Assembly (NCBI GenBank): GCA_023511915.1
Contig: JAIMAN010000017.1
Span: 1-47,056 of the forward strand
Direction: 5' to 3'
DNA: 47,056 nucleotides
Source: Armatimonadota bacterium
Lineage (GTDB): Bacteria; Armatimonadota; Fimbriimonadia; Fimbriimonadales; GBS-DC
Shown here piece by piece: positions 1 through 47,056 of this stretch. The position numbers and the translations under genes were made by a program. Below the pieces are notes generated by a model. That model was not told the DNA's origin. It made no database searches and saw nothing but the letters and a program-made list of their open reading frames with translations. Numbering within the stretch: position 1 is the stretch's first letter; each line of letters begins with the position of its first letter.

Positions 1-1738
1 GCAAGATGCGCTGAATCTCGGCGGGGTCAATCCGTCGCAGGGGGACGCCCGTTTGCAGGCTCAACACCGCCGCAACGCCCGCCGCCTGCCCCATATTCAT
101 CCGCACAGGCTCCATGCGCAGGCTGCCAATCGCCACATGGCTTGCCGATACGCAAGTCGTCACCAGCAAGCCCTCCACCCGCTTGGGAACCAGCACGCCG
201 TAGGGCACTTGGTACCACGGCGTGTATTGGAAAATCCAGAACTCGCCCTCGCCCATGTGCGCCAGTTCGGGCACAGGCTCGCCTTCCTTGATGACCACGC
301 GGCGCACAGCGTGCGAATCCATCGGATAGTCGCCAATCGCGATTGCGTCGGGGCGGATGCGCTCCCGCGCCAAAATGATGTCCATCTCTTTCAGGAACAC
401 CTCGCCTTCAATCCGTCGCGCCTTGCGCACATACAGAATCGGCGGCAGGTTGTCCGTATCGCGGAACTCGTCTTCCGCTAAGCCGAGATTGGGCTGCCCC
501 AACTCGGTCTGGATATAGTGCAGGTAGCCCAGCACATGGTTTTTGTAGACTTGATAGATGCGCTGCCTTTCCTCCCAGCTGGCGGTCGGGTAGCGATAGT
601 TGACCTCCTGCAGGGTCGTGCCGTGCGGGTGCTGGTTCACCTCGAACTTATTGCCTGGGATGCGCCCGTACAGATACGCCCACGACCGCTCCCACGGGGG
701 CGACAGCACATATTCCAGGCGGTTGTAGCCTGGCGGCGGGTTGCCCACTTGCGGCGTCGGGTAGTTCTGCACAATCATCAGGATCGCGTAGCCGGGGATG
801 CGTCGGTCGCCTTCGCCTGTGCTGCCCGGCAGGAATCGGTCGTTGAGGCGGTCGTAGTAGAGGACGCCTGCGTGCGGCTCTTCGGGGCTGCGCGGCTCGC
901 GTCCGATTCGGTAGGGCGCGCCTGCCCACGCCGCGATGTCGCCCTCCGCCGTCGCGTCAATCACGATGTCCGCCGCGAACCGCCCGCGTCGCGCCCCGTC
1001 CAGCGTCACGAACTCCACGCCCGTGATACGGTTGCCCTTTTTGAACACGCGCGTCGGGCGCACGCCGAAATAGAGGTCGATATTCGGCTCGGCGTACACC
1101 ATCTGCTTCATCAGCATATTGGCAACCCACGGCTCGAAGTTCAGCCCGTTGCGGTAGAAGTAGAGGCTGGTGTCGTCGCCGCGCGCACGGTAGTAGGCTT
1201 CCACGCGCTGGCGGAACTCCTCGTACAGTCCGTTGATGCGGTCGCGCTGGCGCACATCGGTGACGGCAACGCCGTTGGTAATCATTCCACCAAGGCGGTT
1301 GGTCGGCTCCATCAAGGCAACCTTGACGCCCAAGCGTGCGGCAGTAATCGCCGCGCCGACGCCCGACGCTGTGCCGCCGACAATCAGAATCGGGTAGCGC
1401 GCCTGCGCAGGCAGCGCGCGGTAGGTGCGGTCTACGCGCTCCACAACTTCCGAGGCGCGCCCGTCGGGATAGACCGCCTGCACTGCGAGGCGGTACTCGC
1501 GCCCTGCGGTCAGCCCCGTGAAGTCATACGATTTCGCTGCGCCGTCCACTTCGGCGACCTGCACGCCGTCCAGCAGCACGCGATACGCGCTGGGCGTCTC
1601 GCCGCGCGGGGGCAGCCAATACAGGGTGATGCGCTCCACACTGCGCGGGATCGCCTCTACGGAACGGGGAACCGCCTGCCCAACGCCAACACTTGTAATC
1701 GCTATCCATAGCCCAAGCCACAACCATCCTCGATGCAT
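1..1738 (-). CDS. Secreted FAD-dependent oxidoreductase with fibronectin-III-like N-terminus (3' end outside window)
   Basis: The frame is open from ATG at 1738 to the left edge, so the C-terminus is missing. Residues 1-21 form a hydrophobic signal peptide. Residues about 25-105 resemble a fibronectin type III module (VERITLYWLPP, then a GLTAGREYRLAVQAV strand). Next comes a dinucleotide-binding stretch, ILIVGGTASGVGAAITAARL, followed by NRLGGMITNGV, as in the FAD_oxidored family (PF12831). The substrate is unknown; members are often predicted secreted carbohydrate-related enzymes. A TATGAT box at 1752-1747 lies 8 nt before the start. It is divergent from trpC. The family call is firm; the role is not known. 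Confidence 0.85.
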   Translation of the reverse strand, partial: MHRGWLWLGLWIAITSVGVGQAVPRSVEAIPRSVERITLYWLPPRGETPSAYRVLLDGVQVAEVDGAAKSYDFTGLTAGREYRLAVQAVYPDGRASEVVERVDRTYRALPAQARYPILIVGGTASGVGAAITAARLGVKVALMEPTNRLGGMITNGVAVTDVRQRDRINGLYEEFRQRVEAYYRARGDDTSLYFYRNGLNFEPWVANMLMKQMVYAEPNIDLYFGVRPTRVFKKGNRITGVEFVTLDGARRGRFAADIVIDATAEGDIAAWAGAPYRIGREPRSPEEPHAGVLYYDRLNDRFLPGSTGEGDRRIPGYAILMIVQNYPTPQVGNPPPGYNRLEYVLSPPWERSWAYLYGRIPGNKFEVNQHPHGTTLQEVNYRYPTASWEERQRIYQVYKNHVLGYLHYIQTELGQPNLGLAEDEFRDTDNLPPILYVRKARRIEGEVFLKEMDIILARERIRPDAIAIGDYPMDSHAVRRVVIKEGEPVPELAHMGEGEFWIFQYTPWYQVPYGVLVPKRVEGLLVTTCVSASHVAIGSLRMEPVRMNMGQAAGVAAVLSLQTGVPLRRIDPAEIQRIL

Positions 1739-1826
1739 ACCCTACAATCATACCCCGCGCGGCTCTCGTGCAGCGGTTGTGTATTCCTGCAGGAACTCTC
1801 GCGCAGACGGCGAACAACCCCGCGCG

Positions 1827-2618
1827 GTGAGTATCCTGCAGCGTATTGTGGAGACCAAGCGCGAGGAGGTGGACGCCCGTCGGCGCGCGACGCCGCTGGC
1901 GGAACTCAAGGCGCGCCTTGCCGACACCCCGCCCGCGCGTGGGTTCCATCGCGCCCTGCGCAGTACCCCGAACCCCATCGCGCTGATTGCCGAGATCAAG
2001 CGCGCCTCGCCCAGCAAAGGCGTCATCCGCGAAGACTTCGACCCGCTGCGCATCGCCGAGCAGTACCACGAAGCAGGCGCGGACGCCCTCAGCGTGCTGA
2101 CCGACGAACCCTACTTTCAGGGCAAGCCCGAATACCTCACGCAAGCCCGCGAGTGCGCGCCCCTACCCGCCCTGCGCAAGGATTTCCTCATCGACGAGTA
2201 TCAGGTGTACGAAAGCCGCGTGCTGGGCGCGGACGCGATCCTGCTGATTGTCGCCGTCATCCCCGACCCCGCGCAGTTGCACGACCTGCGCGCCCTCGCC
2301 GAGTCGCTGGGGATGGACGCGCTCGTAGAGGTGCATGATGAGTGGGAACTGGAGACCGCCGTTGAATCAGACGCGACGCTGATTGGCGTCAACAACCGCG
2401 ACCTGCGCACCTTCGAAGTGTCGCTGGAGACGACGCTGCGCCTGCTGCGCTACTTTCCCGACGGGGCGACGCGCGTCAGCGAGAGCGGTATCGAGACCGT
2501 CGACGATGTGCGCCGTCTGCACGCAGCGGGCGTGCATGCGCTGCTGGTCGGCGAGACGCTGATGCGCGTGGCTGACCCCGTCGCCCTCGTGCGCGAGTGG
2601 ATGAACGCCTGCCGATGA
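1827..2618 (+). CDS. trpC: Indole-3-glycerol-phosphate synthase
   Basis: This enzyme closes the indole ring from carboxyphenylamino-deoxyribulose phosphate in tryptophan synthesis. The 263-residue product has the usual TIM-barrel length and motifs: IKRASPSKG near residue 53, LRKDFLID, GVNNRDL and SESGI. I chose GTG at 1827 because family similarity (SILQRIVETKREEV) begins there; the frame stays open further upstream but without family-like sequence. No clear Shine-Dalgarno is visible. It overlaps the next gene by ATGA. No other trp gene is adjacent; trpF lies 31 kb away. Confidence 0.95.
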   Translation: MSILQRIVETKREEVDARRRATPLAELKARLADTPPARGFHRALRSTPNPIALIAEIKRASPSKGVIREDFDPLRIAEQYHEAGADALSVLTDEPYFQGKPEYLTQARECAPLPALRKDFLIDEYQVYESRVLGADAILLIVAVIPDPAQLHDLRALAESLGMDALVEVHDEWELETAVESDATLIGVNNRDLRTFEVSLETTLRLLRYFPDGATRVSESGIETVDDVRRLHAAGVHALLVGETLMRVADPVALVREWMNACR

Positions 2619-3334
2619 GACTCGCGCTGCTGCACACCAGCGACGCCCACAACCGCTGGAACGAAGCGTTCGTGAGCCGTCTGCGCGCCCTGAAGGCGCA
2701 CCACGACGCGCTGCTGCTCGATTCGGGCGACGCGATACGCGCGGGCAATGTCGCCATCCCGCTGCGCCCCGAAACGGCGTGGGACTGGATGCGCACGGCG
2801 GGCTACGACGCGATGACGATAGGCAACCGCGAGTTCCACCTGACGGCGGCGGGCTTTGTCGCCAAAACGCGTGGCGCGCCCTGCCCCCTGCTGTGCGCGA
2901 ACCTGCGCCCGAAACACCCCGACGCGCCGATGCCTGTGCAACCCGTCTGGCGCGTGGAGCATGGCGGCGTGCGCGTCGCCGTGCTGGGGCTGACCGTGCC
3001 GATGATTACCCCGCGCATGAAGGTCGCCGCGCTCAGCGCGTACCTGTTTGACCCGCCGTTGGAGGTCGCGCGCGCGTGGGTCGCCCGCCTGCGCCCCGAA
3101 GCGGACCTGATGATTGCGCTCACGCACATCGGCATCCAGCGCGACCGCCTGCTGGCAGAGGCGTGCCCCGAACTGGATGTGATTCTCGGCGGGCATTCCC
3201 ACACGCCGACGGCGACGCCAGAGCAGGTGAGCGGGGTGTGGCTGAGCCATGCGCCGCCGTTTTGCAAGGGCGCAACGCTGCTGACGCTTGCCCGCCACGA
3301 TGCGCGTTGGACGCTGGAGGCAACGCTACACTGA
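2615..3334 (+). CDS. Metallophosphoesterase, 5'-nucleotidase-like N-terminal domain only
   Basis: The 239-residue protein has the calcineurin-like metal-binding series in order: HTSDAHN (residues 7-13, the DxH motif), LLLDSGDA, IGNRE (in place of GNHE) and GGHSHT. This matches the catalytic half of UshA/5'-nucleotidase-type phosphoesterases, but there is no signal peptide and no C-terminal nucleotidase domain, so it is probably cytoplasmic with an unassigned phosphoester substrate. The ATG at 2615 overlaps the trpC stop (ATGA), which makes translational coupling likely. Confidence 0.85.
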   Translation: MRLALLHTSDAHNRWNEAFVSRLRALKAHHDALLLDSGDAIRAGNVAIPLRPETAWDWMRTAGYDAMTIGNREFHLTAAGFVAKTRGAPCPLLCANLRPKHPDAPMPVQPVWRVEHGGVRVAVLGLTVPMITPRMKVAALSAYLFDPPLEVARAWVARLRPEADLMIALTHIGIQRDRLLAEACPELDVILGGHSHTPTATPEQVSGVWLSHAPPFCKGATLLTLARHDARWTLEATLH

Positions 3335-3353
3335 GCCTGTTCTACGAGGTCGC

Positions 3354-4319
3354 TCAGAGCGACTGCGCGCCCAGCGTCACGGCGAGGCGCACCTGCTGCC
3401 CCTCGCGCTTCACGGTGAGCATCACGCGCTGGTTCGGCTGCGCGAAGTAGAGTTCGCGCGTCAGGTCGGACGCCGTGCGGATGGGCTTGTCGTTGAATTG
3501 CGTAATGATGTCGCCCACCTGAATGCCCGCCTGCTGCGCGGGGCTGTTCAGGGCAACGCGCCGCACGACCACGCCGCTGGGCAAGCCCTGATAGTCGACG
3601 CCCAGCCAAGCGTGTTCGGCGCGCCCTTTGGTGCGCAGGTCGTTCACCACGCGCTGGGCAATCTCGGACGGCACGGCGAAGCCGACCACCGCCACAGGCG
3701 ACACAGGCGCGCCCTCCACCGACGCCAACTCGCCGACCATCACGCCGACCACGCGCCCCTGTGAATCGAGCAGCGGCGCGCCCTGCTCGCCCGAACCGAC
3801 CGTGCCGTTAAACTGCAGCAGCAGCACCACGCGCTGGTTATCGCGCCGCACGCCCACGCGGTCTTTGCCGCCCAGCGTGCCGACCGTGACGCTGCCCTCC
3901 AGCCCGCTGCGGTTGCCAATCAGAATCAGCGTCGAGCCGAGCGGCAGACGCTCCGAATCGCCCCAACTAAGCGCGGGCAAGCGCAGGGTGATTTCAGGGC
4001 GCAGCAGTGCAAGCCCCGTGATGTTGTCCACGCCGACCACGCGGGCGCGCACAGGCTCGCCTTCGGACAAATAGACCGAGACCTGCGGCTGCATCCGCAC
4101 GCCCTCCGCCGCGCACACCACCGAGCCTGACGAGTCGATGACGAACCCGCTGCTGCGCACCAGCCTGCCGCCGATCCGCGCCTCGACGGTCACGATTGCA
4201 GGCAACGCACGCTCAGCCACGCGGCTCACCTCCTGACCCGTGCGCTCCAACAGCGACGGCTGCTGCGCCACGCTCACCAGACACCAACAGACGCTAAAAA
4301 GAGCCAATAATAGCCTCAT
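3354..4319 (-). CDS. HtrA/DegS-like PDZ protein lacking the protease catalytic triad
   Basis: This 321-residue protein has a signal peptide (1-19), a trypsin-like domain laid out as in HtrA (about 25-225) and a C-terminal PDZ domain (about 237-318, SGVVVRRVALNSPAQQAGIQVGDII). The residues that should be catalytic are changed. The TNNHVV-type histidine site reads CAAEGV (Glu72), the TDIAVL aspartate site reads TGLALL (Gly102), and the GNSGGPL serine site reads GEQGAPL (Gln179). It is therefore probably a binding or sensing pseudo-protease. It is the last gene after the sigma/anti-sigma pair. The start was placed at the signal peptide; it overlaps the anti-sigma gene by 26 bases in another frame. 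Confidence 0.85.
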   Translation of the reverse strand: MRLLLALFSVCWCLVSVAQQPSLLERTGQEVSRVAERALPAIVTVEARIGGRLVRSSGFVIDSSGSVVCAAEGVRMQPQVSVYLSEGEPVRARVVGVDNITGLALLRPEITLRLPALSWGDSERLPLGSTLILIGNRSGLEGSVTVGTLGGKDRVGVRRDNQRVVLLLQFNGTVGSGEQGAPLLDSQGRVVGVMVGELASVEGAPVSPVAVVGFAVPSEIAQRVVNDLRTKGRAEHAWLGVDYQGLPSGVVVRRVALNSPAQQAGIQVGDIITQFNDKPIRTASDLTRELYFAQPNQRVMLTVKREGQQVRLAVTLGAQSL

Positions 4320-5100
4320 TACTTGAACCCTCACGGTAAGACGACGGCGAACCATAACTGATAGGGAGATATTCCACGCCCGTTGCTGTGTCATTCACGC
4401 CGAATGGCGTCAGCGGCAGGCTGGCGACGGTGAACGGCGGCTCCGACGCGGCGATGAAGGCTGGCGCGCCCATCACCTCATCGGCAGGACGCCTCGCGAG
4501 CACTTCTGGGTCGCGAAGCCGAGCCGCGTAAGCGCCCGTTTTCGGGGTTTCGGGCGCGGGCGGTTGCAGGCGCGCCGAGTCGCCCATGCGCGGCGTTGCC
4601 TGCGCGACGATTCGGGCGTCGGGCGCGCGGGGATCAACGAGCGCGAGTGCAACGCCTTGTGCTTCAGTGCTGACCGTGCCTGCCACGTCGCGCGTTGTGT
4701 CCGCCTTTGGGGGCGTATCAGGCACGCGCGGCTCCGACCGCTGGGCTTGGGCGAGCGTCTCGCCCCGCGACGGCGGCTGGCTGCCCCACGGGAGCAGCGT
4801 TGCGCCGATTGCCAACACGACGGCGACCGCCATGCCCCAGCCCAGCGCGGGACGCGCCCACGCCAGCGGGCGTCGGCTGACCGCGCGCGCCGCTAACTGC
4901 GCCTGCACGCGCGACCACGGCAACTCGCAGGCGGGCGTCGGCTCACCCTGCGCAGCCTGCAACGCGCGCTGATACGCCTGATGCAGTCGCCACGCGCGCT
5001 GGCACTTCGCGCACCCCGCCAGATGCGCACGCAGCGCGTCGGGCAGATGCTCCGCTCCGCTCTCAAGGTGGCGTTCCAACTCTCGGCACAGACGCTTCAT
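4294..5100 (-). CDS. Putative anti-sigma factor with N-terminal zinc finger
   Basis: The first 40 residues carry the zf-HC2 pattern of anti-sigma factors: an early Cys (MKRLCREL) and HLAGCAKC (H-x3-C-x2-C). One transmembrane helix follows near residues 90-110 (LGWGMAVAVVLAIGATLL), then about 155 mostly low-complexity Pro/Ala/Thr-rich residues, presumably outside the cytoplasmic membrane. The ATG overlaps the stop of the upstream sigma gene (ATGA), the usual arrangement for an ECF sigma factor and its cognate inhibitor. The signal sensed is not visible. The downstream dead HtrA-like gene may be part of the same signalling unit (inference). Confidence 0.85.
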   Translation of the reverse strand: MKRLCRELERHLESGAEHLPDALRAHLAGCAKCQRAWRLHQAYQRALQAAQGEPTPACELPWSRVQAQLAARAVSRRPLAWARPALGWGMAVAVVLAIGATLLPWGSQPPSRGETLAQAQRSEPRVPDTPPKADTTRDVAGTVSTEAQGVALALVDPRAPDARIVAQATPRMGDSARLQPPAPETPKTGAYAARLRDPEVLARRPADEVMGAPAFIAASEPPFTVASLPLTPFGVNDTATGVEYLPISYGSPSSYREGSSNEAIIGSF

Positions 5101-5720
5101 TCCAGTTCTCCAATCGCTCGCAACAGCGGCTCCAATTTGGCTTTGAAGGCGCGTCGGGCGCGCATCACGCGCAGTTTGACTGCGCCGACGCTCGTGCCCA
5201 AAATCTGGGCAATTCTTTCGTAGTCCATCTCCTCCAAATCGCGCAGGATAATCAGCTGCCGATGGTGGTCGGGCAGCTGGTTCAGCGCCGTGTAGAACGC
5301 CTCGTGGAAGGCGTTCTGTTGCGCGGTCTCCATCGGGTCGGGCGCGTCGGGATGGCACCACGCCAGTTTGTGGTCTGCCTCGCGCTCCAGCAGCTCTTGG
5401 CGGCGTTGGCGCATCCGCGCGCAGTCGGTACACAGGTTCAGCGCGATGCGCATCAGCCAAGTGCTGAAGCGGCTCTGCTCGCGGAAGGTGTGCAGCCGTT
5501 CGAACGCCTTCAGGAACACATCCTGCACGATGTCTTCCGCTTCATCGATGTTGCGCGTGGAGCGGTACACGATTCGGAACACGGGCTGCCGATAGCGCAG
5601 GTAGAGTTCCTCCATCGCGGCGGCGTCCCCTTCGCGCGCTTTGGCAGCGAGTTGCTCGTCTGTGAGCGTGCGGTCTCCCGCTCCAGCGTACAGGTTGTCC
5701 ATCGCTAACGCCCGTTCCAT
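5097..5720 (-). CDS. ECF-family RNA polymerase sigma factor
   Basis: The 207-residue protein has sigma region 2 (residues about 38-103, including YRSTRNIDEAEDIVQDVFLK and FSTWLMRIALNLCTD) and region 4 (about 145-195, LPDHHRQLIILRDLEEMDYERIAQILGTSVGAVKLR). Region 3 is absent, as expected for ECF (sigma-24 type) factors. A second start is possible at an internal ATG 18 bases downstream. It is followed by its probable anti-sigma factor with an ATGA overlap and lies 15 bases after tilS, so it may be co-transcribed with tilS. Confidence 0.93.
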   Translation of the reverse strand: MERALAMDNLYAGAGDRTLTDEQLAAKAREGDAAAMEELYLRYRQPVFRIVYRSTRNIDEAEDIVQDVFLKAFERLHTFREQSRFSTWLMRIALNLCTDCARMRQRRQELLEREADHKLAWCHPDAPDPMETAQQNAFHEAFYTALNQLPDHHRQLIILRDLEEMDYERIAQILGTSVGAVKLRVMRARRAFKAKLEPLLRAIGELE

Positions 5721-5735
5721 CGCATGGTCTGACGC

Positions 5736-7142
5736 TTAGGTTTCGGCGTCGTTTCGGCGCAGGGCGACATGCAGCGCGCGTGTGGTGTGGGGCGTGATTC
5801 GGGCGCGCGCGGCAATCGTGTAGCCAGGCGCCCACAGGATGCCTGCGGCGTCGCACAGCAGGGGCAGTCGCCCTCGCTCGGCGCGGGGCACTTTGCGGTC
5901 GACGAAGATGTCGCTCAGTTTTTTGGGCGCGGGCATGCCCAGCGGCTGGAATCGGTCGCCTCGGCGTGCGTTGCGCACGATGAGTTGCCCCTGCACGGCG
6001 TCGGCGTCGAGGTAGGCGCAGTCGGGCGTCGTCTCCAGCGATGGGGGCGGGGCATTTAGCAGGCGCGCTTCCAGCCACGCGCCCGCCTGCGGAATCAGTA
6101 TCGGCGTCTCCAGCTCTACGGGGTACTCGTAGGGTTCGGGGGCGGGCGGTTTTGCATGCAGGGTCAGCGCGGTCTCGTCGGTGGTGAGGCGTAGCGTGTC
6201 GCTCAGTTGCCACGAGGTGCGCTTGCCGTCCAGCGCGGCGCGGCGAATGCCCTCCAGAATCTCGTAGGGCGGCAGGCGCAGCGTGCCCAAATGCGCCCGT
6301 AGCCACTCGCGCAGCACGCGCCGCTGCATCGCAGGGTGCAGGCGGGTGAAAAACTCTCGCCGTATTTTGGAGTGCTGAAGCTTCGCTTCAGCATCAGCGG
6401 AAGCTACGCTTCCGCACTCCATAAGGGAATGCACCTCATACTCCCACCACGCCTCCTCGTTCTCCAGAATGTCGGCAAGGCGCAGCAGGTGTCTATCAAA
6501 CGCGGGCGAGAGGTCGCGCAGCAACGGGATGAGTTCCATGCGCACGCGGCGGCGCAGCTGGTGCGGATCTAAGTTCGTGCGGTCAAACACGGTCGGCAGC
6601 CCCTGCGCGGCGCAATACTGGTGCGTTTGCTCGCGTGTAGCGTCCAGCAGCGGGCGGATGATGCGGTCGCGCTTGTAGGGCATCCCGCACAGCCCGCGTG
6701 GTCCTGTGCCGCGCAGTAGGTTAATCAGGATGGTCTCGATCTGGTCGTCGCGGGTGTGCGCCAGGGCGACGGCGACGGCGTTCAATTCGTGCGCCAGCCT
6801 CTCGAAGAAGGCGTAGCGGGCGTTGCGTCCCGCCTCCTCCAGCGAGAGACGCTCCGCCTGCGCCAATGCGGGTACATCGACGCGCTCCACATGCAACGGT
6901 ACGCCCAGCTGCGCACAGACCGATGCGCACACGCGCACATCGTCGTCTGCTTCGGGGCGCATGCCGTGATGCAGGTGCGCCGCATGGATGCGCAGGTTGA
7001 ACGCGCCCTGAAGGCGCGTCAGCAGGTGCAGCAGCGCGGTAGAATCGGCTCCGCCCGAATAGCCGACAATCACCGTTCCGCCTTCGGGGGGCAACAGTTG
7101 GCGTTCGCGGAGGGTCGCCTGCACGCGCTCCAGAATCTCCAT
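5736..7142 (-). CDS. tilS: tRNA(Ile)-lysidine synthase carrying an in-frame repeat insertion
   Basis: TilS attaches lysine to the C34 of tRNA-Ile2 so that it reads AUA. The PP-loop motif SGGADS is at residues 29-34, with HLHHGMRPEADDD, HTRDDQIETILINLLRG and a C-terminal TilS domain ending near residue 460. Length (468) is slightly above the usual. Residues 241-258 (MECGSVASADAEAKLQHS) are encoded entirely by a palindromic repeat (6369-6420) that also occurs at 9199-9251; it sits after the catalytic domain and keeps the frame. The start is 2 bases after the stop of the isomerase-like gene, so the two are one operon. Confidence 0.95.
   Translation of the reverse strand: MEILERVQATLRERQLLPPEGGTVIVGYSGGADSTALLHLLTRLQGAFNLRIHAAHLHHGMRPEADDDVRVCASVCAQLGVPLHVERVDVPALAQAERLSLEEAGRNARYAFFERLAHELNAVAVALAHTRDDQIETILINLLRGTGPRGLCGMPYKRDRIIRPLLDATREQTHQYCAAQGLPTVFDRTNLDPHQLRRRVRMELIPLLRDLSPAFDRHLLRLADILENEEAWWEYEVHSLMECGSVASADAEAKLQHSKIRREFFTRLHPAMQRRVLREWLRAHLGTLRLPPYEILEGIRRAALDGKRTSWQLSDTLRLTTDETALTLHAKPPAPEPYEYPVELETPILIPQAGAWLEARLLNAPPPSLETTPDCAYLDADAVQGQLIVRNARRGDRFQPLGMPAPKKLSDIFVDRKVPRAERGRLPLLCDAAGILWAPGYTIAARARITPHTTRALHVALRRNDAET
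6369..6420. repeat. Hairpin-pair repeat (family A) inside tilS
   Basis: On the minus strand this 52-bp unit begins GGAGTGCGGAAGCG and ends GCTTCAGCACTCC, with two short hairpins (GGAAGC/GCTTCC and GCTGAAGC/GCTTCAGC). The same unit, nearly identical, is at 9199-9251 in the opposite orientation, and half of it is at 17631-17663. Here it is translated as part of TilS. Confidence 0.9.
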
Positions 7143-7144
7143 GT

Positions 7145-8065
7145 TCAGTAGGCGCGCCAGTGGCGTCGGATCAGGTCGCGCGTCTTACGGATGCCTTCAA
7201 TCGGGTCGTCCTCGCCGAGATACTCGATGGACAGCGCGCCGACATAGCTGGCGAAGCGCAGGATACTCAGCACCCGTCCGTACTCGATGCTCGTCTCCTC
7301 ACCGCGGGGGTCAAACGCGCGGCTTTTGGCATGCGCATGGAAGGCGTAGGGGGCGAGGATTCGCGCGGCGTCGTAGAGGCGTTCGGGCGCGCCGTGCCCG
7401 AAGTCGTAGCATGCGCCCACCCAGCGCGGGTCGGTCGCCCGAATGAGGCTCGCCAGCAGTTCGGGGCGTCGCCCAACGCCGTCGCGGTTCTCGATCGTAA
7501 GGCGCACGCGCCGTCGCCGCGCTTCGGGCAGGATGCGCTGCAGGAACTGCGCCGCGCGTTCGAACAGCTCGTCCTCGCGCTCGCCGCTGAGGTGCAGCCG
7601 TATCAGTGGGGCTTGCAGCACTGCCGCCGCCTGCAGGCGGTCGGCAATCTCGTCCAGTCGTCGGCTTAGGCTCGCCTCGTCGTTCAGGTTCACAGGCTCC
7701 GAAACCATGATGCCCGTAATCGCAACGCCGTGTCGGTGGAAGCCCTCGCGCAGGTGTTCCAGCGCGCGCGGGTGCAGGCTCGCGAGATGACGGTCGCTGA
7801 GGCTAACGCCCTGAATGTCCAGATCGTTCAGCAGCGCGCCGCAGCCTTCCAGGCTGAGTTGCCCTGCCGTCAGCAAGGGGTGCAGCGCGCGGCTCTCGCA
7901 GCTGAGCAGCGGCATTAGCGGCGCGGGCTTGGGTTCGCCGCGCTCCATCAGCTCGCCGACCTGCTCCAACTTCTCGAACACGCCCCCGAAGCCTGCGTTC
8001 ACCAGCGACCGCAACCCCTCACGCAGGAAGTCGCGTCGGCTGGTGGGTTTCTCGTGTCGGCTCAT
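7145..8065 (-). CDS. Sugar phosphate isomerase/epimerase-like TIM-barrel protein
   Basis: The 306-residue product looks like an AP_endonuc_2/xylose-isomerase-type TIM barrel: LIRLHLSG, LTIENRDGVG, GACYDFGHG, FHAHAKSRAF and LSIEYLGED give the usual Glu/Asp/His/Glu metal-ligand pattern. The N-terminus has an RRDFLREG twin-arginine-like motif, but the following segment (LRSLVNAGFGGVFEKLEQV) is only weakly hydrophobic, so Tat export is doubtful. A TATAAT box at 8079-8074 is 8 nt before the ATG. tilS follows 2 bases downstream. The substrate cannot be told from sequence. Confidence 0.75.
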   Translation of the reverse strand: MSRHEKPTSRRDFLREGLRSLVNAGFGGVFEKLEQVGELMERGEPKPAPLMPLLSCESRALHPLLTAGQLSLEGCGALLNDLDIQGVSLSDRHLASLHPRALEHLREGFHRHGVAITGIMVSEPVNLNDEASLSRRLDEIADRLQAAAVLQAPLIRLHLSGEREDELFERAAQFLQRILPEARRRRVRLTIENRDGVGRRPELLASLIRATDPRWVGACYDFGHGAPERLYDAARILAPYAFHAHAKSRAFDPRGEETSIEYGRVLSILRFASYVGALSIEYLGEDDPIEGIRKTRDLIRRHWRAY

Positions 8066-8073
8066 CCAACGGG

Positions 8074-8079
8074 ATTATA
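8074..8079 (-). promoter_or_regulatory. -10 box for the isomerase-tilS-sigma unit
   Basis: TATAAT reads on the minus strand 8 nt before the ATG at 8065, within GGGGTATAATCCC. A transcript from it would start at or very near the start codon. Confidence 0.6.
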
Positions 8080-8140
8080 CCCCAAGAGGGCAGGATTCCC
8101 GCGCGTAGGCGCGAACGAACTAACGCGCGAGGTGGTTGGG

Positions 8141-8956
8141 ATGCGTTGGACAACATGTGTGGCGTTGTGCCTGACAACTGTGCTGGGCTGGGCGGAAACG
8201 GAGATCTTTCTGGCGACGCTGGCGCAGTTCGACCCCGACGGGGGCAAGATTATTCTTAGGCGCACGGGCAAGCCCGACATGAACGCAACGCTGCACAAAA
8301 AGCCGCGCCTGTGGCTGAACAAGCAGCCCGCCGACATCGAGCAGTTTCGGCAATTAGAGGGCAAGCAGGTGATGGCGCGGGTCAGCGTCGGCACGCAGGT
8401 GCGCCCCGTCGTGCGCGAGATGGCAGACCCCGACACTTGGAAGTGGCTCGAAAAAGTGCGCCGCGGCATTGTCAAAGGCACGCTCGTCGGCGTGGAGGAC
8501 AACTACCTCATCTTCGAGTTCCCCGATAAGACGCGCTTCGCCTACAAGTTCACCCCGAAAACGCGCTTCGAGCGCGACGGCACGCCCGCCACGATTGAAG
8601 ACTTCGCCATCGGCGAGACGCTCTACTTCGCCCCGCGCCTGCTGTCGAACCTCGATACGATGCTGCTGTCGGTCAGCAACACCGAGAAGGACGCCAACAT
8701 CGGACGCGAGCGTACCCTGCCCTCCCTGCAGGGCACCATCCAGAGCATCGACCGCCAGAAAAAGATTCTCAAGGTGCTGACCCGCGCGGGCGACCTGCGC
8801 GAGATCCGCTACGACGAGAACACCGAGTTCACCTTCAAGGGCAAGCCCGTGAAGGTGGAGCAGATTAAGCCGCCTGCACGGGCAACGATTCACCGCACCC
8901 GTGACGAAGAGGGCAACGACTACGCCCGCAAGGTGACGATTCAGCCGAATCAGTAG
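8141..8956 (+). CDS. Secreted protein of unknown function
   Basis: I do not recognise a family. The 271-residue product starts with a signal peptide (MRWTTCVALCLTTVLGWAE) and continues as a beta-rich, charged protein. Similar segments recur (FDPDGGKIILRRTGKPDMN; GVEDNYLIFEFPDKTRF; IDRQKKILKVLTRAGD; VEQIKPPARATIHR), each pairing a hydrophobic strand with a 'no functional value' comment-like loop, which suggests repeated small beta-barrel units of the kind seen in periplasmic OB-like or DUF5666-like proteins. This is a structural guess only. The ATG at 8141 was chosen because the signal peptide begins there; codons upstream in this frame do not look like protein. Confidence 0.7.
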   Translation: MRWTTCVALCLTTVLGWAETEIFLATLAQFDPDGGKIILRRTGKPDMNATLHKKPRLWLNKQPADIEQFRQLEGKQVMARVSVGTQVRPVVREMADPDTWKWLEKVRRGIVKGTLVGVEDNYLIFEFPDKTRFAYKFTPKTRFERDGTPATIEDFAIGETLYFAPRLLSNLDTMLLSVSNTEKDANIGRERTLPSLQGTIQSIDRQKKILKVLTRAGDLREIRYDENTEFTFKGKPVKVEQIKPPARATIHRTRDEEGNDYARKVTIQPNQ

Positions 8957-9021
8957 GCGAGAAGACCAACCGCAAGACGCTTGTCGTGGACGCCAGCGTG
9001 ATAGCCGACTGGCTGTCATAA
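8957..9021 (+). pseudogene. Possible remnant of a VapC-type PIN-domain gene
   Basis: In the frame ending with TAA at 9019-9021 the bases encode LVVDASVIADWLS, a very good match to the first strand and helix of PIN-domain ribonucleases, including the first acidic residue (Asp in VVDAS). No start codon precedes it, and the frame stops exactly where the MITE-like element begins. No later PIN motif follows the element. With only 13 recognisable residues this could be chance. Confidence 0.4.
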
Positions 9022-9162
9022 TACCAATCGCCAAGCCAAAGTTCACAAAAATAGCAGTTAATGACCCCCCTCCTTAAGGTTCCCCCTGCTTGCATGGGGA
9101 ACCTTAAGGAGGGGGTCTTCAATCTCGCTTGTTTTTGTAAATTGTGTCTCCGCGATTGGTAT
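9021..9162. mobile_element. MITE-like element, complete copy 1
   Basis: The 142-bp element has terminal inverted repeats ATACCAATCG and CGATTGGTAT and long imperfect inverted arms that pair through a central CCCCCTCCTTAAGGTTCCCC...GGGGAACCTTAAGGAGGGGG stem. It has no coding capacity. Three other copies or part copies in the window share the arms (AAAACAAG, TTGA, CTTAAGG). TA lies immediately outside CCAATCG/CGATTGG, as for TA-targeting IS630/Tc1-like elements (inference). Confidence 0.8.
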
Positions 9163-9198
9163 TTGTCCCCCTGTGCCGCAACAGGCGAAGCGGATTAT

Positions 9199-9251
9199 GG
9201 AGTGCGGAAGCGGAGCTTCCGCCCACGCTGAAGCTAACGCTTCAGCACTCC
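9199..9251. repeat. Hairpin-pair repeat (family A)
   Basis: This 53-bp unit begins GGAGTGCGGAAGCG and ends GCTTCAGCACTCC. It is nearly identical to the copy inside tilS (6369-6420) in reverse orientation. It is followed after 20 bases by a family B repeat, and the same A-then-B order occurs at 17631-17763. Confidence 0.88.
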
Positions 9252-9271
9252 AAACAGGTCAGCGCAAGGCT

Positions 9272-9406
9272 CACCCCTCTCCCACGAGGTGGAGAGGGTC
9301 TGGGGGTGAGGGTGAAAGAAGCGTGCGCTCCCTGCGAACAGCGAACCCAAGCGATGTACCCTTATCAGCTGGAGGTGAGGGCGAAAAAGTGCGCTCCCCC
9401 TGCAGG
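9272..9406. repeat. Family B repeat plus a truncated second copy
   Basis: Bases 9272-9363 hold a palindromic start (CCCCTCTCCCAC/GTGGAGAGG), then CTGGGGGTGAGGG, and a conserved tail through CGTGCGCTC and AACAGCGAACCCAAG to GTACCCTT. The about 92-bp unit is closely similar to 17672-17763. Bases 9371-9406 (GGTGAGGGCGAAAAAGTGCG...) repeat only the middle of the unit. The stretch 8957-9412 holds no gene apart from the possible PIN remnant. Confidence 0.8.
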
Positions 9407-9412
9407 AAACCG

Positions 9413-11023
9413 ATGATTACGGCGAATCTCCTGTCTATGCACCTCATCTACGGCGCACCAATCTACACCTTTTGGGACAAGCAACCGCTGGCGGAGGCGA
9501 TGGTTGTGCGCGAGGGGCGCATCGTGGCGGTGGGCGCACGAGACGACCTCGCCGCCCGCTACCCCGACGCGAAGCGCGTCATAGTAGACGGCGAAGCCAT
9601 CACGCCCGCCTTCAACGACTGTCACATGCACATCCTGCCGCTGGGGATTGACCTCGGCAAGGCAGACTTGCGCGGCTGCACCAGCATCGCTGAGATTCAA
9701 GCGCGGCTCCGCGCGTGGATGGACACCCACCCCGACGCGCCTTGGATTTTGGGGCGCGCCTACGACCAGAACCTGCTGCCCGACGGCAAGCACCTCACGC
9801 GCCACGAGTTGGACGCCGTGTGCGCCGACCGCCCGATCTACCTCAACCATGTGAGCAAGCACGGCGCAGCGGCGAACTCGCGCGCGCTGCAACTGGCAGG
9901 CATCACCCGCGACACGCCCGACCCCGACGACGGCGTGATTGTGCGCGACGCCGACGGCGAGCCGACAGGCATCCTGCTGGAGAGCGCGGCGAACCTCGTC
10001 TCGCGCCATATCCCCAAGCCCACGCAGGCGGAGTTGGTGCAAGCGGTGCATCGCGCCTGCAACGACCTCGCGCGGCGCGGCATCCTGGCTGCCAGCGACG
10101 CCGCCACAGGCTGGCACGACTTGGAAGCCGAACTCGCCGCCTACGCGCAGGCACTCACGGAAGGCGCGCCCGTGCGCATGACGCTGATGCCCCTGTACGG
10201 CGCGGCGCAACGCGCAGGTTGGCTGGAGCAGCCCGAGCAGGCGGGCGAGGCGACAGGCTTCCGCCCGCAACCGCCCAGCCCGCACCCCGACCTGCGCTGG
10301 GGCGCGGTCAAACTCTTCGCCGACGGCGCGTTCACCACCCGTACCGCCGCCCTGCGCCAACCCTACGCTGACACGCCCACCACAGGCGTGCTGATGTACG
10401 AACCCGACGACCTCATCAAGCGCATCGTGACCGTCCACCGCGCGGGCTGGCAATGCGCCGTGCATGCGATTGGCGACCGCGCGATCGAACTCGTGTTGCA
10501 GGGCTATCGGCGCGCGCTGGAGGCGTACCCGCGCCCACACCACCGCCACCGCATCGAACACGCGATGCTGATGGCGGACGACCTGCTGGCAGAGATGCAG
10601 GCGTTGGGCGTGGTGGTTGTGCCGCAGCCAGAGTTTCTGTGGTGGCTGACGGGCGCGTACCTGAAGGGGCTGGGCGAGCGCGCCGTGTCGCTGATGCCGT
10701 TCCGCAGTTGGCTGCGGGCGGGCGTCGCGCTGGGCTTCAGTTCCGACCAGCCCGTCGTGCCAGGCGAGCCGATTCTGGGCTGGCGCGCCGCCGTGACGCG
10801 CACCAGCCGCGACGGAACTTGCCTGAACCCCGACGAGGCGTTAGACCCGCTGACCGCGCTGCAGATGTTCACTGTCGGCGCGGCGTATGCGACCTGCGAC
10901 GACGCCATCGGCAGCCTCGCGCCTGGCAAACAGGCGCGCTTTATGGCGCTGTCCCACCCGCCCGAACAGATTGCCGACGCCGACATGCAGATCGTCGCAA
11001 CCAGCTGGGAAGTGCTAAGCTAA
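9413..11023 (+). CDS. YtcJ-like metal-dependent amidohydrolase
   Basis: The 536-residue protein is an amidohydrolase family 3 (YtcJ/exoenzyme-like) enzyme: an N-terminal strand region with MVVREGRIVAVGA, the HxH metal motif in FNDCHMHI, HAIGDRAIE, HRIEHAML and the late FSSDQPV aspartate motif, then DALDPLTALQMFTVGAAYA near the C-terminus. The natural substrate of this family is generally unknown. The frame is open back to 9173, but those 80 codons are repeat DNA, so I place the start at ATG 9413; ATG 9437 is also possible. Confidence 0.88.
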   Translation: MITANLLSMHLIYGAPIYTFWDKQPLAEAMVVREGRIVAVGARDDLAARYPDAKRVIVDGEAITPAFNDCHMHILPLGIDLGKADLRGCTSIAEIQARLRAWMDTHPDAPWILGRAYDQNLLPDGKHLTRHELDAVCADRPIYLNHVSKHGAAANSRALQLAGITRDTPDPDDGVIVRDADGEPTGILLESAANLVSRHIPKPTQAELVQAVHRACNDLARRGILAASDAATGWHDLEAELAAYAQALTEGAPVRMTLMPLYGAAQRAGWLEQPEQAGEATGFRPQPPSPHPDLRWGAVKLFADGAFTTRTAALRQPYADTPTTGVLMYEPDDLIKRIVTVHRAGWQCAVHAIGDRAIELVLQGYRRALEAYPRPHHRHRIEHAMLMADDLLAEMQALGVVVVPQPEFLWWLTGAYLKGLGERAVSLMPFRSWLRAGVALGFSSDQPVVPGEPILGWRAAVTRTSRDGTCLNPDEALDPLTALQMFTVGAAYATCDDAIGSLAPGKQARFMALSHPPEQIADADMQIVATSWEVLS

Positions 11024-11040
11024 ACATCGCGCCCGCCCCC

Positions 11041-11070
11041 TTGACAACCGCGCACGGGGTCGGGTATACT
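11041..11070 (+). promoter_or_regulatory. Consensus-like sigma-70 promoter for the cytochrome c gene
   Basis: TTGACA at 11041-11046 is followed after 18 bases by TATACT at 11065-11070. The ATG is at 11119, so unlike most genes here this one has a leader of about 40 nt. The leader contains GTCAACT...AGTTGAC (about 11079-11105), which can form a hairpin just before the Shine-Dalgarno AAGGAGG. Confidence 0.75.
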
Positions 11071-11118
11071 CTACCCAGTCAACTAATCTGGTCTAATGAG
11101 TTGACAAGGAGGCTTGCG

Positions 11119-11592
11119 ATGCGAGTGCGTTGGAATCTTGTTGCGCTGAGTGCGCTGACGATAGCGTCTGCGGCGTGGTTAGCGGCGTGCGGGAACCAGA
11201 GCGCGCCAGCAACCAACGGCGCGGGCGAGACCGCCACAAAGCCCGCCGAGACCAAACCTGCCGCCGTCACAGACTCCGAAGCCGCGAAGGGTAAACTCGT
11301 CTTCCTGCAAACGGGCTGCAACGCCTGCCATATGAACTCCGCCGTGGGCAATCAGTATCCCGACCTGCGCGGGCTGTACGGCGCGGAGGTCAAACTCAAG
11401 GACGGCAAGACGGTCATCGCCGACGAAGCATACCTGCGCGAGTCAATCGTGAACCCCAACAAGCAGATCGTCGCAGGCTACCCGCCCACGATGCCGCCCT
11501 ACGGCTACCTGAAAGAGGAGCAGCTCAATCAACTGATTGCCTACATCAAGTCGCTCAAGGACGAGAAACCCGAATACACGAAGAAGGAGTAG
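11119..11592 (+). CDS. Cytochrome c lipoprotein, CoxII-type heme domain
   Basis: The 157-residue product has a lipoprotein signal (LAAC at about residues 19-22), a Thr/Pro/Ala linker, and one class I cytochrome c domain with CNACH heme attachment (about residues 77-81) and a likely Met ligand in PTMPPYG. The order ADEAYLRESIVNPNKQIVAGY, MPPYGYLKEEQLNQLIAYIKSL closely resembles the heme domain at the C-terminus of subunit II of caa3-type oxidases, but no oxidase subunit is nearby. It is probably an anchored electron carrier at the outer face of the cytoplasmic membrane. AAGGAGG at 11106-11112 fixes the start. Confidence 0.88.
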   Translation: MRVRWNLVALSALTIASAAWLAACGNQSAPATNGAGETATKPAETKPAAVTDSEAAKGKLVFLQTGCNACHMNSAVGNQYPDLRGLYGAEVKLKDGKTVIADEAYLRESIVNPNKQIVAGYPPTMPPYGYLKEEQLNQLIAYIKSLKDEKPEYTKKE

Positions 11593-11615
11593 CGCCGTCG
11601 GGTATCCTTTCGGCT

Positions 11616-13229
11616 ATGGAAGCGACGACGCGCCATACAGGGGCGTTCCTGATGCGAACGCCCGACGCACTCTTTACGCCCGAACGGTTCGACGCCGAAT
11701 CGCGCCAGATGGCGGACGCTACGGAACGCTTCGTGCGCGAGCAGGTCGCCCCGTATGTCAAGCGGCTGGAACACGGCGAACCTGCCCAGATGCGCGAGAT
11801 TCTCATCGACGCCGCGATGCTGGGGCTGCTGGGCATCGATATTCCCCCTGAGTTCGGCGGGCTGGGACTGCCGAAGCCCACCTCCGCGCTGATTACCGAG
11901 AAGACCGCGCTGCAGCCGTCGTTCGCCGTGTCGCACGCCGTGCATACCAGCGTCGGCAGCCTGCCCCTGCTGCTGTTTGGCACGGAGGCGCAGCAACGCC
12001 ACTACCTGCCGAAACTGACCGCAGGCGAATACATCGGCGCATACGCGCTCACGGAACCCGACGCAGGCTCCGACGCGCTCGCAGGACGCACCCGCGCCGA
12101 ACGACACGGCGATTCCTACCGCATCACGGGCAACAAAATCTGGATTACGAACGCAGGCTTCGCCGATCTGTTCGTAACCTTCGCGAAGGTGGACGGCGAA
12201 CGGTTCACGGCGTTTCTGGTGGAACGCGCGCCGGGCTTGCGCGTGGAGCGCGAGGAGCATAAACTGGGACTACACGGCTCGTCCACCTGCCGCGTGGTGT
12301 ACGAGGGGGTCGTCGTGCCCGCTGCCAATCGGCTGGGCGATGAGGGCGAGGGGGCATATGTTGCGCTGTATACGCTGAATCTGGGGCGGTTCAAAATCGG
12401 CGCGGCGGCGTTGGGCATCGCCAAAGAGGCGTGGCGCATCGGACGCGACTACGCCCGCGAACGCACGCAGTTCGGACGCCCCATCATCGAGTACCCGCTC
12501 ATGTGGCGCAAACTCGCGTGGGGCGCGACGCTGATGCACGCCGTCGAGAGCGCGACCTACCGCCTCGCCGACGACTTGGAGCAGGCGTTCCGAGCGGAGG
12601 GGACAGACCGTCAGCAGGTGTGGCGCGCCGCTGCTGCGGAGTACGCCGCCGAGTGCGCCCTCCTCAAAGTCGCCTCGACCGAAGCCCTGCACCAGATTGT
12701 CGACGATGCCCTGCAGATTCACGGCGGCTACGGCTACAGCGAGGAGTACCCCATCGCCGCGCTCTATCGCGATACGCGCGTGAACCGCATCTACGAGGGC
12801 ACGAACGAAATCAACCGCCTGAACTTGGTGGAGCGGCTGGAGTACGCTTTGCGCAAGGGGCTGTGGACGCCCCAACCGACGGGCGCGCCTGCCACTGATA
12901 CAGTGGAAGCGACGCTGCAGACGCTGCGCGGGCTGTGCAGCGACGCGCTGCGCGGGCTGGCGCCGCATCCTGAGCCGCCGCAAGCAATGGTGGAGCCGCT
13001 CGCCGACGCGCTGATTGCGCTCTACCTGCTTGATTCCGCCCACGCACGCGCGCAGCAGACGCAGCAGCCTGCGCACCAAGCGATGGTCGCGCTGTACCAC
13101 GAGCATGTGCGCCGTCAACTCGCGGGCTGGTCAGCAGACCTCTCGCCGCTTGTGGGGCGTGCGCCCATAACAGTCGAAGCGCAGCCGCTCGCGCCGCTGT
13201 ATGAGGGCGTGTGGGAGGCTCTACAGTAG
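11616..13229 (+). CDS. Acyl-CoA dehydrogenase with C-terminal extension
   Basis: This FAD enzyme introduces the alpha,beta double bond in fatty acyl-CoA beta-oxidation. Visible motifs are YALTEPDAGSDA, KIWITNAGFADLFVTFAKV (FAD/substrate region), LQIHGGYGYSEEYP and RVNRIYEGTNEINRL, whose Glu is the usual catalytic base. At 537 residues it has about 130 extra C-terminal residues, like VLCAD/ACAD9-type and Bacillus FadE-type enzymes. TATCCT at 11603-11608, 7 nt before the ATG, may be its own promoter; it otherwise follows the cytochrome gene by 23 bases. No electron-transfer flavoprotein gene is nearby. Confidence 0.93.
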   Translation: MEATTRHTGAFLMRTPDALFTPERFDAESRQMADATERFVREQVAPYVKRLEHGEPAQMREILIDAAMLGLLGIDIPPEFGGLGLPKPTSALITEKTALQPSFAVSHAVHTSVGSLPLLLFGTEAQQRHYLPKLTAGEYIGAYALTEPDAGSDALAGRTRAERHGDSYRITGNKIWITNAGFADLFVTFAKVDGERFTAFLVERAPGLRVEREEHKLGLHGSSTCRVVYEGVVVPAANRLGDEGEGAYVALYTLNLGRFKIGAAALGIAKEAWRIGRDYARERTQFGRPIIEYPLMWRKLAWGATLMHAVESATYRLADDLEQAFRAEGTDRQQVWRAAAAEYAAECALLKVASTEALHQIVDDALQIHGGYGYSEEYPIAALYRDTRVNRIYEGTNEINRLNLVERLEYALRKGLWTPQPTGAPATDTVEATLQTLRGLCSDALRGLAPHPEPPQAMVEPLADALIALYLLDSAHARAQQTQQPAHQAMVALYHEHVRRQLAGWSADLSPLVGRAPITVEAQPLAPLYEGVWEALQ

Positions 13230-13236
13230 TGTAGGC

Positions 13237-14661
13237 TCACCCCATTCGCCAAAGCGTGCCTTGTGGCGTGTCTTCCAAGATAATCCCGACGGCTTTCAGG
13301 TCGTCGCGGATGCGGTCGGCGAGGTCGTACAGCTTGCGGCTGCGCAGCTCCTGTCGCCACGCAATCACGCAGCGCATCAGCTGTTCCAGCGTCTCGCTCT
13401 GTGCGGTGTCGGGCGCGTGCAGCGAGATGCCCAGCACCGTTTCCATCATCCACTGCAGGGCGTTTAGCAGACCCGCGAGTTCGGCAAGCGTTTCGGGTTG
13501 CGCCGCTTGTTCGGGCGCGTTCAGGCGCGTGTTGATTTCGCGCACGACCTCGAACGCGGCGGCAATCGCCTGCGCGGTGTTGAAGTCGTGGTTCATCGCG
13601 TCGCGGAACTGCTGGCGGTACGGCTCAGCGACGGTAGGGTCGGGCGGTGCGCCGCCGCGCTCGCGCAAAAACGCCGTCGCCCGCTGGTACGCCGTGCGCA
13701 CCCGCTCCAACGCCGACTTCGCCTCGTCTAACCGCTCATACGAGAACTCCAACGGCGTGCGGTAATGCACCGTCAGCAGGAAGTACCGAATCACGGCAGG
13801 CTCGTACTGCTGGCGCAACTCGCGGATGGGCACGACCAGCCCTGTGGACTTGGACATCTTCTCTTGGCGCAACCGCACAGGTCCCCAGTGCAGCCAGTAG
13901 CGGGCGAACGGCTGCTCGCAGTGCAGGTACGCCTCCGATTGCGCGATTTCGTTCTCGTGATGCGGGAAAATCAGATCCATCCCGCCCGCGTGGATGTCGA
14001 ACGCCGCGCCGAGATACTTCAGGCTCAGCGCGGAGCATTCGATGTGCCAGCCTGGACGCCCCTTGCCCCACGGACTGTCCCATGCGGGTTCGCCGGTCTT
14101 GGCGGCTTTCCACAGCGCGAAGTCTTCGGGGTTGCGCTTGCGCTCGTCGACTTCAACGCGCGCGCCCGCCTGCATCTCCTCCACGCTGCGCCCCGACAAC
14201 TTGCCGTATTCGGGGAACTTGTTCACCTCGAAGTAGACATCGCCGTCCACCACATAGGCGTAGCCGTCGTCCACCAAGCGTTGCACCATCTCGATGATGG
14301 CGTCCATGTTCTCGGTGACCTTCACGAATCGGGGCAGGCGCACGCCCAGCGCCTCGGCGTCTTCGATATACATCTGGCTGTATTTGCGGGCGACTTCGGT
14401 GGTGGGGATGCCCTCCTCGTGGGCGCGGCGGATGATTTTGTCGTCGATGTCGGTGAAGTTCTGCACGAAGTCCACTTGGTAGCCGAGTTGCTCCAGCCAC
14501 CGTTGCACGATGTCCATCACGACGACGCCGCGCATGTGCCCCACATGCGCAGGGGCTTGCGGGGTCAGCCCGCAGGCGTACATCGCGACCTTGCCCGCCT
14601 CGCGCGGGGTGAACGGCTCCTCACGGCGCGTCAGCGTGTTGTAGATGACCAGCTCCGCCAT
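13237..14661 (-). CDS. cysS: Cysteinyl-tRNA synthetase
   Basis: The 474-residue protein has the class I signature motifs HVGHMRG (HIGH-type, residues about 39-45) and EKMSKS, plus the cysteine-specific zinc ligands in YACGLT, GWHIECSA and FPHHENE. Length and order are standard. The C-terminal anticodon-binding part runs to the stop. A TATAAT box at 14676-14671 is 9 nt before the ATG, suggesting a leaderless mRNA. The 3' end faces the acyl-CoA dehydrogenase gene with 7 bases between them. Confidence 0.97.
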   Translation of the reverse strand: MAELVIYNTLTRREEPFTPREAGKVAMYACGLTPQAPAHVGHMRGVVVMDIVQRWLEQLGYQVDFVQNFTDIDDKIIRRAHEEGIPTTEVARKYSQMYIEDAEALGVRLPRFVKVTENMDAIIEMVQRLVDDGYAYVVDGDVYFEVNKFPEYGKLSGRSVEEMQAGARVEVDERKRNPEDFALWKAAKTGEPAWDSPWGKGRPGWHIECSALSLKYLGAAFDIHAGGMDLIFPHHENEIAQSEAYLHCEQPFARYWLHWGPVRLRQEKMSKSTGLVVPIRELRQQYEPAVIRYFLLTVHYRTPLEFSYERLDEAKSALERVRTAYQRATAFLRERGGAPPDPTVAEPYRQQFRDAMNHDFNTAQAIAAAFEVVREINTRLNAPEQAAQPETLAELAGLLNALQWMMETVLGISLHAPDTAQSETLEQLMRCVIAWRQELRSRKLYDLADRIRDDLKAVGIILEDTPQGTLWRMG

Positions 14662-14670
14662 ACCGCGCCG

Positions 14671-14676
14671 ATTATA
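14671..14676 (-). promoter_or_regulatory. -10 box for cysS
   Basis: TATAAT on the minus strand, in GGGTATAATCGG, lies 9 nt before the cysS start codon. Confidence 0.6.
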
Positions 14677-14743
14677 CCCGTAGCCGTGCGAGTTTTGGGC
14701 GCATGCCCGTATTCACGCGGAAAGGAAGCGCAAGCGAAGGGGG

Positions 14744-14883
14744 CATAATCCAGTTAGGCGCGGGGGAAACCCCGAGCGGGAGGCGCTGCTTAGGCGGCGG
14801 ATGAATTGAACGACTCTCATCAGCACCGTCCAGCGCCACCGCCACACCCCCTGCGGCGCAGCGTTTCCGCAGGGGGATTTTTT
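14744..14883 (+). ncRNA. Candidate structured small RNA ending in an intrinsic terminator
   Basis: No plus-strand gene lies upstream of the terminator at 14847-14883, so something else must be transcribed into it. Upstream there is a CATAAT box (14744-14749). Then come a GGGG-GAAA-CCCC hairpin near 14763, an outer stem GGCGCTG (about 14782) with CAGCGCC (about 14831), and an inner GATGA/TCATC stem. I found no match to 6S, SRP, tmRNA, RNase P or riboswitch cores I know. The start is uncertain and the RNA itself is inferred. Confidence 0.45.
14847..14883 (+). terminator. Strong intrinsic terminator, plus strand
   Basis: CCCCCTGCGG (14847-14856) and CCGCAGGGGG (14867-14876) form a perfect 10-bp stem with a 10-base loop, followed by a six-T run at 14878-14883. 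The T-run is on the plus-strand side only, while both flanking protein genes are on the minus strand. Confidence 0.85.
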
Positions 14884-14893
14884 AAAGCGTAGC

Positions 14894-14923
14894 GAGAGGC
14901 GGGTGGGGAGGAACCCGCCTCTC
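14894..14923. terminator. 11-bp hairpin, possible carA terminator
   Basis: GAGAGGCGGGT (14894-14904) pairs perfectly with ACCCGCCTCTC (14913-14923). On the minus strand it lies downstream of carA but is followed only by GCTACGCTTT, so the U-tract is weak. The rest of the gap to 15054 shows nothing I can name. Confidence 0.45.
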
Positions 14924-15054
14924 CAGGGGTAGGGGAGGTGCGACCAAGTTGATCAGGAGGTTCAAAGGTCAACCTGTACCCTGTCGCCACTGGGAATTAT
15001 CGGCAGGGCATCTGGAAATCTTTAGGGGGTTAGCGCAGCCACTGGGCGTGCACT

Positions 15055-16167
15055 TCACCGATTGGGCAGCTCCATCAGCGCGAGGAACTCGTTGAAAAAC
15101 GGGCGGCTGTCCCACGGTCCGGGCGCGGCTTCAGGGTGGTACTGCAGCGTGATGACGCGCAGGTCGCGATGGCGCACGCCCTCCACCGTGCCGTCGTTGA
15201 GGTTGATGTGCGTCAGCTCCAGCCCTGTGCCCGCCAGACTGTCGCGGTCTACCGCGTAGCCGTGATTTTGCGAAGTGATGTCCACGCGCCCCGTCAGCAG
15301 GTTCTTCACAGGGTGATTGCCCCCGCGATGCCCGAACTTGAGTTTGTAGGTGCGCGCCCCCAACGCCAAACTCACCAACTGGTTGCCCAAGCAGATGCCC
15401 GCCATCGGAACCTTGCCGAGAAGTTCACGCACGGTGGCAATCACGGGCTGCAGACGGGCAGGGTCGCCCGGACCTGGCGAGAGCAGCACCCCGTCGGGCT
15501 GATATGCTAGTATCTGCTCGGCGGTCGCCGTCGCGGGCAGGATCATCGAGCGCACGCCGAGGCTCGCCAATCGGCGCGGGATGTTCCACTTGACCCCGCA
15601 GTCCAGAATCACCACGCGCTTGCGGTAGCGGTCGTCGGGCGCATCAATCGGTTCCATCCCGTTGTAGCCCCACTTGTAGGGTTCGGGCGTCGTGACGCGA
15701 TACACGAAGTCCTCCTCGTCGTAGCGCGGGACGGTCTGCAGGCGGTGCAGCGCTTCGTTGGGCGTCTCGTCGGTGGTGATGGTCGCCATCATCACGCCAT
15801 AATAGCGCACACGCAGCGTCACGGCGCGGGTGTCCACCCCGCTAATCGCCACGACCCCGCGCGCGGCAAGGTAGTCGTGCAACGCGGCGCGCGCCCGCCA
15901 GTTGGAGGGCGTCTCGCACGCCTCGCGCACCACAAAGCCCGCCGCCTGCGCACGGCGCGACTCGTCGCTCTCGTCGTTCACCCCGTAGTTGCCGATTAGC
16001 GGGTAGGTCATCAGCACGATTTGCCCTGCATAGGAGGGGTCGGTGAGGATCTCCTGATAGCCCGTCATGCTGGTGGTGAACACCAGCTCGCCTGTGGCGC
16101 GTCCCGTCGCGCCCAGCGCCTCGCCCGCGAACACGCTGCCGTCTTCCAGCACCAGATACGCCTGCAT
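15055..16167 (-). CDS. carA: Carbamoyl-phosphate synthase small (glutaminase) subunit
   Basis: CarA hydrolyses glutamine and passes ammonia to the large subunit for carbamoyl phosphate, which feeds pyrimidine and arginine synthesis. The N-terminal CPSase_sm_chain domain starts at AYLVLEDGSVFAGEALG. The C-terminal class I amidotransferase has LLSPGPGDP, the nucleophile in AGICLGNQL and the His/Glu pair in LQYHPEA. At 370 residues it is full length. carB is not in the window. The upstream LptD-like gene ends 28 bases before this start, so they may be co-transcribed. Confidence 0.97.
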   Translation of the reverse strand: MQAYLVLEDGSVFAGEALGATGRATGELVFTTSMTGYQEILTDPSYAGQIVLMTYPLIGNYGVNDESDESRRAQAAGFVVREACETPSNWRARAALHDYLAARGVVAISGVDTRAVTLRVRYYGVMMATITTDETPNEALHRLQTVPRYDEEDFVYRVTTPEPYKWGYNGMEPIDAPDDRYRKRVVILDCGVKWNIPRRLASLGVRSMILPATATAEQILAYQPDGVLLSPGPGDPARLQPVIATVRELLGKVPMAGICLGNQLVSLALGARTYKLKFGHRGGNHPVKNLLTGRVDITSQNHGYAVDRDSLAGTGLELTHINLNDGTVEGVRHRDLRVITLQYHPEAAPGPWDSRPFFNEFLALMELPNR

Positions 16168-16194
16168 GCGCCGAAAAGTATACCTTGTGGGGGA

Positions 16195-18066
16195 TTAGAA
16201 ACCCAGCGTGGTTAGGTTGACGCCCACCAGCAGCGCGCTGGGGGTGCGCCGCCAGAACAGGTACGGCTCCAAGCACCGATCGCGCCAGCCGAGAATCGCC
16301 TGCACATCGTACAGGTCGCGCCCCTCCAGGTCGTACTTGAGCAGCACGCCCAGCCGCAAGTTGCCCTGCTGAAACTCGGCGCGCAGGCTGGCTTCGCGTC
16401 GGGCGCGCAGCTGCTCGCTCAGGAACGGGCTGTCGCCGCGCGTGGACGCCCGCGCATAGCCCGCCATCAGCGTCAGCGAACTGGTGGGCTGCCAGAGTAG
16501 CTCCAGCTGCGGGCGCAACCACTGGTAGCCGCCGACACCCGCGTAGTGTGCGCAGCTCGCCCACAGGTGCAGGCGCAGTTGCCACGCGCCGCGCCTTAGT
16601 AGCGGCTGGAACCAGTCGCCTTCCAGCGCGAGTCGCTCGCGGGTGGGCGTGCGCTGTCCGTCGACGCGCTCGTTAAGGCTCCCGTAGCGCAGGCTCGCCT
16701 CGCCGAAACCGCCTGCGTACTGCACAGGCGCAATCAGCGCGAGTTCCATGCGCGAGACGCGCAGTCGCTCGCGCGGGGCGAGCAGCGGGCGCACATCGCG
16801 GGCGATTTCGGCGCGCAGGGTCAGCGCATCGACGGCAGGCGCGCGCTCAGGGCGCACGCGCAGGTTATACAGCGCGGACTGCTCGAAGCGCAAACGCAGG
16901 TCGGGGTCGCCCAGCGCAGGTTCGTCGCCGCGCAGCGCAACGCCGACCGCCGCGCGCACTTCGGGAACCGCGCGCAGGTAGCTCGCCGCCGACGCCTGCA
17001 GCAGCGCGCGCTCGCCCAGCGGCAGCTCCAGCCGCACCCGCGCGCCCCAGCCCGTCTCCGCGCTGTAGACAGGCGACGGCAGGCTGACCACCTCCGCCGT
17101 CTCGCCCACGCGCACCGTCAGCTGCGGCAGGCTGGGCAGCGGTTGCCCGTAGACGAACAGCCGCGCGTTGCGCAGGGTCAGCCGCGCCCCACGCGCCAAG
17201 CGCACGCGCCCCGCACGCACCTGAATCGGCGGGCGGAACGGGTCGCAGGTGGAGACCACCACCGCGCGCGCCGTGAAGTCGGTCAGGTCGCCCTCCAGCA
17301 ACGCGGCGTCTAAATAGACGCCCAGCACATTCGCCTGCACGCCTTCGAACCGCCCGCGCGCCTGCCCGTAGAAATACTCGCCGCGTCGCCCCGTCAGCGC
17401 GCCCTGCTCGGCGAACAGACGGAACGGCTCCTCGCTGCGCACAAGCTCTGCATCCGTGTCCAACAGCAGCCGCTCGCCTTCCAGCCTGCGCCCCTGATAC
17501 TCCACGCGCACCTTGCCCGCCAGTTCCAGCAGCAGCCCGCCGTCGGGCGTGCGGGTTAGCGTGTAATCAGTCGCGCGGATTTGGAGCGCGGAGCCCTCAC
17601 CCCCTATGTCCCCCTCTCCCGCCCTGCGGTCCGCCCACGCTGAAGCTGACGCTTCAGCACTCCAAAAACGGCTCCCCTCGCCCACACAGTGGGAGAGGGG
17701 CTGGGGGTGAGGGCAAAACGGCGTGCGCTCGCTGCAAACAGCGAACCCAAGGGATGTACCCTTGTACCAATTGCGTGGGCAAAGCTTATAAAAACAAGCG
17801 CGACTGGAGACCCCCTCCTTAAGGTTCCCCCTGCGAGCAGGGGGAACCGAACGGGCGCGCGTCTCGGTTCCCCTCGCGAAGCGGGGGGAACATGCAGGAG
17901 GGGGGCAATTGTGAACTCTGTCTGTTCGGTTGGTATTATCAGGAACACCCCTCTCCCACAGGGTAGGCGAGGGGATGGGGGTGAGGGCAAAACAGCACGC
18001 ACCGCACGCCATCGCCAGCAACGCGCCCCACACGCCCAACCCTATCCGCCAAGCCGACCCACGCAT
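16195..18066 (-). CDS. OstA/LptD-like envelope protein with about 130 in-frame repeat-derived codons
   Basis: The protein begins with a signal peptide (1-27) and, from about residue 160, reads as an OstA-type protein: IRATDYTLTRTPDGGLLLELAGKV, then YFYGQARGRFEGVQANV and a long beta-strand-rich C-terminus that looks like an outer-membrane barrel (LMAGYARAS, LLKYDLEGRD, final Phe). It is short for full LptD. Residues 28-158 are encoded by stacked repeats (17593-17985), including a whole MITE, with no stop or frame shift. A TATAAT box at 18080-18075 is 8 nt before the ATG. It may act in LPS transport or organic-solvent tolerance (inference). Confidence 0.75.
   Translation of the reverse strand: MRGSAWRIGLGVWGALLAMACGACCFALTPIPSPTLWERGVPDNTNRTDRVHNCPPPACSPRFARGTETRARSVPPARRGNLKEGVSSRACFYKLCPRNWYKGTSLGFAVCSERTPFCPHPQPLSHCVGEGSRFWSAEASASAWADRRAGEGDIGGEGSALQIRATDYTLTRTPDGGLLLELAGKVRVEYQGRRLEGERLLLDTDAELVRSEEPFRLFAEQGALTGRRGEYFYGQARGRFEGVQANVLGVYLDAALLEGDLTDFTARAVVVSTCDPFRPPIQVRAGRVRLARGARLTLRNARLFVYGQPLPSLPQLTVRVGETAEVVSLPSPVYSAETGWGARVRLELPLGERALLQASAASYLRAVPEVRAAVGVALRGDEPALGDPDLRLRFEQSALYNLRVRPERAPAVDALTLRAEIARDVRPLLAPRERLRVSRMELALIAPVQYAGGFGEASLRYGSLNERVDGQRTPTRERLALEGDWFQPLLRRGAWQLRLHLWASCAHYAGVGGYQWLRPQLELLWQPTSSLTLMAGYARASTRGDSPFLSEQLRARREASLRAEFQQGNLRLGVLLKYDLEGRDLYDVQAILGWRDRCLEPYLFWRRTPSALLVGVNLTTLGF
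17591..17763. repeat. Family B (inverted part), A half-copy and full B, inside the LptD-like gene
   Basis: Reading plus-strand: an inverted B fragment (GCCCTCACCCC...CCCCTCTCCC) at 17591-17622, the right half of family A at 17631-17663 (GCTGAAGCTGACGCTTCAGC then ACTCC), and a full B unit at 17672-17763 matching 9272-9363 through the GTACCCTT end. The B unit runs straight into the MITE-like element. Confidence 0.85.
17764..17936. mobile_element. MITE-like element, copy 2, within the LptD-like coding sequence
   Basis: The 173-bp copy has ends GTACCAATTG and CGGTTGGTAT. It shares the arm pieces TATAAAAACAAG and GACCCCCTCCTTAAGG with copy 1, and has two internal hairpins (GGTTCCCCCTGC/GCAGGGGGAACC; GGTTCCCCTCGC/GCGGGGGGAAC). 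Its centre is almost identical to the 31-kb copy. It is read in frame on the minus strand as part of the LptD-like protein. Confidence 0.85.
17942..17990. repeat. Family B repeat, signal-peptide side of the LptD-like insertion
   Basis: CCCCTCTCCCAC, then GGCGAGGGGATGGGGGTGAG and GGCAAAAC repeat the palindromic head of family B. On the minus strand this gives LTPIPSPTLWERG directly after the signal peptide. Confidence 0.8.
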
Positions 18067-18074
18067 GCGCGCCG

Positions 18075-18099
18075 ATTATACCCCCCTATCGGGTACAAT
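18075..18099. promoter_or_regulatory. Divergent -10 boxes for the LptD-like gene and asd
   Basis: TATAAT at 18080-18075 (minus) is 8 nt before the LptD-like ATG, and TACAAT at 18094-18099 (plus) is 8 nt before the asd GTG. Both starts therefore share a 41-base intergenic region. Confidence 0.6.
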
Positions 18100-18107
18100 C
18101 CCCCGCC

Positions 18108-19100
18108 GTGAAATACGCAGTCGCTATCGTAGGCGCAACGGGCGCGGTCGGTCAGGAACTGCTACAGGTGTTGGAGGCGCGCCGATTCCCTGTGCGCAGT
18201 CTGCGCCTGCTGGCGTCGGAGCGGTCGGCGGGCACAGAGCTACCCTTCTGCGGCGAGCGCGTGCGCGTGGAACGCCTGCAGCCTGACTCGTTTCGCGGCA
18301 TCGATATCGCCTTCTTCTCAGCGGGCAGCGCACGCAGCAAGGCGTTCGCGCCCCTCGCCGTGCAAGCGGGCGCGGTCGTCATCGACAACTCCTCGGCGTT
18401 CCGCATGCAGCCCGAAGTGCCGCTGGTCATCCCCGAAATCAACCCTGACGCCATCCGCGCCCACCAAGGGATTATCGCGAACCCGAACTGCTCGACGATT
18501 ATCATGCTGATGGCGTTGGAGCCGTTGCGTTGCCTCTCGCGCATTCGGCGGATCGTGGTCAGCACCTATCAGGCGGCGAGCGGCGCGGGCGCACGCGCAA
18601 TGCAAGAGCTGCTGGACGCCACCCGCGCGTACCTGAGCGGCGAGCCGTACACCCCGACCGTGCTGCCACACCCCTACGCCTTCAACCTCTTCTCGCATGA
18701 CTCCGCCATCGGCGAGGACGGCTACAACGAAGAGGAGCGCAAGATGATTCAGGAGACGCGCAAAATCTGGGGCGACCCCGAAGTGGCGGTCTCGCCGACC
18801 TGCGTGCGCGTGCCCGTGCTGCGAGCGCACAGCGAAAGCATCGTCGCCGAGCTGGAGACGCGCCCGCCGCTGGATGCCATCTACGCGGCGTACCGCGCCT
18901 TCGAGGGCGTGCAGCTGGTGGACGACCGCGCCCGCAATCACTTCCCGATGCCCATCGAGGCGACCGGGCGCGACGAGGTGCTGGTCGGGCGCATCCGCTA
19001 CGACGCGGGAACCCCCAACGGCGTTGCGCTGTTCGCCTGCGGCGACCAACTGCGCAAGGGCGCCGCGCTGAACGCCGTGCAGATTGCCGAGCGACTGTAG
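18108..19100 (+). CDS. asd: Aspartate-semialdehyde dehydrogenase
   Basis: This NADPH enzyme converts aspartyl phosphate to aspartate semialdehyde for lysine/diaminopimelate, threonine and methionine synthesis. The N-terminal nucleotide motif AIVGATGAVGQELL (residues 4-17), SAGSARS, the catalytic Cys in ANPNCSTI and the substrate-binding SPTCVRVPVLRAHSE segment are all present. At 330 residues it is full length. The start is GTG at 18108, 8 nt after a TACAAT box. It converges on ftsY with 2 bases between the stops. Confidence 0.97.
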   Translation: MKYAVAIVGATGAVGQELLQVLEARRFPVRSLRLLASERSAGTELPFCGERVRVERLQPDSFRGIDIAFFSAGSARSKAFAPLAVQAGAVVIDNSSAFRMQPEVPLVIPEINPDAIRAHQGIIANPNCSTIIMLMALEPLRCLSRIRRIVVSTYQAASGAGARAMQELLDATRAYLSGEPYTPTVLPHPYAFNLFSHDSAIGEDGYNEEERKMIQETRKIWGDPEVAVSPTCVRVPVLRAHSESIVAELETRPPLDAIYAAYRAFEGVQLVDDRARNHFPMPIEATGRDEVLVGRIRYDAGTPNGVALFACGDQLRKGAALNAVQIAERL

Positions 19101-19102
19101 GG

Positions 19103-19987
19103 CTACTCGGCGGCGAGCAACCCATCCACGAAAGCGTCGGGGTCAAACGGCGCGATTTGGTCAGCCTTCTCGCCCAGCCCGACGAGCTTGATCGGGATGC
19201 CCAGCTGCCTGCGGATGGTCAGCACCGCGCCCCCGCGACTGGTGCTGTCCAGCTTGGTCAGCACGATGCCCGTCAGCGGCAGCGCACGCGAAAACTCCTC
19301 CGCTTGGCGTATCGCATTCTGCCCTGCCACAGCGTCCAGCACGAGCAGCACCTCGTCGGGCGGGCGTCCGAGGGCTTTCTCGGCGACGCGATGCACCTTT
19401 TTCAGCTCCTCCATCAGGCGCGCGTGCGTATGCTGGCGTCCTGCGGTGTCTGCCAGCACGAAGTCCATCCCGCGCGCCCGCGCCGCCTGAATCGCGTCGA
19501 ACACCACAGCGGAGGGATCCGCGCCCTCCTTGTGCCTCACGAGGTCGCAGCCGAGCCTGTCTGCCCAGATTTGCAGCTGGTCGATTGCGGCGGCGCGGAA
19601 GGTGTCGCCCGCCGCCAGCAGCACGCGCTTGCCCTGATGCTGCAGCATGTGCGCCGTCTTGGCGATGCTGGTCGTCTTGCCCGCGCCGTTGACCCCCACG
19701 AACAGGTAGACCGTCGGCGGTGTCGTGCTGACCGTGAGCGGCGCGGGGTCGCCCAGCCAGCCCTTGAGCAACTCGCGCAGGCAGGCGCGCACATCGTCCG
19801 CCTCGCGCAGCCGTTGCGCCTTCGCCTCGCTGCGCAGCGTTTCCAGAATCTCCTGCACGGCGTTCACATTTACATCGGCGGCAATCAGCGTCTCCTCCAG
19901 TTCCTCCAGCAGTTGCTCATCCACCCCGCGCCGTGTGAACACCTGCCCGACCTTGTTCAGCCAGTCTTTGAATATGCCCAGTCGCAT
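19103..19987 (-). CDS. ftsY: Signal recognition particle receptor FtsY
   Basis: FtsY is the membrane-associated GTPase that docks SRP-ribosome complexes. The 294-residue product has only the NG domain: N-domain helices at 1-85, then [15 protein letters not shown] (P-loop), [20 protein letters not shown] and [10 protein letters not shown], ending in [22 protein letters not shown]. The acidic A domain of E. coli FtsY is absent, as in many bacteria. It lies 26 bases after mcsB, same strand, so it is probably co-transcribed. I chose ATG 19987 because family sequence starts there. Confidence 0.96.
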
Positions 19988-20013
19988 CGGCGCAAATTCT
20001 ACCTGCCTTCGCC

Positions 20014-20991
20014 CTACAGCCTGTGGCGCAGCCAACTGGCGCGTTCGGCGGCGGCGTGTTCGGGTTCGGGCGGGGGGTAGACGGCGGCTTCAAACAGCAT
20101 CTGGTCAGCCGCGTCGCGCAGCGCGGCGTTTTCGTCCAGCATCCCGCGCATGCGGTACACCGCCAACGCGCGCAGCGTCGTGCCCAGCGAGAGGCTCTCG
20201 GCATGGCGCAGCGTCGCCTGCAACTCGCCCCACTCCTCTTCCAGCGCGGTGCGGTTGATTTGTTCGCGCGCCGTGCGCTCGGCGTCTATCAGCGTGCGCA
20301 GCGTGCCGCGCAGCCGCGCCAGCAACTCGTCCAGCGGGTCGCGCCTGCCCAGCAGCGAGATTTGCACATAGCCCTCGAACGCGAGGCTCCCCTCGCCGTA
20401 CAGCCCGCGCGTGTGACAGCCCAACGCCTGCAACGCCTCCAGCCAGCGCGTGATTTGCCGCGCCCGCTGCAGTCCCATCAGGTGCAACAGCAGCCCCAAC
20501 CGCAGCCCCGACCCCAGATTGATGGGCGAGGCGGTCAGGTAGCCCCACTTCGGCGCACGCGCCCACACCAACGGCATGGCGTTCAGCGTGCGCTCCCAGC
20601 GAATCAACTCGCGCTGCAGGCGGTCGGGCTGCCACCCCGCGCAGGTGATTTGCAGCCGCAGGTGGTCTTCCTCGTTGAGGGCAGCGACGACGCTGCCGTC
20701 TGCGTTCAGCAGCGCCCAGCGGTGCGCCTGCGCCTGCAGCAGCGCGGGGCTAATGATGCGTGCGCCGACCAGCCGCGCCCGCTCCTGCAGGCTCAACCCG
20801 CTAAGGTCAATCGCTTGGGTCAGCCCCGCCGCGCCCAACGCCTCGCGCAACCGCTGCGCAATCGCCTCCAACTGCGCCTCGCTCGCCCGATGGGGAAACG
20901 GATAGTGCAGCAGGTTCCGCGCCAAGCGCACGCGCCCCGAAATCACCACATCGCGGTCAGGCGCAGGCTCCGCAAGCCAAGCGATGCTCAC
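20014..20991 (-). CDS. mcsB: McsB-type protein-arginine kinase
   Basis: The 325-residue protein is a guanido-phosphotransferase: VISGRVRLARNLLHYPFPHRA (nucleotide-binding arginines), LNEEDHLRLQ, INLGSGLRLGLLLHL and GEGSLAFEGYVQISLLGRRDP match McsB, which phosphorylates arginines to mark proteins for ClpCP. In Firmicutes it sits with mcsA, ctsR and clpC; none is here, and ftsY follows instead. The start is GTG 20991, 7 nt after a TATTAT box that overlaps the divergent gene's promoter; an ATG just upstream is out of frame. Confidence 0.88.
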   Translation of the reverse strand: MSIAWLAEPAPDRDVVISGRVRLARNLLHYPFPHRASEAQLEAIAQRLREALGAAGLTQAIDLSGLSLQERARLVGARIISPALLQAQAHRWALLNADGSVVAALNEEDHLRLQITCAGWQPDRLQRELIRWERTLNAMPLVWARAPKWGYLTASPINLGSGLRLGLLLHLMGLQRARQITRWLEALQALGCHTRGLYGEGSLAFEGYVQISLLGRRDPLDELLARLRGTLRTLIDAERTAREQINRTALEEEWGELQATLRHAESLSLGTTLRALAVYRMRGMLDENAALRDAADQMLFEAAVYPPPEPEHAAAERASWLRHRL

Positions 20992-20997
20992 GCATGG

Positions 20998-21004
20998 TAT
21001 AATA
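20998..21004. promoter_or_regulatory. Shared symmetric -10 element for mcsB and the divergent trio
   Basis: TATAATA reads TATAAT to the right (9 nt before ATG 21013) and TATTAT to the left (7 nt before GTG 20991). The surrounding GGTATAATACC is nearly palindromic. The intergenic region is only 21 bases, so one -10 must serve both directions or the two promoters fully overlap. Confidence 0.6.
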
Positions 21005-21012
21005 CCCCCCGC

Positions 21013-21270
21013 ATGGGCTGGTGGAAGAAGACCGACTTCTGGATTGCGCTCATCTTGTTCGCGATTAGCATCATCGGCTTCGCGCGGGGCAACGAGGCGA
21101 TTGCCGATCCGGGGCAAGATGTCGACCCGCGCCTCGCGTGGCTCTACCTCATCGCCGCCGTGATTATGCTCATCAACGGCATCCTGTCGCACAAGCAGTA
21201 CCTGCGCGAACAAGAAGAGCAGAAAGCGAAGCAGACCCCCGCCAGCCAACAGGAGGCGACCACACGATGA
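21013..21270 (+). CDS. Small two-helix membrane protein of unknown function
   Basis: The 85-residue product has two hydrophobic segments, residues about 8-24 (FWIALILFAISIIGFA) and 43-60 (LAWLYLIAAVIMLINGIL), and a charged Gln/Glu/Lys-rich tail, so it is an inner-membrane hairpin protein. No family is recognised. The ATG lies 9 nt after TATAAT. It overlaps the next gene by ATGA and is divergent from mcsB across 21 bases. Confidence 0.75.
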   Translation: MGWWKKTDFWIALILFAISIIGFARGNEAIADPGQDVDPRLAWLYLIAAVIMLINGILSHKQYLREQEEQKAKQTPASQQEATTR

Positions 21271-21551
21271 TTACTTGCGCCGAGTGCGGAAAAGTTTTGG
21301 AGAAAGTACCATCGTGGTACAGTACCGTGAATATCCGCTTCGTCTGCGACGACTGTCGCAAGGTGAACCCGCAGCACTGGCTCCCCGCAACGCTGGACGA
21401 GCCTGAGGAGGAGAAGCCGCTGGGCGACGAGGAAGCCTTCATGCGCGGGGAGATGGAGAGCATCGAGGAACTTGAGCGGCGTGATCGCAAGCGAATCGTT
21501 GGCGACGACGACCTGTTCGACGCCGACTTGGACGACGAGCCAGAAGCATAA
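21267..21551 (+). CDS. Small acidic zinc-ribbon protein
   Basis: The 94-residue product has two CxxC knuckles in the first 31 residues (TCAECGK and VCDDCRK), which should bind one zinc. The rest is strongly acidic (EEEKPLGDEEAF; final DDDLFDADLDDEPEA). It might bind a nucleic acid or protein partner. It recalls the zinc-binding N-terminus of McsA only in general design and lacks a visible UVR motif, so I do not call it McsA. It overlaps the upstream gene (ATGA) and the GNAT gene (TAATG). Confidence 0.7.
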   Translation: MITCAECGKVLEKVPSWYSTVNIRFVCDDCRKVNPQHWLPATLDEPEEEKPLGDEEAFMRGEMESIEELERRDRKRIVGDDDLFDADLDDEPEA

Positions 21552-22633
21552 TGTCGCCTCAGTTTCGCGCCTTGCGCCCGCAGGAGCAAGCCGAGTGCCT
21601 TGACCTGTGGGCGCGGGTCTTCTCGCCCAGCCATGACTACTTCGAGCGGTACTTCCGCGACCCGCTCTGGCAGCCCGACTACACGCGCGTGTGCGTCGTG
21701 GACGGGCGGCTCGTCGCGGCGATGCAGGTCGTGCGTCGCCCCGTGCGGCTAACAAACGGCGCGACGCTCTGGATGGCGGGCATCGCGAATGTCGCCACGC
21801 TGCCTGGGTATCGCGGGCACGGGTTCGCCTCGCAACTCCTGCGCGACCTGCACGCCGTGATGGACGCCGAGGACTTCGCCTTCGGGCTGCTGTTCACGGG
21901 CATTCACGACTTCTACGCGCGGTTGGGCTGGGAACGGCTGCCGCTGCCGCTGTATCAGGCGACGCCCACGCCTGTAGACCTCGGCGGCTGGCGGTTCCGC
22001 ATCGCCGAACCCGACGACCTGCCCCGCCTGCAACGCTGGTACGACGCCTTCTACGCCGACCATCCGCTGACCGTCGCCCGCGACGACGCCTACTGGCGCA
22101 TCTGGACGCGCTGGGACGACCCCACTTGGCGGGCGAAGTTCTACCTCGCCGAAGACCCCGCAGGAACCCCGCGTGGCTACCTCGCGCTGGAGACCTATCA
22201 CGGCAACGACGCGCAGGGCAACCGCATCGTGGAGGGCATCGGCTTGGCGGAACTGGGCGCAGACCCCGCCGACACGGAAGCCGTGCGCAGGCTCGTCGGC
22301 TTCGCCAGCCAGACGGCGCACATGGCGGGCGCGCGGCTGGACATCTTCCTGCCCGAAGCGGACATTCAGCGCTGGGTGCGCCCGCTGCTCTCAGATGTGC
22401 GCTGGGTGGGGCAAGGCAGCGCGATGGTGCGCGTGTGCTGCTGGCAAACGGTGTACGACGCGCTGGAGTCGCTCCGTGCGCCCGCGCCAGAGAACCTCGC
22501 GCAGGTGGGGCAAGCGGGTGCGCTCGCGCTACTGCTGGGACTGCCCGACCCGTCGCAGGTCGCCCTTCCCGCCGAGTGGCGCACGCGCTACCCCGTCCGA
22601 CCTGCCTGCTACTCGCCCGTCGATTCGTTCTGA
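21551..22633 (+). CDS. Eis-like GNAT acetyltransferase
   Basis: The 360-residue protein has a GNAT core in residues 1-130 (LDLWARVF, VVDGRLVAAMQVVRRPV, and acetyl-CoA loop VATLPGYRGHGFASQLL) and a second GNAT-like half (LLALETYHG region), as in Eis/DUF1999-like tandem acetyltransferases. The acceptor is unknown. It starts TAATG with the zinc-ribbon gene, third in a tight operon. Its last 25 bases overlap the convergent DedA-like gene. Confidence 0.85.
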   Translation: MSPQFRALRPQEQAECLDLWARVFSPSHDYFERYFRDPLWQPDYTRVCVVDGRLVAAMQVVRRPVRLTNGATLWMAGIANVATLPGYRGHGFASQLLRDLHAVMDAEDFAFGLLFTGIHDFYARLGWERLPLPLYQATPTPVDLGGWRFRIAEPDDLPRLQRWYDAFYADHPLTVARDDAYWRIWTRWDDPTWRAKFYLAEDPAGTPRGYLALETYHGNDAQGNRIVEGIGLAELGADPADTEAVRRLVGFASQTAHMAGARLDIFLPEADIQRWVRPLLSDVRWVGQGSAMVRVCCWQTVYDALESLRAPAPENLAQVGQAGALALLLGLPDPSQVALPAEWRTRYPVRPACYSPVDSF

Positions 22634-23226
22634 ACCGCCTGCCGTGCGATGCGCCGCACCTTGCTGTAGCGCGTGCGGTAGTAGATGTAGACGCCCGCCC
22701 CCACCAAAAACACCGCCGTGCCCACCAACAGCGCGCGATCGAACTGCTTGACCACCGCGTCGCCGAACCAATGCACCAGGTACGCCACCGCGAAAAAGCG
22801 CGCCCCGCGCCCCACCACGCTGACCGCCATCATCGTCAGCACATTGTAGCGGAACACCCCACTGGCAATCGTGAACACCTTGTAGGGAATAGGCGTGAAC
22901 GCCGCGATGAAAATCGTGTAGACGCCGTAGCGGTTATACAGCCGTTCCACTGCCTGCACCTTCTCCTCTTTGAAGAGGCGGTGCAGCAGGGGGTAGCCGC
23001 CATACGCGCCGACAATCCAGCCAAAGCCCGCCCCCAGCACGCTGCCGACTGTGCAGATAGTCGCCACCCAGAACGGCGACGGCGCGTCGGGCGCCAGCAG
23101 CAGCGCAATCACCAACACATCAGGCGGCACGGGGAAAAACGACGACTCGATGAACGCCACGCCGAACAGCCCCGCCAGCCCATACTGCTGAATCAGCCCG
23201 AACGCCCAGTCCTTTAGCGCGCCCAT
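22609..23226 (-). CDS. DedA/YqaA-family membrane protein
   Basis: The 205-residue protein has the SNARE-associated (VTT) domain features: IQQYGLAGLFGVAFIESSFFPVPPDVLVIAL near the N-terminus, a glycine-rich re-entrant segment (GSVLGAGFGWIVGAYGG), and FTPIPYKVFTIASGVF. It most resembles the YqaA subgroup. DedA proteins are linked to undecaprenyl phosphate or lipid flipping; the role here is inferred only. A TACAAT box at 23242-23237 is 10 nt before the ATG. Confidence 0.88.
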   Translation of the reverse strand: MGALKDWAFGLIQQYGLAGLFGVAFIESSFFPVPPDVLVIALLLAPDAPSPFWVATICTVGSVLGAGFGWIVGAYGGYPLLHRLFKEEKVQAVERLYNRYGVYTIFIAAFTPIPYKVFTIASGVFRYNVLTMMAVSVVGRGARFFAVAYLVHWFGDAVVKQFDRALLVGTAVFLVGAGVYIYYRTRYSKVRRIARQAVQNESTGE

Positions 23227-23303
23227 AACCAACGGTATTGTACCACGAACGCGCCCGCAGGAGCAGGAGAAGACGCTTGGGCAACGAAAAGTCTTGCGCA
23301 ACC

Positions 23304-25037
23304 ATGCGTCTGCACCTGAGCCGTCGGGGCAAGCCGCTTGCGCCGATCATCGTGTCGCGTGGCGCGAGCGAACCAGAGCGCTACGCCGCTGACGAGTTGC
23401 GCCGACACCTGACGCAAATCACAGGCGCGCCCTTCGAACTGCGCGAAACCGACGCCCTGCCCGAACGCGCGATTGTGATCGGGCACGGCGCGCCCACCGA
23501 ACGCCTGCGCCCCGACCTTCGCCCGAACCGACTCGGCGCGGAGGAAGCCGTCGTTGAATGCACGCGAGACTGCCTGCTCCTCACAGGCGGTCGCCCGCGC
23601 GGGACGCTGTACGCCGTGTACCGATTCCTGCACGGGCTGGGCGTGCGCTGGTGGACGCCGTGGGCAACCCACATTCCCCGCAAGCGCGACCTGAGCGTCC
23701 CCGCGCAGAGCCGACGCGAGCAGCCCGCCTTCGAGTACCGCGAGCCGTTCTGGTACCACGCCTTCGACGGCGACTGGGCAGCCCGCAACTACGCCAACGG
23801 ACACCGCCCTGCCCTCGCCAGCCGACACGGGGGCAAAATCGAGTATGTCGGCTTCGTGCATACCTCGTTCTGGCTCGTGCCCCCGCCAATCTACTTTGAG
23901 CAACACCCCGACTGGTACAGCCTCATCGACGGCAAACGCCGCTGGGAGAAAGCGCAACTGTGCTGGACGAACCCCGACCTGCGAGCGTTTCTGGTGGAGC
24001 GCGTGCGCCAAATCCTGCGCGAGAACCCGCAGGCGCAAATCATCTCCATCTCGCAGGAGGACTGGACGGGCGCGTGCCAGTGCGACCGCTGCCGCGCCGT
24101 CGAAGAGCGCGAAGGCAGCGCGGTCGCGCCGATACTGGAGACGGTGAACCTCATTGCCGAGCGACTGGAGCGCGAGTTCCCGCATGTCGCATTCGACACG
24201 CTGGCGTATTGGTACACGCGCAAGCCGACGCGCACGCTGCGCCCGCGCCCGAATGTAATCGTGCGCCTGTGTTCCATCGAGTGCAGTTTCGCGCAGCCGC
24301 TGGAACGACCCGACAACGCGGGCTTCGCTGACGACCTACGCGGCTGGAGCGAACGCTGCGACCGCCTCTATGTGTGGGACTACACAACGAACTTCACGCA
24401 CTACCTGCTGCCCCACCCGAACTACTTCGTGCTGGGGGCGAACCTGCGCTTTTTCCACAGGCACTCCGTGCGCGGGGTGTTCGAGCAGGGCGCGTACCAG
24501 TCGCACGGGGGCGAGATGGCGGAACTCAAGGCGTGGCTACTGGCGCAGTTGCTGTGGAACCCCTACCAGGACGACGCGCGGCTAATCGACGAGTTTCTGC
24601 GGGGCTACTACGGCGCGGCGGCGCGGTATGTGAAGCAGTACCTGCGCCTGGTGGCGAACGCTGCACGCGACTTCAAGATGGGCTGCTTCACGAACCCCGC
24701 CGACGCGCCCTACCTGCGCTACCCGGTGCTGCGCCGTGCAGAAACGCTGTGGGAACGCGCCGAGCGCGCTGGGCAGCACGACCCCGACCTGCGCTGGCGC
24801 GTGCAAATCGCCCGACTTGCCCCGTGGTACGCTTGGCTGGTGAACTACGAGCGGCTGGAGGCGCAGGCGCGCGAGGCGAACCTGCCATGGCAGCCCCCAG
24901 CCGACAAAAAGACGCTCGCCGAACGCTGGCTGCAACGCGCCACCGCTCAAGGTCCCAACGGTTGGCAGCCCATCACCCATGTGAACGAGGCGGGGCTGAC
25001 GCCTGAACAATTCGTGAAGCAGGTGCTGGAGCGGTGA
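23304..25037 (+). CDS. DUF4838-family glycoside-hydrolase-like protein
   Basis: The 577-residue protein starts with a domain like the N-terminal region of alpha-glucuronidases and hexosaminidases (PERYAADELRRHLTQITG, VIGHGAP, LLLTGGRPRGTLYAVYRFLHGLGVRWWTP). The DUF4838 part follows (FEYREPFWYHAF, HPDWYSLIDGKR, CWTNPDLRAFLVERVRQILRE, ISQEDWTGACQCDRC, LAYWYTRKP). It has no obvious signal peptide, so it may be cytoplasmic or the start may lie elsewhere. Substrate is unknown. ATG 23304 is the first plausible start; the frame extends to a TTG at 23238 with arginine-rich, non-family sequence. Confidence 0.85.
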   Translation: MRLHLSRRGKPLAPIIVSRGASEPERYAADELRRHLTQITGAPFELRETDALPERAIVIGHGAPTERLRPDLRPNRLGAEEAVVECTRDCLLLTGGRPRGTLYAVYRFLHGLGVRWWTPWATHIPRKRDLSVPAQSRREQPAFEYREPFWYHAFDGDWAARNYANGHRPALASRHGGKIEYVGFVHTSFWLVPPPIYFEQHPDWYSLIDGKRRWEKAQLCWTNPDLRAFLVERVRQILRENPQAQIISISQEDWTGACQCDRCRAVEEREGSAVAPILETVNLIAERLEREFPHVAFDTLAYWYTRKPTRTLRPRPNVIVRLCSIECSFAQPLERPDNAGFADDLRGWSERCDRLYVWDYTTNFTHYLLPHPNYFVLGANLRFFHRHSVRGVFEQGAYQSHGGEMAELKAWLLAQLLWNPYQDDARLIDEFLRGYYGAAARYVKQYLRLVANAARDFKMGCFTNPADAPYLRYPVLRRAETLWERAERAGQHDPDLRWRVQIARLAPWYAWLVNYERLEAQAREANLPWQPPADKKTLAERWLQRATAQGPNGWQPITHVNEAGLTPEQFVKQVLER

Positions 25038-25307
25038 ATGACAAAACCACCTCACGCGCTGGAGGGTTGGACAGACCACGCACGCGAGGAGTATGGGGAC
25101 ATTTTGGGGAGAGCCCCCAGTGACCAAGAGATGCGACAGTTGCTGCGCCTGTGGGAAAGGCACTCTACAGAGGCATTTCTGAATCGCAAAGGACGGTGGC
25201 AAGTGAAGGTCGAGGTCATCTCCAAGCGTTCACGGCGCAGGCTGTGGCTGGTCGCAGGAGAACACGATGGCAAGTGGCTGCTCTGGACAGTGTTCGAGGT
25301 AGGATAG
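25038..25307 (+). CDS. Small unknown protein
   Basis: I do not recognise this 89-residue product. The first half is helical and charged (REEYGDILGRAPSDQEMRQLLRLWERHSTEAF); the second is beta-like (WQVKVEVISKRSRRRLWLVAGEHDGKWLLWTVFEVG), which loosely suggests a small toxin-like or substrate-binding fold, without a motif to prove it. The ATG directly follows the stop of the DUF4838 gene. Base composition is less GC-rich than that gene's. Confidence 0.6.
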   Translation: MTKPPHALEGWTDHAREEYGDILGRAPSDQEMRQLLRLWERHSTEAFLNRKGRWQVKVEVISKRSRRRLWLVAGEHDGKWLLWTVFEVG

Positions 25308-25312
25308 GGCGG

Positions 25313-25318
25313 TATAAT
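25313..25318 (+). promoter_or_regulatory. -10 box for the 25.3-kb unknown gene
   Basis: TATAAT in GGTATAATTGG lies 6 nt before GTG 25325, the closest spacing in the window, and decides the start codon of that gene. Confidence 0.55.
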
Positions 25319-25324
25319 TGGGTC

Positions 25325-25909
25325 GTGATACCCAGCGTGCCCCCGAAGATAGCGGAGGAGCGTAGTCTCTGTGAGAAGTTAGACGCCTACCTGTTGGGCG
25401 AGGTATGGCTTTCGGTAGGTTGGGGATATATCACGCGCTTAGCTGTTAGCAGAACTGATCTTCAGGAGCATCTCGCGCGTTTCAGAGAGTCTCGTCTTGC
25501 TCCGTTCCTCGAACGCGCGGGGCTGACGGGGAACCTCGCCGATGTGCCCGAAGGGGAACTTCAGGAGCGGGTACTGCGCCTACGGTGCTATCTTGCCGAG
25601 CCAGACGAACCCTCCGACGAGCTGCTGGCACGGTTGCGTCTGATTGCTCGCCTTTCCAACTTGCTCGTCGACGCGGTTGAGCATAAGACAAACTTACTGG
25701 GACTCAAGCGCGCCCTGCGCCCGTTGCAGAAGTCGCTGGCGTCCGTCGCCCCCGAACTGCATCCGCTGTGCTACTCCATCGCGGAGCATCTCGCGCTCAT
25801 CGGCGAACACTCGCCCGAAGACCCCACCCAACTGCTTGAGGAAACCACCCAACGATGTTGGGAGTGGCTCAACCGCCTTTACGCCTACTGGCGTGCGGTT
25901 CTGGGATAG
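25325..25909 (+). CDS. Unknown helical protein
   Basis: The 194-residue product is predicted almost entirely helical, rich in Leu, Glu and Arg, with no motif I recognise (VWLSVGWGYITRLAVSR; LLARLRLIARLSNLLVDAVEHKTNLLGLKRALRP). The start GTG 25325 was chosen from the TATAAT box 6 nt upstream. The upstream frame is open for 58 more codons, but these overlap the previous gene. Its last 41 bases overlap the 3' end of rimO on the other strand. Confidence 0.6.
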   Translation: MIPSVPPKIAEERSLCEKLDAYLLGEVWLSVGWGYITRLAVSRTDLQEHLARFRESRLAPFLERAGLTGNLADVPEGELQERVLRLRCYLAEPDEPSDELLARLRLIARLSNLLVDAVEHKTNLLGLKRALRPLQKSLASVAPELHPLCYSIAEHLALIGEHSPEDPTQLLEETTQRCWEWLNRLYAYWRAVLG

Positions 25910-27236
25910 CCTCCCCCCACACATCGTACACATCGGCGTCGGTGATGCGCGCTTCGATGAATTCGCCAGGCGACGCCGTGCAACCGCGCACATAGACCAG
26001 CCCATCCACATCGGGCGCGTCGCGATGGGAACGCCCAATCGCATACTTGCCGTCCGCGCTGTAGCCCTCAATCAGCACGCGCATCGTCCTGCCCACCCAC
26101 AGGCGGTTGCGCGCCAGCGAAATCGGCTGCTGGAAGCGCATCAGGCGGTCGTACCGCTCGCGCTTGACGCGGAACGGCACTTGGTCGGGCAGCTCGGCGG
26201 CGGGCGTGCCCTTCTCACGCGAATAGATAAACGCGCCCACCCGATCCAGCTGCGCCTCCTGCAGAAAGTCCAGCAGCCGTTGGAACGCCGCCTCGTCCTC
26301 GCCAGGGAACCCCACGATGAAGGTCGTGCGGATGGCGATGTCGGGCATCGCCTCGCGCAGGCGGCGAACCATCTGCAGGTAGCGCGACCCGTCGCCTGGG
26401 CGACGCATCGCCTGCAACACTGCGCGATCCGCGTGCTGCAACGGCACATCGAGGTAGTGCGCTGCCTTCGGCAGCGACGCCACCGTCTCAATCAGCGCGT
26501 CGGTAATCCGCGACGGGTAGGCATAGTGGATGCGGATCCACTCGATGCCCTCGACCGCGCTCAGCTCGCGCAGCAGAGTCGGCAGCATAAACTGCTTGTA
26601 GAGGTCGTAGCCGTACTGGGTGGTGTCCTGCGCGATGAGGTTGAGTTCCTTTGCGCCGTTGTGCGCCAGCCAGCGCGCCTCTTCAAGGACACGCTCCAGC
26701 GGCTTGCTCACATGCCTGCCGCGAAACGAGGGAATCGTGCAGAAGGTGCACTGGTGGTCGCAGCCTTCGGAGACCTTTAGGTACGCTGTCCACGGGGCGC
26801 GGCTGCGCAGGCGCGTGGGCACATCCGCCCAGCGGTGGTGCGGCGGCTGAATATCGGCAATCGGCTGGCGCGTGGCGCGGGCAGCGTCGACAATCTCCGC
26901 AAACCGCGCCATCTGCCCCACGCCGACCCAAGCGTCCACTTCAGGGAACTGCTGCTGCAGCAATTCGCCCAGCCGCTGCACCATGCAGCCCGCCACAATC
27001 ACGCGCTGCGTCTTGCCCTGACGCTTGAGGCGCAGCGCGTCGCGAATGGTCGCCATGCCCTCGCGCTGCGCCGACTCCAAAAACCCGCAGGTGTTGATGA
27101 CCACCACATCGGGCGCGTCGGTGTGCGCATCGAGCCGATAGCCCGCGCGCTGCAGCACGCCCGCAATCTCTTCGGAGTCCACCTCGTTTTTGGCGCAGCC
27201 GAGCGTAATCAGGCGCACCGAAGGCATGTTCGACAT
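25869..27236 (-). CDS. rimO: Ribosomal protein S12 methylthiotransferase
   Basis: RimO is a radical-SAM enzyme that methylthiolates Asp89 of S12 using two iron-sulfur clusters. The first cluster's cysteines are in LGCAKNEVDS, NTCGF and AGCMVQR; the radical-SAM triad is CDHQCTFC (C-x3-C-x2-C). A C-terminal TRAM-like domain follows (MRVLIEGYSADGKYAIGRS...). The LGCAKN signature separates RimO from MiaB. I chose ATG 27236, 8 nt after TACACT at 27250-27245; a GTG at 27239 is the alternative. Confidence 0.95.
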   Translation of the reverse strand: MSNMPSVRLITLGCAKNEVDSEEIAGVLQRAGYRLDAHTDAPDVVVINTCGFLESAQREGMATIRDALRLKRQGKTQRVIVAGCMVQRLGELLQQQFPEVDAWVGVGQMARFAEIVDAARATRQPIADIQPPHHRWADVPTRLRSRAPWTAYLKVSEGCDHQCTFCTIPSFRGRHVSKPLERVLEEARWLAHNGAKELNLIAQDTTQYGYDLYKQFMLPTLLRELSAVEGIEWIRIHYAYPSRITDALIETVASLPKAAHYLDVPLQHADRAVLQAMRRPGDGSRYLQMVRRLREAMPDIAIRTTFIVGFPGEDEAAFQRLLDFLQEAQLDRVGAFIYSREKGTPAAELPDQVPFRVKRERYDRLMRFQQPISLARNRLWVGRTMRVLIEGYSADGKYAIGRSHRDAPDVDGLVYVRGCTASPGEFIEARITDADVYDVWGEAIPEPHASRRKGG

Positions 27237-27266
27237 CACATAAGAGTGTACCTCAGCGGAAGCACA

Positions 27267-27467
27267 CTACAGTCGGCTGACAGCGTAGAGGAGACACGCC
27301 TGTATATCCTCAGGCTCCAAGTCGGGCATCTCCTCAAGGATCTGCTGCTGGGTCAGCCCTGTCGCAAGCAACTGTAAGACATCCACCACGCGGATGCGCA
27401 TGCCGCGCACGCAGGGGCGTCCCCCACACTGCTCAGGGTTAACCGTGATTCGCTCTAACCAGTCCAT
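27267..27467 (-). CDS. DUF433 protein, VapB-like orphan antitoxin
   Basis: The 66-residue protein matches the DUF433 winged-helix family: ITVNPEQCGGRPCVRGMRIRVVDVLQLLATGLTQQQILEEMPDLEPEDIQACLLYA. Members usually precede a PIN-like toxin (DUF5615) gene. Here only 30 bases separate it from rimO and no toxin follows, so it is an orphan antitoxin or an ordinary regulator. A GGAGG sequence sits before the ATG, and AGTATACT lies about 30 nt upstream. Confidence 0.85.
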   Translation of the reverse strand: MDWLERITVNPEQCGGRPCVRGMRIRVVDVLQLLATGLTQQQILEEMPDLEPEDIQACLLYAVSRL

Positions 27468-27520
27468 CGTGCCTCCAACTGCCTACCTTAAGTATACTCC
27501 ACCCAACACACCAGCACAGG

Positions 27521-27526
27521 TATAAT
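27521..27526 (+). promoter_or_regulatory. -10 box for thrS
   Basis: TATAAT in AGGTATAATTCCC lies 7 nt before the thrS ATG at 27534, with no Shine-Dalgarno between them. Confidence 0.6.
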
Positions 27527-27533
27527 TCCCGCG

Positions 27534-29294
27534 ATGAGCAAGGTGTACGACTATCCCGACAGCCCGCTGTATCGGCTGCGCCACTCGGCGGCGCACCTGC
27601 TGGCGCAAGCCGTGCTGGAACTCTACCCCGATGCGAAACTCGGCGTCGGTCCCCCCATCGAAAACGGCTTTTACTACGACTTCGACTTCCCCGAACCGCT
27701 CCGCGAAGAAGACCTGCAGCGCATCGAGGAGAAGATGCGCGAAATCGCCGCCCGCGCGCTGGACATCACCCGCTTCGAGACCAGCCGCGAGGAAGCCGAG
27801 CAACTCATCCGCAACATCGGGCAGGTTCCCTACAAAATCGAGCTGCTCCACGCCGTCCCCGAAGGCGAGACGATAAGCTTCTATCAGCAGGGCGACTTCA
27901 TCGACCTGTGCCGCGGTCCGCACATCGAGAACACGCGCGAGATCCAGCACTTCAAGCTGCTCTCGCTGGCGGGCGCGTACTGGCGCGGCGACGAACGCAA
28001 CAAGATGCTCACCCGCATCTATGGCACGGCGTTTTTCACCCAAGAGGAGCTGGAGGATTACCTGCACCGCCTGGAGGAAGCCAAACGGCGCGACCACCGC
28101 AAACTGGGGCGCGAGCTGGGGCTGTTTATGATTGCCCCCGAAGTCGGCAGCGGGCTGCCGATGCTGCTGCCCAAAGGCGCGACCATCCGCCGCGTGCTGG
28201 AGGAGTTCATCCTGCACGAGGAACTCAAAGCGGGCTACCAGCATGTGCGCACCCCAGAAATCGCGAATCTGAACCTGTACCGCACCAGCGGGCACTACCC
28301 CTACTACAAAGACTCGATGTACCCGCCGATGGTGTTCGAAGACGGCGAGGAACTCATCCTGCGCCCGATGAACTGCCCGCACCACTTTTTGATTTACAAG
28401 TCGGAGCCGCGCTCATACCGCGACCTGCCGCTGCGCATTGCCGAGCTGGGCACGGTCTACCGCTACGAGAAAAGCGGCGAGCTGTCGGGGCTGATTCGCG
28501 TGCGCTGCTTCACCATCAACGACGCGCATGTGTTCCTGCGCCCCGAACAAATCAAGGCGGAAGTGAAGCACAATATCGAACTCATCCACACGGTTTACAA
28601 GCGGCTGCAGCTGACTGACTTCTGGTATCGGCTCTCGCTGCGCGACCCCGACGACAAAGAGAAATACTACGACGACGACCAGATGTGGGAGACGGCGGAG
28701 AACGCCCTGCGCCAAGCGTTGGACGAGCTGGGGCTGAACTACACCGCCGTGCGCGGCGAGGCGGCGTTCTACGGACCCAAGCTCGATGTCGAAGTGCGCG
28801 ACTGCTTAGGGCGCGAGTGGACGGTCTCTACCGTGCAGTTAGACTTTCTGATGGCGCATCGGTTCGATTTGGAATACACGGGCGAGGACGGCAAGCCGCA
28901 CCGCCCTGTGATTATCCACCGCGCGCCGATTGGCTCGTTCGAGCGGATGATGGGCTTTCTGATTGAGCATTACGCGGGGGCGTTCCCGCTGTGGCTTGCG
29001 CCTGTGCAGGTCGCCGTGCTGCCGATTGCCGACCGCCACAACGAGTACGGCGCGCAAGTGCGCCAGCGGCTTGTTGACGCGGGTTTCCGCGCCGAGTTGG
29101 ACGCCCGACGCGAGACGCTCGGCTACCGCATCCGCTACCATCAGACGCACAAGACGCCCTACATGCTGATTCTGGGCGACAAGGAGTGCGAGGGCGGACT
29201 GGTCGCCGTGCGCAGCCGCGAGGCGGGCGACTTGGGGCAGATGACGCTCGACGCGCTGCTTGAACGCTTGCAGGGGGAGGTCGCTTACGCATGA
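27534..29294 (+). CDS. thrS: Threonyl-tRNA synthetase lacking the TGS domain
   Basis: This class II synthetase has the editing (tRNA-SAD) domain with HSAAH and CRGPH, the catalytic core with zinc ligands in RPMNCPHH, INDAHVF and HRAPIGSFER, and a C-terminal anticodon domain (VQVAVLPIADRH). It begins directly at the editing domain, so the roughly 60-residue N-terminal TGS domain is absent (586 residues against about 640). The motif-2 loop reads VRCFTINDAH instead of the common VRGFTQDDAH. Start fixed by the TATAAT box 7 nt upstream. Confidence 0.95.
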   Translation: MSKVYDYPDSPLYRLRHSAAHLLAQAVLELYPDAKLGVGPPIENGFYYDFDFPEPLREEDLQRIEEKMREIAARALDITRFETSREEAEQLIRNIGQVPYKIELLHAVPEGETISFYQQGDFIDLCRGPHIENTREIQHFKLLSLAGAYWRGDERNKMLTRIYGTAFFTQEELEDYLHRLEEAKRRDHRKLGRELGLFMIAPEVGSGLPMLLPKGATIRRVLEEFILHEELKAGYQHVRTPEIANLNLYRTSGHYPYYKDSMYPPMVFEDGEELILRPMNCPHHFLIYKSEPRSYRDLPLRIAELGTVYRYEKSGELSGLIRVRCFTINDAHVFLRPEQIKAEVKHNIELIHTVYKRLQLTDFWYRLSLRDPDDKEKYYDDDQMWETAENALRQALDELGLNYTAVRGEAAFYGPKLDVEVRDCLGREWTVSTVQLDFLMAHRFDLEYTGEDGKPHRPVIIHRAPIGSFERMMGFLIEHYAGAFPLWLAPVQVAVLPIADRHNEYGAQVRQRLVDAGFRAELDARRETLGYRIRYHQTHKTPYMLILGDKECEGGLVAVRSREAGDLGQMTLDALLERLQGEVAYA

Positions 29295-29581
29295 CGCTGG
29301 AGCAGTTCAAGGCGAGTTTGGCGCACGATAGTCCGCCCGATGTGCCCCCGCCGCTATTGGGGCTGTGGCACGACGCGCGGGGCGACTGGCACACGGCGCA
29401 CCAGACCGTGCAAGACGACCCCACCGCCGCAAGCGCGTGGGTACACGCCTACCTGCACCGCAAAGAGGGCGACATCGGCAACGCGCACTACTGGTACCGA
29501 CGCGCGGGCAAGCCGCCCTACACAGGCTCGCTGGAGAGCGAGTGGGAACAAATCGCGCAGGCGTTATTGGAGGCGCGGTAG
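29291..29581 (+). CDS. Small conserved-looking protein of unknown function
   Basis: The 96-residue product overlaps thrS by ATGA and is probably translated with it. It is rich in Trp, His and Ala with repeated helical pieces (LWHDARGDWHTAHQTVQDD; AASAWVHAYLHRKEGDIGNAHYWYRRAG), which look like one or two TPR-like helical hairpins. I recognise the overall pattern as a widespread uncharacterised family but cannot name a function. It converges on the sua5-type gene with 3 bases between stops. Confidence 0.75.
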   Translation: MTLEQFKASLAHDSPPDVPPPLLGLWHDARGDWHTAHQTVQDDPTAASAWVHAYLHRKEGDIGNAHYWYRRAGKPPYTGSLESEWEQIAQALLEAR

Positions 29582-29584
29582 CGG

Positions 29585-30607
29585 CTACTCGGTGGAGGCG
29601 CGCTCCAGACGGTCGCGCAGCGCACGCGCCAAGCCCGCTTCGGGCGGCAACGGACACACAATCGCGTGCACGCCCAGCGACTCCAGCGCACGCAAACCCA
29701 AAAACAGCCGCTGTGCGAGCGTCTCCCAGTCGCCCCACGCGCCCCACTCGAACACGCGCAGGCGGTTCGACTCGGGCAGTTTCCAGCCGTCGGGACGCAT
29801 CGCGCCCACGAACGCATAGCGGCTGAGGGTGTCCTTGAGCGTGCCGTAGAACGCTTCGGGCGACGGCGCACAGAGCATCACCCGCGCGCTGGGCGCGTAG
29901 TGGCGCGCGGTAAGCCCCGGCGCGGGCAGCGACTCGCCCTCGTCGAAGGTTCTACCCAGCACGCGCACCGCGCCGACAATCGCCTCGATGGCTTCGCGAG
30001 GCACGCCGCCAGGGCGCAGCAGCGTCGGCGGGTCGGTCGTCATGTCCAGAATCGTCGACTCCACCCCCAACGGCGTCGCGCCCGCGTCCAGCACGGCGTC
30101 GATCTCGCCGCTGAGGTCGTGCAGCACATGGTCGGCGGTGGTGGGGCTGGGGCGTCCGAACTTGTTCGCGCTGGGCGCAGCGATGGGCGTCATGCTGTAG
30201 CGTATCAGCGCACGCGCCACAGGATGCTGCGGGATGCGTATTCCAACCGTGTCGCGCCCCGCCGTGACGACCTCGGAGATGACCTCGCGCTTGGGCAGCA
30301 CCAGCGTCAGCGGTCCGGGCATAAACGCGCGAATGAGCTTCTCGGTCAGCACGGAATGGTCGCGCGTGTAGCGGTGGATGTCTTCAGGCTCGGCGACATG
30401 CACAATCAGTGGATCCCACGCGGGGCGACCTTTGGCGAGGTAGATGCGTCGCACCGCCGCCGAATCGAGCGCGTCCGCGCCCAGCCCGTAGACCGTCTCC
30501 GTCGGGAAGGCGACCAGCCCGCCCGCGCGGATAATTGCCGCCGCCTGCTGAATCAGCGGCTTGTCGTGCGCCTCATCCCCCGTCAATACCAGACGCTGCG
30601 TCAGCAT
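29585..30607 (-). CDS. tsaC: Threonylcarbamoyl-AMP synthase, Sua5 type
   Basis: This enzyme makes threonylcarbamoyl-AMP for the t6A modification of ANN-decoding tRNAs. Residues about 18-205 are the YrdC domain (LVAFPTETVYGLGADA, KGRPAWDPLIVHV, MPGPLTLVL, PSANKFGRPSPTTA); the rest is the C-terminal Sua5 domain, so at 340 residues it is the long Sua5 form. ATG 30607 starts 7 bases after folB. thrS lies nearby on the opposite strand. Confidence 0.95.
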   Translation of the reverse strand: MLTQRLVLTGDEAHDKPLIQQAAAIIRAGGLVAFPTETVYGLGADALDSAAVRRIYLAKGRPAWDPLIVHVAEPEDIHRYTRDHSVLTEKLIRAFMPGPLTLVLPKREVISEVVTAGRDTVGIRIPQHPVARALIRYSMTPIAAPSANKFGRPSPTTADHVLHDLSGEIDAVLDAGATPLGVESTILDMTTDPPTLLRPGGVPREAIEAIVGAVRVLGRTFDEGESLPAPGLTARHYAPSARVMLCAPSPEAFYGTLKDTLSRYAFVGAMRPDGWKLPESNRLRVFEWGAWGDWETLAQRLFLGLRALESLGVHAIVCPLPPEAGLARALRDRLERASTE

Positions 30608-30614
30608 GGTAATT

Positions 30615-30989
30615 CTACGGGCGTGCCCGCACAATTTTGACGCCCGCCAGCTCGGTAATTGTTCCCGTCGGGGGCAGGCGTTTGGCGATGAATAGCTCCA
30701 CGCGCTGAATGGCGGGGAACTGCTCCAGAATCGCGGCGCACATCTGCTCGGCGAGGCTCTCCAGCAGCCGACACTGCTGGGATGCGCCGATGTGAATCAC
30801 CAGCCGTGCGAGGTCGCCGTAGCTGACCGTGTGGCGCAGGTCATCGGTGCGCCCTGCCTCGCGCAAATCGATGTCAGCGACCAAATCCACTCGGTAGCGG
30901 TGTCCAATCTGCTGCTCCGCGTCGGGCACGCCGTGATAGGCGTAGAACTCGATGCCCTGCACAATTATTTGGTCAAGCTCCATAGGCAT
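30615..30989 (-). CDS. folB: Dihydroneopterin aldolase
   Basis: FolB converts dihydroneopterin to hydroxymethyl-dihydropterin in folate synthesis. The 124-residue length is typical, with VQGIEFYAYHGVPDAEQQIGHRY (conserved Tyr, His-Gly and catalytic Glu), LLESLAEQM and the late Lys in IAKRLPPTG. It probably forms an operon with the sua5-type gene downstream. The region upstream (30990-31211) holds a MITE-like copy and no gene. Confidence 0.93.
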   Translation of the reverse strand: MPMELDQIIVQGIEFYAYHGVPDAEQQIGHRYRVDLVADIDLREAGRTDDLRHTVSYGDLARLVIHIGASQQCRLLESLAEQMCAAILEQFPAIQRVELFIAKRLPPTGTITELAGVKIVRARP

Positions 30990-31012
30990 GAGGGTAGCAC
31001 CGTCAGACTTTA

Positions 31013-31154
31013 CGAAATTCGGAGTTGACCCCCTCCTTAAGGTTCCCCCTGCACGCAGGGGGAACCGAACGGGCGCGCTTCTCGGTTCCCCTCGCGAAGC
31101 GGGGGGAACCTGCAGGAGGGGGGCAATTATGAACTCTGGCTCGGCGATTGGTAT
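31013..31154. mobile_element. MITE-like element, copy 3, left end lost
   Basis: The centre is almost identical to the copy at 17764-17936, including both internal hairpins, and the right end is CGATTGGTAT (31145-31154). The left ATACCAATCG end is missing; similarity fades near 31013. It separates folB from the prepilin gene. Confidence 0.8.
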
Positions 31155-31211
31155 TGCGAACGCTGCTCATATGACCAGCATTATACCTGCTGGGGGTACA
31201 CTACCGCTACT

Positions 31212-31895
31212 ATGCGCATTTGTCGTGCCTTCACACTGATTGAACTGCTGGTGGTGATTGCGATTATCGCGATTTTAGCAGCGATTCTGTTCCCCGTGTT
31301 GGCGCAGGCGCGGGAGAGCGCGCGTCAGAGCGTGTGCGCCCAGCACATGCGCCAAATCGGGCAGGCGTTTTGGATGTACCTGCAGGACTACGACGAGCGG
31401 ATGCCCGACCGTCGCGACCTTAAGCGCGCGCTGGGCTACCGCCTGTGGAGCAGCTGGCCCGCCTCCGACCCGCGCTGCGGCTGGGCAGGACTCGTGTTGG
31501 AGCCGTATGTGCGCAACTGGGGCGTCTGGAGCTGCCCCAGCGTCGCAGGCAGCATAATGGGCGAAGCCGTGCAGGTCAAGCAGGCGGTGGACGCCCAGCG
31601 CATCACGCGCTACTGGATGTGGCGGTTCGACCGCATAGACGACCCAGTCACGCCCGACAACTTCTGGGGCAAGACGCCCGACCAAGCCGTCGCCGACCTG
31701 CAGGCGAACCCCAGCCCATTTTATGCGCGACCCGACGGTATCGCCGATGTGGAGCTGATGGTTGACCCCTACTTCCCGCGCACGATTGGCACAGTGGAGC
31801 CTGCGCTGCGCGGGCGATCGGTGCATCGCGGCGGCAGGAACCGCCTCTTTCTGGACGGGCACATCCGCTGGCTGCGCGACATCCGCACGGAGTGA
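31212..31895 (+). CDS. Type II/IV pseudopilin-like protein with H-X9-DG tail
   Basis: The 227-residue protein begins with a prepilin leader and helix ([35 protein letters not shown]), to be cut by the prepilin peptidase before Phe7. The globular part ends with [17 protein letters not shown], the H-X9-DG pattern found in expanded prepilin-like families of Planctomycetes, Lentisphaerae and Armatimonadota. No secretion machinery genes are nearby. TACACT at 31197-31202 is 9 nt before the ATG. Confidence 0.9.
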
Positions 31896-31909
31896 GTCGT
31901 CGCCTGCGG

Positions 31910-31915
31910 TATAAT
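31910..31915 (+). promoter_or_regulatory. -10 box for the plsY-fusion operon
   Basis: TATAAT in GCGGTATAATTTGG lies 10 nt before the ATG at 31926, just after the prepilin stop codon. Confidence 0.6.
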
Positions 31916-31925
31916 TTGGTCTGCG

Positions 31926-33041
31926 ATGGCGTTCGAAGTTCTCCTGGTGGCAATCATCGCGTCGTTCTGGGTGGGCGCACTGCCGTTTGGGTATTGGGCG
32001 GCGCGACTGCGTGGGATAGACATCCGCAAGGTCGGCAGCGGCAACATCGGCGCGACGAATGTGTTCCGCGTGCTGGGGGCGAAGATTGGTCTCACCGTGC
32101 TGGTTCTGGACGCGCTGAAGGGCTTTTTGCCGACTTGGCTGGCGACGCGGGCGGGCGCGAGCGATGTGGAGGCGATTCTGGTCGGCGTGGCGGCGATTCT
32201 GGGGCACACCTTCTCGCCGTTGGTGGGGTTCAAGGGCGGCAAGGGCGTGGCGACGGGCTTGGGCGCGCTGCTGGCAGCCGCGCCGTTGACCGTCGCTGTG
32301 GCGTTCCCCGTATGGCTGGTCGCGTTCCTGATCACGCGCTGGGTGTCGCTGGGTTCAGTGCTGGCGGCGGCGAGCGTGCCAATTGCCGCCTACCTGTTTG
32401 GGCACTCGCTGCCTGCGGTCGGCGTGTTGGCGGCGGCGGCAGCAACCGTCATCCTCAAACACCGCTCGAACCTCTGGCGCATCCTGCATGGGGTGGAGCC
32501 GAAACTGCAGCTGCGCAACTCGCGCCCGAACTTGGAGCAGGAGTGCCTAACCCTCGCGCGCACGGCGGTCGAGCGGATGGTGCTGGACGGCGCGAAGATT
32601 GAGCCTGACCTCAGTCGTCTGCCGACGACGCTGCGCGAGCCAGGCAGTGTGTTCGTCGCGCTGTATCAGGGCGAGCAACTGCGCGGGCTGATGGGCAGCC
32701 TCCAGCCGCAGCAGCACACCCGCGCGCACGAAATCGTGTACCACGCCACCCGCGCCGCGCTGCTGGATCCCTACCACCCGCCGATTGACCCCGCCGAGTT
32801 GCCCACCCTGCGCTATGTGGTCTACCTGGTGGAGTCCTACGAGCCGTTGCGCAGCCTCGACCAAGTTGACCCGCGCTGCGATGGGCTGCTGGTGGAGTGG
32901 CGCGGACGCGAGTGCGTGTTGGCGCCGCCTGAGCCGAACCGCAGCCCGCAAGAGCAGATTCACTACGCGCTGACGCGCGTGGGCGCGCCGCGCAACGAAC
33001 GCCCCATCGTCTACCGCGTGCGCCTGAACCGACTGGGATAG
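31926..33041 (+). CDS. plsY: Glycerol-3-phosphate acyltransferase PlsY fused to an AMMECR1 domain
   Basis: Residues 1-194 are a complete PlsY: multi-pass membrane protein with KVGSGNIGATNVFR, GHTFSPLVGFKGGKGVATGLG and the C-terminal KHRSNLWRILHGVEPKL; it acylates glycerol-3-phosphate from acyl-phosphate. Residues about 205-365 are an AMMECR1 (AmmeMemoRadiSam A) domain: LTLARTAVERMVLDG, GSVFVALYQGEQLRGLMGSLQP, YHATRAALLDPYHPP, LRYVVYLVESYEPL, CDGLLVEWRGRECVL. The usual LRGCIG reads LRGLMG, so the conserved Cys is lost. The reading frame is continuous across the junction. trpF follows after 3 bases. Confidence 0.9.
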   Translation: MAFEVLLVAIIASFWVGALPFGYWAARLRGIDIRKVGSGNIGATNVFRVLGAKIGLTVLVLDALKGFLPTWLATRAGASDVEAILVGVAAILGHTFSPLVGFKGGKGVATGLGALLAAAPLTVAVAFPVWLVAFLITRWVSLGSVLAAASVPIAAYLFGHSLPAVGVLAAAAATVILKHRSNLWRILHGVEPKLQLRNSRPNLEQECLTLARTAVERMVLDGAKIEPDLSRLPTTLREPGSVFVALYQGEQLRGLMGSLQPQQHTRAHEIVYHATRAALLDPYHPPIDPAELPTLRYVVYLVESYEPLRSLDQVDPRCDGLLVEWRGRECVLAPPEPNRSPQEQIHYALTRVGAPRNERPIVYRVRLNRLG

Positions 33042-33044
33042 CCG

Positions 33045-33776
33045 ATGTGGGTCAAAATCTGCGGGCTGACGAACCCCGACGACGCACAGCACGCCCTTGA
33101 AGCAGGCGCGGATGCGCTGGGCTTTATCTTCGTGCGCGAAAGCCCCCGCTACCTGCCCGCGCACGACCCCGACTGGCAGTCTTGGCTGCCCACACTACAG
33201 GGCGCAACGCGCGTGCTGGTCATCAGCGACCCCACCGAACTGCCCGACGGGTGGGAGCGGTGCTTTGAGGTGGTGCAGTGGGTGGTTGGGTCTGCCCTCA
33301 CCCCCAGCCCCGCTTCCACAGGGCGGGATGTAGGGGCGCACGGCGGTGCGCCCCACGCCGTTTTGCCCCTCTCCCGCGAAGCGGGAGAGGGGTCAGGGGT
33401 GAGGGCAAAATCCCTCTGGCTCGCCCTGCGCTTCCCGCCTGAATGCACGGCGGACGCGATTCTGCAGACCCTCGACGCGCTGCACGCGCACGCCGAGCGG
33501 TTTGTGCTGGACACCTACCACCCGACGCTGTTGGGGGGCACAGGGCTGACACAGGATTGGGCGCGCCTTCGAGAGGTGTGCGCCCGCGCCCCGCGCCCGA
33601 TTCTGCTGGCGGGCGGGCTGACCCCCGAAAATGTCGCCGACGCGATTCGCACGGCGCGTCCCGCAGGCGTCGATGTCAGTTCAGGGGTGGAAGCCGCGCC
33701 TGGGCGCAAAGACCCCGCCAAAGTGCGTGCGTTTATCGGCAACGCCAAGACCGCGCTGGAGGGTGAGCGTGGCTAA
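33045..33776 (+). CDS. trpF: Phosphoribosylanthranilate isomerase with in-frame repeat insertion
   Basis: TrpF isomerises phosphoribosylanthranilate in tryptophan synthesis. [27 protein letters not shown] (catalytic Cys6), [28 protein letters not shown] and [24 protein letters not shown] match the family, including the catalytic Asp. At 243 residues it is about 40 longer than usual, and the excess (about residues 83-122, [20 protein letters not shown] then [16 protein letters not shown]) is repeat-encoded. It follows the plsY fusion and overlaps the EamA gene by 8 bases. Confidence 0.92.
33294..33406. repeat. Composite palindromic repeat inside trpF
   Basis: The 113-bp block is bounded by GCCCTCACCCC (33294-33304) and GGGGTGAGGGC (33396-33406), inverted copies of the family B core. 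Between them are a GGGGCGCACGGCGGTGCGCCCC palindrome split by a short loop (about 33334-33355) and CCCCTCTCCCGC/GCGGGAGAGGGG (about 33366-33392). It therefore combines two B heads and a third palindrome. Confidence 0.85.
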
Positions 33777-34746
33777 GTCGCCGCCGCCGATTCGCGAGCA
33801 GTACGGCAGCGCGGGCGCGGGCGCAATCGCCGTGCTGGTGTTCCTGAACATCCTGTGGGCGGGGGCGAACCCCGCCGCGCTGGTGATGATGCAGCACCAC
33901 CGCCCCGAATGGGTCGCCGCGTTCCGCTTCATCGGCGCAGGGACGATGCTCGCGCTGCTGCTCGCGATCCCTGCCGTGCGTCAGACGCTTGCGCCGCGCC
34001 TGCCGCGCCACCTGCCGCACTTTCTGACCGCCGCTGCGATTGGCGTCGTCGGCGTGCCCGCCGCCTACATCTGCTACTTTTGGGGCACGAAACTCAGCAC
34101 CGCCACCGAAGCGACGCTGCTGGTCTCCAGTTCGCCGATTTTTTATGCGCTGCTGGCGCGCCTGTGGCTGCGCGAACGCTTCCCGACCGAGAAGACGCTC
34201 GGCATCGCGCTGGGCATCGTCGGCGTGTGGGTGATTGTGAACAAGGGCTGGCTGCTGCAGGAGTTTTCGGGCGCGACGCTGGGCAACCTGCTTGTGCTGC
34301 TGGGCGTGCTGATTGAAAGCGTGAATGTGGTGGTCGCCAAGTCGCTGGCGATGCGCTATTCGGGCGTCGGGCTGCTCGCGATTGAGGCGTGCTGCGCGGC
34401 GGTCTCGCTGACGGTCATCTCGCTGTGGTTTGCGGGCGCGCCGAATCTGGACTGGACGCCAACCGACGCCGCGATGTGGTTTTATTTGGCGTTCGTGTGT
34501 ACCGTGTTCGCCTTCTCGGTGTGGTTTTACTTGATGGAGCGTGCGCCTGTGGGGGCGATGGGCGTGACGATTTTCGCGCAGACGCCTGCGGCGGCGTTCA
34601 TCGGCTACTTTGTGCTGCGCGAGGAACTGCACCCCACGATTTGGCTGGGCGCGGGGCTGATTATCGGCGGGATCCTGCTGACGCTACACGCGGGCAAGCG
34701 GGCGGTCAGTACGGCGGCAGCGCACGACGCACCAAGTGGGCAATAA
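33769..34746 (+). CDS. EamA/DMT-family transporter
   Basis: The 325-residue protein has about ten hydrophobic helices in two EamA repeats, the first ending near [21 protein letters not shown] and the second near [25 protein letters not shown], both signature segments of the drug/metabolite transporter superfamily. Substrate is unknown. The GTG at 33769 is preceded by GGAGG (33758-33762) and lies inside the end of trpF, so it is translated as part of the plsY-trpF operon. The last 41 bases overlap the next gene on the opposite strand. Confidence 0.9.
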
Positions 34747-35776
34747 CCAGCCCAAGAAAGAGCAGGTTGCGCCCCAGTCGTAAGGGATACGGCGGGCGTC
34801 GCACAGGTTGGGGTGTTGCCGACTGCACGGCGCGCGCCGTCGCTGTCGCCAGCGCGTGCAGGGCGTCGGGGCGCGCGAGCGGATCCTTCAGGCGGGCGAG
34901 CAACGCCTCGGGCGCAACCTGCCTGCCCAGATGCGCCCCCATCCAGATGCCCAGCAGCGCGGCGGCGCTGTCCGTGTCGCCGCCGCAGCGAATGAGCGCG
35001 CCCACCGCCTGCACGAAGTCGTCGGGAAAGCGAAGCCAAGCGTGCAGCGCAGCCGCCGTCGTATGCACGATGTAGCCCGACACGCCGCGCTGCCAACCTT
35101 GCGACAGGACGAACTGCTCCGTCGTCTGCCCTGCCTCTACACTTGTCAGCGCGTCGCGCAGCGGCTGGCGCAACTCCGTAGGGCAGGCGTCCACCCGCTG
35201 GCGGAGAGCGTCCATCGGCGGCGCGCCCGCGCTCTGCGCAGCCAACGCTGCAAGGTCGGCGCAAAACAGCGCGCCCGCCCCCGCTTTCGGGTCAGTGTGC
35301 GTGATTCGCGTCGCAAGGCGCACAAGCGTCTCGCGCTGCTGGGCATCGTCGGGGAGCGCGACGCCCAGAATCGCCCCGCGCAGGGCAGGCGCATTCCCTG
35401 CCGAGCGCACGCCGCTGCGCGGGGGCGACATCCCCAGCCAGAGCCGCACACCTGCCCGCGCAGTAGACAGCCCAATCCCCGCAGGCAGCGTCGCCAGCCA
35501 TACACGCAACTCGGTCGCCAGATGCGCCTGAAAGCGCGCTGGTTCGCCCCCGCTGCACGCCAGCGCACGCAGCGTCATTATCGCCTGCTCCGCATCGTCA
35601 GAAACCAGCCCCACCGATGGCAGCAGATGATAGCGCGTCGGATCGGGAAATAGGCGCAATACGCGGTGCGGCGACAGGTTCTCGTAGGCAATCCCCAGCG
35701 CGTCGCCTACGGCGCAGCCGATGAGCGCACCGAAGAGGCTCTCTTCGCGATGCGCGGGGCTTACCGCGTTTTGCAT
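34706..35776 (-). CDS. ADP-ribosylglycohydrolase (DraG)-family protein
   Basis: The 356-residue protein has the all-helical DraG fold markers: LFGALIGCAVGDALGIAYEN, SDDAEQAIMTLRAL (in place of TDDTQMT), NAPALRGAILGVAL, ITHTDPKA and IRCGGDTDSAAALLGIWMG, which supply the metal-binding acids. It would remove ADP-ribose from a protein or nucleic acid target, not identified here. The changed first metal motif may affect activity. A hydrophobic segment at the C-terminus ([12 protein letters not shown]) is unusual. Its start overlaps the end of the C26 gene by 16 bases. Confidence 0.87.
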   Translation of the reverse strand: MQNAVSPAHREESLFGALIGCAVGDALGIAYENLSPHRVLRLFPDPTRYHLLPSVGLVSDDAEQAIMTLRALACSGGEPARFQAHLATELRVWLATLPAGIGLSTARAGVRLWLGMSPPRSGVRSAGNAPALRGAILGVALPDDAQQRETLVRLATRITHTDPKAGAGALFCADLAALAAQSAGAPPMDALRQRVDACPTELRQPLRDALTSVEAGQTTEQFVLSQGWQRGVSGYIVHTTAAALHAWLRFPDDFVQAVGALIRCGGDTDSAAALLGIWMGAHLGRQVAPEALLARLKDPLARPDALHALATATARAVQSATPQPVRRPPYPLRLGRNLLFLGLVIAHLVRRALPPY

Positions 35777-36477
35777 GCCTGCACGAACCCCTCAAAGAGC
35801 GCGCGGGTGGCAGGCGCGTCGGGGTCGCGCTCGGGGTGCCACTGCACGCCAACGAAAAACGGATAATCGGGGTCTTCAAGGGCTTCCACAACCCCGTCGG
35901 GCGCGTAGGCGGTGATGACCAGCCCCTTGCCCGCTGTGCGCAGGGCTTGATGGTGCGCACTCACAATCTCGAAGCGCGTCTGCCCCAGAATACGCGCGAG
36001 TTTCGAGTCGGGCGCGACCTCCACAAAGTGGCGCGGGAACGGCTCCTCTTTGGAATCGCGCTGGTGCTTGAGGCTCACGCTCGGCAAGTCGGGCAGGTGC
36101 TGATGCAGCGACCCACCCCGCCACACATTCAGCAACTGACAACCGTAGCAGATGCCCAGAATCGGCTTGCGCCGCGCCTCGAACGCCTGCAGCAACGCCC
36201 ACTCTTGGTCGAAGCGCGCGGCGTTAATTAGCACCGCCTTCGGGTGCGGCGGCTCGCCGTAATGCTTCGGGTCGATGTCGTCGCCGCCGGGAATCAGCAG
36301 CCCGTCCAAGTGCGCCGCCAACGCCTCCGCGTCCGCGCCCGGCGGAATCAGCACCGCCACGCCCCCCGCGCGATGTACCGAACGCGCATAGGCGTCATTC
36401 AGACTGACCCGCCCGCTAATCTCGTCGACCCGTTTCCAGTTGGCGGTAATCCCAATCAGTGGTTTCGCGTTGCGCAT
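35761..36477 (-). CDS. Class I glutamine amidotransferase-like peptidase C26
   Basis: The 238-residue protein matches the PuuD / gamma-glutamyl-GABA hydrolase family: PLIGITANWKR at the N-terminus, LLIPGGDDIDPKHYGE, the nucleophile elbow GICYGCQLLNV, VSAHHQALRT and VQWHPERD (His/Glu of the triad). It hydrolyses a gamma-glutamyl amide, precise substrate unknown. TATACT at 36490-36485 is 7 nt before the ATG. It probably leads an operon with the ADP-ribosylglycohydrolase gene. Confidence 0.9.
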   Translation of the reverse strand: MRNAKPLIGITANWKRVDEISGRVSLNDAYARSVHRAGGVAVLIPPGADAEALAAHLDGLLIPGGDDIDPKHYGEPPHPKAVLINAARFDQEWALLQAFEARRKPILGICYGCQLLNVWRGGSLHQHLPDLPSVSLKHQRDSKEEPFPRHFVEVAPDSKLARILGQTRFEIVSAHHQALRTAGKGLVITAYAPDGVVEALEDPDYPFFVGVQWHPERDPDAPATRALFEGFVQACKTR

Positions 36478-36810
36478 CGCCTAAAGTATACCGCTCGAAA
36501 AAAAATGAGCGACGCTGTCGAAAGGAGGATCAAAGCCCAGCGCCGCTGACATCTATCTAATTCGCCCTGTGGAACGCCCTTTCAGAGCATTCCACCCTAT
36601 TAAGACTCGAAACCGCGCCAAAAGCGGACATCGAATTCGGCAATTTTCGGGGAATTCGGGGCAATTCGGGTTGGGCGTCGTTCAAATCTTTCCCGCCCCG
36701 TTGACGGAGAAGACTGAGGTCGGGTCAGAAACCGCCCCCAAAGTAGCAGGAATCCCTATCGCGAAGGCGAACCCTATCTGCGCGACTAACGCGGAGGAGG
36801 ATTGATAACC
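36478..36810. other. Intergenic region, low GC, no gene recognised
   Basis: Apart from the TATACT box of the C26 gene, this 333-base stretch holds a short ATTCGG-rich tandem pattern (about 36633-36670) and a GGAGGAGG ribosome-binding site (36793-36800) before the deacetylase gene. It is visibly more AT-rich than its surroundings. I see no RNA gene, terminator or open frame that I can support. Confidence 0.6.
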
Positions 36811-37548
36811 ATGCCGACCGTTGCGATTACGCTGGACTGCGAAGCAGCAGACTACCCGCGCTGCTATGCGCAAGAATACATCAAAGTGGCAGAGGAGTTT
36901 ACGATACCCTTGACCTGGATGATTCAGGTCGCAGGCAAAGACCCGATGGCGAATGTGCAACTGTATTACCGCGAGTACCTTCACCGTATCCCCTCGTGGC
37001 ACGAGTTCGGCTTGCACCTGCATTTTGAGGACGCGCAGGGACACTATGTGGAAGACCCGCGCGAGCGCGGCGAGATGATTCAAACCGGCAAAGACCTGCT
37101 GAAGCAGATTCACCTCAAGCCGACGGCGTTCCGCGCAGGCAGCTACGCGCTGATTCCGCCCGACCTGAAGTACCTTGAAGACATGGGCTTTCTGGTGGAC
37201 AGCAGCGCGGTTCCCGACGCCGACTACCGCATGTTTGTCGATTGGGACGGCGCGCCCGCCAAGCCGTATCACCCCTCGTATCAGGATGTGCGCAAGCCGG
37301 GCGAGGCGAAGATTCTGATTGTGCCCGTTGCCACCGCGAACGGCAAAATCGGCTACCTCGATCAGGGTTGGGAGGTCGTCGAACCCATCCTGCATCATCA
37401 CCTCGATCAGGGCACGCCGATTATCTGCTTGGGCGGCTACGACTACCACGACAGCGTAGAGACGCTGCGCGAGGCGGTGCTGCTGCTGAAAAAGCACAAC
37501 GCCCGCTTCGCCACGCTGACCCAAATCGTCTCGGAGTACACGCTATGA
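36811..37548 (+). CDS. Polysaccharide deacetylase-like protein
   Basis: The 245-residue protein has a NodB-like TIM-barrel pattern: VAITLDCEAADYP at the N-terminus (metal Asp), HEFGLHLHFED (His pair), FRAGSYALIPPDLKYLEDMGFLVDSS and VEPILHHHLDQGTPIICLGGYDYHD near the C-terminus. No signal peptide is present, so it is cytoplasmic or works on a small substrate. The ATG at 36811 is placed by GGAGGAGG 10 bases upstream; a TTG at 36802 is too close. It overlaps the aminopeptidase gene (ATGA). Confidence 0.82.
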   Translation: MPTVAITLDCEAADYPRCYAQEYIKVAEEFTIPLTWMIQVAGKDPMANVQLYYREYLHRIPSWHEFGLHLHFEDAQGHYVEDPRERGEMIQTGKDLLKQIHLKPTAFRAGSYALIPPDLKYLEDMGFLVDSSAVPDADYRMFVDWDGAPAKPYHPSYQDVRKPGEAKILIVPVATANGKIGYLDQGWEVVEPILHHHLDQGTPIICLGGYDYHDSVETLREAVLLLKKHNARFATLTQIVSEYTL

Positions 37549-38675
37549 TCGACGCCCGCTGGCAGAAACTGGCAGATGTGTTGGTGCATCACTCGGTGCG
37601 CGTGCAGCCGGGCGAGCGCGTGCTGATTGAGGCGTTCGATATGCCCGCCGAGTTCGTCGCGCTGCTGATGCGCACAGTGCATGCTGCAGGCGGCGAAGCC
37701 ATCCCGCTGATCAAGCAGACGCCTGCCCTACGCGCGTTGTATCAGCACGCGAGCGAGGCGCAAATCAAGTTCATTGCGGGGCTGGAGCGCGCGCAGATGG
37801 AGGGCGTGCAGGGCTACATCGGGCTGCGCGGCGCGCCCAACTACGCCGAAATGTCCGACATCCCCCAAGAGCAGATGCAACTTGTGCGCCAGCACTGGTG
37901 GGTTCCCGTCCACCAAGAGGTGCGTGTACCCCACACCCGCTGGGTCGTGCTGCGCTGGCCCACGCCTGGCATGGCGCAAGCCGCCAACATGAGCACCGAA
38001 GCGTTCGAGGAGTTCTACTTCCGCGTCTGCACGCTGGACTACGCGCAGATGGCGCGCGATGTCGAGCCGCTGGTAGACCTGATGCAACGCACGCGCGAGG
38101 TGCATATCACGGGACCGGGCACCGACTTGCGCTTCTCGATTGAGGGCATTGGCGTCGTGCCGTGCTATGGGACGCACAACATCCCCGATGGCGAGTGCTT
38201 CACCTGCCCCGTGCGCGACTCGGTGGAGGGCACAATTACCATCAACACCAACAGCGTCTACGAGGGCACGATGTATCGCGACATTCGGTTCACGCTGCGC
38301 AAGGGCAAGATTGTGGAGGCAACCTGCGCGGACGACGGCGACCGCCCCGGCGCGGGCAACCCGCGCAAACTGAACCGCCTGCTCGACTCGGACGAGGGCG
38401 CACGCTACATCGGCGAGTGGTCGCTCGGATTCAACCGCTACATCCTGCACCCGATGAACGACACGCTGTTCGACGAGAAAATCGCGGGGTCGTTCCACTT
38501 CACTCCGGGCAACGCCTACGGCGAGGCGGACAACGGCAACCGCTCGCAGGTACACTGGGACTTGGTGGTCATCCAGCGTCCCGAATACGGCGGCGGTGAG
38601 ATTTACTTCGACGGCGCGCTGATTCGCAAGGACGGGCAGTTCGTGCTGCCTGAACTGCAGGCGCTCAACTACTGA
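37545..38675 (+). CDS. M29-family aminopeptidase
   Basis: The 376-residue protein resembles thermophilic aminopeptidase T/AmpS. Matching segments are LADVLVHHSVRVQPGERVLIEAFDMPAE, TREVHITGPGTDLRFSIEG, NIPDGECFTCPVRDSVEGTI (metal Glu), IGEWSLGFNRYI, LFDEKIAGSFHFTPGNAYGE and SQVHWDLV (late metal ligands). It would remove N-terminal residues from peptides using a two-metal centre. Its ATG overlaps the deacetylase stop. The CDGSH gene follows after 14 bases. Confidence 0.92.
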   Translation: MIDARWQKLADVLVHHSVRVQPGERVLIEAFDMPAEFVALLMRTVHAAGGEAIPLIKQTPALRALYQHASEAQIKFIAGLERAQMEGVQGYIGLRGAPNYAEMSDIPQEQMQLVRQHWWVPVHQEVRVPHTRWVVLRWPTPGMAQAANMSTEAFEEFYFRVCTLDYAQMARDVEPLVDLMQRTREVHITGPGTDLRFSIEGIGVVPCYGTHNIPDGECFTCPVRDSVEGTITINTNSVYEGTMYRDIRFTLRKGKIVEATCADDGDRPGAGNPRKLNRLLDSDEGARYIGEWSLGFNRYILHPMNDTLFDEKIAGSFHFTPGNAYGEADNGNRSQVHWDLVVIQRPEYGGGEIYFDGALIRKDGQFVLPELQALNY

Positions 38676-38689
38676 CAGGAGGCAAACGC

Positions 38690-38899
38690 ATGGCAATCCA
38701 CGAGACCGAAGAGCGCAACGGCAAGCTGCGCACCGTGATGAAGCTTGAGCCAGGCGAGCGCGTCGCCTTGTGCCGCTGTATGCGCTCGGCGGAGTTCCCG
38801 TTCTGCGACGGCACGCACAAAAGCATCGAGGGCAGCGCGGGACCCGCGATTGTGGAGGCACTTGAGACGACCCCCGATGAGGGCGCGACGGACGAGTAA
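38690..38899 (+). CDS. CDGSH-type 2Fe-2S protein
   Basis: The 69-residue protein contains CRCMRSAEFPFCDGTH (residues about 28-43), the C-x-C-x2-S-x3-P-x-C-D-G-x-H motif that binds a 2Fe-2S cluster through three Cys and one His. It may carry electrons or clusters. ACAGGAGG ahead of the ATG is a good ribosome-binding site. It is the third gene of the deacetylase-aminopeptidase operon. Its stop codon ends exactly where a MITE-like element begins. Confidence 0.92.
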   Translation: MAIHETEERNGKLRTVMKLEPGERVALCRCMRSAEFPFCDGTHKSIEGSAGPAIVEALETTPDEGATDE

Positions 38900-39050
38900 T
38901 ACCAATCGCGTGGATGGAGTTTACAGTTGCCCCCCTCCTTAAGGTTCCCCCCGCTTCGCGAGGGGAGCCGCGCCGCGCGCCCACACGGTTCCCCCTGCGG
39001 GCAGGGGGAACCTTAAGGAGGAGGTCTTCAATTGCCAACGCGATTAGTAT
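38899..39050. mobile_element. MITE-like element, complete copy 4
   Basis: The 152-bp copy has ends ATACCAATCG and CGATTAGTAT and the CCTCCTTAAGGTTCCCCCCGC/GCGGGCAGGGGGAACCTTAAGGAGG arms (the pieces at about 38933-38952 and 38995-39021), with an added middle hairpin. It fills the gap between the convergent CDGSH and dut genes and could form a strong transcript-ending hairpin from either side. Confidence 0.8.
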
Positions 39051-39053
39051 AAG

Positions 39054-39500
39054 CTACCCTGTATGTCCGAAGCCGCCCTCGCCCCGCGCGGACGGGGGCA
39101 GCTCGGCGACAGGTTCCCACTCGATACGGGCGACGGGCGCGACCACCAACTGCGCGATTCGGTCGCCGCGCCGAATGGTGAACGGCTCCTGCCCCCAGTT
39201 AATGAGGATGACCTGCACCTCGCCGCGGTAGTCGCTGTCGATGGTGCCGGGCGCGTTCACCATGCCGACGCCGTGTCGCCATGCCAGTCCGCTGCGCGGG
39301 CGCACCTGCGCTTCGTAGCCTGCGGGCAGCGCGATGCGTATCCCTGTGGGCACGCGCGCGCGCTCGCCAGGCTGTAGCGTCAGCGGTTCCTTCACCGCCG
39401 CGTAAAGGTCAACCCCCGCCGAGCCAACGGTCTGGTAGCTCGGCAGGGGCAAGTCGGTCGCGTCGGGTTCCTGCAGGATTGCCACGCGCACCGCGCTCAT
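39054..39500 (-). CDS. dut: dUTP diphosphatase
   Basis: Dut hydrolyses dUTP to dUMP, keeping uracil out of DNA and supplying thymidylate synthesis. The 148-residue product has the five trimeric dUTPase motifs: [32 protein letters not shown] (catalytic Asp), [11 protein letters not shown] and [10 protein letters not shown], where the last usually reads GFGSTG. It overlaps the upstream histidine kinase by ATGA, an unusual partner. Confidence 0.95.
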
Positions 39501-41230
39501 TTTTCGACCTGCTCTTTACCCTCCTTGACGGCGGGGGGAATCTTCGGCAGGCGCACATAGAAGGTCGAGCCGACGCCGACTTCGCTCTCGACCCAGATGT
39601 GCCCGCCGTGGATCGCTTCCACCAAGTGCTTCACCAGGTACAAGCCCAGCCCTGTGCCGTACTGCTTGCGCGTGTCGGTGTTGTCCACGCGGTGGAACTT
39701 TTCGAACACGCGCGACAGGTGCTCTTTCGGGATGCCCATGCCTTGGTCGGACACATAGAAGACGATGTGGTCGGCGTCCTCTTCCCACGCCTTGACGCGA
39801 ATCTCGCCCCCGTTCGGCGAGTATTTGATGGCGTTGCTCAGCAGGTTCGTCAGGATCTGGTCAACCTTGTCCTCGTCGGCGACGATTTTGGGCAGGTCTT
39901 CAGGCACATCGTGGATGATGGTGTGCTTGGTCGTCGCCTGCCGCTGGATCATCACGACCTTCTTGGAGAGGCTGTAGAAGTCCACATGCTTGTAGATGGG
40001 CTTCAGCGACTCGCCTGCCTCGATACGCGCGATGTTCAGCAGGTCGTTAATCAGGCGCGTGAGGCGGTCGGTCTCCTGGTCGATAATCGAGTAGAACTCG
40101 CGTCGGTCTTCGGGGGTGAAGGCGTCTTCGGAGTCCATGAGCAGGGTGGAGATGAAGCCCTTGATGGCGGTCAGCGGGGTGCGCAGCTCGTGCGAGACGG
40201 TCGCCACGAACGCCGACTTCATCCGCTCCAAGTTGCGGATGTCGGTGATGTCGTTGAAGATCATCACCGTGCCCATCGGCTTTTGGTCTTCGCCGCGCAC
40301 GATGGCGTTTTGCACCTGGTAGATGTGTTCCTTGCCGTCAATTTGGACGGTGATTTCGACCAGCTCGCCCTCTTTCTCTTCTTCGAGGGCGGCGCGGATC
40401 ATCGCGCGGATGGTCTCGTTGTTGAGGATTTCGGCGTAGTTTTTGCCCAGCACATCGGCACCCAGTCCAAACACGCGCCGTGCGGCAGCGTTCATCTGGT
40501 TGATGCGCCCGTTGTGATGCACCAGCAGCAGCCCCGCGCGCAGGCTCTCGATGGTGTGTACCAGCTCCTCCTTCTCTTCCAGGATGGCTTGGTAGAGGCG
40601 CATGCCCGCGATGACGGCGGCGGCGTTGCGCGCCATGCGCTCCAGCAGGCGCACATCCTCGTCGATGAAGTGCCCGCCGCGCTGCTTGTTGAACGCATGC
40701 AGCACGCCGATGGTCTGGCGGTCAATCACGCGGTTCTCCTCGTCGCGCTTTTCGAGGATCAGCGGCACGCACACGAGGTTGCGGATATGCAGCATCGCCA
40801 CATGCTCTTTGCTGGTGCGCGGGTCGGTGATGGCGTCGTGGACGATGATGGGCTTCCCTTCGCGGAACACCTCGCCCGAGATGCCCTGCGTGGCGCGCAC
40901 GCGCAGCAGGCGTATCTCGTCCTCGGTCAGCCCGTAGGCGGGCGGATAGGCGCGCAGCTCGCCCTCTTCGGGGTCGTGCAGCATAAACACGACCTTCTCC
41001 GCCTGCAGAATCGCGCCGATTTGGCGCACAAGGCGTTTGAGGGTCGCCTCGTAGTTGGCAGGGCTGGCGACATCCGTGGCGACCACTTCCGCTTTGGCAG
41101 CGGCGGCGGCAGACGCGCCGTTGCGCGGCTGGCTCTCCAGATCCTGAACACGCTGGATAGCGCGCTCGTACTCCGTTTTTACCTGGTTATACTGCTTCAG
41201 CAGCTCACGGTAGGCTTGCTCCCAGTTCAT
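39497..41230 (-). CDS. GAF-PAS sensor histidine kinase
   Basis: The 577-residue soluble kinase has an N-terminal coiled coil (1-35), a GAF domain (about 60-215), a PAS domain (about 225-340), HisKA with the phospho-acceptor in [15 protein letters not shown] (about 352), and HATPase_c ([44 protein letters not shown]). No transmembrane helix is visible, so it should sense a cytoplasmic signal. No response regulator is adjacent. TATAAT at 41284-41279 and GAGGAG before the ATG give it a conventional leader of about 45 nt. dut follows. Confidence 0.93.
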
Positions 41231-41320
41231 AGTTCGCTCCTCGCTAACCGATGTTGATGATGGCTATACGCTATGGCAATTATAGCACATCGAAGGTTCC
41301 CGATAGGACTGTCAACATGC

Positions 41321-42121
41321 TTAGGTTTTAGACGGCGGTTGGGGCGCGCCGTTCTGGAGTGCGCCGTCCATCAGCGGGCGAATCAGATCCATCGGGATGG
41401 GGAACACCACCGTCGTGTTGCGCTCGCCCGTGATTTCCGCCAGTGTTTGCAGGTAGCGCAATTGCAGTGCGGAGGGTTGCTGCGCGATCATCTGCGCGGC
41501 TTGCACGAGCTTCTCAGCAGCTTGGTACTCGCCTTCGGCAGCGATGATTTTGGCGCGTCGCTCGCGCTCGCTCTCTGCCTGACGCGCCAGCGCACGCTTC
41601 ATCTCTTCCGGCAAAATCACATCGCGCACCTCCACGCTCGTCACCTTCACGCCGAACGCTTCGGTCTGCTCATCGATAATCGATTGGAGCTGTTGATTAA
41701 TCTTATCGCGTCGTGCCAGCAAGTCGTCCAGCTCCGCTTGACCAATCACACTGCGCAGTGTGGTCTGCGCAATCAGGCTGGCGGTCTGGATATAGTCGGT
41801 AATCTGCACGACGGCGTCACGCGGATCCATCACTTTGAACAGTACCACCGCATCCACGCTCACCGACACATTATCGCTGGTAATTGCTTCCTGTCGGGGC
41901 ACATTCATCGTCACGATACGCGTGTCCACAATCCGCGCCGTGTCGATGATGGGAATCAGAAAGATAATTCCCGGGCCTTTCACTGCTTGGAAACGCCCCA
42001 GCCGCAGCACAACGGCGCGCTCCCATTCGGGCAGCACGCGCAGCGCCAACCGTAAGACCACGATAATAAACAGTAGTATCGCAATGCCCGTTGTAGGGAA
42101 CGGATTATCGAAAAAGCCCAT
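41321..42121 (-). CDS. Slipin/stomatin-like SPFH membrane protein
   Basis: The 266-residue protein has one N-terminal membrane helix (about residues 11-30, GIAILLFIIVVLRLALRVL) and an SPFH (band 7) domain (ERAVVLRLGRFQAVKGPGIIFLIPIIDTARIVDTR, NVSVSVDAVVLFKVMDP, TLRSVIGQAELDDLLARRD), then a helical tail (ALARQAESERERRAKIIAAEGEYQAAEKL). Such proteins organise membrane microdomains and are often paired with NfeD, absent here. GGAGGG lies 9 bases before the ATG, and TATACT further upstream. Confidence 0.92.
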   Translation of the reverse strand: MGFFDNPFPTTGIAILLFIIVVLRLALRVLPEWERAVVLRLGRFQAVKGPGIIFLIPIIDTARIVDTRIVTMNVPRQEAITSDNVSVSVDAVVLFKVMDPRDAVVQITDYIQTASLIAQTTLRSVIGQAELDDLLARRDKINQQLQSIIDEQTEAFGVKVTSVEVRDVILPEEMKRALARQAESERERRAKIIAAEGEYQAAEKLVQAAQMIAQQPSALQLRYLQTLAEITGERNTTVVFPIPMDLIRPLMDGALQNGAPQPPSKT

Positions 42122-42235
42122 CGTCCATCGCCCTCCGCGTATAGTATACCCGTAAGACAACGGAAAAAGCCTGATTCCTCCACCCTTGAACATTTTCTCA
42201 TTAATATCGTCCATTCGCACAGGAGGTAGACGCCT

Positions 42236-43246
42236 ATGTATCGCATCGGGATGATTATGAGCATTGTCTGGAGCCTATCCGTGTATATGAGCCCACCGAT
42301 ACAGTCCGAACCGACTCAACAGCCCCAAGCCGACTGGGCGTACAAGCCGTCTGATGGTCCCTACGCTGTACGCGTCGTTCCAACGGTCATTTTGCATGAT
42401 GCCAAACGCGGCAAAGATTTGCAACTGCGCGTGACCTATCCCGACGGGAATGGCTCTTTTCCGATCATTATATGGTCACACGGAGCAATAGCCACGAAAG
42501 ATCTCTATCAGCCCCTAATACGCTATTGGGCGAGCCACGGCTATGTGTGTATCCAACCGAACCACTCCGACTCGGTTGCGCTCACGGGACGCGCGAGGCT
42601 GACTCCCGATACCCTTCGCGACTGGGAGAGCCGTCCCCAAGATATTCGCTTTATTCTGGACTCGCTGGATGCGTTGGAAGCGAAGGTTCCCGAACTCAAG
42701 GGTAAGCTCAACCGCAAGGCGATAGGCGTTGGCGGGCACTCGTTCGGGGCACATACTTCGCAACTTCTGGCGGGCGCAACCAGCGTCCGCAACGGCGCAC
42801 GCAAAAGCCACGCAGATGAGCGTCCAAGAGCCTTTTTACTGATTTCACCGCAGGGTATCACTAGCCAGATGGGGGGACTGGACGCTCGGTCTTGGGAGAC
42901 TCTCACACGCCCCTTTCTTCTGATTACTGGTACAAACGACCGAGGGCTTTCAGGCGAGAACTGGGAATGGCGGCTGGATCCATACAAATATGCCCGCAGC
43001 AGGGAGAAATATCTGCTGGTCATCGAAGGCGCGTTGCACGGCTTTGGTGGGATTACAGGACTGCGTGGGGGTGCGTTCCGCAACGCTGGTCCCGCGAACC
43101 CGACCCATGTAATGTATGTCAAGACTGCCGCGCTGGCGTTCTGGGATGCTTACCTGAAAAACGACAAAGCGGCGAAGCGGTTTCTGCAATCCGACACGAT
43201 GACTCGCCACACAAACGGTCAGGCAAGGTTAGAGAGTAAGCGTTAG
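42236..43246 (+). CDS. Alpha/beta-hydrolase, PAF-acetylhydrolase-like
   Basis: The 336-residue protein has a probable signal peptide, a strand-rich N-terminus and an alpha/beta-hydrolase core: IIIWSHGAIATKDLYQPLIRYWASHGYVCIQPNH (oxyanion HG), the nucleophile elbow GVGGHSFGAH (Ser), and a late His in IEGALHGFGG. It resembles predicted dienelactone hydrolase/PAF-acetylhydrolase-type secreted esterases. An AGGAGG lies 8 bases before the ATG. Base composition is clearly lower in GC than all neighbours, which suggests acquisition. Confidence 0.85.
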   Translation: MYRIGMIMSIVWSLSVYMSPPIQSEPTQQPQADWAYKPSDGPYAVRVVPTVILHDAKRGKDLQLRVTYPDGNGSFPIIIWSHGAIATKDLYQPLIRYWASHGYVCIQPNHSDSVALTGRARLTPDTLRDWESRPQDIRFILDSLDALEAKVPELKGKLNRKAIGVGGHSFGAHTSQLLAGATSVRNGARKSHADERPRAFLLISPQGITSQMGGLDARSWETLTRPFLLITGTNDRGLSGENWEWRLDPYKYARSREKYLLVIEGALHGFGGITGLRGGAFRNAGPANPTHVMYVKTAALAFWDAYLKNDKAAKRFLQSDTMTRHTNGQARLESKR

Positions 43247-43248
43247 CC

Positions 43249-44526
43249 TCACTGCAGCCATCGCAGTACCTGCTCCACGCATCGTTGTGCGGCGCCTTGG
43301 TGTTTCTTAATCAGTTCCGATGCTCGCTGCGCAATTTGCGCGCGTTGTTTGGGGTCACGCAACAAGCGTAGGATGCCCTCTGCGAGCTCTGGAGCGGTTT
43401 GTACCTCAAAACCGACCCCCGCCGCTTTGGCGAGCTGCGCAATATCGCGGAAGTTGTGCGTATGCGCGCCGAAAAAGACGGGCTTGCCGTGCGCCAGCGG
43501 CTGGAACAGGTTTTGCCCGCCCAGCGGTGCGAATGCCCCACCCACGACCGTTACATCAGCCACCCCATATAAGCTTGCCAGCTCGCCGAAGGTGTCCACA
43601 ATCACCACCTGCGCGTGTGCGCCGTCGGACAGGGGCAGTTGGCTGCGACGATGCGGGGTCAGCCCGCGCGCCTGCAGCAGCCGCTCCACCTCGCCAACGC
43701 GCTCCAGATGACGCGGCGCAAGCACCAAGCATGTGTCGGGCAGCGTCGCCCGCACGCGCATGTAAGCGTCCACCACGAGTTGCTCCTCGTCGGGCGTGCG
43801 CGTGCTGCCGACCACCAGCACGGGCGCGCCTTCGGGCAACGATAGGGTCTGCCGCCACTCATCTGCCGTGCGGTCTAACGCGCCCAGCGCCTGGTCGAAC
43901 TTCGTGTTGCCGCACACTTCGATGCGCGACGGCGACGCCCCCAACGCGATGAACCGCGCGGCGTCGGTCGGCGACTGCGCACAGATGAAGTCCACACAGC
44001 GCAACATCGCCGCGTAGATTGGGCGTGCGCGGGGGGCGCGACGCGCGGTGCGGTCGCTAATCCGCCCGTTCAGGATCAGCACGCGCCCGCCCCGACGCCG
44101 CTGCTCGGTCAGCAGGTTCAGCCACAGCTCGGTCTCGAACAGCACCAGCGCGCGCGGCTGAATGCGCCCCAACGCGCGACGCACAGCGAAGGACAAGTCC
44201 AGCGGGCAGTAGATGAAGTAGTCCACCGTATCGCGCAGCGCGCCGAGGGCGGTCTGCTGCCCCGTCGGGGTGGTGGTGCTGAACACGAGTTCGTAGTCGG
44301 GCAGCAGTTGGCGCAGGCGTCGGACGACGGGCTGCGCCGCCAGCGTCTCGCCGACCGACACGCAGTGGATCCACACGCGCGGCTTGTCTGACGGCGGCGG
44401 CACGGGCACGAACCCAAGCCGCTCCTGCCACCGCTCGCGCCACGAACCCGCTGCGATGCGCCACAGCACATACGGAACCCACAACGGCGCAAGCAGCAGC
44501 AGGGCAAGGTTATACAGCGCGCGCAT
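43249..44526 (-). CDS. waaA: 3-deoxy-D-manno-octulosonic acid (KDO) transferase
   Basis: WaaA adds KDO from CMP-KDO to lipid A precursors on the inner membrane. The 425-residue product has an N-terminal anchor (MRALYNLALLLLAPLWVPYVLWR), VWIHCVSVGET (conserved acceptor-site Glu), LFETELWLNLL (usually ETELWPN), and the donor-site motif GGAFAPLGGQNLFQPLAHGKPVFFG. It begins TAATG with the upstream acyltransferase gene. Its presence argues for lipopolysaccharide and a diderm envelope. Confidence 0.93.
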   Translation of the reverse strand: MRALYNLALLLLAPLWVPYVLWRIAAGSWRERWQERLGFVPVPPPSDKPRVWIHCVSVGETLAAQPVVRRLRQLLPDYELVFSTTTPTGQQTALGALRDTVDYFIYCPLDLSFAVRRALGRIQPRALVLFETELWLNLLTEQRRRGGRVLILNGRISDRTARRAPRARPIYAAMLRCVDFICAQSPTDAARFIALGASPSRIEVCGNTKFDQALGALDRTADEWRQTLSLPEGAPVLVVGSTRTPDEEQLVVDAYMRVRATLPDTCLVLAPRHLERVGEVERLLQARGLTPHRRSQLPLSDGAHAQVVIVDTFGELASLYGVADVTVVGGAFAPLGGQNLFQPLAHGKPVFFGAHTHNFRDIAQLAKAAGVGFEVQTAPELAEGILRLLRDPKQRAQIAQRASELIKKHQGAAQRCVEQVLRWLQ

Positions 44527-45203
44527 TATGGCTTCGCCCCCCGTGCAATCGCTTCCGCGCGGTCTTGTAGCGCGTTGATGGCGTTTTCCAACTGCTCTGC
44601 CAGCCGCGCGAAGTCGTCCTTGTCGGCGTCTTCGGGAACCCACACAGGCTCGCCAATCAAAAACGCCGCCCGCGCGAACGGCAACGGGATGAGATACCTG
44701 TCCCAAGTGGGCAGCAGGATGCGCGGGTGCGCGCCGATGCCTGCGGGGTAAATCGGCGCGCGCGCTTTCTGGGCAATCAGCAGCGCGCCCGGCTGGAATT
44801 TGCCGCTGGGTCCGCGCGGACCGTCGGGCGTGAACGCCAGCACCGCGCCCTTACGCACTTCGCGCGCCGCCTCCAACGCCGCCCGTACCCCGCCCCGACT
44901 GGTGGAACCGCGCAGCGTGCGGAACCCGAAGCGCGTGAAGATTTCGTTCTGGATGTCGCCGTCGCGCGACAGCGAAATCATCGCCAAGACGCCCCTGCCC
45001 CGCATGTAGTTCGCGGGGATCAGCGTGCGCCCGTGCCACGAGACCATCACCGCGCCCGTGCCCTCTTGCAGGTGGCGTTCAATCGGTTCCCAGCCCGCCA
45101 CATACAGGCGCAGGGTGCGTCCAAGTCCGCGCGCGAGTGTGTAGCCCAGCCAGCCCAGCCGCTTCGCGCGTCGCTTCTCCCGCTCCGAACTCTCGACCAC
45201 CAC
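44526..45203 (-). CDS. DUF374 lysophospholipid-acyltransferase-like protein
   Basis: The protein belongs to the DUF374 family often found beside waaA: LYVAGWEPIERHLQEGTGAVMVSWHGRTLIP, DGDIQNEIFTRFGFRTLRGSTSRGG, LAFTPDGPRGPSGKFQPGALLIAQKARAPI. It probably acylates a lipid A or other glycolipid intermediate (inference). The start is GTG 45203, 7 nt after TATAAT at 45216-45211; the frame extends further but overlaps the upstream gene. The waaA ATG overlaps its stop. Confidence 0.88.
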   Translation of the reverse strand: MVVESSEREKRRAKRLGWLGYTLARGLGRTLRLYVAGWEPIERHLQEGTGAVMVSWHGRTLIPANYMRGRGVLAMISLSRDGDIQNEIFTRFGFRTLRGSTSRGGVRAALEAAREVRKGAVLAFTPDGPRGPSGKFQPGALLIAQKARAPIYPAGIGAHPRILLPTWDRYLIPLPFARAAFLIGEPVWVPEDADKDDFARLAEQLENAINALQDRAEAIARGAKP

Positions 45204-45210
45204 AACAGGG

Positions 45211-45216
45211 ATTATA
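45211..45216 (-). promoter_or_regulatory. -10 box for the acyltransferase-waaA operon
   Basis: TATAAT in ACGGTATAATCCC on the minus strand, 7 nt before GTG 45203 and immediately past the stop codon of the upstream gene. It decides the start of the acyltransferase gene. Confidence 0.6.
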
Positions 45217-45219
45217 CCG

Positions 45220-45609
45220 TCAGGACTGGCACTCTTGGATGATTGTGCTGGCAAGTTGAATCCATCCCGACTTGCCCGCGAGCCGATTCAGATACTCTGC
45301 CTCTGCTGCGGCGATTCGTTCCATCACGGTGTCGTCGTAGCGGCTCAGGCGAACATACAGGGCAAGGTACTCGTCGTCGATTTCTGGGTCTCGGTACACC
45401 TCCAGAACCAGCTGCGCTTCGGGAAAGTGCTGTTTCGCCGCCTCGACCGCGTGCGAGACCACTTCGGCAAGGTCTACGAATTGCAGGAGGTACGCCCGAA
45501 TCCGTGGTGTGTTGGTGAGCAGCGCGTCTTTGCCAACGCTCTCTAAGAGCGCGTCCACCGTCGCTGCGTCCGCCTCCACGACGGGCGCGCCTGAATAATT
45601 GCTCTGCAT
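45220..45609 (-). CDS. Unknown small protein
   Basis: I do not recognise a family with confidence. The 129-residue product is mostly helical in its first half (VDALLESVGKDALLTNTPRIRAYLLQFVDLAEVVSHAVEAAKQ), then a strand (QLVLEVYRDPEIDDEYLALYVRL) and an Ala/Glu-rich helix. The pattern recalls small uncharacterised genes found next to HEPN or PIN toxins, but no partner is present. ATG 45609 has GGAGA upstream; an ATG at 45627 is an alternative. Confidence 0.6.
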   Translation of the reverse strand: MQSNYSGAPVVEADAATVDALLESVGKDALLTNTPRIRAYLLQFVDLAEVVSHAVEAAKQHFPEAQLVLEVYRDPEIDDEYLALYVRLSRYDDTVMERIAAAEAEYLNRLAGKSGWIQLASTIIQECQS

Positions 45610-45659
45610 GGCTGCTTTTCTCCGCATGCGAATTCTACCCCTTGGGGCTTCAGAGACGC

Positions 45660-46079
45660 CTAATCCCGCCGTTTGGGTAGGTCGGGCTTCTCAAAATAGG
45701 CGCGGTTGCGCTCGGTGAACACCTGCGCACGGAACGCCTCCAGCAGCCGCTCCGCTTCCGACAAGAACCGAAACGACCCCGTCACATCGCCCTGCCAGAC
45801 ATCTTCAATCACCCAGTCGGGCACGGGCATATACACAATCGGCTCAGGCGCGGGGACGCGCACGCTCAGCACGGCGGGTCCGAGGCTGGCGTCTTGGAAG
45901 ATGAACTCCAGCACCACGGCGTCGGGGGTGAAGCGGCTCGCGCCGACCTGGGGCTGGGCGCGGCGCAGGCACTCGCGCAGCGCGGCGGGGTCGTACTCGC
46001 CGACGGGGGGCGGGCTGCCCGCCTGCAACGCGGCGAAAATCGCCTGTACCTGCGCGCGCACGAACTCGCGTAGGCTCAT
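45660..46079 (-). CDS. Unknown small protein downstream of the RibD-type reductase
   Basis: The 139-residue product has no motif I recognise. It has a helical N-terminus (LREFVRAQVQAIFAALQAG), a beta-rich middle (AVVLEFIFQDASLGPAVLSVRVPAPEPIVYM) and a charged helical tail ending KPDLPKRRD. It overlaps the upstream reductase gene by ATGA, so the two are translated together, which hints at a joint role that I cannot specify. Confidence 0.65.
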   Translation of the reverse strand: MSLREFVRAQVQAIFAALQAGSPPPVGEYDPAALRECLRRAQPQVGASRFTPDAVVLEFIFQDASLGPAVLSVRVPAPEPIVYMPVPDWVIEDVWQGDVTGSFRFLSEAERLLEAFRAQVFTERNRAYFEKPDLPKRRD

Positions 46080-46801
46080 TCCGCCCTCCGATAGCGCAAA
46101 AACAGCTCGCTCTCGTTCAGGTACGCCGAAATCAGCGTATAGCGCGGGGCGCGCTCGCGGGGCAAGCCTGCGCCGTCCACCATCGTCGGCAGGTGCGCCC
46201 CGCCCTTGACGCGCGGCGCAAGCGTCAAAAACACCTCGTCCACCAGACCCGCCTCGAAAAAGTAGTAGTTCAGGTTGCCCCCGCCCTCCACCAGCAGGTA
46301 GCGCACCTCGTAGTGCGTGTGCAGGATGCGCACCACTTCGGGGATGTCCACGCGCGTCTCGCCGACCAGATGCACGGTTGCGACGCGCTCCAGCGCGAGG
46401 CGCTTGTCGGGCGGCAGGTGCGTCGGCGCGAACACCAGCGCGCGCCCCGCTTCAGACTTGCGGAAGAAGTCGTGGTCGGTGGGCAACTCGCCGCTGGTGG
46501 TCACCACCGCGCGGTACAGGCGTGGGGGGTAGTTCATATGCTGGTCGGCGCGCAGGGTGCTGCTGCCGATGACCACCGCGTCGGCGCAGGCTTCCAAGCG
46601 GTGCATCAGCAGGCGATCCGTCGCGCTGCCCAGCCCCGCCGCGCTGCTGCCTGGCTCGCCCAGAATCAGCTTGCCGTCCAGCGTCGCGACGGTGTTCGTG
46701 AAGATGTAGGGCCGGTCAGGCGGCGCGGGCGGGAACTCTACCGTCTCGTAGAGTCGCTCTGGGTCGCCCGCCCAGCCCGAGTTGTCCAGCAAGCGTATCA
46801 T
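46076..46801 (-). CDS. RibD C-terminal (dihydrofolate-reductase-like) reductase
   Basis: The 241-residue protein is a stand-alone RibD_C/DHFR-fold domain: TNTVATLDGKLI, GLGSATDRLLMHRLEACADAVVIGSSTLRAD (NADPH and sugar-phosphate region), LLVEGGGNLNYYFFEAGLVDEVFLTLAPRVKGG. It would reduce a riboflavin-pathway-like pyrimidine or a related pterin; without the deaminase domain or other rib genes nearby the substrate is open. TATAAT at 46818-46813 lies 11 nt before the ATG and overlaps a MITE end. Confidence 0.9.
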   Translation of the reverse strand: MIRLLDNSGWAGDPERLYETVEFPPAPPDRPYIFTNTVATLDGKLILGEPGSSAAGLGSATDRLLMHRLEACADAVVIGSSTLRADQHMNYPPRLYRAVVTTSGELPTDHDFFRKSEAGRALVFAPTHLPPDKRLALERVATVHLVGETRVDIPEVVRILHTHYEVRYLLVEGGGNLNYYFFEAGLVDEVFLTLAPRVKGGAHLPTMVDGAGLPRERAPRYTLISAYLNESELFLRYRRAE

Positions 46802-46812
46802 TGTCAGCGGGT

Positions 46813-46818
46813 ATTATA
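46813..46818 (-). promoter_or_regulatory. -10 box built on a MITE end
   Basis: On the minus strand the element terminus CGCGATTGGTAT is joined to AATACCC, giving TATAAT 11 nt before the RibD-type start codon. Confidence 0.5.
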
Positions 46819-46890
46819 CCAATCGCGCGACCAAAGTCCGTAAAAGCAAGTGTAATTGACGACCCTCTCCTTAAGGTTCCTTAAAGGGGT
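46816..46890. mobile_element. MITE-like element, copy 5, right half lost
   Basis: The left arm is intact (ATACCAATCGCG, CCAAAGTCCGTAAAAGCAAG, then CTCTCCTTAAGGTTCC), but after about 46890 the sequence changes to an unrelated repeat. No right end is found before the window stops. Confidence 0.75.
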
Positions 46891-46904
46891 AGGTTTTTTG
46901 CGAG

Positions 46905-47048
46905 CATGCCTACTCGCGGCGTTGACGAGCAGGGTATTTCTGCCGCCATGCGAGCGAGACGCTCGCGCTCCCAGCACGCGCGACGCTGGGAACGCGGGCG
47001 TGCCTGCTCGCGGCGTTGCCGAGCAGGGCATTTCTGCCGCCATGCGAG
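46905..47048. repeat. Two 50-bp direct repeats with a palindromic spacer
   Basis: Bases 46905-46954 and 46999-47048 differ at four positions, with a period of 94 bases. Each contains CTGCTCG...CGAGCAG-type dyads and TTTCTGCCGCCATGCGAG. The spacer has GCGAGACGCTCGC and CCCAGC...GCTGGG palindromes. The open frame on the minus strand here is only the translation of repeats. The array may continue past the window. Confidence 0.85.
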
Positions 47049-47056
47049 CCCCCCGC

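Follow-up and report, generated by a model that had tools for sequence, protein, structure and literature searches.

Mobile palindromic repeats apparently read in frame within an LptD-like protein and other conserved proteins of a hot-spring Armatimonadota lineage

An LptD-like gene of an Armatimonadota bacterium (Fimbriimonadales) carries, directly after its signal peptide, a stack of mobile repeats that is open in the frame of the gene, and the genus seems to translate selfish DNA into protein on an unusual scale. The gene (623 aa; positions 16195 to 18066, minus strand), recognized from its open reading frame, a fold comparison, and orthologs in the genus, lies in a window of 47,056 nucleotides, the whole stretch of DNA analyzed here, which is part of a MAG of hot-spring origin (G000; 2.73 Mb, 122 contigs). 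Sequence comparison within this genome revealed that residues ~24 to 158 consist of dispersed repeats only, in a single open frame, and that an intact domain of 465 aa follows them. The explanation that we regard as very probable is that MITE/REPIN-like selfish DNA was inserted in frame at the junction between the signal peptide and the OstA domain and has been tolerated as a disordered linker. A tolerated linker of repeats resembling the RPEs of Rickettsia had been one of the options raised in an earlier note on this DNA, and it is now supported by orthologs without these residues, by the predicted disorder of the insert, and by in-frame copies in other genes.

The stack is composed of several repeat types, all on the minus strand. 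Next to the signal peptide, a REP-type head (17948 to 17996, encoding CCFALTPIPSPTLWERG) is 86% identical to positions 17674 to 17722 and has more copies at 9273 and 33366. It is followed by a MITE (17762 to 17938) with copies genome-wide whose ends were compared; it has terminal inverted repeats of ~13 bp and an inner REPIN-like core of ~100 bp made of two hairpins in inverted orientation. Repeat element A (~17630 to 17765) has copies with 80 to 85% identity on contigs C89, C86, C69, C100, and C66 and at positions 9218 to 9363 of the window, and the tail of repeat B (~17593 to 17629), with copies 87 to 93% identical elsewhere, stops where the mature domain begins. Full-length MITE copies measure 170 to 177 bp and have the termini TAATACCAA(T)CGC..GCG(A)TTGGTATAA, while most of the remaining copies are the inner ~100-bp unit alone. 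The element is short, has terminal inverted repeats and many copies, and contains no transposase ORF; the copy ends showed no clear target-site duplication, with a TA as a possible one at most. The whole repeat segment had 82 matches across the genome, the core palindrome GGTTCCCCCTGCNNGCAGGGGGAACC occurs at 78 sites, and most core copies are dispersed in DNA with no coding-like ORF running through them. The earlier note had confined the repeats to positions 17593 to 17985 and assigned residues 1 to 27 to the signal peptide. That interval is indeed all repeat and a signal peptide is present, but repeat homology extends to 17996, ~11 nt further upstream, so that CCFA, the last residues of that signal peptide, are already repeat encoded. 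Additionally, two direct repeats of 56 nt, 94 nt apart and 91% identical, lie at 46900 to 47049 of the window, near a partial copy of a MITE end.

The repeat-free part of the signal peptide comprises residues 1 to 23 (17998 to 18066, minus strand), with a hydrophobic core at ~8 to 23 and an equivalent in the orthologs. It is located beside the divergent gene asd (18108 to 19100, plus strand; Pfam Semialdhyde_dh/dhC), an arrangement common to the genus relatives that fixes the start position of lptD. The conserved mature domain (16198 to 17592, minus strand), an OstA/LptA-like jellyroll leading into a beta-barrel, was recognized from orthologs and structure comparison. In an AlphaFold model built with nine orthologs (pTM 0.42, a modest confidence), a signal helix spans residues 5 to 25, residues 16 to 158 have a pLDDT below 50, and strands start at 162; the repeat insert is predicted to be disordered (pLDDT ~25) between the signal helix and the OstA/LptD fold. 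The top 13 rows of a PDB comparison were all LptD chains (Z, 15.2 to 20.5), model residues 157 to 275 matched LptH/LptA (Z, 12.7 to 13.1), and Foldseek also ranked LptD first. The model has the architecture of LptD, with an N-terminal OstA/LptA-like jellyroll and a C-terminal barrel. Among curated sequence models, the window protein had no NCBIfam LptD match and no LptD match above cut-off; DUF3769 gave a weak signal in 9 of 14 members (best E value, 0.00057) and fell below the cut-off for the window protein. We use the guarded label LptD-like because LptD chains lead by fold, yet the curated sequence models are without a match of that strength.

Orthologs of the LptD-like gene were found in 12 of the 13 genus genomes, G000 included. 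Ten ortholog rows pass from a signal peptide of 20 to 35 residues straight into ALxIRA with no repeat segment; consequently, residues ~24 to 158 are an insertion, and residues 28 to 158, as delimited in the earlier note, are not conserved ordinary protein. The nearest sister species (G010, closed genome KatS3mg018), whose mature domain is 84% identical to that of G000, has at the identical junction a different open stack, with ~170 aa of repeats between the signal peptide and SPLQIRA. The two stacks have some repeat types in common (73% over 122 nt) and are not alignable throughout, so they may not be fully independent; judging from the sequences, a shared origin followed by turnover and a separate entry are both possible. 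In G013, a member of a second genus, other repeats keep the frame open at this junction for at least 161 codons, up to the contig end. That contig ends inside the repeats, and no link from this stack to an upstream signal peptide was found. In the genus of G013, asd is not adjacent to the LptD-like gene, and the contig with speE ends too. On G013 contig C165, a spermidine synthase match breaks off abruptly after residue 198 of the query, and the ~79 bases at the end (L082:1-79) read as a different protein, a possible misassembly. Among the viral contigs searched, no relative was found.

The recurrence of stacks at the junction in three species could also mean that the insert is kept for a function, either as an RNA hairpin array tuning lptD expression or as a spacer selected for OstA placement, and the first 474 nt are predicted to fold very stably (-250.6 kcal/mol; z, -5.7). 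However, palindromic repeats fold strongly anywhere, the stack contents vary among species, ten ortholog rows are without any stack, and other in-frame copies are located in enzyme loops, which makes such a function unlikely. A search against Rfam gave no match to known structured RNA.

The absence of stops over 393 bases, claimed from the first reading of the sequence, was borne out: 17593 to 17985 is stop-free in the frame of the gene, and the remaining five frames contain 1, 6, 2, 3, and 3 stops. The sister frames contain 3 and 2 stops in the G010 stack and 7 and 7 in the G013 stack. Single copies of the ~100-nt core are themselves stop-poor, 136 of 300 frame-copies (45%) being open, which explains why such DNA is tolerable at all. 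Among windows of 393 nt centered on nongenic copies, 7 of 312 frames were open (2.2%), and around nongenic copies the values were 3 of 312 (1.0%) for 484 nt and 2 of 300 (0.7%) for 522 nt. Chance was thus rejected as the source of the open frame, since windows of whole-stack size are open in merely 1 to 2% of frames despite the stop-poor core, and the frame looks maintained. The G000 stack was picked for its openness, and those of G010 and G013 were not. That all three stacks run open into the mature domain would be unlikely without selection on the frame.

In-frame core copies occur in eight further genes of G000, identified by inspecting ~65 core-repeat places for spanning frames with coding-like flanks. 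Since genic copies were sought via open spanning frames, copies that break a frame would go undetected. Five of the carriers were identified by Pfam, namely alr (L111:464-1738, minus strand), murE (L131:561-2168, minus strand; relatives' loci L139 and L140), murD (L130:580-2070, minus strand; relatives' loci L166 to L168), prmC (L129:843-1778, plus strand), and ppx/gppA (L137:1817-2881, minus strand). The other three are a GlcE-like oxidase and a PMT-type glycosyltransferase, both named by resemblance, and a membrane protein. Compared with solved homologs, the inserts fall in gaps between aligned blocks in MurE (query 264 to 337 versus 263 to 299), MurD (225 to 305 versus 224 to 265), Alr (150 to 213 versus 144 to 156), and PrmC (105 to 146 versus 104 to 113). 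In the genus alignment, the Ppx insert and the MurD insert (~50 aa in G000) are absent in G010 and other relatives. The inserts of the LptD-like protein, Ppx, MurD, and MurE are therefore RPE-like in being in frame in conserved genes and without a counterpart in orthologs; those of Alr and PrmC were judged in this respect against solved homologs. Furthermore, the core is read in at least four registers or orientations across the host genes, and it is consequently the frame, and not the peptide itself, that is kept.

The same sites hold different repeats in different species. In MurE, the loop is occupied by the MITE core in G000, by a REP of another kind (LTPAPSPKPLGEGDAGGE) in G010, and by a further repeat set (LPSPPGPLSRVAGEGEQ..NTPSPTPWERGQGGE) in G009, and it is empty in G001 and G006. 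The MurD loop contains the core in G000 and PSPHERGQGGEG in G004, with REP-like peptide fragments in G004, G006, and G008. A second repeat insert is present near residue 70 of the G009 MurE. In five relatives (L100, L101, L102, L108, and L109), the Ppx/GppA frames stop at ~100 to 130 residues, with unrelated sequence after; frame breaks caused by repeats were considered here and rejected, as these look like truncated genes in which a remnant is joined to unrelated sequence.

A disrupted gene, whether pseudogene or misassembly, whose open frame is accidental has to be weighed in a MAG, since repeats draw chimeras and 45% of the frame-copies of the stop-poor core are open. It is nonetheless very unlikely, given the intact 465-aa domain after the repeats, the like situation in the closed genome of G010 and in G013, and the in-frame copies in eight more conserved genes of G000, among them murD, which is single-copy at the threshold used.

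The in-frame start codons of the LptD-like gene are at residues 1, 10, 12, 16, 19, 128, 186, and 188. Those past the repeats, GTG 186 and GTG 188, are within the OstA domain, which begins at ~157 to 162, and a start at 186 would remove the first OstA strands. The genus relatives start close to the divergent asd, as G000 does, and keep the signal peptide there; an outer-membrane barrel requires one. Although many REPs at the 5' ends of ORFs may be noncoding (PMC3733652), a true start past the repeats, which would turn these into 5' untranslated sequence and leave a protein with no signal peptide, as the earlier note had also proposed, is very improbable and was discarded, because the next starts lie inside the conserved OstA domain, an in-frame signal peptide lies upstream at the position seen in relatives, and none of the three different stacks closes the frame. 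In the frames of FliO, FliP, and FlgI (L069:496-2174 and L110:79-1344, both minus strand), the membrane or signal segment is preceded by residues that repeats encode, and these first stretches may be noncoding 5' untranslated sequence.

If selfish DNA was indeed inserted in frame and tolerated, small palindromic mobile repeats of several families, rich in GC and poor in stops (the 177-bp MITE with its REPIN-like core and REP-type elements), would have entered the signal-peptide/OstA junction successively. Every surviving insertion or rearrangement would have kept the frame open, since export needs the signal peptide joined to the OstA-barrel domain, and the product of the stack would be an unstructured spacer of ~131 residues after the signal peptide. 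In general, such nonautonomous palindromic DNA would insert widely, the copies that break essential genes would be lost, and in-frame copies at permissive sites would persist as disordered spacers. We infer that the protein is made with its spacer, that is, that the repeat stack is translated, and the spacer is probably neutral or nearly so. The repeats were presumably moved by some transposase. All genomes of the genus, rich or poor in the repeat, have a well-matched Y1_Tnp (RAYT-type) gene of ~250 aa, with a weaker second match in three; at the loci checked it is not flanked by the repeat, and its locus in G000 (L155; C111:22861-23181, minus strand) had no repeat match within 1.5 kb. RAYT as the mobilizer was accordingly not supported, and this unflanked gene, present regardless of repeat number, separates the system from REPIN/RAYT pairs, although the inner ~100-bp core, with two inverted hairpins and tens of copies, resembles a REPIN.

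Mobile palindromes that code for protein have been described above all in Rickettsia and Wolbachia and in a minority of REP-rich genomes. Thus, in-frame selfish repeats are a known kind of phenomenon, represented by RPEs and intragenic REPs. RPEs lie in frame in conserved genes of Rickettsia (PMC2229807, PMC10969869), and a guanylate kinase carrying one is active (PMC2229807). The repeats described here are like RPEs in being palindromic elements of ~100 to 150 bp, in frame in unrelated conserved genes whose orthologs lack them; the likeness claimed is one of organization. They differ in belonging to another phylum and a hot-spring lineage, in the use of at least four core registers or orientations, and in the stacking of several families to 131 aa. 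RPE-bearing proteins are apparently still functional. A survey of GTAG/CGTC REPs described intragenic units in several genomes, most of them in Opitutus terrae and R. conorii and also in Thauera, with clusters encoding 43 to 82 aa and, in recB of Xanthomonas, different REPs at roughly one site (PMC3733652). As in those cases, REP dimers or clusters are found inside ORFs of known proteins. However, the stacks here reach 131, ~170, and at least 161 aa, the core has no GTAG/CGTC tag evident by eye, and an LptD-like gene and genes for cell-wall synthesis are among those hit. The first impression that the stack is much larger than known parallels therefore holds against this one survey (43 to 82 aa; PMC3733652). 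The element is also similar to prokaryotic MITEs such as ERIC, Nezha, and Correia (PMC10969869), which are short, nonautonomous, and present in many copies, with inverted repeats and terminal TA. Overall, the differences from known cases are longer stacks, mixed families, recurrence at the same site with different repeats, and the lineage. In the literature searched, which covered few subscription papers, we found no report of translated repeats in Armatimonadota, and the stack length, the recurrence at given sites, and the phylum appear unreported there.

A broader reading, which we advance tentatively, is that in this Fimbriimonadales lineage unrelated repeat families re-enter permissive sites of essential envelope genes, are kept in frame, and form a general and continuing source of new protein sequence. 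The sites would be the LptD signal-peptide junction and the loops of MurE and MurD, and it is conceivable, if somewhat doubtful, that they provide species-specific spacers that selection may use. These results place apparently translated palindromes in essential genes of a thermophilic hot-spring lineage, in stacks that exceed the surveyed record. Inserts at the same site with different repeats across species are natural replicates with which one can ask where in a protein random sequence is tolerated and whether selfish DNA feeds protein evolution.
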